From assembly GCA_020852965.1 (NCBI GenBank), contig JADYZV010000153.1, forward strand, positions 1-32,664: a stretch of 32,664 nucleotides of DNA, in the 5' to 3' direction. The notes beneath the pieces are model-generated. The model did no database searches. It saw only the letters and a list, made by a program, of their open reading frames with translations, and was not told the DNA's origin. The translations under genes and the position numbers were made by a program. This DNA comes from Pirellulaceae bacterium (GTDB lineage Bacteria; Planctomycetota; Planctomycetia; Pirellulales; Pirellulaceae). This document shows positions 1-32,664 of the stretch, in pieces. Each line of letters begins with the position of its first letter. Position 1 is the stretch's first letter.

Positions 1-246
1 ACACAGGCTAACTTGCCAGTCAACAATCGGACTATGTAAGGCTTTCAACGGCCAAATCAAAAAATTTTTGCGATTGCAATACCAACAAACTCCGTCAATG
101 CAAAAACTTCACAGCCTATCCGCGTCGGATGCATTGCATTGCACTTTGCGTCGGCAGACGCACAACGGTCGCCAGACCGCAAAAGACTACCGTCCGCCGA
201 CGGTAGCTACCATATTCCTCCCTAGAACTTAATTGCTTTGAGCGAC
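1..246. other. Intergenic region upstream of sufD
   Basis: No coding sequence is seen. The first 120 bases are AT-richer and featureless. From about 146 it contains three consecutive short hairpins (annotated separately). No convincing -35/-10 pair or Shine-Dalgarno sequence could be placed for sufD, so it may be transcribed from a promoter to the left of the window together with other suf genes. Confidence 0.5.
146..206. repeat. Three tandem tetraloop palindromes
   Basis: Three back-to-back hairpins, each with a 4-nt loop: TGCGTC-GGCA-GACGCA (147-162), CGGTC-GCCA-GACCG (166-179) and CTACCGTC-CGCC-GACGGTAG (187-206). All have GTC/GAC next to the loop. Related tetraloop palindromes occur at 16213-16307 and 22298-22313 and, strikingly, inside the retron msd hairpin at 5677-5694 (16 of 18 bases identical to 146-163). 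This looks like a dispersed REP-like palindrome family. Confidence 0.7.
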
Positions 247-1575
247 ATGTCCACCATCCAGTCCGAACACTTGGCACCTCACTTCGACACCGCAGGCTTC
301 GAGTCCTTTATCAGCGCGCGACAAGAGCCCGATTGGCTGCTCGATCTGCGCAAGCAATCTTGGCAGCAATTCGAACAATCCGCATGGCCCGATCGCAAAC
401 AAGAGGAGTGGATGCGCAGCGACTTGCGTGGCTTCAAGCTCGATCGCTATCGACTGCCTGTGGTGGACCGCCCTAATTCAGCCGAGACCGTTAGCATTCC
501 ACGCCGCTTGGAAGAGGGAATCACTCCAGCGGGCGCGCTACACAGCCTCGATGGACGGATCGACCACGAATCGCTGCAATCGCAATGGGCAGACAAAGGG
601 GTTGTCTTCGGCGACCTGAGTCGACTCGCTGCCGAACACAGTGAGCTTGTACAACAACACCTGTTTTCCGTTGTTGATCCCGAGCAAGATCGCTTCGCCA
701 AACTCCATGCGGCCGCCTGGAGCGGAGGACAACTACTGTACGTCCCGCGCGGTGTTTGCGTGTCGCAGCCATTGTACATTTCCGCTGGGATGAGCGATGG
801 TGGTAGTGATACGGGGCATACCCTGGTCGTGATCGAAGAAGGTGCCGAGGCGACGGTACTCTACGAAGCCAATAGTGCACATGAAGAAGCTGGTGGGCTG
901 CATATCGGCAGTGTCGAGATCGTGGTCAAGCCCGGCGGCCACCTGCGTTTCGTCAGCTTGCAAGATTGGGGGCGCGGCGTGTGGCACTTTGCGCATCAGC
1001 GCGCCACGATCGGACGCGACGCTTCGATTCAATGGACCATCGCCGCCTTGGGCTCGCGCTTTTCGCAAGTCAGCCAGAACGTGTCGCTGATCGGTAAGGG
1101 TGCGAACTGCCAAGTCAATGGGGTGTTGTTCACACGCGACAAACAACAGTTCACCTACAACACGTTGCAGCACCACCAAGCTCCATCCTGTCGCAGCGAC
1201 TTCCTCTACAAAGCGGCTCTGCAAGACCACTCGCGAACCGTCTGGCGCGGCATGATTGAAGTCGATGCGATTGCACAAAAGACCGACGGCTATCAACGCA
1301 ACGACAACCTGTTGCTCAGCGATCACGTGCGAGCCGATTCGATTCCTGGTTTGGAGATTTTAGCCGACGACGTGCGGTGCACCCACGGCAGCACATCGGG
1401 CAAGGTCGACGAAGAGCTGATCTTCTACGCCCAGAGTCGCGGATTTACTCGCAAGGAAGCCGTGCGAATGATCGTCACTGGCTTTTTCCAACAGATCTTC
1501 GACCGTATTTCGATTGAAAGCGTGCGCGAAGCACTCGGACAGTCCATCGCTCGTCAAGTTCGAGAGTACCGCTAG
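247..1575 (+). CDS. sufD: Fe-S cluster assembly protein SufD
   Basis: Component of the SUF Fe-S cluster scaffold, normally a SufB-SufC2-SufD complex in the cytoplasm. The protein (442 aa from this start) has the SufB/SufD beta-helix core. The C-terminal signature is clear: HGSTSGKVDEELIFYAQSRG followed by a helix ending in GFFQQIFDRI, corresponding to the HGA/HGS..G.lDEe..FYl.sRG motif of SufD with its conserved His. The ATG at 247 is preferred; an in-frame TTG at 238 would add three residues and neither has a clear ribosome binding site. A Rieske ferredoxin gene follows after 4 bp, so the two are probably co-transcribed. sufB and sufC are not in the window and may lie to the left. Confidence 0.9.
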   Translation: MSTIQSEHLAPHFDTAGFESFISARQEPDWLLDLRKQSWQQFEQSAWPDRKQEEWMRSDLRGFKLDRYRLPVVDRPNSAETVSIPRRLEEGITPAGALHSLDGRIDHESLQSQWADKGVVFGDLSRLAAEHSELVQQHLFSVVDPEQDRFAKLHAAAWSGGQLLYVPRGVCVSQPLYISAGMSDGGSDTGHTLVVIEEGAEATVLYEANSAHEEAGGLHIGSVEIVVKPGGHLRFVSLQDWGRGVWHFAHQRATIGRDASIQWTIAALGSRFSQVSQNVSLIGKGANCQVNGVLFTRDKQQFTYNTLQHHQAPSCRSDFLYKAALQDHSRTVWRGMIEVDAIAQKTDGYQRNDNLLLSDHVRADSIPGLEILADDVRCTHGSTSGKVDEELIFYAQSRGFTRKEAVRMIVTGFFQQIFDRISIESVREALGQSIARQVREYR

Positions 1576-1579
1576 ACCT

Positions 1580-1897
1580 ATGTCCGATTTCATCGAAGTG
1601 GCCAAACTGGCCGACATACCTGCTTCCGGAAAACTGTCCATCGAAGTCGGAGATCGCTTTCTAGTGATCGTCCGTGTGGATGGGCAGATCTACTGTTTGG
1701 ATGACGTCTGCACCCACGACGGCGGAACGCTGGGCGATGGCGAGCTCGATGGCTTCTGCATCGCTTGCCCCCGCCACGGAGCCCAGTTTGACGTTCGTGA
1801 TGGACGTGCTCTAACCATGCCCGCCACCGAACCCACCAGCAGCCACGCTGTACGCGTTGACGGCGATGCCATCTTGGTCAAGCTCGCTGAAGAATGA
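1580..1897 (+). CDS. Rieske-type [2Fe-2S] ferredoxin
   Basis: A 105-residue stand-alone Rieske domain, the size of non-heme dioxygenase ferredoxin subunits. Both ligand pairs are present: C44-T-H46 in CTHDGG and C63-P-R-H66 in CPRHGAQFD, which would bind the [2Fe-2S] cluster through two Cys and two His. The ATG at 1580 lies 4 bp after the sufD stop, which fits translational coupling; a longer reading from 1514 would overlap sufD and is rejected. Small Rieske ferredoxins are common members of suf operons, so a role in electron supply to cluster assembly or cluster sensing is likely, but its partner cannot be told from the sequence. Confidence 0.88.
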   Translation: MSDFIEVAKLADIPASGKLSIEVGDRFLVIVRVDGQIYCLDDVCTHDGGTLGDGELDGFCIACPRHGAQFDVRDGRALTMPATEPTSSHAVRVDGDAILVKLAEE

Positions 1898-2029
1898 AAT
1901 AAACTTTGGCGAGCTTGATTGATTTCGACGCGCCGCTTGATGAGTTTCAAGAGACCATGTGGTAAAGTTGTTGCTCGATTTCCATGTAAGCGTAGTGCGG
2001 AAAATGACTGTCGGATGTGGAAAGTGGCA

Positions 2030-2067
2030 TAGGCTTCCAGCCTGTGATTTTCGGCCCGATAGGCTGT
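2030..2067. repeat. Intergenic palindromic repeat (TAGGCT type)
   Basis: The 240-base gap 1898-2137 holds no gene. It contains nested inverted segments: AGGCT-TCC-AGCCT at 2031-2043, with a second AGGCT at 2061-2065 followed by GTAAGCC. The phrase 'ataggcttccagcctgtg' has the look of the dispersed palindromic repeats of planctomycete genomes (from memory, not checked). Confidence 0.5.
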
Positions 2068-2137
2068 AAGCCCCTCCCACTCATTTCCCGCACGATGCTA
2101 GCGCGTCTTTCGTCGCCCGACATGCAAAGGCAACAGC

Positions 2138-2269
2138 ATGCGATCGCAAACTTCATTTCTGCTTTTTGCTTTCTGTCTAATAGGCACCCTTTCAGCATCG
2201 CGAGGTTGGACCAAGGACTGGCTGCTCGAATTCCCGCCGGACCAAGAACATGGCACGGTCGATGTTTGA
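2138..2269 (+). pseudogene. Signal-peptide fragment of frameshifted LRR-thioredoxin gene
   Basis: An ATG at 2138 opens a 43-codon frame that reads as a classical secretion signal: MRSQTSFLLFAFCLIGTLSA, then SRGWTKDWLLEFPPDQEHG, ending in TGA at 2267-2269. The next frame (from 2250) continues with the leucine-rich repeats of the following gene. Removing one T from the TTT at 2265-2267 would join the two into one exported protein (…GTVDV-EGFDQLSQL…). So this appears to be the true N-terminus, separated by a one-base insertion or a sequencing error. Confidence 0.7.
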
Positions 2270-3254
2270 GGGGTTTGACCAGCTATCGCAACTTGATCAC
2301 GTAAGTCTAACGATTGGTGGGGAAGCGTCGAACTTGCGCGTCCTGTGCGAGCTTGCGGGACTAGAGGATTTGGATCTCAATTGCTATTCGCTAATGCCTC
2401 GTGACCTGGACTTCATCGCAGATTGTCCGGCGTTGCAGTCGCTGGAGGTCACAAGCGGTTTTTCAGACGATTCCACAGCAAAGATAGTCGGAGAGAGCGC
2501 GACACTACAGCGCGTGAGTTTGCTGCAAGATTGCTATATGACGGATGCTGCTATCGACCTTCTATGCCATAACAAGAACCTGGAGAGCCTAGACATTAGT
2601 GGCTTGATTTCCAAACAAGCGGCGATGAAGCTGAAAGACCTTCCGCGTTTGACTTGGTTGACATTGTGGAGCGATTCGATGTCGGACGACGATCGGGAAT
2701 CGCTCAAGACCGAGTTGAAACAGTTAACGCATACGGACTTCCGAGAATTCCTTCCGTCCAGTGGTAAGTATGTCGTCGGCCAGGATGGAATATGGCGGCT
2801 CGCCGATGGCGATCGCCAAACGCTCGATGCACTCGAAGGGAAGCTCGCCAGTGAGATCTTCCCGGCTGATGTCTACCAACAATTAGCGGCCCAGATTACA
2901 GGCAAGGTAGTGCTCGTCGAATTTTGGGGGAGCTGGTGTGGCCCGTGTCTCGCCATGCACCCTGTGTTGAAAGAACTACACCGTGAAAATAGCGAGAATG
3001 ATTTCGTGGTCGTTGCCATCCACTCGACTCGTGGCTCGGATGCAATGGATGCATATTTAGCACAACACTCGGTCCCTTGGATAAATTTGCGCGACGAAGC
3101 GAATCACCTGGCGCAGGCGTTCAAGGTAACTCTTTATCCCAGTATCTTTCTATTCGATCGCCAGGGAGTTCTTCGCGTCGCGCAACCGCACCGCGTGCGA
3201 CTCTGGGATGCCGTGGATCGACTAGTGGAAGAAAAGATGGGCACCGAACGTTGA
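2250..3254 (+). CDS. LRR plus thioredoxin-like (TlpA-type) protein, N-terminus frameshifted
   Basis: The 334-residue frame has degenerate leucine-rich repeats in about residues 20-165 (LEDLDLN, LQSLEVT, LESLDISG, LTWLTLW) and a TlpA/thioredoxin-like domain in about 205-325. The active site is W-C-G-P-C with C230 and C233, preceded by VVLVEFWGS and followed by YPSIFLFD, which carries the cis-Pro. Members of this family reduce or exchange disulfides outside the cytoplasm. In this frame the protein lacks an export signal; a signal peptide is found just upstream in another frame (2138-2269). If translation begins at 2250 the product would stay in the cytoplasm, so the gene is either broken or a sequencing error is present. 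LRR-thioredoxin fusions are an unusual combination outside planctomycetes. Confidence 0.82.
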   Translation: MARSMFEGFDQLSQLDHVSLTIGGEASNLRVLCELAGLEDLDLNCYSLMPRDLDFIADCPALQSLEVTSGFSDDSTAKIVGESATLQRVSLLQDCYMTDAAIDLLCHNKNLESLDISGLISKQAAMKLKDLPRLTWLTLWSDSMSDDDRESLKTELKQLTHTDFREFLPSSGKYVVGQDGIWRLADGDRQTLDALEGKLASEIFPADVYQQLAAQITGKVVLVEFWGSWCGPCLAMHPVLKELHRENSENDFVVVAIHSTRGSDAMDAYLAQHSVPWINLRDEANHLAQAFKVTLYPSIFLFDRQGVLRVAQPHRVRLWDAVDRLVEEKMGTER

Positions 3255-3274
3255 AGGTGGGACTTCGGAAATAA

Positions 3275-3448
3275 ACTCTCCGCAATCTGGTCGCTGAACA
3301 AATTCAAGCCATCGACAGCCAAACGATTCGCATGAGTTGGGACGTCCACTGGTATCCACAGACCTATTTGATCGATGCCAACGGAATTATATTGAGAATC
3401 ACTGAACCCAACGAGCATATGGAATCATCCATCAAATCGCTTTTGTAG
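3275..3448 (+). pseudogene. C-terminal remnant of a second redoxin gene
   Basis: An open frame following the TAA at 3272-3274 encodes about 57 residues: TLRNLVAEQIQAIDSQTIRM, then SWDVHWYPQTYLIDANGII, then LRITEPNEHMESSIKSLL, stop at 3446-3448. The 'YPQTYLIDANGII' stretch is the usual C-terminal strand region of TlpA/AhpC-TSA redoxins (YP-T-YLID--G-I). No CxxC domain precedes it, so it is the tail of a decayed or deleted thioredoxin-fold gene, perhaps a former tandem duplicate of the gene at 2250. The first ATG in the frame is at 3332, giving only 38 residues. Confidence 0.6.
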
Positions 3449-3513
3449 TTGGACTGGAGGCCTCGTTTCAGATTGTCTTTCAATACTGCTAGCGTCCATA
3501 GGGCTTTGCAAGG

Positions 3514-3519
3514 TATAAT
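3514..3519 (+). promoter_or_regulatory. Consensus -10 element before the small-protein/HNH pair
   Basis: A perfect TATAAT ends 8 bases before the ATG at 3528. No good -35 is visible at 16-18 bp. If used, transcription would start at or next to the start codon, giving a leaderless or nearly leaderless mRNA. Confidence 0.35.
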
Positions 3520-3527
3520 CTATAGGA

Positions 3528-3785
3528 ATGAATACAACCAGCTTTCTAGATCGAATGCTTGAACCCGTAACCGGTTCAATGTCTCGCGAACTCGCGGAGC
3601 TTTTGGTCGCCCTTAAAGCGGACCAAGGATTGCAGACTCGCATAGAGTATTTGCGCGGCAAGGCCAATCAGGGGACTCTCTCAGATGAAGAGGACGCTGA
3701 GTATAAAGATTTCATCGAAGCCCTAGATGTAATCTCGATACTTCAATCAAAGGCAAGGCAGGTTCTCATTCGTCAGGCAAGTTGA
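3528..3785 (+). CDS. Small acidic helical protein paired with HNH endonuclease
   Basis: An 85-residue, charged, probably all-helical protein with the pattern LAELLVALKADQGLQTRIEY followed by LRGKANQGTLSDEEDAEYKD and a C-terminal ILQSKARQVL. I know this type as a short gene lying directly before a small HNH nuclease gene in cyanobacteria, planctomycetes and others; no function is established to my knowledge. Here the stop is 2 bp before the ATG of the HNH gene, so the two are translationally coupled. The tight pairing of a small protein with a nuclease suggests a toxin-antitoxin-like or regulatory partner role, but this is inference. The EEDAEY segment resembles the acidic helix seen in many copies. 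Confidence 0.75.
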   Translation: MNTTSFLDRMLEPVTGSMSRELAELLVALKADQGLQTRIEYLRGKANQGTLSDEEDAEYKDFIEALDVISILQSKARQVLIRQAS

Positions 3786-3787
3786 GA

Positions 3788-4189
3788 ATGGAAGTTGCCC
3801 TTCGTGAACACATTAGGCAGCGTGCTCGATTTCGCTGTGAGTATTGCCTTTTGCCCGAAGCCGCTACACCATTTACGCCATTTCATGTCGAGCACATCAT
3901 CGCCAAACAGCACCTGATCGATGATTCGATCGATAACCTTGCTTTGGCATGTGACCGGTGCAACGCGTTCAAAGGCCCTAACCTATCCAGCGTAGATCCG
4001 GTCACTTTGGAAATCGTAAACTTGTTCAGCCCGCGACGCGACGTTTGGGACAATCACTATTTGTTCCAGGGATCGGTAGTAATAGGCACTACGCCAAAAG
4101 GCAGAGCAACGGTTCAGCTATTGCAGATGAATGCAGCTCGACGACTCGAGTTGCGAGAATCGTGGCTTGCATCCGGAGGCCAGTTTTGA
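3788..4189 (+). CDS. HNH endonuclease
   Basis: A 133-residue single-domain HNH nuclease. The zinc knuckle pairs are C17-x2-C20 (CEYC) and C55-x2-C58 (CDRC), flanking the catalytic HVEHI motif (H33, E35, H36) and the conserved N50 of NLALAC. It would bind a divalent metal and nick or cut double-stranded DNA. The ATG at 3788 follows the previous stop by 2 bp; a TTG at 3782 could add two residues. It converges on the retron RT gene (67 bp between stops). HNH proteins act as effectors in some retron and Septu-type defence systems, but opposite orientation and its own small partner argue that this pair is a separate module. Target specificity is unknown. Confidence 0.88.
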   Translation: MEVALREHIRQRARFRCEYCLLPEAATPFTPFHVEHIIAKQHLIDDSIDNLALACDRCNAFKGPNLSSVDPVTLEIVNLFSPRRDVWDNHYLFQGSVVIGTTPKGRATVQLLQMNAARRLELRESWLASGGQF

Positions 4190-4256
4190 TGAGTGGCGAG
4201 GTTCATAGACCGACAGAACACTAGACTTCTTTTAATATCTTGGTCATAGCCAACAG

Positions 4257-5561
4257 TCATTCATTCCATTTCACCTGCTCGAATAATTGTAATAGCTTCG
4301 CTCCGCGTGTCGGGTTGAGAGATTGCGCATAAGCGATGCGGCCACGCAAATGCGCTCGGTAGTCTGCGTGCTCGGTGCGGTTTTGGGTTCGCCAGCCGCG
4401 GCGCGCACAATTGTGCAATTCGGCCTTTAGTCCCTCGAAAGCTCGACGATTTAAGTTTAGTTTTTCGTTGACCGTCACTCCCAGAATGCGTTGTTCAGCC
4501 CCGTGGAATAGTTTACGAGTTTTGCGGAACTGTATTGCAAAACCTTCCTCGATCACAATGGCTGCAGCCGAAGTGGCGAATCGATCGACGCGAGCTGCGA
4601 AGTTGTCGTCGCCGCTGAAAATGAGATCGTCAGCGTAGCGAGTGTAGCTTGCACCGACCGAAGCCGCCAACCCGGCCAGACGACGGTCCATGCGATAGGC
4701 AACCGCATTGGCGATGCTTGGCGATGTCGGAGCACCTTGTGGCAATCGCGTGCGAGTTAAGCTTCGCGCCTCGTCGCGCAGATCGTCCATTCGAGCCGGC
4801 GCAGTGCATAGTTGCGCAAGACGCAGAGCAATCGGCCAAGAGTAGCCGGCATTGGCAAACAAGGCCTTCACTCGGAATATCGAGATGGTCCCAAAGTAGT
4901 CGCGCAGGTCCAGTTTCAAGACGACGCGCTGACCAACATGCGGTTCGGCACAAGATTGAACCGAACAGCCGGTGCGATAGGCGTGAGCTGCTGAATGAAG
5001 CGGGATGCCTGGCAAGACAGATTCCAACATGCGCCGCTGGACAGCTTTAAGTTTTGGACGTGGTTCTTCAATCCACCGATAACCGCCTAATTTCTTCTTT
5101 AGGCATGTGCGTTTGTAGTGATCGACGGCCGTATTGCGCCGCACATGCGGGAGTACCAACCATTGCAGTTCTCGCAGCGATGCGATCTCTAACAGCCGGC
5201 ACAAGTCGTCATCACTGTCCAATGGTGGGACTGGCCAGCGATGATTGCGACTCGCCAATGCGCGTTGCACTTCGTCTGTAAGCCGCCGCGACTTCTTTCC
5301 CTTAAAGAACAGCTTGATCGTCGGTTGCTTTCTCAACCAGGACTCAAGCGCGAATCGATTGGCATAGCCGATCTCAGAAAAGCTGGCTGATAGTGACTTG
5401 GCAAGTTCGGCGACCCAAGTCGCTTGGCAATCGAGGACTTGCTCCAGTCGTTCTCGTACATGCGCATCATTGCCCAGCCAGCAGCGGCTCATGCACCCAG
5501 CCAACTGCCGGCAGAATTGGCGGCGGCTGACCAGGGCAGGGTCGAGAGTCTTCTCAGCCAT
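4257..5561 (-). CDS. Retron-type reverse transcriptase
   Basis: A 434-residue RT. Residues 1-145 form a helical N-terminal extension; RT core about 146-390. Motifs seen: LKLDLRDYFGTI (catalytic D218), LPQGAPTSP (274-281), YTRYADDLIFSG with YADD at 309-312, and the thumb-region GVTVNEKLNLNRR (361-373). CAEPH (204-208) stands where retron RTs have NAxxH, and the VTG motif reads L-G-V. The spacing, QGAPTSP and absence of a maturase domain separate it from group II intron RTs. In known retrons this enzyme copies the msd part of its cognate ncRNA into branched msDNA. A structured ncRNA with a1/a2 repeats lies 70 bp upstream on the same strand. The long N-terminus and core resemble stand-alone RTs of myxobacterial retrons (Mx162 type), from memory. 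Confidence 0.93.
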   Translation of the reverse strand: MAEKTLDPALVSRRQFCRQLAGCMSRCWLGNDAHVRERLEQVLDCQATWVAELAKSLSASFSEIGYANRFALESWLRKQPTIKLFFKGKKSRRLTDEVQRALASRNHRWPVPPLDSDDDLCRLLEIASLRELQWLVLPHVRRNTAVDHYKRTCLKKKLGGYRWIEEPRPKLKAVQRRMLESVLPGIPLHSAAHAYRTGCSVQSCAEPHVGQRVVLKLDLRDYFGTISIFRVKALFANAGYSWPIALRLAQLCTAPARMDDLRDEARSLTRTRLPQGAPTSPSIANAVAYRMDRRLAGLAASVGASYTRYADDLIFSGDDNFAARVDRFATSAAAIVIEEGFAIQFRKTRKLFHGAEQRILGVTVNEKLNLNRRAFEGLKAELHNCARRGWRTQNRTEHADYRAHLRGRIAYAQSLNPTRGAKLLQLFEQVKWNE

Positions 5562-5563
5562 CC

Positions 5564-5610
5564 ACTGTGACCTCTCGACTGTGACCTCAGGGCTGTGAAC
5601 ATGGCCCTGA
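5564..5610 (-). promoter_or_regulatory. Repeat and hairpin in the RT 5' leader
   Basis: Between the ncRNA and the RT start codon lie an 11-bp direct repeat ACTGTGACCTC (plus-strand 5564-5574 and 5578-5588) and an inverted repeat TCAGGGC (5587-5593) / GCCCTGA (5604-5610), a 7-bp stem with a 10-nt loop. On the minus strand each repeat copy contributes GAGGT, a plausible but distant ribosome binding sequence. The structure may separate the ncRNA from the RT message or control RT translation. Confidence 0.5.
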
Positions 5611-5631
5611 GTAATTGCAAATTAACAAAAT

Positions 5632-5812
5632 GCTAGCGGGCGTTCCCAACCGGTCCGAGTGTGGGCACGAGCCATATTGCGTCGGTAGACGCAAGGTTGC
5701 TCGTGCAATCAGTGCCTGGCTAAGTAAATTGCGCGAGGTAACCTCGCGCAGAACATTTGGCAACTGCGAAAACGCCGTTACGCAAACGTCGAACTTGGTC
5801 CGGCCCGCTAGC
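5632..5812 (-). ncRNA. Retron msr-msd noncoding RNA
   Basis: About 181 nt, read on the minus strand from 5812 to 5632. The ends are a perfect 10-bp inverted repeat, GCTAGCGGGC (5803-5812) and GCCCGCTAGC (5632-5641), in the position of a1/a2. Next comes an msr-like region with two hairpins: AAC-G-GCG-UUUU-CGC-A-GUU (5779-5762) and a perfect 9-bp stem UGCGCGAGG-UUA-CCUCGCGCA (5750-5730). UUU/UUA loops on msr stems are a hallmark recognised by retron RTs. Then an msd-like 42-nt hairpin, 5706-5665: outer stem GCACGAGC/GCUCGUGC (8 bp), a symmetric 4x4 internal loop, inner stem UUGCGUC/GACGCAA (7 bp), loop UACC. A candidate promoter is placed so that transcription starts next to a1, and the RT gene follows in the same direction. 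The branching G and exact msr/msd border cannot be set from sequence alone. Confidence 0.87.
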
Positions 5813-5822
5813 GAGTCCATTT

Positions 5823-5851
5823 ATCATGACGATAATATGATCCAGTGTCAA
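5823..5851 (-). promoter_or_regulatory. Sigma70-type promoter of the retron
   Basis: On the minus strand a perfect -35 TTGACA (5851-5846) is followed after 17 bp by CATGAT (5828-5823; 4 of 6 matches to TATAAT). The expected start point is about 5813-5816, immediately before the a1 repeat at 5812, as expected for a retron transcript beginning at a1. Confidence 0.65.
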
Positions 5852-6037
5852 ATAGTGGCGACTCGTTCCAACGCTACACTCCTGTAGATTCTAGCTAACA
5901 CAGTCATCCGGAAATGGCGTCAGAGAATGAAAGGAATTGCGTGATGTCAAAGGTCTGCGTGTTTCGAGTTGTATTATGGTTATTGGTTACACAACCACTA
6001 TTGAAAGGGAGTAGACCCGCACCGGCGATGAAGCATG

Positions 6038-6817
6038 CTACGCTGGCCGACGTCCTTCGCTTTGCAGACGCTCGTTGATCCACTGCATGAGTGCTTCGTT
6101 GAACTTGCCGCGTGGCTGGCCGCTGTAGTCGAGACGGAAATAGCGCCCGTCCTGATAGCACTGATCGAGCAGCGGTTGCAACTGCAGCACAGCGTCGCGC
6201 TCGCCATAACGCAGCGGAACGGGGACATTCGGCAGGGGCTGTTCCAAAGGCGCTCGGTAGACTTCGAACTGATCTGGCTTTGCGTCTCGATAGACACAGA
6301 TTAAATACGGTGCCGGCTCAAAAAGCTGCAACTCTTCGAGCGGAGCGGCGAGCACGTAGGAGCCTTGACTAATCAGATCAATTTCGACGAGGTTCACACC
6401 GGCGTCGATGATGTCCATCTGTTTACGGATATACTTTTCTCGCGCACTGGTGCCGACTTTATTCCAGGGGCTCAGGAATTCAATCGCCGTAATGACTCGT
6501 CCATCTTTATCGACAATTTCGACATGCCGTGTCGGGTGCGGTGCACGTCGCAACACCAGCGGCTGGGCTAAAACGGCACTGCTGGCAGATTCTGCCGACG
6601 AAGGGAATTGTAAATCCTGTGAAACATGAATATCGGGACGAATGGCTGAACGGCTATCGTCTTGGTAAACGGTAAGATTCTCTTCAATGTTCGCTTGCAA
6701 GTCGCCCGGTAGCTGCGCGTTGAGCTGGTTTCGCGCATAGACAATCAAACTCGCATGAACCTCTGGCCACAGTGATTCAAGGTAGGGGTCCATTCCAGGA
6801 AAGGGACTTTTGGGCAT
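6038..6817 (-). CDS. DUF4058 family protein
   Basis: A 259-residue cytoplasmic protein opening with MPKSPFPGMDPYLES and followed by W-P-E-V-H-A-S-L-I; this PFPGMDPYLE…W..vH..LI start and the later IEENLTVYQDD and VEIVDKDGRVITAIEFLSPWNK are typical of DUF4058. The GR-VITAIE-LSPxNK segment, with charged residues on strands, recalls the PD-(D/E)xK/Uma2-like nuclease fold that has been suggested for related uncharacterised families, but I cannot show catalytic residues firmly. The start is supported by GGAG 8 bases upstream (plus-strand 6826-6829). DUF4058 genes are frequent, often multicopy, in cyanobacteria and planctomycetes, with no known function. It is transcribed in the same direction as the retron but is separated from it by about 185 bp and the retron has its own promoter. 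Confidence 0.85.
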   Translation of the reverse strand: MPKSPFPGMDPYLESLWPEVHASLIVYARNQLNAQLPGDLQANIEENLTVYQDDSRSAIRPDIHVSQDLQFPSSAESASSAVLAQPLVLRRAPHPTRHVEIVDKDGRVITAIEFLSPWNKVGTSAREKYIRKQMDIIDAGVNLVEIDLISQGSYVLAAPLEELQLFEPAPYLICVYRDAKPDQFEVYRAPLEQPLPNVPVPLRYGERDAVLQLQPLLDQCYQDGRYFRLDYSGQPRGKFNEALMQWINERLQSEGRRPA

Positions 6818-6973
6818 TTCAGTGACTCCAGCAATGTCCAGTGCAGCGGCAACACCATGATACCATCGCGACCCGAGGTTTTGAAAGTCTCAGTCGCCCA
6901 AGATAGTGAAGGTGGTGTACACACACATCCCCGCGTGGCATTGTCCTAAGCAAATCGATGCGATGGGCCTCGC

Positions 6974-8446
6974 CTAACGCGCGTTCAATGTACAAATGAA
7001 GATTTGATTGCGAGTTGGTTGGTCACTGGTTGCGGCATGATCAACCGTTATTCCGCCGATGGCCACGGGACGCACATAGGCGACATGGCTTCCGTCTGGG
7101 GAGAATACACACGCTTCAGGTCTTGGAGCTTCGGCATCCGCAAAGGCTTTCGTCAACCGAATTGTTTCCCCAGTCGACGTGTTGGTAACACAAACGCTGC
7201 CATCCATGACATGCGCGATCCACTTACCGTTGGGACTCCATGTAAAAGCTGAGGCAATATCTTGTGAATTTCGCGTCATCTGGGTTAATTGTCCCGAGCT
7301 GGGGCTAACGGTCCACAGTTGAACAACTCCCACGTCATCCCGCATAAGAAAGGCAATTCTCGCGCCATCTGGGGAGCTTCTTAGCCAGTGTCGAGGGCCC
7401 TGAATGCCTGGGTATTTGTGATCGGCTGTGAAAGTCAATCGCCGCTGAACGACACCGAGGGGAGGACGTGGGCGAGTCGTCGAGGTGCCTTCGAGTGGTC
7501 CGTCACCAACACGCGTGAGATCGTCGGGTAGGTCGAGTAGGTAAACTTCGTTGAAGTGTCGGCCGTCCGGACCGACCACTTCACCTTGAAATGCGATCGC
7601 GCGCCGTTGTCGTTCGCCATCGGCGCGGAGATAGCCCGCAGATCCAATCCATGCATCCTCGCAAGCTCGGCAGATTTGGTCCGACCCAGGGCTTGGATCA
7701 TCCACGGTGCTGCTAACCACCACCGAAAAATGGCTGCCGTCATGGTTGCGTGGATTCGAGTTACCGACGATGACGCGGTTGTTGGGGCGAGATACCGCCG
7801 GCACGCTGACGCCTATCTGGCGGGAATTGTGCTCATGGGTAGGCTGCTCTTGTACATTGAGTGCGTCGAGTACGGCAAGCACGTGATCTTCGTAGGTAAA
7901 AGCAATCCACTTTCCATCCCCTGAAAAGGTATGTACGTGGCTTCCGCCGCGCAGGGCACCTGGCGTGAAAGGCGGCGTAATATCGCGCGCGTCCATGTTG
8001 ACTAGGGTATTGGAAGCACCATCATCCATAATGACGCCGCGTCGATGGCACGCGCTGTAACTCCAGTCCATCGAGGGGTCTTCGGGCCCATGAATGAACA
8101 CGATCCTGTCTGCTACGGGTGATGCCGTTACGACCCCCACACAGGCAGCGCGTTGTGATTCGTAAATAGTCTCTACATTCCCAGACGCTACCGCGATGCG
8201 CTCGATTCGCGTTCCGTCAAATAGCGATCCTGCGGTGTCGCTTCGCACGTCATAGTAGATCCACTTTCCATCATGCGACCAAACATTTACGTTCGTTAGA
8301 ATGTGGTTATATGCATCCGAAGTAACTTGCCGCTCAACGCCATGGAGGTCCAAGTCGTTGGCGCAAGCAGACAGCCCAAGAAACGTTGCGGCAAGCACCA
8401 TTGTCGCGAGCAATTGAAGCAGAACGTCATGCATAAAGAATTCCAT
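6974..8446 (-). CDS. yidR: YidR-like (DUF3748) beta-propeller lipoprotein
   Basis: A 490-residue protein whose whole length resembles E. coli YidR: NHILTNVNVWSHDGKWIYYD, VIFIHGPEDP-like segment, RGGSHVHTFSGDGKWIAFTY, GVVQRRLTFTADHKYPGIQG, ARIAFLMRDDVGVVQLWTVS. These are TolB/PD40-type blades with the SPDG/SGDGKWIA strand motif. Unlike the E. coli protein as I remember it, this one starts with an export signal, MHDVLLQLLATMVLAATFLG followed by LSAC, a good lipobox (Cys at about residue 28), so it is probably a lipoprotein. The start could be Met5 (8434), which has GGA 7 bases upstream. The molecular function of YidR is unknown. The gene stands alone, with 156 bp to the DUF4058 gene. Confidence 0.82.
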   Translation of the reverse strand: MEFFMHDVLLQLLATMVLAATFLGLSACANDLDLHGVERQVTSDAYNHILTNVNVWSHDGKWIYYDVRSDTAGSLFDGTRIERIAVASGNVETIYESQRAACVGVVTASPVADRIVFIHGPEDPSMDWSYSACHRRGVIMDDGASNTLVNMDARDITPPFTPGALRGGSHVHTFSGDGKWIAFTYEDHVLAVLDALNVQEQPTHEHNSRQIGVSVPAVSRPNNRVIVGNSNPRNHDGSHFSVVVSSTVDDPSPGSDQICRACEDAWIGSAGYLRADGERQRRAIAFQGEVVGPDGRHFNEVYLLDLPDDLTRVGDGPLEGTSTTRPRPPLGVVQRRLTFTADHKYPGIQGPRHWLRSSPDGARIAFLMRDDVGVVQLWTVSPSSGQLTQMTRNSQDIASAFTWSPNGKWIAHVMDGSVCVTNTSTGETIRLTKAFADAEAPRPEACVFSPDGSHVAYVRPVAIGGITVDHAATSDQPTRNQIFICTLNAR

Positions 8447-8821
8447 TGGTCGTCACAAGAAGACTCTCATGGCGAATTGCTTACATGGTCGCCGAACTGC
8501 ATCGCCATTCTAGTATCGCCATTTCATTCACACAGGGTCAACATGTCAAGCCGCATTGTACGTGACCGTCGCGAGCATTGGTCGGCTTAATTGACTAGGG
8601 AGCGACTTCAATTTCGCACTCCCTTAGGGTGTCTCCTGGCCGGCGAATGGACGTGGCCAACAGGGTTCTACGTTGAGTGTCGTGAGGGCAGGGATGTTCG
8701 GGGTGCATTCCGCGCAAGGCATCGGCTTGGACGGTTAAGCCCCGTGTTTAAGCAACGCGTCGAAGATCGCGACCAGCAAACGCATAGATTACGACCTATA
8801 AAACAACGCGCGGACACCGTG
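8447..8821. other. Gene-free stretch
   Basis: About 375 bases between two minus-strand genes. Open frames on either strand here have no family character and no ribosome binding sites. A small hairpin can be drawn at 8598-8623 (GGGAGCG…CGCACTCCC with a bulge), immediately followed by CCCT-T-AGGG. No promoter pair was convincing. Confidence 0.4.
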
Positions 8822-10114
8822 CTAGTTTGACGCGATCGGCGGCGAAACAGGTGTGACCGGAGGGGTTGTGAAGCCATCGTCATTATTGGAAATGGACGAA
8901 ACGCCTACCGCCAAGCCTGCGATGCCCAACAGCCCGCCGAGTCCACCTATACCACCGATTCCACCGCCCATTCCTCCACCGCCCATTCCTCCGCCGCCCA
9001 TTCCTCCACCGCCCATTCCTCCACCAAAGGAACTTGTTGCACTTGGGCTACCCGGTGTCCCTGCCCCTGCTGATGCCCCAGGCAAACCTCCAATGGGTGC
9101 ACCGAGCGGACCTCCAGCCAAACCGCTAGCTGAACTCTGCATTGCCGGATAGCTAGGGCGCACTGCGTCTCGAACTTGATCCATCAACCGTGGAGGAATG
9201 ATGAACACGAACAACGAGTCGGACGGGCCAGCGAGCGCCATGTTCGCCGCGACGAAATGTGTTTTCCCGCTGAGGTGTTGCGCAAGTGGTAGTTCGTTGT
9301 CGGGAGCGGGAAGGACTTCAAATGCGAATGCGGTATGCCCAGCAGCACCGACCGCAAATACGGAGTGGACTGCGGGTTGAAGCCCAGCTACTGAGAACGC
9401 ACCGTCCTCGGAGCTTCTTGTTTTGCCGACTAGGCGACCCTCGTGGAAGAAGGTCAAGTCGACGGCGCCGACCATACGCTCGTAGCCGATTTGCGGGACG
9501 ATGACTTGTCCTTTGAGCGTACCATCGCTCCGCAGTTGAACTTGAAAGCGATTCGCTGGAGCAGTTACATAGTCGGACAAACTCATCGCGTCGCCTTGCT
9601 TCATTGCCGCGCCATTTGTCGGGCCATGTCCAGCGGATTCGACGCCATTGCGGATTTCATTGACAGCTACTGAGGCAACTGGGACTTCGAATGCTCTCGC
9701 GTCGTTGTTGGCGACCGAGGGGATCGCATACAGAGCCATGGCCGCATATGCCGTTTGACCGCTGGCGACCACAATGGATGCCAGCCCCTCTTTGACATTG
9801 TTGAAGACGAGTTCGCCATTTGCATCGGGGCGCAGTTCGGACTTGCCACCATTATCTTGAATGAGTGTCACCAACAGCTCCCGGTCGGGATACTTCTGCG
9901 TGAGTCCCATCGTCTTGAGAGCAACCTTTAATTTGTTGCCATCGAGTCGAGCAACAAAGTCTTCGGGAAGCTTGATCTCTTCACCTTGCAGCAGCACGGG
10001 GATTTGTACGATGCGTGAAGAATTGCTCTGTGCCAGCAGCGTGGGTGACAACCCGCTCACAACGCAATTCATTGTCCAGGCCAACGCCAGCATCCACAAG
10101 GTTCTATTCCGCAT
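8822..10114 (-). CDS. Secreted protein with Gly-rich GGGGM repeats
   Basis: A 430-residue protein of unrecognised function. It starts with a signal peptide (MRNRTLWMLALAWTMNCVVS then GLSPTLLAQ, likely cleavage after LAQ). Residues 40-120 and 190-265 look like beta-sandwich segments; GQVIVPQIG…SSEDGAFSVAGLQPAVHSVF resembles a carboxypeptidase-regulatory/CNA-B-like fold. The C-terminus is a low-complexity tract of (G-G-G-G-M)n from about residue 362 to 390, then a hydrophobic Gly/Leu/Ile segment that could insert in a membrane, and a short Pro-rich tail. The Gly tract is encoded by 15-bp tandem repeats. A cell-envelope or surface role is likely; nothing more specific can be said. No operon partner is visible. 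Confidence 0.75.
   Translation of the reverse strand: MRNRTLWMLALAWTMNCVVSGLSPTLLAQSNSSRIVQIPVLLQGEEIKLPEDFVARLDGNKLKVALKTMGLTQKYPDRELLVTLIQDNGGKSELRPDANGELVFNNVKEGLASIVVASGQTAYAAMALYAIPSVANNDARAFEVPVASVAVNEIRNGVESAGHGPTNGAAMKQGDAMSLSDYVTAPANRFQVQLRSDGTLKGQVIVPQIGYERMVGAVDLTFFHEGRLVGKTRSSEDGAFSVAGLQPAVHSVFAVGAAGHTAFAFEVLPAPDNELPLAQHLSGKTHFVAANMALAGPSDSLFVFIIPPRLMDQVRDAVRPSYPAMQSSASGLAGGPLGAPIGGLPGASAGAGTPGSPSATSSFGGGMGGGGMGGGGMGGGGMGGGIGGIGGLGGLLGIAGLAVGVSSISNNDDGFTTPPVTPVSPPIASN
8956..9025 (-). repeat. 15-bp tandem repeat encoding GGGGM
   Basis: On the plus strand the unit TTCCTCCACCGCCCA recurs at 8971, 8986 (one base changed) and 9001, with degenerate copies on both sides. It encodes the Gly-Gly-Gly-Gly-Met units of the secreted protein. 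Copy number is likely to vary between strains by slippage. Confidence 0.8.
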
Positions 10115-10354
10115 GATATTCTCTCAGTTGAATTTTCGATATGGTGTGATGTGCGACACTGCGACGTGGGCCGCGCCAAGTCTTTGCGGCCGGGGAATAA
10201 TGACCGATAGATGATCACGGACGACGCTCGAAAGGCCGGCTTCGTTCCCGCCATGAACATTGATCCAATGGCATTGCCATGCCCACATAATATCATGCCA
10301 TTAGGTCTCAGTGGCAGCGTCAACCTAAAATCTCGCCAAAATACCCAAACCCAC
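10115..10354. other. Intergenic region between secreted protein and kinase gene
   Basis: 240 bases with no gene seen. It separates two minus-strand genes and must contain the promoter of the Gly-rich protein gene. The minus strand just before the ATG at 10114 reads CTGAGAGAATATC, a possible weak ribosome binding site (GAGAG). No terminator hairpin with a T-run is apparent for the kinase gene. Confidence 0.35.
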
Positions 10355-13246
10355 TTACAGAGCATTGTTCTTTCGTGAATCGTCTCTTATTTCGTAGACG
10401 TTTTTTTCCAGCTTGACATTCAACCCCTCGATAACATTGGGGGTCGGCATTTCGCTTGGGGGGACGCCATCCCACCCATCTAAAGCAATTTGGCAAGGGC
10501 CCCACACTTGCAGATGACCTTCCGAGTTTTTCTGAAATTCGCCGCCCACAATAGCGATCGAGACGGGTACCGCCTCCGCCGGAGGGTCAAGTTCTAATTT
10601 CTCATAAGTGGACACGAGCACGCCGACCGAATTCGAAGTGTAGTCACATTGTTCCAGCTCGACCGCGCCAGCAACAATCAGTACTCCAACTCGATTCTGA
10701 GCGAGAGTACACTGTTTGAAGTTCGAGCCAGCACTGCTTGCATCCAAGTAGACGCCGACATAACCGCTGTTCAAAATATCGCAGTCGAAAATATTGACAA
10801 TTGCGTCCTGCACATAGATCCCGTAGTTGTCATTCGCTGAAATAATCGAGGTTTCCATTCGCAGCTGCCCTTTCCGAACCAACTGCACTCCCGCGTGTAT
10901 ACTTCTTTCGCATTTTAGATTCAGTGCCGAGACGTGAGCATGTTCAACGCTCAGTCCGGTTTCGTAACCGCTAACGGTGCAGTGGTTGAGTTGCACTTTT
11001 GCCGTTTGAGGCAGTTCCGCTTGGTCCACGATACGGATACCAATCTTTCCCTCTGCGCATTGGATATCGGCACCGTCAATCACCGCAGTGCAGCCTTCGA
11101 GCAACAGACCGTTTCCGCAGCCGCTGAAGTGAGTACCCGTCGAGCTGTTCACATGAATGTCACTGCAGGCCTGTGCGAGGAGACCAATTTCGCAGTTTTG
11201 GAAATCCGCATCTTCAATGGATACATGCTGATTGGTATCTTTCCAGTGGATCCCATTGGCGGCTCCCGAGCCGACGAAGGTGCAGCGTTGCACCAAGCCT
11301 GCGCTGTCGGATGCTTGAATGCCGAGCGGAATGCTTGGGCTATCTAGCGTTAGCGGGCGGATATCGAAATTGCAATCGGCCACGAACAGTCCGCTCGTCT
11401 GTTTAGCACTGATCGCTGGATGTGTGCTTGAACGAAAGCGACAAAGTTTTGCATTGAAACTACTCTGCGGCAGCAGTTTGACACAATCCCAAGACCGCGA
11501 GTTGACGTTGCATTGGGACAGCGTCAACGATCCACGTTTGACTTCAATGGTATTAAAGTTTTCCTGGCCGGTCTTATTGCCCTCCAGCGTCAAGTTGACC
11601 AGTTCGATCACGGTGCTCGGCTCACCGCTGGCAACCGCTTCGGATTGTTCTTTGCATTCCACGACCAGCGCACTGCGGTTCTCACCGACGATGACGATAT
11701 CCTCGCGGCTACCTTCTCCTACCAAGCGCACGGCTCGGTCGACCTGCAGGGATTCGAAGTAGGTGCCGGGGAGAATCGTAATCGTCTCACCGACTTCGGC
11801 GGCGGCGATGGCAGCCGCTATGGTATGATGCGTGGCATCGCTGGCTTTCGAAACGCGAAAGGGGCGGTCGGGCGTTTTCGGTGCCTGGCTTTCCTCTGGT
11901 TCGGGGGAGGGCGAAGTCGGCGGAATCACCGCTGGCAGAGTAGCCTCGGCAGAGGGTTGTTCCGGCGGCGTGAGCTTGGGCGAGCGCCACAGCATGAGCC
12001 CTCCCAGGCAGATCGCGAATAACAAGATGCTGGATGGTACAGCCAGTCTTTGCCAAAGCGGCTTAGGCCGTTTGAGCTCCAGTGTTTCGTCCAGAGCGGA
12101 GGACTGCCGCAATGTTTTGCGACGACCGCTAATTCGACTCGCACTGTGGCTGGCACCGCGACTGGAACCACCTCTGCGCTCGGATAGGGGAACGTAGCGA
12201 CTCTCGCTTGCAAACGGCGAAACGATCGACTCGCCCTCAGATAATTCAGCCAGCAGCGATTGCAAGTCGTCGACCAGCGCGTTGGCGTTGGCGTAGCGAT
12301 CCTCCACTCTCTTTGCGCAGCATTTGCCAAAGATCTCGTCCAGTTCCGGCGGGACATGTGGCGCTCGTTGGCTGATCGGCTTGGGGTCGCGGTGCAGCAC
12401 CTGCTGCTCTAACTCGGCCAAGTTCCGCGCGTCAAACGGCGTGCGTCCAACGAGCATTTCGTAGAGCATAACTCCCATGGCGTAGATGTCTGTGCGCCCA
12501 TCGAGCCAATCGACACGCCCACACAATTGTTCTGGGGACATATACAACGGAGTGCCTGCGCGTTCGCCGGCTTGTTCACTCTGATCTTCTTCATGGATGG
12601 CCAAACCGAAGTCTGCGACCCAGGGCTGACCACCCGCGTCGATTAGGATATTGTCCGGCTTGATGTCGCGGTGAATCATTCCCAGCGCATGCGCCTTGGC
12701 CACCACCGCTGCAATTTCGGACATCAGCCAACAGACCTGGCGAACATCGAGCGAACCGGACTTCGCGAGGGCTTGTCGCAAGGTACCGCCTTCGATGAGT
12801 CGTTGGACGACGAAAGGCTGTCCGCCGGCCAGAGTTCCCACTTGAAAGACGGTCACGATGCCTTGCGTGTCGATCTTTGCAGCGCTGCGCGCCTCTTTGA
12901 TGTACTGTTCGCGCCGCTTGGGATCGTCGATCAAAGAGACCTTGATCGCTACTTGGCGGTCCAGCGCTTCATCACGAGCTCGATAGACAACCCCAAACGC
13001 ACCGCGTCCTAGCTCTTCGAGCAATTCGAAGCCGGGAATGAGCAACTTGAGCGTCTCGACGGTGGCAGTACCACTCTTGAGCGTAGCAAACAGGTCGCAA
13101 TCCTGAGTGCGATCGATTGTCTCACGAACTTCTAAAGACGCCGTATCCGGCGCGTGCAGCGTCCGATTCTGCAGCGTCCGATGGCTGGGAACCGACTCGG
13201 GACTGCTCGGGCCATTGGTTTCTCGGTTTGGTTCAGCATTATTCAT
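10355..13246 (-). CDS. Membrane Ser/Thr protein kinase fused to a right-handed beta-helix
   Basis: A 963-residue receptor-like protein. Kinase domain about 72-338 with all Hanks motifs: glycine loop GRGAFG (80-85), K102 in AIKV, HRDIKPDN (H192-R193-D194), DFG (212-214) and MSPEQ (236-240), so it should be active. A basic, Ser-rich juxtamembrane stretch (340-400) could carry phosphosites. One membrane helix lies at about 401-420. The rest (about 455-935) is a parallel beta-helix of the pectate-lyase/NosD/CASH kind: TIAAAIAAAEVGETITILPG then TYFESLQVD…, followed by repeated short turns such as GLLLEGCTAVIDGADIQC. With the kinase inside, the helix would be outside the cytoplasmic membrane, a layout suited to sensing carbohydrate or another periplasmic ligand. 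Such kinases are numerous in planctomycetes. It diverges from ppdK. Confidence 0.9.
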   Translation of the reverse strand: MNNAEPNRETNGPSSPESVPSHRTLQNRTLHAPDTASLEVRETIDRTQDCDLFATLKSGTATVETLKLLIPGFELLEELGRGAFGVVYRARDEALDRQVAIKVSLIDDPKRREQYIKEARSAAKIDTQGIVTVFQVGTLAGGQPFVVQRLIEGGTLRQALAKSGSLDVRQVCWLMSEIAAVVAKAHALGMIHRDIKPDNILIDAGGQPWVADFGLAIHEEDQSEQAGERAGTPLYMSPEQLCGRVDWLDGRTDIYAMGVMLYEMLVGRTPFDARNLAELEQQVLHRDPKPISQRAPHVPPELDEIFGKCCAKRVEDRYANANALVDDLQSLLAELSEGESIVSPFASESRYVPLSERRGGSSRGASHSASRISGRRKTLRQSSALDETLELKRPKPLWQRLAVPSSILLFAICLGGLMLWRSPKLTPPEQPSAEATLPAVIPPTSPSPEPEESQAPKTPDRPFRVSKASDATHHTIAAAIAAAEVGETITILPGTYFESLQVDRAVRLVGEGSREDIVIVGENRSALVVECKEQSEAVASGEPSTVIELVNLTLEGNKTGQENFNTIEVKRGSLTLSQCNVNSRSWDCVKLLPQSSFNAKLCRFRSSTHPAISAKQTSGLFVADCNFDIRPLTLDSPSIPLGIQASDSAGLVQRCTFVGSGAANGIHWKDTNQHVSIEDADFQNCEIGLLAQACSDIHVNSSTGTHFSGCGNGLLLEGCTAVIDGADIQCAEGKIGIRIVDQAELPQTAKVQLNHCTVSGYETGLSVEHAHVSALNLKCERSIHAGVQLVRKGQLRMETSIISANDNYGIYVQDAIVNIFDCDILNSGYVGVYLDASSAGSNFKQCTLAQNRVGVLIVAGAVELEQCDYTSNSVGVLVSTYEKLELDPPAEAVPVSIAIVGGEFQKNSEGHLQVWGPCQIALDGWDGVPPSEMPTPNVIEGLNVKLEKNVYEIRDDSRKNNAL

Positions 13247-13534
13247 GTCATGTTCGCCACTGATTTCCAGGGTGAAACATCCCTGGTGGGTCCCTTCACC
13301 TGGGCCGATCCTGCTTGCAGTATATCACGCTTTTGATCCGAGCGTCGAGCAGCGAACGAATCGAGTTAGCCTGCTGGGCTGGCATCCACTCGTCAACTGG
13401 TCGCAATCGTGCAATGACAGAGCATTGGGCCGCACCCTCGATGGGAGCTTTAGCCCTCCCGATTGACGGTTTTCTTTAATGGCATTACACTCGGCAACTC
13501 AATTCTTTGACCCCTCGGAGGCTCGTTAGTCGCA

Positions 13535-16183
13535 ATGTCCAGTCCCACTAAAATGATCTATTACTTCGGCAAGACTCGCACCGATGGCACCGGAGTCAGC
13601 AAGCAAATCCTGGGTGGCAAGGGTGCCAACTTGGCCGACATGACTTCGATTGGTCTGCCTGTCCCACCTGGTTTCACCATTACCACGGAAGTCTGTGGCG
13701 ACTACTACAAGTCTGGCCAAAAGATGCCCGCCGGCTTGATGGACGAAGTCAAAAAGAACGTGGCAACCCTGGAGGCCGAATTGGGCAAGAAATTCGGCGA
13801 CGATAAGAACCCGCTGTTGCTTTCGGTGCGCTCCGGGGCGGCCGTGTCGATGCCCGGGATGATGAATACCATTTTGAACTTGGGCCTCAACGACGTCTCG
13901 ACCGCTGGTCTGGCCAAGGCGACGGACAACGAACGCTTTGCCTACGACGCCTATCGCCGACTGATTAATATGTTCGGTGACGTGGTAATGAACGTCGATC
14001 ACGAGCACTTCGAAGAGGCTTTTGACAAGATCAAGAAGAAGTACAACACGCAAGAAGACACGCAAGTTCCCGCCGAAGGGCTCAAGGAGCTGTGCGCTGC
14101 CTACCAAGCGCTCTACAAGAAGCACACCGGCGAGGACTTCCCCCAGGATCCCTTGCAGCAACTGGCCAAAGCGGTCGAAGCGGTCTTCAAGAGCTGGATG
14201 ACGAACAAAGCGGTCAAGTACCGCGAGATCGAAAACATTCGCGGTCTGCTCGGCACGGCTGTCAATTGCCAGTCGATGGTCTACGGCAACATGGGCGATG
14301 ATTCGGGAACCGGCGTCGCCTTCACCCGAAATCCCAACACTGGCGAAGACAAGTTCTTCGGCGAGTTCCTGATCAACGCTCAGGGTGAAGACGTGGTCGC
14401 TGGTATTCGCACGCCGCAGCCAACCGAAGAGATGAGCAAGTGGAATGCGAAGGTATACGACGAGCTGATGGTCATCAAGAACAAGCTCGAAAAGCACTAC
14501 AAGGACATGCAGGACATCGAGTTTACCATCGAGAAGGGAACTCTGTTCATGTTGCAGACTCGCAATGGCAAGCGTACCGGCATGGCGGCGGTTCGCTTGG
14601 CGTGCGAAATGGTCAAAGAAGGCTTGATCGACGAAAAAACAGCAGTGCTGCGCGTGCCGGCTGGCGATTTGACTCAATTGTTGCTCCCCAGCTTCCAGAC
14701 GGCTGCGTGGGAAAAAGCAAAGAAGATCGCCCGAGGTCTGCCAGCTTCGCCTGGTGCGGCTGTAGGCAAGCTCGCCTTCACGGCTGAAGACGCCAAAGCG
14801 CGTGCCACGGCTGGTGAAAAGGTTATCCTGATCCGTAAAGAAACCAGTCCCGAAGATGTCGACGGCATGCACGCCGCCGCAGGCATTCTGACCAGTACCG
14901 GTGGGATGACCAGTCACGCTGCCGTGGTGGCTCGCGGCTGGGGGCGCTGTTGCGTGGCTGGTGCGGCCGGCGTCGTCATCGATGCCAAAGCCAAGAAGGC
15001 CACGATTGACGGCAAGACGTACGGCGAAGATGACACGCTCAGTATCAATGGTACTTCGGGTGAAGTTGCGGCAGGCGAGGTCATCACACAGCCCGCCAGC
15101 TTGTCGGGTGATTTCGCTACCATGATGGAGTGGGCCGACAAGTATCGCACGCTCAAGGTCCGCACCAACGCCGACTCGCCAGAGGACAGCCAGCGAGCGC
15201 GCGAGTTTGGCGCTCAAGGGATCGGACTCTGTCGCACGGAGCACATGTTCTTCGGTGGCGAACGCACATTGGCCATTCGCCAGATGATCGTAGCCAATGA
15301 CGAAGCCTCGCGCCGCGCCGCCTTGGCCAAGCTGCTACCCTACCAACGCGAGGACTTTATCGGCATCTTCACCGCCATGGATGGATTGCCCGTCACCATT
15401 CGCTTGCTCGACCCGCCTTTGCACGAATTCGGACCCCACGATGAAAAGGGGCAAGCCGACTTGGCCAAGGAGCTAAAAGTCGACGCCGCCGAGATCAAGG
15501 CACGCGTGGATTCGCTGCACGAATTCAATCCCATGCTCGGCCACCGTGGCTGTCGTTTGTCCGTGACCTATCCGGAAATTCTGGAAATGCAAGTCACCGC
15601 CATCGTCGAAGCGGCCATCGAGTGTACCAACAAGAAAATTCACGCGATTCCCGAAATCATGATTCCGTTGGTGGGAACCGAGGCGGAACTCAAGCTCTTG
15701 CGGCGCAAAACCGAAGAGACGATCGAAGCGGTCAAACAGGCCAAGAAGTTTACCGGTAAGCTCGACATTTTGATCGGCACGATGATCGAAGTGCCTCGCG
15801 CCGCGCTGACCGCCGATCAAATTGCCGGTCAAGCTGACTTCTTCAGCTTCGGCACCAACGACCTGACACAAATGACGTTTGGATTCAGCCGTGACGACAT
15901 CAATTCGTTTCTGCCAGACTATCTCAATCAAGAGATACTCCCCATCGATCCGTTCCAGTCGCTCGATACAACTGGGGTTGGGCAATTAATCGAGATGGCC
16001 GTCAAAAAAGGACGCGGCGTTAAAAGCGATATCAAGCTGGGTATCTGCGGCGAGCATGGTGGCGATCCTGCGTCAATTCAGTTCTGCCACACGGTTGGGC
16101 TCGACTATGTAAGCTGTTCACCATTCCGCGTCCCCATCGCTCGCCTAGCTGCGGCCCAAGCGGTGTTGCGATCCCAGAAGTAG
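13535..16183 (+). CDS. ppdK: Pyruvate, phosphate dikinase
   Basis: Interconverts pyruvate + ATP + Pi and phosphoenolpyruvate + AMP + PPi in the cytoplasm; used for gluconeogenesis or, with PPi, for glycolysis. Full length at 882 residues. N-terminal ATP-grasp domain begins FGKTRTDG…LGGKGANLADM; the phosphohistidine motif GGMTSHAAVVARGWGRCCVAG has its His at residue 461; the C-terminal PEP/pyruvate barrel carries FGTNDLTQMTFGFSRDD and the catalytic Cys at about 838 in GICGEHGG. The start is supported by GGAGG about 13 bases upstream (13517-13521). No PPDK regulatory-protein gene is adjacent. A long antisense frame (13526-15244) is a codon-bias shadow. A hairpin at 16324-16355 may end the transcript. 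Confidence 0.97.
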   Translation: MSSPTKMIYYFGKTRTDGTGVSKQILGGKGANLADMTSIGLPVPPGFTITTEVCGDYYKSGQKMPAGLMDEVKKNVATLEAELGKKFGDDKNPLLLSVRSGAAVSMPGMMNTILNLGLNDVSTAGLAKATDNERFAYDAYRRLINMFGDVVMNVDHEHFEEAFDKIKKKYNTQEDTQVPAEGLKELCAAYQALYKKHTGEDFPQDPLQQLAKAVEAVFKSWMTNKAVKYREIENIRGLLGTAVNCQSMVYGNMGDDSGTGVAFTRNPNTGEDKFFGEFLINAQGEDVVAGIRTPQPTEEMSKWNAKVYDELMVIKNKLEKHYKDMQDIEFTIEKGTLFMLQTRNGKRTGMAAVRLACEMVKEGLIDEKTAVLRVPAGDLTQLLLPSFQTAAWEKAKKIARGLPASPGAAVGKLAFTAEDAKARATAGEKVILIRKETSPEDVDGMHAAAGILTSTGGMTSHAAVVARGWGRCCVAGAAGVVIDAKAKKATIDGKTYGEDDTLSINGTSGEVAAGEVITQPASLSGDFATMMEWADKYRTLKVRTNADSPEDSQRAREFGAQGIGLCRTEHMFFGGERTLAIRQMIVANDEASRRAALAKLLPYQREDFIGIFTAMDGLPVTIRLLDPPLHEFGPHDEKGQADLAKELKVDAAEIKARVDSLHEFNPMLGHRGCRLSVTYPEILEMQVTAIVEAAIECTNKKIHAIPEIMIPLVGTEAELKLLRRKTEETIEAVKQAKKFTGKLDILIGTMIEVPRAALTADQIAGQADFFSFGTNDLTQMTFGFSRDDINSFLPDYLNQEILPIDPFQSLDTTGVGQLIEMAVKKGRGVKSDIKLGICGEHGGDPASIQFCHTVGLDYVSCSPFRVPIARLAAAQAVLRSQK

Positions 16184-16212
16184 CCAAGCGGCGAACGTCA
16201 GGCCGCAGGAGC

Positions 16213-16307
16213 CTACTGCCTGGCGGCAGTAGCGACAGGGTGACCGTAGCTACCGCTACCAAGCGGTGGACCGTCTACTTTTCACATCTACTGCCTGGCG
16301 ACAGTAG
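16213..16307. repeat. Cluster of tetraloop palindromes
   Basis: Three hairpins downstream of ppdK: CTACTGCC-TGGC-GGCAGTAG (16213-16232, perfect), ACCGCT-ACCA-AGCGGT (16252-16267, perfect) and CTACTGCC-TGGC-GACAGTAG (16288-16307, one mismatch). The outer two are near-identical copies. They share the layout (6-8 bp stem, 4-nt loop, CTAC/GTAG ends) of the hairpins upstream of sufD. Confidence 0.75.
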
Positions 16308-16323
16308 CTACAGAAATACGGAT

Positions 16324-16355
16324 TAGCCAATGCGACTCGCATGTCGCATTGGCTA
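16324..16355 (+). terminator. Candidate terminator of ppdK
   Basis: A perfect 13-bp inverted repeat, TAGCCAATGCGAC and GTCGCATTGGCTA, with a 6-nt loop, followed by TTTCTATGG. The T-run is short, so it could be a weak intrinsic terminator or only a stable intergenic hairpin. It lies 33 bp before the antiporter gene. Confidence 0.5.
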
Positions 16356-16387
16356 TTTCTATGGGATACAGGAAGATCAAATAAAAC

Positions 16388-17521
16388 ATGAGCGAAACCT
16401 TATGGGCTTGGCTTGAAATCGCTGCTGGCTTGGTGGTGCTGGTACTTGGAGGCGAGTTGCTGGTGCGCGGTGCATCGCGACTGGCCGGCGCCTTGCGCAT
16501 CTCATCGGTAGTGATCGGTTTGACCGTGGTGGCCTTCGGTACCAGTGCGCCAGAGCTTGCCGTTTCGATACAAGCCTCCCTGAGTGGCAGTCCCGACTTG
16601 GCGATTGGCAATGTGGTCGGCAGCAACATCTTCAATGTGCTATTCATTCTCGGCCTATCTGCCTTGATCATCCCACTGACCGTCGCCAGCGAGTTTATTC
16701 GTCGCGATGTGCCGATCATGATTGGGGTGTCCGTGTTGCTCTTGTTGCTCAGCTTGGATGGTGCTCTGGGTCGGATGGATGGGCTGTTGTTAGTGGCCGG
16801 TATCGTTAGCTACACTTGGTGGTGCATTCAAGTAAGTCGTCGTGAAAGCGATTTGGCACAAGTCCATTTGGCTACTGCGGAATCGACTCAGACCAATGCC
16901 GCAGCAACACCGCCCTTCGCGTTTGGCAGCAACCTGTTGCTTATCCTGGCCGGCGTCCTGTTGTTGGTGGTGGGTTCGCATTGGCTTCAAACTGGAGCGG
17001 TGAGCGTTGCCACGAGTTTTGGCGTCGACGAGTTGGTGATCGGCTTGACGATTGTGGCGGCTGGAACATCGTTGCCCGAAGTGGCTACCTCGATCGTGGC
17101 TGCTCTCAAGGGAGAGCGGGACATCGCGGTCGGCAACGTGGTCGGAAGCAACATTTTCAATATACTCTCGGTTCTTGGATTCTCAGCACTTTGCGCTCCC
17201 CATGGAATAGCGGTCAGTGAAGCCGCGACAAAATTCGATATGCCGGTGATGCTCGCTGTGGCGGTGGCCTGCTGGCCGATCTTTGTCACCGGCAATACAA
17301 TCTCACGCTGGGAAGGAGCTGTCTTCTTCCTCTACTACGTTGCCTACACTACGCATTTGGTGCTCGAAGCCAGTGGGCATGAATGGCGGCACACGCTCGG
17401 CGGCGTGATGCTTCTGTTTGTGATACCACTCACCATACTAACCCTGGCCGTCTCCTGGTCGAGAAGCCGGTGGCGAAGTCACTCCGACACCGACCATCCC
17501 ACCTCACCTCCGCACGAGTAG
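16388..17521 (+). CDS. Calcium/sodium antiporter, CaxA/YrbG family
   Basis: Integral membrane cation exchanger of 377 residues with the two inverted alpha repeats of the Ca2+:cation antiporter superfamily: VVAFGTSAPELAVSI…GNVVGSNIFN (about 48-83) and IVAAGTSLPEVATSI…GNVVGSNIFN (about 222-257). The acidic residues of PEL/PEV bind the cation. About ten membrane helices can be counted. The start follows an AGGAAG sequence about 12 bases upstream (16371-16376). It is the first of three same-strand genes separated by 12 and 7 bp (antiporter, CPA2 antiporter, NDH-2), which suggests one transcript devoted to cation balance coupled to respiration. Ion selectivity (Ca2+ or other) cannot be decided here. 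Confidence 0.92.
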   Translation: MSETLWAWLEIAAGLVVLVLGGELLVRGASRLAGALRISSVVIGLTVVAFGTSAPELAVSIQASLSGSPDLAIGNVVGSNIFNVLFILGLSALIIPLTVASEFIRRDVPIMIGVSVLLLLLSLDGALGRMDGLLLVAGIVSYTWWCIQVSRRESDLAQVHLATAESTQTNAAATPPFAFGSNLLLILAGVLLLVVGSHWLQTGAVSVATSFGVDELVIGLTIVAAGTSLPEVATSIVAALKGERDIAVGNVVGSNIFNILSVLGFSALCAPHGIAVSEAATKFDMPVMLAVAVACWPIFVTGNTISRWEGAVFFLYYVAYTTHLVLEASGHEWRHTLGGVMLLFVIPLTILTLAVSWSRSRWRSHSDTDHPTSPPHE

Positions 17522-17533
17522 TTCCAGTCCGCC

Positions 17534-18796
17534 ATGCATGAATTTGAAAGCTTCCTACTTCGCATCCTGCTGCAGCTTGTTGTAATAATCGCGGCGGCTC
17601 GGTGCGGAGCTTGGTTGTTTGGAAAGTTCGGTCAGCCTCAAGTCGTCGGTGAGATCGCGGCGGGCCTGTTGCTTGGCCCTTCGGTTCTCGGCAGGCTCGC
17701 GCCCGACTTCGTCTCCTACGTCTTCCCCAACGATACCGCTATCGTGTTTCGCTCGCTGAGCGAATTGGGATTGATGTTGTTGATGTTCTTGATCGGTACC
17801 GAGTTTGACTTCTCGCATCTCAAAAAAGTGGGCCGCATCTCTGTCAGCGTGGCGACGATGGGAATCGCGATTCCCTTCGCGCTGGGAATTGCCGTAGCAC
17901 TTTGGATGCACCCACAGGTTGCCGCCGCTGTCAACCGCAGCGGGTTTGTACTGATCATAGCCGTGGCACTCTCGATCACCGCCATCCCCATTCTCGGACG
18001 GATGATGATTGAGCTCGGCATCCATCGCTCTCGATTGGGGACGCTAACGATTACCGCAGCAGCCATCGACGACGCGCTGGGTTGGATCTTACTAGCCGCA
18101 GTGAGCACGATGGTTCATGGCAATTTCGAGCTCGTTGCCATCTTGCGAATGTTTCTTTTGACATTCATGTTTGTGGTTGGCTGCTGGCTGCTGGCGAGAT
18201 TTGGATTCCGCAAAACGCACAACTATCTCATGGACGAAGAGACCGGTGAGCTAGGTGTTCGTGGATTGTCCGTCGTATTGATATCGATTTTTCTAGCCGC
18301 AGCAGCGACCAACGCGATCGGGATCTTTTCGATTTTTGGCCCCTTTGTGCTAGGAGCCATGCTGTCGGATCAATTGCGCCTGTGCGAAGCGGTCAAGCAT
18401 CGCTTGCAAGTACTGGTGTACACCTTGTTCCTTCCGATCTTCTTCACCTTTACCGGTTTGCGCACCGATGTCGGACTACTCGATACTTGGTCGCAGTGGT
18501 TGATGTGTGGCGTGTTGGTTTTCGCGGCTACCTTTGGAAAAATGTCCGGCTGCGGACTGGCGGCTAAGCTGGGTGGTTTGAGTTGGCGGGCCAGCGGTTG
18601 TGTAGCCCTGATGATGAACACCCGCGCACTGATGGGCTTAATCGCCATCAATGTGGGTCGTGATATCGGCGTTATTCCCGATAGTGTATTCTGTATGTTG
18701 GTCATCATGGCGCTGGTGACTACGTTTATGACCACCCCGCTATTGCGACGTTTGTTGGGTACCGGTTCGACCCGTCAGCAGGTACTTGCAGGATAA
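17534..18796 (+). CDS. CPA2-family monovalent cation:proton antiporter (Kef/NapA type)
   Basis: A 420-residue membrane protein with about 12-13 helices. Family signs are FGQPQVVGEIAAGLLLGPSV near the N-terminus (residues about 32-52) and the ion-site helix ITAAAIDDALGWILLA (about 174-189), which has the D-D pair typical of electrogenic Na+/H+ antiporters of the NapA kind. The LMLLMFLIGTEFDF segment is also usual. There is no C-terminal RCK/TrkA-N domain, so it is the transporter domain only, unlike KefB/KefC. It starts 12 bp after the previous gene and stops 7 bp before the NADH dehydrogenase gene. Likely role: Na+ or K+ extrusion or pH control driven by the proton gradient. Confidence 0.92.
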   Translation: MHEFESFLLRILLQLVVIIAAARCGAWLFGKFGQPQVVGEIAAGLLLGPSVLGRLAPDFVSYVFPNDTAIVFRSLSELGLMLLMFLIGTEFDFSHLKKVGRISVSVATMGIAIPFALGIAVALWMHPQVAAAVNRSGFVLIIAVALSITAIPILGRMMIELGIHRSRLGTLTITAAAIDDALGWILLAAVSTMVHGNFELVAILRMFLLTFMFVVGCWLLARFGFRKTHNYLMDEETGELGVRGLSVVLISIFLAAAATNAIGIFSIFGPFVLGAMLSDQLRLCEAVKHRLQVLVYTLFLPIFFTFTGLRTDVGLLDTWSQWLMCGVLVFAATFGKMSGCGLAAKLGGLSWRASGCVALMMNTRALMGLIAINVGRDIGVIPDSVFCMLVIMALVTTFMTTPLLRRLLGTGSTRQQVLAG

Positions 18797-18803
18797 TCTT
18801 CAG

Positions 18804-20150
18804 ATGAGCGAAGCATTAAAACAGGTGGTGATCGTCGGTGGCGGATTCGCCGGGCTCAACGCGGCCAAGAGCCTGGCGCGAGAAAAACGCGTTTCCATCA
18901 CACTGATCGATCGCTGCAATCATCACCTATTCCAACCATTGCTCTACCAAGTGGCGATGGCTGGTTTGAGCCCTGCCGATATTGCCGCGCCACTGCGAAG
19001 CATTCTAAGCAAGCAGAAGAACGTGCGCGTGGTATGGGGCGATGTAGAATCGATCGACTTGGAAGCACGGCAGGTCGAAGCGACGTTCGGCGCAGTCCCT
19101 TACGACTATTTGCTTCTCGCCTGCGGAGCTCGGCACAGCTATTTTGGACACGATGAATGGGAGCCCTTTGCGCCTGGGCTGAAGACGATCGAGCAAGCTA
19201 CCGAGATCCGACGACGTGTTCTCGTCGCCTTCGAGAAGGCGGAGTTGACAACGGATCTTAACGAGCGTCGCAAGCTGTTAACTTTTGTCGTGGTGGGTGG
19301 GGGACCGACCGGAGTGGAATTGGCTGGCGCAATCGGTGAGATGAGCCGCTTCACCTTGGAACGCGACTTCCGAAATATCGACCCTTCACTTTCGCGCGTC
19401 ATCCTGATCGAAGCAGGACCGCGCTTGCTCCAGATGTTCCCAGAAAAGTTGGCTAGCCGAGCCATGCGCGACCTGGAATCGATGGGAGTTCAGACTTGGA
19501 CCAGCAGCCGCGTCACCCGCATCGACGAAAATGGTGTCGAGGTCTCAGGGGATCGAATCCACGCTGCAACAGTCTTATGGGCCGCTGGTGTGCAAGCTTC
19601 CGAAATAGGTAACCAGACCGGATTTGAGCGGGACCGGCAGGGGCGGATTAAGGTGCAACCCGATCTTTCCGTCGCAGCCCGCCCCGAGGTCTTCGCTGCC
19701 GGTGATCTATGTAGCCTAATGGATCAGGGCAACCAACCGCTGCCCGGCATCGCCCCCGTGGCCATGCAGCAGGGGCGACACTTTGCCAAAGTTGTCACGT
19801 GCGACTTGAATCAACAACCGCGCCCGCCGTTTCACTACGTAGACAAAGGACAAATGGCCACGATCGGCCGCAGTTGTGCCATCGCCCAAATCGGCAAGCA
19901 TCACTTGACCGGATTCCCTGCCTGGATGGCTTGGCTGATAGTCCACATCTATTTCTTGACCGGTTTTCGCAATCGCATTTTCGTGATTATCAGTTGGACT
20001 TGGTCATTTTTGACTTTCAAACGCGGTGCACGACTGATCGTGTCCAAGAATTGGCGTTTCTATGACCAGCGTTCGGCTCATGACCCTGACGCGCAATCTA
20101 TGGAGCCAACCGCTTTGGATCCGACATCGATCGAAAATACATCCAAGTGA
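18804..20150 (+). CDS. ndh: Type II NADH dehydrogenase (NDH-2)
   Basis: A 448-residue non-proton-pumping NADH:quinone oxidoreductase on the inner face of the membrane. The FAD-binding dinucleotide fold VVIVGGGFAGLNAAKSLA starts at residue 8 and the NADH-binding fold FVVVGGGPTGVELAGAIGEM is at about 161-180. Quinone-site region LFQPLLYQVAMAGLSP and the second FAD contact VFAAGDLCSL are present. The C-terminus has hydrophobic stretches (AWLIVHIYFLTGFRNRIFVI) that anchor it to the membrane. The ATG at 18804 has AGGA 10 bases upstream and begins 7 bp after the antiporter stop; a TTG at 18786 would overlap that gene. As NDH-2 itself pumps nothing, its place behind two antiporters is noteworthy. 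Confidence 0.94.
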   Translation: MSEALKQVVIVGGGFAGLNAAKSLAREKRVSITLIDRCNHHLFQPLLYQVAMAGLSPADIAAPLRSILSKQKNVRVVWGDVESIDLEARQVEATFGAVPYDYLLLACGARHSYFGHDEWEPFAPGLKTIEQATEIRRRVLVAFEKAELTTDLNERRKLLTFVVVGGGPTGVELAGAIGEMSRFTLERDFRNIDPSLSRVILIEAGPRLLQMFPEKLASRAMRDLESMGVQTWTSSRVTRIDENGVEVSGDRIHAATVLWAAGVQASEIGNQTGFERDRQGRIKVQPDLSVAARPEVFAAGDLCSLMDQGNQPLPGIAPVAMQQGRHFAKVVTCDLNQQPRPPFHYVDKGQMATIGRSCAIAQIGKHHLTGFPAWMAWLIVHIYFLTGFRNRIFVIISWTWSFLTFKRGARLIVSKNWRFYDQRSAHDPDAQSMEPTALDPTSIENTSK

Positions 20151-20186
20151 TGCCGTCTGTCGCATGCGGACAGGTGAACTCGAATT

Positions 20187-20270
20187 GGGCTAATTTTAGC
20201 CCGGCGACTGGCGCGCCAAGTAGCCCAGATCTATCTTACCATGTCGGGCTCGCTCAGCAGCCGAGCCCGA
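20187..20270. terminator. Hairpins between convergent ndh and rhodanese genes
   Basis: Two hairpins in the 145-bp gap: GGGCTA-ATTT-TAGCCC (20187-20202) and TCGGGCTCG / CGAGCCCGA with a 9-nt loop (20244-20270). Neither is followed by a T-run on either strand, so if they terminate transcription of the two converging genes it is not by the standard intrinsic mechanism. Confidence 0.4.
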
Positions 20271-20295
20271 TCCGGTATCCAGGCACCTCGATGCC

Positions 20296-20685
20296 TCACT
20301 TGTATCGCTCTTTGATGTCGTCGTATCCGCCAGCGTTCTCAACATCGGTATACCCCAACGCATCCAGAACTTCCTTGGCTTTGCCAGCTCGACCACCGGC
20401 GGCGCAGTAGAGCACAATTTTGGCGTCTTTGTTGCGCGCTACCTCCTCAATCTTCTGAGCGATCTCGGTATGAGGAATGTGAAAGGCTTGTGCGACGTGC
20501 CCACTTTCCCATTCCTCGTTGGAACGAACGTCGATAATTACCACATCGTCGCGTGCATTGTCGTCGGCTGCAGTCGTCGACGCAGGCGGCGATGGATCGT
20601 TGGTGGAAGTCACTATGGTGGTCGCCGGTTTTGATGTACAACCCATGCAAAACACGGCCAGCAAAATGCAAGTCAATTTCCTCAA
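20296..20685 (-). CDS. Rhodanese-domain lipoprotein
   Basis: A 129-residue exported single-domain rhodanese. The N-terminus is a lipoprotein-like signal, MRKLTCILLAVFCMGC, with C16 the likely lipidated residue (lipobox C-M-G-C, imperfect). The rhodanese fold spans about 45-129: VVIIDVRSNEEWESGHV, then the active loop YCAAGGRAGKA with catalytic C94. Such proteins transfer sulfane sulfur or handle persulfides in the periplasm. Start is TTG at 20685, supported by AGGAG 7 bases upstream (20693-20697) and by the signal peptide beginning there. A candidate promoter is annotated upstream. It converges on ndh and is monocistronic. Confidence 0.9.
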   Translation of the reverse strand: MRKLTCILLAVFCMGCTSKPATTIVTSTNDPSPPASTTAADDNARDDVVIIDVRSNEEWESGHVAQAFHIPHTEIAQKIEEVARNKDAKIVLYCAAGGRAGKAKEVLDALGYTDVENAGGYDDIKERYK

Positions 20686-20723
20686 GGTATGTCTCCTGTT
20701 TTTCTATTGAATGGAAAGGCTCT

Positions 20724-20752
20724 ATTGTAGCACACGGTAACGAAAATGCCGA
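20724..20752 (-). promoter_or_regulatory. Candidate promoter of the rhodanese gene
   Basis: Minus-strand TACAAT (20729-20724, 5 of 6) with TCGGCA (20752-20747, 4 of 6) 17 bp upstream. The -10 lies 38 bases before the TTG start codon. Confidence 0.45.
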
Positions 20753-20924
20753 TTAGTCCAGTTGTTCGTCGATGTTCGGCAAGAAACCATGAATCTAACC
20801 CTGCCACAGCGTTAGCAAGCCATTAAACGTCATTGGGCAGAGCTACTTTTTTAGAATTCAGTGGTTCCGCTGGTTTCATCACAACCGCCAAGCGCCAGAT
20901 GAGAAACCAAAAAATCGCGCGTAC

Positions 20925-21977
20925 ATGGTACTCGATGAAGTGGTACGCAAAAACATTCAAGCCCTTTTCGGACACCCCATGACCGCCACAACAGAGTATA
21001 TTGCGACGGACGACAACGTCGTGCCATTGTCGTCGGAACACGATGAGATCATTGTCGAACTGGTAAACGGTGATCATTGCGACATTTCCAAGTCGACCGC
21101 TAAACAACTGATCGAATTGCAATGCGACCAAGAGGTTGCTTTTGCCAAAACCATCGTGGCGTCGCCCAAGGACTCTGCGGAGCGGCAGGAGGTCACCGCA
21201 ACCGCCTACTCAACGATATGTTCGATTCTTGAGCGGTTGGGGCAAATCCGCGCGGCCGAAAGCGAGTTGGAAGCTACCCACGATTTCGTAATGGGGCTGG
21301 ATCCAAGATACACCGATCTCATCCTGCGTCTCCTGAAGCAACAAGCTGCGCGAGGGATCAACGGTGGATTCTTTGAATTAGGATTCAGCTCTGGGGTGCT
21401 ACTGCAGCAGGTCGCAAACGCAGGGTTTCGCGTTGGCGGATTGGAAGTTGTCCAGGCGTTGGTCGAGCAAGCCAAGAGCAGGCTGACCTCGCAGCATCAT
21501 TCACAATTGCTGCACGGAGATTTTCGAAAACAAGACCTCAGTGGTCATGTTGGACAGTATAGTGTGGTGTATTGGAATGATGTTTTCGAGCACATTCCGA
21601 CGGATGAAATCGAAGACTACTTAGCAGTCATTAGAACGCTGCTAGAACCTGGCGGAAAGCTAGTGACAATCACACCCAACTGGCATATGCGGCCCAGTGA
21701 CGTGACCGTTCAATTCGCTCCACCGAGAACGGAAGCGATCGGCTTTCATTTGAAAGAGTACACTCTGGGCGAAATTGTTGGCATGTTGGAAGCTGCAGGA
21801 TTTCGCTCGGTACAGGTTCCAAGCCTCATCAGCCGCAGTCGAATCTATTTTAGCCCTGCCGCAAGCTTGACTAGGCTCAAGGTTCTATGCGAACCAGTTC
21901 TTGAGCGGTTGCCGTATTCTTGGGCCGTACAAGTCTGCCGAAGACTTGGATACAACTGTACGATCGCGACCAAATAA
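20925..21977 (+). CDS. Class I SAM-dependent methyltransferase
   Basis: A 350-residue cytoplasmic protein. The N-terminal 110 residues are helical and not recognised. The Rossmann-like methyltransferase core is at about 140-260: motif I GGFFELGFSSGVLLQQVA (around 147-164), the acidic end of strand 2 in GLEVVQALVEQAK, and motif IV/post-I VVYWNDVFEHIPTDEIEDYL followed by LLEPGGKLVTITPN. This is the Methyltransf_11/23 pattern used for small molecules, lipids or sugars. In motif I the usual DxGxGxG has become ELGFSSG, still keeping the acidic residue and first glycine. No pathway genes flank it, so the substrate is unknown. There is no clear ribosome binding site at the ATG. Confidence 0.85.
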   Translation: MVLDEVVRKNIQALFGHPMTATTEYIATDDNVVPLSSEHDEIIVELVNGDHCDISKSTAKQLIELQCDQEVAFAKTIVASPKDSAERQEVTATAYSTICSILERLGQIRAAESELEATHDFVMGLDPRYTDLILRLLKQQAARGINGGFFELGFSSGVLLQQVANAGFRVGGLEVVQALVEQAKSRLTSQHHSQLLHGDFRKQDLSGHVGQYSVVYWNDVFEHIPTDEIEDYLAVIRTLLEPGGKLVTITPNWHMRPSDVTVQFAPPRTEAIGFHLKEYTLGEIVGMLEAAGFRSVQVPSLISRSRIYFSPAASLTRLKVLCEPVLERLPYSWAVQVCRRLGYNCTIATK

Positions 21978-22388
21978 GGCGCCCAGGAAATCGAGTTCCA
22001 AACGCTTTTCCTAAACGAGCAACGACGCAAGAGATTCTTTGCGCCATGAGCCGTTTGGGGGGCTGGTGCTAATCAAGCTTGGCGCTGCAGCACGAGCTAC
22101 CCCCGTGGCGAGCGTCGCATTCTCTTTGGTCATTGCACTTGACCGGTCGGCCCAAACCGGATATCGTACATCGTAGATAGACGATTCCACGCATGAGATG
22201 GTCTCTCTACACCTCAAAATTTTTAAAAGAGTCGACCGTAAAGCATGTGGAGTGGGCGGACCCCAAGTCTGCCACTGCATTGGCGCAAGTCGCCCGGAGC
22301 GACTCCAGTCGCTACTAGCTGGCTTGTGTAGCGTGGCCGAAACATTGGACAACCACTAGACAAACGAGCCCTGGAAAGAGAACGCACG
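21978..22388. other. Gene-poor gap before the aldo/keto reductase
   Basis: About 410 bases with no convincing gene; a 113-codon minus-strand frame (22011-22352) shows no family features. A tetraloop palindrome AGCGAC-TCCA-GTCGCT lies at 22298-22313. A TTGACC-17-TATCGT pair at about 22138-22166 on the plus strand could be a weak promoter for the downstream genes. Confidence 0.35.
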
Positions 22389-22466
22389 ATGACAAATAAA
22401 ACTTCTGGTGAACTAGACCTTGAGAGTTACGTTCAAGAGCAATACGCGGCCGTCGCACGCAGATGA
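22389..22466 (+). CDS. 25-codon ORF coupled to aldo/keto reductase; possible methyltransferase remnant
   Basis: ATG at 22389 follows a good GGAAAGAG ribosome binding sequence by about 9 bases, unlike the aldo/keto reductase gene, which has none. It encodes MTNKTSGELDLESYVQEQYA then AVARR and stops with TGA overlapping the ATG of the next gene (ATGA). The product resembles the N-terminus of ArsM/UbiE-type methyltransferases ('V.e.YaavA'), so it may be a truncated relic; alternatively it is a leader peptide that delivers ribosomes to the reductase start. Confidence 0.45.
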   Translation: MTNKTSGELDLESYVQEQYAAVARR

Positions 22467-23422
22467 ACAACCCAAACGCAACCACCAACTCCCCCAGACG
22501 TCAGCTGGGAACTTCTGATTTATGGGTTAGTCCCGTCGGCTTTGGCTGTTGGCCGATTGCCGGCGTTTCTTCGCTGGGCGTCAATGACGTAGACAGCCTC
22601 GCGACGTTGCACGCGGCGCTCGATGCGGGAATCAACTTCTTCGATACTGCCTTCTCGTATGGCTATGAAGGTGAAGCGGACAAGCTGTTGGCGCAGGTCA
22701 TTCGAGAGCGGTCCAGCGAGATGATTGTGGCTACGAAAGTCGGCTCACACTACGATGCCCAGCGACGAAGAATAGTCGATGGGCATCCCTCCACGCTGCT
22801 CGCCAACGCCAAGCTTGGGTGTGCGCGATTGGGCATCGAACAAGTCGATGTCATCTACCTGCACGAAGTCGATCCGATGGTACCGCTGGCCGAATCGGCG
22901 GGTGGAATTGCGGAGATCGTAAAACACGGGTTAGCGCGCTATGCCGGTGTTTCCAATGTCGATGCCGCCCAGTTGCGACAGTTTCAAGCGGAATGTTCCG
23001 TGGTGGTCGTGCAACCGCCGTATAACATGTTGCAACCTGAGCATGTTGCTGCAATCTCCGATGAGTGTCGCGAGCAAAACATCGCCATCGCCTGCTACTG
23101 GGCGTTGATGAAAGGTCTGTTGGCTGGGAAGCTTGCTCGTGATCATCAGTTCGACCCGGCCGATCGCCGATTGAGCTACCCGATCTTTCAAGGCGAGGCG
23201 TGGCAGCATGCACAGGATCTGCTCGATCAACTTCGCCGCTTGGCCAACGAAATGAGGATTACCGTAGCACAATTGGTGATCGCCTGGACCGTAGCACAGC
23301 CTGGTATTACCGTTGCCCTATGCGGTGCGAAACGCTCGGATCAAATTATCGAGACGGCTGGTGCCATGCACGTTTCGTTGTCATCGGATGTAGTGCACCA
23401 GATCGATAGCTGGCTCAATTGA
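22463..23422 (+). CDS. Aldo/keto reductase
   Basis: A 319-residue NADP(H)-dependent oxidoreductase of the AKR superfamily (TIM barrel). The catalytic tetrad is visible: D61 and Y66 in FFDTAFSYGYEGEAD, K92 in IVATKVG, H134 in VIYLHEVD. The N-terminal RQLGTSDLWVSPVGFGCWPI and the GVSNVDAAQLRQF strand are standard. The cofactor-binding tail GAKRSDQIIETAGAM is present. Sequence type is that of the Tas/YajO-like or L-galactose dehydrogenase-like AKRs, substrate unknown. Its ATG overlaps the stop of the 25-codon ORF, suggesting translational coupling. Its stop overlaps that of the converging oxidase subunit III gene by 8 bp. Confidence 0.93.
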   Translation: MNNPNATTNSPRRQLGTSDLWVSPVGFGCWPIAGVSSLGVNDVDSLATLHAALDAGINFFDTAFSYGYEGEADKLLAQVIRERSSEMIVATKVGSHYDAQRRRIVDGHPSTLLANAKLGCARLGIEQVDVIYLHEVDPMVPLAESAGGIAEIVKHGLARYAGVSNVDAAQLRQFQAECSVVVVQPPYNMLQPEHVAAISDECREQNIAIACYWALMKGLLAGKLARDHQFDPADRRLSYPIFQGEAWQHAQDLLDQLRRLANEMRITVAQLVIAWTVAQPGITVALCGAKRSDQIIETAGAMHVSLSSDVVHQIDSWLN

Positions 23423-24017
23423 CCTTGGAAATGTAGGCCGCCAAGTAGAAACTGACGAGCATTAGAATCCAGACGGCGTCTAAGAAGTGCCAGTACAATG
23501 CGCAAAAGCGAATCGGGAAATAGCGCTCGTGGTCGTACTTGGCGCGGGCTAGACCAAACAATAGAAAAGTCAGGCCAGCCACTCCCCCGACGACGTGCAA
23601 GGCATGCACGATCACCAGAAAGAACGTCAGTCCGTATAGATTGTTGACCAGGGCGGTGGGACGGAGCATTTCCGAAACCATCCAGGCCAGCGCCGAGCCT
23701 TGAACGGCAAAGAAGGCGATGCCCAAGATGAAAGCCAAAATAATGTAGCGCGCCAAATCGATTCGCCGCTCGCGCTGAACGGCTTCGACTGCCATGTGTA
23801 GCAGCACGCTGATGGCCAACATATTGACGGTGGTCAATATGAATAGTCGAGGCAAATAGAATGGTTGAATCTCGCCTGACTGTGGTGCTAGGCGAAACAT
23901 GACGTAGATCGCATACAGGAAGGTGCAGCTAAGAAAGAAGACGGTCAGCGAAGTCAGAAACAACCAGGCGCCCTGTTCCAGCCGGCGATCCTCGGCGACT
24001 TGATTGATCCTACGCAT
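23415..24017 (-). CDS. Heme-copper oxidase subunit III (CoxC/NorE-like)
   Basis: A 200-residue membrane protein with five helices, the short form of cytochrome c oxidase subunit III: RRLEQGAWLFLTSLTVFFLS at the N-terminus, then the family segments VQGSALAWMVSE, LYGLTFFLVIVHALHVVGGV and the terminal YWHFLDAVWILMLVSFYL (W-H-F-x-D-x-V-W signature). Subunit III stabilises subunit I and may form an oxygen channel. No subunit I, II or IV gene is in the window, so it is an orphan. Its ATG lies inside the end of the LarA-like gene (8-bp overlap), so it is translated with it. Only this subunit is paired with a racemase-like gene, an unusual neighbour. Confidence 0.9.
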   Translation of the reverse strand: MRRINQVAEDRRLEQGAWLFLTSLTVFFLSCTFLYAIYVMFRLAPQSGEIQPFYLPRLFILTTVNMLAISVLLHMAVEAVQRERRIDLARYIILAFILGIAFFAVQGSALAWMVSEMLRPTALVNNLYGLTFFLVIVHALHVVGGVAGLTFLLFGLARAKYDHERYFPIRFCALYWHFLDAVWILMLVSFYLAAYISKVN

Positions 24018-25314
24018 GGGGCTTAATCGAGCTGTTGACGACGTGTGGATGATCGGCGTTCATCCACAGGCCCAGCCCAGGATCGCCGATAAAATAGAAC
24101 TCTTCTCCGTCTGGCGTAGTGTGCCAACCGTTGTTGAGTCCATTGCAATTATACCGCTCGGTTAGTTCTCGCCAATCGCCAAACTGATAGCCGACGGAGG
24201 CAATCTCCTTGTGCGTCAATTCGCCCGGGGCATAGACCACGTCAAATCGGCCTTCGCTGGTACCATGAATCAAATGGGCGGCCGTGCCGAGATTTTCTTG
24301 CAACTCTTCGTTCTCAGCGACCAAACGCAACACTTGTGGGGTGTGGCGATAACCATATTTACGGATCAGCCGATCGACAGTAGCGCTTTCGCCGAACTGT
24401 TTGACCCCAGGGGCGATGACGATCAACCTCCCACCATCGCCTATCAACATGCGCGTACGGTAGATTGATTTGTTAGCTAGCCATGTCCGTTTGTATTTTT
24501 GCGGGTTCATGGTCACGACCACGGTTTGCGGCGCCCGGTCGATAACAAAGCAATTGACTTGTGCAGACAGTTCGCCAGCCGCCAGAAAGACATCGTGCGT
24601 ATTGCCGACGAACAATCCCCGAACTACCTTGCGACCATCGGCCAAAGATTCGACGACCGTCAATACGAACACCAGAGGCATGTTGCCACAGTAGCGGTCG
24701 TGGGCCTCATTGAGGATGCGCCGCAGCGGAGTGTCACAGCGCCCCATGATTCGTTCCATGCCGTAGAGTGCGGTCAGGTAGTGACTCTCGTTGATCCCTT
24801 TATCACCACCGGTGCCGATGAAGACATTTTTGTTGTAGTTGGCCATCCCGATGACTTCGTGTGGGACGACCTGGCCGAGCGACAGGATCAGATCGTGTCC
24901 ACCTTCGATCAGCAAGCGATTGACTTGCGCAGCCCAGGGCCGGTTATAGATACCTTCGGTCGCCTGAGAAACGAATTCGGCGTCGACGTGTCCCAGCGTC
25001 GCCACCGAATTCTTCCAGTCGTGGACTCGGATCAGCTCGCGCGGCAGATCGCCGAACATGTATTGGAGCTCTGCCTCGCTCATCGCCTCGTGCGTGCCGA
25101 GCGCGGGCATGACGTCGGTCAGACGATCGCCCAGTAGTTCGTGAGCCAAGCGTGTGAGCTCGCCAGCGCGACTGTCGCTACGCGTGTGATCGGGCGGAAT
25201 GGCCAACACTCTTTGCGGATTGCCGCCAGCGTCGATCGCGGCTTGCAGCCCTTCGCGGAAGTCGCTTTCACCGAGTTCCGCCGTGGCGCTTCCTCGACTA
25301 AAAAAAATGCTCAT
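24010..25314 (-). CDS. LarA-like protein (lactate racemase/DUF2088 family)
   Basis: A 434-residue cytoplasmic protein of the LarA superfamily. Lactate racemase uses a Ni-pincer nucleotide cofactor; the matching residues are visible: DHTRSD near residue 42, GTH with H75, PHEVIGMANYNKN with H152 and K162 (the pincer-attaching Lys in LarA), and NESHY with H178. Thus a pincer cofactor is plausible. Cofactor genes larB, larC and larE are not in the window. Many LarA homologues act on hydroxy acids other than lactate, so the substrate is open. The gene overlaps the oxidase subunit III gene downstream by 8 bp and is preceded by an intergenic cruciform-like repeat. Confidence 0.88.
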   Translation of the reverse strand: MSIFFSRGSATAELGESDFREGLQAAIDAGGNPQRVLAIPPDHTRSDSRAGELTRLAHELLGDRLTDVMPALGTHEAMSEAELQYMFGDLPRELIRVHDWKNSVATLGHVDAEFVSQATEGIYNRPWAAQVNRLLIEGGHDLILSLGQVVPHEVIGMANYNKNVFIGTGGDKGINESHYLTALYGMERIMGRCDTPLRRILNEAHDRYCGNMPLVFVLTVVESLADGRKVVRGLFVGNTHDVFLAAGELSAQVNCFVIDRAPQTVVVTMNPQKYKRTWLANKSIYRTRMLIGDGGRLIVIAPGVKQFGESATVDRLIRKYGYRHTPQVLRLVAENEELQENLGTAAHLIHGTSEGRFDVVYAPGELTHKEIASVGYQFGDWRELTERYNCNGLNNGWHTTPDGEEFYFIGDPGLGLWMNADHPHVVNSSIKPHA

Positions 25315-25357
25315 TAGAATAGTGCGTGGGTATGTGAAGTTAAGCAGTCAAGTCGAA

Positions 25358-25466
25358 AAAGTAGCAGGCACAATCCTTTGTGCCGTTGGCCCGCAAAGTA
25401 GCTCCTCCGGAGCGTAATATCTTTGGCCTCATCGGGCTACGGCACATGGAGTGTGCCTGCTACTTT
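25358..25466. repeat. 109-bp palindromic element with 34-36-bp arms
   Basis: Left arm 25358-25393 and right arm 25433-25466 are inverted copies with few differences, both starting AAAGTAGCAGGCACA when read inward. Inside lies a second hairpin, GCTCC-TCC-GGAGC (25401-25413), with CAAAG (25394-25398) and CTTTG (25421-25425) flanking it. The whole could fold into a cruciform. It lies between two minus-strand genes. The size and arm structure suit a MITE-like or REP-like dispersed element; no target duplication was apparent. Confidence 0.8.
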
Positions 25467-25517
25467 GGCTAATATACCAGAAGCCTAGCACGGATGGCAA
25501 AGCCGGAGCACGGATGA

Positions 25518-26531
25518 CTAGTTGGGAGGTATGAACCGCTGGTACAGAATGAAATTGGCGACTGCTTGCTGAACGACGGGATCGTCCATGAGGAACGAAT
25601 GCAAGCGCGGGACTTCGAGGAAGTCGGTTTCCCCAGGCAAATGGGTTTCTTCGACGCTGACGACGAAGTCGCTGGCCCCGTCAATGAGTGGATTGCGCAG
25701 ATTGCTTTCGGGCAAGTGGCCAGCCACGATACCAAAGGGGCATGGTGGAATGGCCAACTTGGCTTCGAAGTCGGTCCAGTTCGGCCCCAGCTCCATTCCC
25801 CCTTTCCCAGTGACCCATCCGAAGATGCCCGTCTTGGCCAACTGTCGCGCGATCGCCGCACCTTGATTGGGCGGTCCCAGCATGACTACCCGCTCGACTC
25901 GTGCGAGCGTGGCTTGGTCCCCCGCGCGCTGCCAATCCCCCAACGCATGACGGACGACGATGTTGCCCATGCTATGGCCGACAAAGCTCAAACGCACTTC
26001 GGCAGGAAGCCCAGCGATCAATTCACGCAGGGCGGCAGCGTGGTCACCAATACTGCTTCGCGTGCTGGCATATTCGAAATTAATGAGCGGGCGCTCGAGC
26101 GTGTCAGATAGGCTCTGAGCCAGGCCACTCATCGATGATGCCGAGCGCATCAGTCCATGTAGCAATACAATGGCTTGAGCTCCGGCCAGCTCGTCTCCTA
26201 GTCCCTGTTGCTGCAAAGCGGCATCGCACGCCGCACGATTGCCCCAGGCGTGTCGCACGTTGTTCCCATCCAGCAGACGCCAATGGCCAGTCATCGCATT
26301 TTGCTGAATTCGCCAACCCTGCCGCCAAAAGTGGTCGGTCCACATCTGCTTGCCACCGAGCGTCGGCAATTTCCAGTTGGGCAACCGGGTAACGGGCTGT
26401 TCATCGTCTTGAGAGTGTGCCATGGGAAGCGCTATAGTAAACCAGCCCAAACAGGAAAGGAGTAGTGTCCATCGCTGAATCGTATTCGGCCCACGACCAG
26501 CGGTATCAACTATTGGAGTATTCGCTCTCAT
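25518..26531 (-). CDS. Secreted alpha/beta hydrolase (lipase-like)
   Basis: A 337-residue protein. After a basic N-terminus a signal helix, RWTLLLSCLGWFTIALPMAH, suggests export. The alpha/beta-hydrolase core includes the oxyanion-loop IVLLHGLMRS (HG at 125-126) and the nucleophile elbow FVGHSMGN with S187. Later MLGPPNQGAAIARQLAK is the 'GxPxxG' strand of PGAP1/LipA-type lipases; the acid and His are probably in DGASDFVVSVEET and LHSFLMDD. This resembles the family of lipase-like hydrolases with a LLHGL motif that split esters or lipids. No lid or chaperone gene is visible. It is monocistronic, with its start 61 bp from the divergent cyclotransferase-like gene. Confidence 0.87.
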   Translation of the reverse strand: MRANTPIVDTAGRGPNTIQRWTLLLSCLGWFTIALPMAHSQDDEQPVTRLPNWKLPTLGGKQMWTDHFWRQGWRIQQNAMTGHWRLLDGNNVRHAWGNRAACDAALQQQGLGDELAGAQAIVLLHGLMRSASSMSGLAQSLSDTLERPLINFEYASTRSSIGDHAAALRELIAGLPAEVRLSFVGHSMGNIVVRHALGDWQRAGDQATLARVERVVMLGPPNQGAAIARQLAKTGIFGWVTGKGGMELGPNWTDFEAKLAIPPCPFGIVAGHLPESNLRNPLIDGASDFVVSVEETHLPGETDFLEVPRLHSFLMDDPVVQQAVANFILYQRFIPPN

Positions 26532-26592
26532 CGTACTACCATAATGTTATATTGGCTCGATGGCTTGATCAGCAATTTATTTCAATTTGAGC

Positions 26593-27057
26593 ATGAAGCA
26601 ATCAAAACAGAATTCGAGTGAAGCGGTCTCCAAGCTGGAACATGTGTTCGTGTATGGTACGCTAAAACGGGGCGAATGCCGAGAGGCATGCTGGCCGCGA
26701 GCTGCTTTGAATATTGAACCTGCCTGGACACTTGGTGCTCTCAGCGATTTGGGCCACTACCCTGCGCTGCTGGACGGCAACGAGCGCGTTCTAGGCGAGC
26801 TATGGAGTTTCGATCCGCAGGATATAGCCATCGTCTTCGAGCAGCTTGATCGAATCGAAGGGACAAACCAAGCGGGGATACCCAACGAGTACGATCGAGT
26901 GCGCGTGATCGCGACTAGTCAATCCTTCGGGGAGGTTAGTGCGAGCACCTATCGCTATGCCAACCCGCAACAGGCTGCTCAGTTCGCTAGGCTTGCTGCT
27001 TCCCACATTATCGATGGTCGAGCTTACGTGAAGTGGCCTGATGCTGTTTCTTTGTAG
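26593..27057 (+). CDS. Gamma-glutamylcyclotransferase-like (AIG2/GGACT) protein
   Basis: A 154-residue protein of the GGCT-like fold. The substrate-binding loop VFVYGTLKRGE (YGTL at about 21-24) and the LYP-like GHYPALLDG segment are present, and FEQLDRIEG provides the catalytic acidic position (E of DRIEG) found in GGACT/AIG2 members. The family releases 5-oxoproline from gamma-glutamyl compounds, but many bacterial members have unknown targets. Start chosen at the ATG 26593; a TTG six bases earlier is also in frame. It is divergent from the lipase gene and converges with the WYL regulator gene, 37 bp between stops. Confidence 0.87.
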   Translation: MKQSKQNSSEAVSKLEHVFVYGTLKRGECREACWPRAALNIEPAWTLGALSDLGHYPALLDGNERVLGELWSFDPQDIAIVFEQLDRIEGTNQAGIPNEYDRVRVIATSQSFGEVSASTYRYANPQQAAQFARLAASHIIDGRAYVKWPDAVSL

Positions 27058-27094
27058 GCTCGTAACGAGTACCGCGAGTTACGGCAGACCGAAG

Positions 27095-28111
27095 CTACGA
27101 AGTGTACATCTGGGTCATGGCGGCAATCGTTTGTTTGATCTCATCGCGACAGTGGGCGGGTGACAAGATCTCAGCCTCGGCCCCTAGACGCATAACACGC
27201 TGAATAATTTCGACATCGTGAAAGGCGGTCACGGTCAATAGCATGCGCCCGTCAGCTTGTTCGACCATCGTCTGCTCGGCGTGCCAGGGATCTTCTTGCA
27301 CCCAATGCGCGGCTTGAGGCGATAGACGAATCTTGTAGGTTTTCGGCTCTGCTCCACTGAAAATGCCCACCGATTGTCCCAGGTGAGCGGGCAGGTCGAT
27401 AGCCTCATTGGATTTGAACCAACTGTCGAGCGCCTTGGCCGATAGAAAGCGATCGAGCTTCCAATGTTTCAATCGTTCGGACCCCGCACCGTCGCGTCCC
27501 TCTTCGGTCGCGACAACATAGATACTCGATTGAAACAGTGCGACTCCGTACGGTTCAATCGTTCGCAGCGTCGGCGTGCGACCAGGGACTTGATACTCCA
27601 TCTGCAGATGACGATGCTCTTGTATGGCGCGATTGATCGTCTTGAGCATCCCCTGATGCTTTTCATAGTTTTTGGTGGGCAAGCCAAGCACATACAACGT
27701 GCGTCGGTAGCGTTCGTAATGTTCCCAGACCGCGTCTGGAAGTTGCTCGCGAATCTTATTCCAAAACGATTCGATACCGCTCCAGAATTGAGTTCCCATC
27801 AGTGGAAGCATCAGATCGCGTCCCATGGACAATGCGATCAATTCGCTGGCGGTGATCGCGATCTTTTGCAGCCCCTTGTCGCTGCGACTGAGCTTCCACA
27901 CTCGACCTCGCTGCGACTCTTCGTCCGTGATCGGTATACCTGCAGCGGTTAGGGCATCAATATCGCGTCGAATGCTGCGCGGATGGAGCGATGTGAGCCC
28001 CAGCTCTTCGACGACCGCGTTGCGCAGCTCGTCCAACGTGGCTCCGAAGCGCAGTCGCTCGAGCACTTGCAGGATCTTATGTTGGCGAATCAGTTGTTCG
28101 TTGCGTGCCAT
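27095..28111 (-). CDS. WYL-domain transcriptional regulator
   Basis: A 338-residue DNA-binding regulator. Residues 5-75 form a DeoR/HTH_11-type winged helix (IRQHKILQVLERLRFGATLD then ELRNAV…SIRRDIDALTAAGI). The WYL domain is at about 150-240 (MEYQVPGRTPTLRTIEPYGV, then ALFQSSIYVVATEE, with the usual R/Y ligand pocket), and a WCX C-terminal extension follows to 335. WYL proteins bind nucleic-acid or nucleotide ligands and control DNA repair, phage defence or metabolism (for example PafBC, BrxR). No defence operon flanks it here; the retron is more than 20 kb away. The gene is preceded by a 68-bp palindromic repeat. Confidence 0.9.
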   Translation of the reverse strand: MARNEQLIRQHKILQVLERLRFGATLDELRNAVVEELGLTSLHPRSIRRDIDALTAAGIPITDEESQRGRVWKLSRSDKGLQKIAITASELIALSMGRDLMLPLMGTQFWSGIESFWNKIREQLPDAVWEHYERYRRTLYVLGLPTKNYEKHQGMLKTINRAIQEHRHLQMEYQVPGRTPTLRTIEPYGVALFQSSIYVVATEEGRDGAGSERLKHWKLDRFLSAKALDSWFKSNEAIDLPAHLGQSVGIFSGAEPKTYKIRLSPQAAHWVQEDPWHAEQTMVEQADGRMLLTVTAFHDVEIIQRVMRLGAEAEILSPAHCRDEIKQTIAAMTQMYTS

Positions 28112-28153
28112 GTGGGCTCCATGCCTCGTGCTCTGTCAATATTTAAAATTAGG

Positions 28154-28222
28154 GTAGTCGACGAGGCCCGCGAGTCCGCCCAATTCGTGAAACGCAAGGG
28201 ACTCGCGGGCCTCGTCCACTAC
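28154..28222. repeat. Long perfect inverted repeat (18-bp arms, extendable)
   Basis: GACGAGGCCCGCGAGTCC at 28160-28177 is perfectly inverted at 28199-28216, spacer 21 bp; with one mismatch the arms extend by GTAGT/ACTAC to about 24 bp. It lies between two minus-strand genes (DUF151 and WYL). No T-run follows, so it is more like a dispersed palindromic repeat than an intrinsic terminator. Confidence 0.85.
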
Positions 28223-28255
28223 AGCCAGCCCTAAGTCTTATCTTAGCTGGCCAGC

Positions 28256-28660
28256 TCAATTGATGGCTTGTTGAAGAACCTCTTCGGCAACGTAGATTGG
28301 CAGCGGTGGCGAGAAGGTAACGGCTACAGCAATCGCGTCGCTGGGACGCGCATCGACTTCGATGAGCTCTTCGCCACGTCGGAGTTGCAGTTTGGCAAAG
28401 TAGGTATGCTCGTGTAGCTCACTGATTGTGACACTCTCGAGCGTTGCTCCCAGGCTAGCAGCCATCGAGACAATTAGGTCGTGAGTTAGAGGTCTGGGAG
28501 GCGTATAATCCTCCTTGACTCGTCGATCGATGCTGGTGGCTTCGAAGATGCCGATCAAGATGGGAAACTGCCGCTCACCATCGACCTCATGTAGATAGAT
28601 GACTTGATTGTCACTGATCTCGCTGATGATAATGCGGGCAAGTTGCATGAGCACCGGCAT
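28256..28660 (-). CDS. DUF151 (bifunctional nuclease-like) protein
   Basis: A 134-residue protein of the DUF151/BFN family, one member of which from Thermotoga and a plant homologue have been linked to nuclease activity. Family segments are NQVIYLHEVDGERQFPILIG then IFEATSI, RPLTHDLI (the P-x-T-H-D motif), and VDARPSDAIAVAV (the highly conserved R-P-S-D-A). The open frame extends to 28726, but the ATG at 28660 has AGGA nine bases upstream and matches usual family starts; 28648 is another option. It follows the HTTM-like gene on the same strand with a 128-bp gap. Role in this organism unknown. Confidence 0.85.
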   Translation of the reverse strand: MPVLMQLARIIISEISDNQVIYLHEVDGERQFPILIGIFEATSIDRRVKEDYTPPRPLTHDLIVSMAASLGATLESVTISELHEHTYFAKLQLRRGEELIEVDARPSDAIAVAVTFSPPLPIYVAEEVLQQAIN

Positions 28661-28787
28661 GAAATGCATTCCTGAGCTAAAGCGGGCTGTCAATCGAAAA
28701 CGGTGTGCGGTAGGCTTTGTCGCCAAAACCCATTTTACGCGTAGCGGTATTTGCCAGACTGCGGAAAACTACCGTCTAGCGACGCAG

Positions 28788-29702
28788 CTATGGGATTTCA
28801 GACTGAGCCGGGTTACACGTCGGAGCTCGATTATACTCTCGGTTCCCCCTCTCGCGAAGCTGGCAGTAGCTGAGCAACATGGCGAGTAGAAGTGCAGCGA
28901 ATAATCCGTGATCGGCAACTCCACCGTATACGATGGCGACCAACATGCCACACGCGATTCCCAACGGGCGCGCGGCAGAGAGCGTTAGCAACCAAAGGGC
29001 TAGGATTTGCACCACAATGACGGCATGGCTGAGGCCGTTGACCACGAGAGGGTGGCCGCGAAGCTGTTCGATACGTATAAGGTTCGAGCGACCAGCGGCA
29101 GCCAGCCACCAGACCCCCTCGCCTCGCCACCACACCAATCCTCCTAGCTGCGAAAGCAGACCAGCGGCAATCAGAAGCCAACAATGGGTTTGCAACAATC
29201 GTCGTGCTACCCCTGCCGTCCACTTAGAGGAAGCAGAGGGCGACCTGTGCCACAGCGGTAGGCCCGGCTCGACGATCAAGTATCCCAAGCAGGCGACCAA
29301 TGTCGGTTCGACCAAACCGGATAGAACTACCGCGCGATTGGCCCAAGCGATGACCCACAGCAACAACGCGGCCAGCGATAGCCGTCCTCCCAAGCCGCTG
29401 GCGGCCACGATGCACAACACGACTCCCGCCGCCAACCACCCATATAGCAGGCTAGCCGATTGCGTGAACCACAATGGAGACCAAACCTGCCACACCGCGA
29501 TTTGATCTGTGGCCAACATGCGCTTGGATAATGGCTGGGTAAGCAGTCCGTCGGTAGCGAGCCAAGCTGGCGCGCTGCTCCAGAAGCTGGCAAACCAGAG
29601 GGCAGCGACCAGGCAAATTGCTACTCGCGGCAAAGTCAGCGCTGCGCGTGGGCATGGATCGAACCAAAACAGGTTCCAACGAACCATCACTGCACGCATC
29701 AT
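28788..29702 (-). CDS. HTTM-like integral membrane protein
   Basis: A 304-residue protein with about seven to eight hydrophobic helices. The N-terminus RWNLFWFDPCPRAALTLPRV resembles the HTTM (vitamin K-dependent gamma-carboxylase-like) domain opening, where a first helix begins with a 'rFffep.s...L.l.Ri' pattern. The rest (AVWQVWSPLWF, ANRAVVLSGLVEPTLVACLG) agrees with that topology. HTTM proteins in planctomycetes are common and uncharacterised. The start ATG overlaps the stop of the upstream 274-residue partner gene (ATGA), so the two form an operon and probably a complex. The last 20 residues are hydrophilic. Confidence 0.72.
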   Translation of the reverse strand: MMRAVMVRWNLFWFDPCPRAALTLPRVAICLVAALWFASFWSSAPAWLATDGLLTQPLSKRMLATDQIAVWQVWSPLWFTQSASLLYGWLAAGVVLCIVAASGLGGRLSLAALLLWVIAWANRAVVLSGLVEPTLVACLGYLIVEPGLPLWHRSPSASSKWTAGVARRLLQTHCWLLIAAGLLSQLGGLVWWRGEGVWWLAAAGRSNLIRIEQLRGHPLVVNGLSHAVIVVQILALWLLTLSAARPLGIACGMLVAIVYGGVADHGLFAALLLAMLLSYCQLRERGNREYNRAPTCNPAQSEIP

Positions 29703-30523
29703 GGCTGCACCTCGGAGGAGCTCGTCGGCTTAGCAGTACGCGCGGCAGGCTGTGCGGGGACCAAGCTCAGTCGCTCCGCGCTGGTCCCCTCGTTCAGACG
29801 CACAATGTGAGCACTATAGACGACTGTGGGTTGGAACGCTTCATCGGTAGGCTCGCGTATGCCTCCCGCCAAGGCCAGGTCTTCATCATAGCTCAACACT
29901 TTGGGAGAAGTTAAACGCACTCCCGAGTAATGCTGACCCGTTTGCTTTTCAGCGAGTGCGACACACCGTGCTGAAAAGTCGGACAGGATTTCATCCTCGG
30001 GATCGGCACTGGCGGTTAGCGACAACCAGCGAGCTACATTTGCCCAGCGTGTTGCGCGCTGGCCTGCGGGAGCTTCGGCAAAGTCGCCAAGCCGCGCAAT
30101 TGTCATGGGTTGCCAAACTTGCCGAGCGTCACCGTTTGTGGTATCCGCAACCGGCACTTGCAATTCGACTCGAAGCGGAAAGTCTGCTGGTTCGCCGCGA
30201 GTGAGTTCAAGCGGCAATGCGTTGTAGGCTTGATGGGTCATATTCAAATAAGGGGCGAGTCGAGTAAGGATGCGCCCCTGAACATAGCTCGGAGCCAGGT
30301 TGCTCGAAACCGCGACGATCAGAGCCAAGCCATGCGCTATGATCAATAGCGATACGGTATTGCGCACCCATGCGGACGGCCATCCGATTTGATTTGTGTC
30401 AAGTGGCTGAAGGCTACGGCCCGTAGTTTCTAAAGGCTCAGGCGCTGGCCGGGCGAGCTCCCCGGACGTAGCGGGACTTGTGGAGGCTCTTTGGCCGCGC
30501 TGCGGACTCTTGCGTTTCGCCAT
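29699..30523 (-). CDS. Membrane-anchored partner of HTTM-like protein, unknown function
   Basis: A 274-residue protein. A basic, Pro/Ser-rich cytoplasmic N-terminus (MAKRKSPQRGQRASTSPATS) leads to one membrane helix at about 52-75 (TVSLLIIAHGLALIVAVSSN), and the rest is a soluble, presumably periplasmic domain ending in a Pro/Ala/Ser-rich tail. The segment RILTRLAPYLNMTHQAYNAL after the helix looks like a conserved binding region of proteins found beside HTTM genes, but I know no named family. Coupled by a 4-base ATGA overlap with the HTTM-like gene. In other bacteria HTTM proteins have paired periplasmic partners of this build; function not known. Confidence 0.7.
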   Translation of the reverse strand: MAKRKSPQRGQRASTSPATSGELARPAPEPLETTGRSLQPLDTNQIGWPSAWVRNTVSLLIIAHGLALIVAVSSNLAPSYVQGRILTRLAPYLNMTHQAYNALPLELTRGEPADFPLRVELQVPVADTTNGDARQVWQPMTIARLGDFAEAPAGQRATRWANVARWLSLTASADPEDEILSDFSARCVALAEKQTGQHYSGVRLTSPKVLSYDEDLALAGGIREPTDEAFQPTVVYSAHIVRLNEGTSAERLSLVPAQPAARTAKPTSSSEVQP

Positions 30524-30693
30524 GGGGTCTTGTCAGTATGAGTTGAGGTCTGCCACTACTCGTGAGCTGCCACTATCTTACTCGAGATCAATCGAATGAC
30601 ACGCGGGCTAATGGCGTGCAAGCATGAGAACTTAAACCTGAACTTCAACCTGGAGTTTGAGATAAAGTTATGGATATCGTGAACGATTACACG

Positions 30694-30726
30694 AAAAAAG
30701 GGAAGTCAGCTTGACGCTGACTTCCC
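30694..30726 (-). terminator. Rho-independent terminator of the SHD1 protein gene
   Basis: Minus strand: GGGAAGTCAGC (30726-30716), loop GTCAA, GCTGACTTCCC (30710-30700), then TTTTTT (30699-30694). A perfect 11-bp stem with a 6-T run, 38 bp after the stop codon of the gene at 30764. The best terminator in the window. Confidence 0.93.
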
Positions 30727-30763
30727 TTGGTGGATCGTGCCTTAGCCTGTCAAAGATTTACGA

Positions 30764-32293
30764 CTATTTGCCGAGCGATACAAATCGAGCGCCATCAGCA
30801 GGCGACAGGCTGGCAACCATTTCGACGAACCGCTTGTCGTCTTCGCTCAAGCGACGTAGAGGCAAGGTGCAGAACCTACCATTTTCCTTGAGCAGCCGCA
30901 CGCTGTCCGTGGAAATTTCCACCAACTTGGCGTTGACTTGGAACAGTCCGGTATTGTCGTGCCACGTACGCGTCGACTTGAGTAAATCAGCCTCGGGATT
31001 TACGGCGGCAGGTGTTACCTGGACTGGCTCGACTGCGGCAGGTGCTTGGTCGCTTACGGCTGGGGTGCCAAACAAGTCGAACAGGTCGTCGCTGGCCGGA
31101 GTGGCTTGGCCAGCAGCGTCATCGGCTGGCTGGCGAGTTTCGATAGAGGCAGGGCTACCAAAAAGATCGTCGTTGTCAACTGGCACTTCGGAGCTGGCAG
31201 GTGAGCCAAACAGATCATCCCCGCTTTCCGTAGCGGCTTCACTGGCGGGAGCGCCAAAAATGTCATCTACGGCTTCGCTTGCCGGTGCGGGCTCAGCAGG
31301 CGCGTCGAACAAGTCGTCCGGAGCGGGTGCCGGCTCGGTTGGTGCGTCGAACAAGTCAGCAGGAGCGGGTGCGGGCTCGGTTGGCGCGTTGAACAAGTCA
31401 GCGGGTGCGGGTGCGGGCTCGGTTGGCGCGTCGAACAAGTCAGCAGGAGCAGGGGCGGGCTCGGTTGGTGCGTCGAACAAGTCATCGGTCGCAGGCGCTG
31501 GATCGGCTGGTGCGTCGAACAAGTCATCGGTCGCAGGCGCTGGAGCTCCAAACGGATCATCGGCAGCAGGCTCTGAGGGAGCTGCGTCGGTCGATGGCGC
31601 GCCGAACAAATCGTCCGAGGGTTGAACAGGCGCGTCGGCGGCATCGTTGTCAGGCAATGCAGGAGCTGCGTCGGTATTGGGCGTTCCAAATAGATCATCT
31701 TCCTGAGCGGGTGCCGCTGGTGCTGCTTCTTCGGCGGGTTGGGGGGGAGCTGCTGTCTCTGCTTGGCCTGACGTGTCCGAGGGGCTGGACTCGGTCGACT
31801 CCAAATCACTCGAAGGCAGAGGCGGCGCATCGTCTGGCTGGTTGCCAGCTTCCGGTACTTCGTTCAGTGGGACGAGTGCGCTGGATTCGCTCGGAGACGG
31901 CGGTGTAGCCGACTCGGACGCAGATGGTTCGGCGGGCACGGAAGAATCTACTGAGGGCATTTCGGCCATCGGGAGAGCCATCGACATCTCCCCACCACAG
32001 CACTCGACCGGCTCTGATGGACAGCACTCGACCGGCTCTGATGGACAGCACTCGACCGGCACCGATGGACAGCACTCGACCGGCACCGATGGACAGCACT
32101 CGACCGACACGACTTGGCAGCAATCGCCGGTCGTGATTGATTGGACAGTCGAGCAGGCAGGCGCACAACTAGCAGTACGCTTGCCGAATAGACCGCGAAG
32201 ACCACGCCCAGCCCACACAGGATTGAAGGTAATCAGAGCCACCAGTGTTCCAACCGTAACGCAGCGGAACCAATATCGAAAGCCTTTGGTCAT
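30764..32293 (-). CDS. Secreted SHD1-domain protein with Cys and DLFDAP repeats
   Basis: A 509-residue exported protein. Signal region MTKGFRYWFRCVTVGTLVAL then ITFNPVWA with likely cleavage after VWA. Residues about 55-98 are five ECCPS[VE]PV repeats with paired cysteines, then a Ser/Pro/Glu-rich spacer, then about ten copies of D-D/L-F-G/D-x-P units, six of them as near-exact 14-residue DLFDAPTEPAPAPA blocks (residues about 248-331). The C-terminus (about 437-500) is an SLA1 homology domain 1: RTWHDNTGLFQVNAKLVEIS then VRLLKENGRFCTLPLRRLSE and DDKRFV. SHD1 domains bind NPF-like peptides in yeast and are widespread in planctomycete secreted proteins. The DLF/DPF-type repeats resemble endocytic-adaptor motifs. 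Promoter and terminator are both visible, so it is monocistronic. Confidence 0.88.
   Translation of the reverse strand: MTKGFRYWFRCVTVGTLVALITFNPVWAGRGLRGLFGKRTASCAPACSTVQSITTGDCCQVVSVECCPSVPVECCPSVPVECCPSEPVECCPSEPVECCGGEMSMALPMAEMPSVDSSVPAEPSASESATPPSPSESSALVPLNEVPEAGNQPDDAPPLPSSDLESTESSPSDTSGQAETAAPPQPAEEAAPAAPAQEDDLFGTPNTDAAPALPDNDAADAPVQPSDDLFGAPSTDAAPSEPAADDPFGAPAPATDDLFDAPADPAPATDDLFDAPTEPAPAPADLFDAPTEPAPAPADLFNAPTEPAPAPADLFDAPTEPAPAPDDLFDAPAEPAPASEAVDDIFGAPASEAATESGDDLFGSPASSEVPVDNDDLFGSPASIETRQPADDAAGQATPASDDLFDLFGTPAVSDQAPAAVEPVQVTPAAVNPEADLLKSTRTWHDNTGLFQVNAKLVEISTDSVRLLKENGRFCTLPLRRLSEDDKRFVEMVASLSPADGARFVSLGK
31299..31550 (-). repeat. Six tandem 42-bp repeats in the SHD1 protein gene
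   Basis: Units begin at plus-strand 31299, 31341, 31383, 31425, 31467 and 31509 (GGYGCGTYGAACAAGTC…). Each encodes a 14-residue DLF(D/N)AP(T/A)(E/D)PAPAP block. The exact 42-bp phasing keeps the frame, so copy number can vary. Confidence 0.92.
31998..32117 (-). repeat. Five tandem 24-bp repeats encoding ECCPSxPV
   Basis: Units start at 31998, 32022, 32046, 32070 and 32094, each opening CAGCACTCGACCG on the plus strand; the last is degenerate. They encode the cysteine-pair repeats of the SHD1 protein. Confidence 0.92.
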
Positions 32294-32342
32294 GTCGCCA
32301 ATCCCCGTATTTTCGGGTCCTAAAATGTGTGTGAATCTTGAA

Positions 32343-32371
32343 AAGATATGCTGGTTATGCTAGTCAGTCAA
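32343..32371 (-). promoter_or_regulatory. Promoter of the SHD1 protein gene
   Basis: Minus strand TTGACT (32371-32366, 5 of 6), 17-bp spacer, TATCTT (32348-32343, 4 of 6), placed 50 bases before the ATG at 32293. Confidence 0.5.
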
Positions 32372-32664
32372 ATCGGGCAGATCAAGAATTCTAGGTGAAA
32401 CTTTACCTCGAAGATCGCGGAAAACTCCAAAAAGAGGTTATTTGTGTCCCTAGCGACGATTATTCGGGGCACACGACGGGTCACTGGGCGTAAAGGTTTA
32501 GCCTATTGGAGGTCGAGGTTACTAGCGTACGCATGGTATTTGTGGTCGAGTAGCGGCATCCGTTTGTAGTGTAGGAACTTAGGCGAGCGTGACTTAGAAT
32601 GCACCCCCGTACCGACGACGGAGCGTCGGGCTACATTAAATCCGACGACGGAGCGTCGGGCCAC
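32372..32664. other. Intergenic right end of window
   Basis: No gene seen. The sequence 32435-32520 contains fragments faintly like 16S rRNA wording but no rRNA continuity. The last 50 bases are a direct repeat (annotated separately) that runs to the window edge. Confidence 0.4.
32612..32660. repeat. 30-bp spaced direct repeat with internal palindrome
   Basis: CCGACGACGGAGCGTCGGG occurs at 32612-32630 and 32642-32660, period 30 bp, separated by CTACATTAAAT. Each unit is itself a hairpin (CCGACG-ACGGAG-CGTCGG). The array may continue beyond the window. Two units are too few to call a CRISPR and the spacer is only 11 bases. Confidence 0.8.

What the first reader, a model, noticed from the sequence alone, without database searches (positions are those of the whole stretch)
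5632..5851. A complete retron locus: promoter, a1/a2-bounded msr-msd RNA and RT
Upstream of the retron-type RT, on the same strand, sit in correct order a TTGACA/17/CATGAT promoter, a perfect 10-bp a1/a2 inverted repeat 161 bp apart, two msr-type hairpins with UUUU and UUA loops, and a 42-nt msd-type hairpin. This matches the organisation of experimentally known retrons (Ec86, Mx162) although the primary sequence is unlike those I remember. It predicts that the host makes a branched msDNA with an ssDNA of roughly 70-85 nt. Retron ncRNAs from planctomycetes are little described to my knowledge.
Basis: partly seen in the sequence, partly recalled or inferred. Interest (0 to 1): 0.9.

Follow-up and report, generated by a model that had tools for sequence, protein, structure and literature searches.

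The report
Solitary retron with new RNA family
This bacterium carries a small gene unit in which a structured RNA sits just before a reverse transcriptase, built like the units that make short branched DNA in other bacteria; the RNA belongs to a widespread family that we could not find in the RNA library we searched, and no conserved partner (killer) gene was found beside it.

Summary
On the minus strand lie a promoter-like site, a 181-nt structured RNA (5812-5632) closed by a perfect 10-bp a1/a2 repeat, and, 70 nt on, an RT gene (5561-4257). A covariance model built from 49 related loci, without the window or its four nearest kin, finds one place in the window, this one (E 1.5e-10). It matches 78 of 80 related RT loci from seven phyla, 35 of the 37 that were not used to build it, with strong compensatory change. 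A guanosine follows the inner end of a1 in 27 of 28 loci aligned without selecting for it, as in known retrons. The RT model (pLDDT 90.6) is nearest to solved retron RTs. The retron reading stands as anatomy; msDNA is untested. It differs from typed retrons: PADLOC's RT_other/RT_outgroup fit best, NAXXH's N and VTG are mostly missing, no effector family recurs beside it in 88 loci, and Rfam has no match at gathering score. The RT is near-core in two other planctomycete families (at least 87 of 120, and 15 of 16 genomes), sporadic in the window's own (20 of 119).

The parts
5823..5851 (-). promoter-like site TTGACA-17-CATGAT
   Evidence: 10 of 12 matches; number of such sites at chance level; same hexamer pattern and 17-nt spacing before the RNA in L044 and L045 (read by eye)
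5632..5812 (-). msr-msd type non-coding RNA, 181 nt
   Evidence: E 1.5e-10, model built without it; model match 5806-5638; the one match listed in its genome
5803..5812 (-). a1 arm (GCTAGCGGGC)
   Evidence: covarying helix in relatives
5795..5798 (-). CCAA, inner extension of the a1 stem, pairs with 5649-5646
   Evidence: pairing kept in all 5 nearest rows and in all 49 family rows (columns 9-12)
5794..5794 (-). candidate priming (branch) guanosine, first base after the a1 stem, in AGU
   Evidence: G in 27 of 28 loci aligned to the model without selection for it. The 66 loci were picked by a pattern that demands AG, so only their third base (C 41, T 12, A 11, G 2) is informative. Role inferred from known retrons (PMC6868368, passages)
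5753..5789 (-). variable hairpin P1 (UUUU loop), msr part
   Evidence: MFE fold; a hairpin lies at this place in relatives' folds but is not conserved in sequence
5730..5750 (-). hairpin P2, GG-UUA-CC, the most conserved element
   Evidence: (99.7% of cells paired)
5650..5729 (-). probable msd template region (80 nt at most)
   Evidence: inferred from the position between P2 and the a2 stem
5665..5706 (-). msd-type hairpin P3, 42 nt (8 + 7 pairs)
   Evidence: 6 of 15 pairs changed on both sides among the five nearest loci
5632..5641 (-). a2 arm (GCCCGCTAGC)
4257..5561 (-). retron-type reverse transcriptase, 434 aa; about residues 1-110 form an extra helical N-terminal part, RT core about 143-434, YADD at 309
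   Evidence: N-terminal part without a solved match at E 0.001

Best explanation
A retron-type unit made of two parts only. One transcript starts just before a1 and runs into the RT gene (inferred). [quoted passage not shown] role inferred from known retrons). The RT binds the RNA, probably through the GG-NNN-CC hairpin (inferred), uses the 2'-OH of that guanosine as primer and copies the msd region, giving a branched RNA-DNA with about 65-80 nt of DNA that folds as a hairpin (inferred). No effector gene is linked in this clade as far as the neighbour search reached. The RT-msDNA particle therefore either works with a protein encoded elsewhere or through the RT's own N-terminal helical part, most likely as a phage or DNA-stress sensor (guess: defence with unlinked or built-in effector 0.5, resident host function 0.35, neutral or selfish 0.15).
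For: A model built without the window or its nearest kin finds exactly this place. RNA at 78 of 80 RT loci, 77 of them upstream on the RT's strand; in those 77 the RNA ends a median 29 nt before the RT start, starts being chosen by rule. Starting from the RNA: 20 matches in 19 of 294 genomes, the window included; 19 of the 20 have an RT of this clade downstream on the same strand. Compensatory change. G directly after the a1 stem in 27 of 28 loci not selected for it. RT fold: the first 18 solved matches are all retron RTs. The model finds nothing at E 1 at loci of other RT clades such as L013-L016 and L133-L140. A quick tree places the RNA-bearing RTs in one clade of 84 rows, 81 labelled with RNA (branch support 91, drawn open; L060, L068 and L104 left out beforehand).
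Against: No transcript, msDNA or branch has been seen. N of NAXXH is absent in the window and present in 2 of 40 relatives' rows (H in 40 of 40); VTG is in 9 of 40, window ILG. Window motif is AGU. In the window's MFE fold CGGAC/GUUCG competes with CCAA/UUGG. One sampled RNA lies without an RT within 1.5 kb (L153) and one is inverted (L090). In family f43 the model matches only weakly.
Confidence: 0.86

Rival explanations
1. The RNA is the template of another kind of RT system (DRT or DGR type): the RT copies it by another priming mode, for example protein priming, and the product is not a branched msDNA.
For: The clade lies outside the typed retron models and lacks N of NAXXH and VTG in most members; no effector family linked. 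DRT2 is a weak, far sub-threshold NCBIfam match (32 bits, cut-off 390).
Against: RT fold and sequence are nearest to retron RTs (the first DRT2 chain ranks 26th); a1/a2 stem with G at its inner end and a hairpin before a2 are the retron plan. I did not search for pseudoknots.
Confidence: 0.07
2. The RNA is a structured 5' leader that controls translation of the RT and is not copied.
For: It ends 13-40 nt before the chosen start codon in 48 of 77 loci.
Against: The gap varies from -17 to 325 nt; a closed a1/a2 stem with an msd-like hairpin is not needed for a leader; one genome has an RNA without an RT beside it and its RT on another contig without a visible RNA (L153/L161, L177); one RNA is inverted (L090).
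Confidence: 0.04
3. An effector exists that my neighbour search missed because it is unlinked or differs by subclade, so that this is an ordinary tripartite defence retron.
For: Retron effectors vary by clade (general knowledge); a hydrophobic, membrane-like protein of about 255-304 aa lies directly downstream in 4 of 88 loci and in 7 of 13 loci of family f21; the window has a PtuB-like HNH gene 67 bp away.
Against: No family other than the RT recurs within 600 bp in more than 4 of 88 loci (ORFs of 80 aa or more, blastp E 1e-8, so remote kin would be missed and several contigs are short); the HNH gene is convergent, on the other strand, and is not in any shared cluster.
Confidence: 0.3

Closest known systems
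Retron-Eco1 (Ec86) and other typed retrons (I-XIII)
   Same: RT fold (TM 0.83 by target length), YADD, upstream msr-msd RNA closed by a1/a2, G at the inner end of a1, msd hairpin
   Different: 25% identity in the structural alignment; no linked effector found; extra helical N-terminal part; mostly no N of NAXXH and no VTG; other RNA sequence
Myxobacterial retrons (Mx162, Mx65, Sa163) and the PADLOC type XIII RT group
   Same: RT with N-terminal extension and AGC-type priming motif (PMC6868368, passages). One Pyxidicoccus genome carries both a type XIII-like RT with a long hairpin upstream (L137) and a member of the present clade (L127)
   Different: Present clade is a separate branch, scores RT_other over RT_XIII (L127: 547 against 325 bits; L137 the reverse, 298 against 515), has a short msd, and its RNA model does not find the type XIII-like loci L133, L134, L137. 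That L137 is Mx162-like is my inference from its long hairpin and motifs; no Mx162 or Mx65 sequence was compared
PADLOC RT_other (PDLC02949) and RT_outgroup (PDLC03740)
   Same: These protein models match best: window 383 and 370 bits, six other members 399-547 bits to RT_other, so the RT clade itself is already known to that database
   Different: No ncRNA came with it in the resources that I could search; PADLOC's own ncRNA models (mentioned in PMC9252829, passages) were not available here

Membership tests
Retron (broad sense: RT plus msr-msd RNA giving msDNA) | msr-msd RNA upstream of RT, closed by a1/a2 | tested here: met
Retron (broad sense: RT plus msr-msd RNA giving msDNA) | conserved G, mostly in AGC, at or next to the inner end of the a1 stem | tested here: met
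   G in 27 of 28 loci not selected for it, AGC in 14 (the alignment leans to the model); window AGU. Definition from PMC6868368 (passages)
Retron (broad sense: RT plus msr-msd RNA giving msDNA) | RT with YADD core and retron RT fold | tested here: met
   (39 of 40 YADD)
Retron (broad sense: RT plus msr-msd RNA giving msDNA) | NAXXH in region X (14 of 16 validated retrons, PMC6868368) | tested here: not met
   window SCAEPH; N in 2 of 40, H in 40 of 40. Typical rather than defining, since Mx65 and Ec48 lack N too (same review)
Retron (broad sense: RT plus msr-msd RNA giving msDNA) | VTG at start of region Y (14 of 16 validated retrons) | tested here: not met
   window ILG; 9 of 40 have VTG. Typical rather than defining
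Retron (broad sense: RT plus msr-msd RNA giving msDNA) | branched msDNA with 2'-5' bond | not testable with these tools
   needs nucleic acid from cells
Tripartite defence retron, types I-XIII | RT in one of the typed clades | tested here: not met
   best PADLOC models RT_other and RT_outgroup; RT_XIII lower
Tripartite defence retron, types I-XIII | linked or fused effector | tested here: not met
   no conserved neighbour in 14 loci or 88 loci; N-terminal part without known family or solved fold
Rfam RNA family | match at gathering score | tested here: not met
   window and 11 relatives: none; permissive scans of two relatives: none (72, 73); window permissive: two far sub-threshold matches (8)

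The most novel reading that the evidence does not exclude
A large, old clade of effector-free retrons, with its own RNA family, spread over at least seven phyla and inherited as near-core genes in two planctomycete families, makes msDNA for a resident cellular function rather than for a linked toxin. The RT's N-terminal helical part, which has no solved relative, would be the output module.
Probability: 0.3. Interest if true: 0.82.

Novelty: new variant of a known kind. Interest (0 to 1): 0.62.

Why it matters
It gives an RNA to RTs that a defence database files only as 'other' or 'outgroup', and a covariance model that finds more. Effector-free and near-core retrons would reopen the question of what msDNA does when no toxin is attached, in lineages (planctomycetes, acidobacteria, actinobacteria) where, to my knowledge, retrons are hardly studied. 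Compact RNAs with distinct RTs are also possible raw material for making ssDNA in cells.

Tried and rejected
Defence partner: the HNH gene (3782-4189, + strand) scores weakly to PtuB (E 4e-12) but is convergent and does not recur. Phage origin: of 122 viral-contig relatives the best 80 are at most 36% identical (not examined further). Plasmids: 47 records match; the best are 41-46% identical, in three Burkholderia replicons and one Tsukamurella plasmid. First genome scan with the single protein found no relative; it needed an alignment. Effector in family f21: downstream proteins fall into unrelated families, one (B) in 7 of 13 loci, another (Q) in 3. N-terminal part: no Pfam family (each of 11 weak hits in 1 of 40 members), no solved fold (best E 3.1). 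The 10-bp repeat and the promoter taken alone are not significant. A type XIII reading was rejected on PADLOC scores and tree. PMC11124354 was seen only in a search listing and not opened.

Results against or weak: L060 (only 125 nt of upstream DNA on its contig) and L096 have no model match, though L096 has the P2 hairpin; L009 has none; L106, L112 and L073 match in part and L085 is borderline (E 0.0097). In family f43 the model finds only weak or partial matches, although a P2-like hairpin of 8 or more pairs lies near the RT in 9 of the 11 f43 loci examined (L207-L217). Seven more distant RT loci (L218-L224) gave nothing better than E 0.3. Of the RNA-first matches, L141 lies on a contig of the same length as seed locus L051 and is probably the same place, so that test is not fully independent. 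When checking this report I saw that the 66 loci had been picked with a pattern that demands AG; I therefore counted the base again in 28 loci without that pattern. L057 is the one exception there, by its alignment.

Full report
What is there. On the minus strand, in order: a TTGACA-17-CATGAT promoter-like site (5851-5823), a structured RNA (5812-5632), 70 nt, and an RT of 434 aa (5561-4257). The RNA has a perfect 10-bp a1/a2 repeat 161 nt apart, a variable hairpin with a UUUU loop, a GG-UUA-CC hairpin and a 42-nt hairpin. The repeat alone and the promoter alone are at chance level, but the fold is 6.1 standard deviations below 100 shuffles. In 13 of 80 loci a TATAAT-like hexamer (5 of 6) lies 24-8 nt before a1, against 1 of 80 in a control stretch.

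The protein. Pfam gives RVT_1 only. PADLOC gives RT_other (383 bits) and RT_outgroup (370) ahead of RT_XIII (312). The 14 solved sequences found are retron RTs, led by Ec86 (two entries bear generic names). An AlphaFold2 model from the window and 39 relatives has mean pLDDT 90.6 and its first 18 solved matches are all retron RTs. About the first 110 residues are an extra set of helices, modelled alone at pLDDT 83, without a Pfam family or a solved match.

Relatives. The window's genome has one copy. Of 60 related genomes 30, the window's own included, have some RT match; about a dozen are close. By title and taxonomy the 80 come from Planctomycetota, Acidobacteriota, Pseudomonadota, Myxococcota, Actinomycetota, Verrucomicrobiota and Gemmatimonadota.

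The RNA is a family. Forty-nine RNAs were aligned, leaving out the window and L002, L044, L045 and L046. Of 27 consensus pairs 19 have changes on both sides; 93.0% of cells are paired; the covariation score is 0.549, against 0.186 +/- 0.010 in 500 shuffles and at most 0.124 with partners slid. The five nearest loci alone give 0.282 against 0.122 +/- 0.026 (the outer a1/a2 helix was left out there because it aligned badly). The model built from the 49 finds one match at E 10 or better in the 32.7-kb window, at 5806-5638, 51.7 bits, E 1.5e-10 (rough calibration). Among the 80 named loci it matches 78 at E 0.01 or better: 43 of 43 seeds and 35 of 37 others. Seventy-seven lie upstream of and on the strand of the RT; one (L090) is on the other strand. 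In a scan that also held loci of other RT clades it finds nothing there at E 1, for example L013-L016 and L133-L140. Going the other way, a search of 294 genomes of the phylum with the RNA model gave 20 matches in 19 genomes, the window included; 19 of the 20 have an RT of this clade downstream on the same strand. The RNA ends a median of 29 nt before the chosen RT start (77 loci).

Retron anatomy. The review by Simon and others (PMC6868368, passages read) states that the priming guanosine lies in a conserved AGC at or beside the inner end of the a1 stem. In 28 loci aligned to the model without selecting for this base, G follows the stem in 27; AGC in 14 (the alignment leans to the model). In 66 loci picked earlier by a pattern that includes AG, the next base is C in 41. 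In the window this is G5794, opposite G5650, and the template region is then 80 nt at most. The region-X asparagine is mostly lost (2 of 40 have it) while its histidine is invariant; VTG occurs in 9 of 40. The same review says that Mx65 and Ec48 also lack the asparagine.

No linked effector found. No protein family other than the RT is shared beside it in 14 loci (the other clusters there are antisense frames of the RT or a distant gene in 3 loci). In 88 loci with flanks up to 6 kb, the RT cluster holds 74 loci, and 6 more picked an antisense frame; the next cluster has 7 loci, none within 600 bp; the only family always adjacent occurs in 4 loci. The search used ORFs of 80 aa or more at blastp E 1e-8. 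The window's convergent HNH gene does not recur.

Distribution. With the 40-sequence RT profile at E 1e-60, family f43 has it in 15 of 16 genomes, family f21 in 97 of 120 and the window's family f1 in 27 of 119. Counting only genomes whose best match exceeds 400 bits, to leave out more distant RTs whose loci gave no RNA, f21 has 87 of 120 and f1 20 of 119; in f43, where scores are lower, 12 of 16 exceed 400 bits and 14 exceed 390 (my counts from the listed rows). In five f21 loci (L162, L163, L167, L168, L170) the unit sits in one conserved gene order, and in three others (L165, L166, L172) in another, which speaks for vertical descent. So the unit is sporadic in the window's family but near-core in two others.

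What it is. It works like a retron by the anatomical tests that I could run. I file it as a putative retron in the broad sense, not as a typed tripartite system, since the typed clade and the linked effector were tested and not met. Rfam has no match at gathering score in the window and 11 relatives, and none in permissive scans of two relatives. Whether others have already described this RNA could not be settled: the 2020 classification and the 2024 census were not held, and PADLOC's ncRNA models, mentioned in PMC9252829 (passages), were not available. My ten paper searches listed no title or abstract start that names such an RNA in planctomycetes; passages were read in PMC6868368, PMC8934634, PMC8867640, PMC9252829, PMC8989520 and PMC12548924, no paper in full.

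Noticed in passing
L153/L161 (G322 contig C35, L161 about 5633-5781) and L177 (G322 contig C78): One planctomycete genome has an intact RNA of this family without an RT within 1.5 kb, while its RT lies on another contig without a recognisable RNA in about 1.2 kb upstream: RNA and RT may work in trans.
   Followed up: partly
L090:5761-5921 (-): In a Solirubrobacterales MAG the RNA lies directly before the RT but on the opposite strand (55 bits); could be an inversion or an assembly fault.
   Followed up: partly
L026:1700-1859 (-): An RNA with 105 bits is followed at once by a remnant that matches only RT residues 366-433, as if most of the RT had been deleted.
   Followed up: no
L162-L174 (family f21): The RT unit is syntenic within groups of loci, in one beside a topoisomerase I-like gene and in L078/L114 near a MutL-like gene (names read from the sequences by eye, not by a family search); a hydrophobic protein of about 255-304 aa lies downstream in 7 of 13.
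   Followed up: partly
G172 (L155, L160; L169, L174): One genome carries two RNA-RT units of this clade.
   Followed up: no
window 3528-4189 (+): A two-gene set convergent to the RT: an 85-aa ORF without family and an HNH nuclease with weak PtuB and IscB similarity.
   Followed up: partly
L137, L134 and L133: RTs of the PADLOC type XIII group with long hairpins upstream (seen by eye) occur in the same genomes as members of the present clade (Pyxidicoccus, Rhodopirellula rubra, Pseudoduganella).
   Followed up: partly
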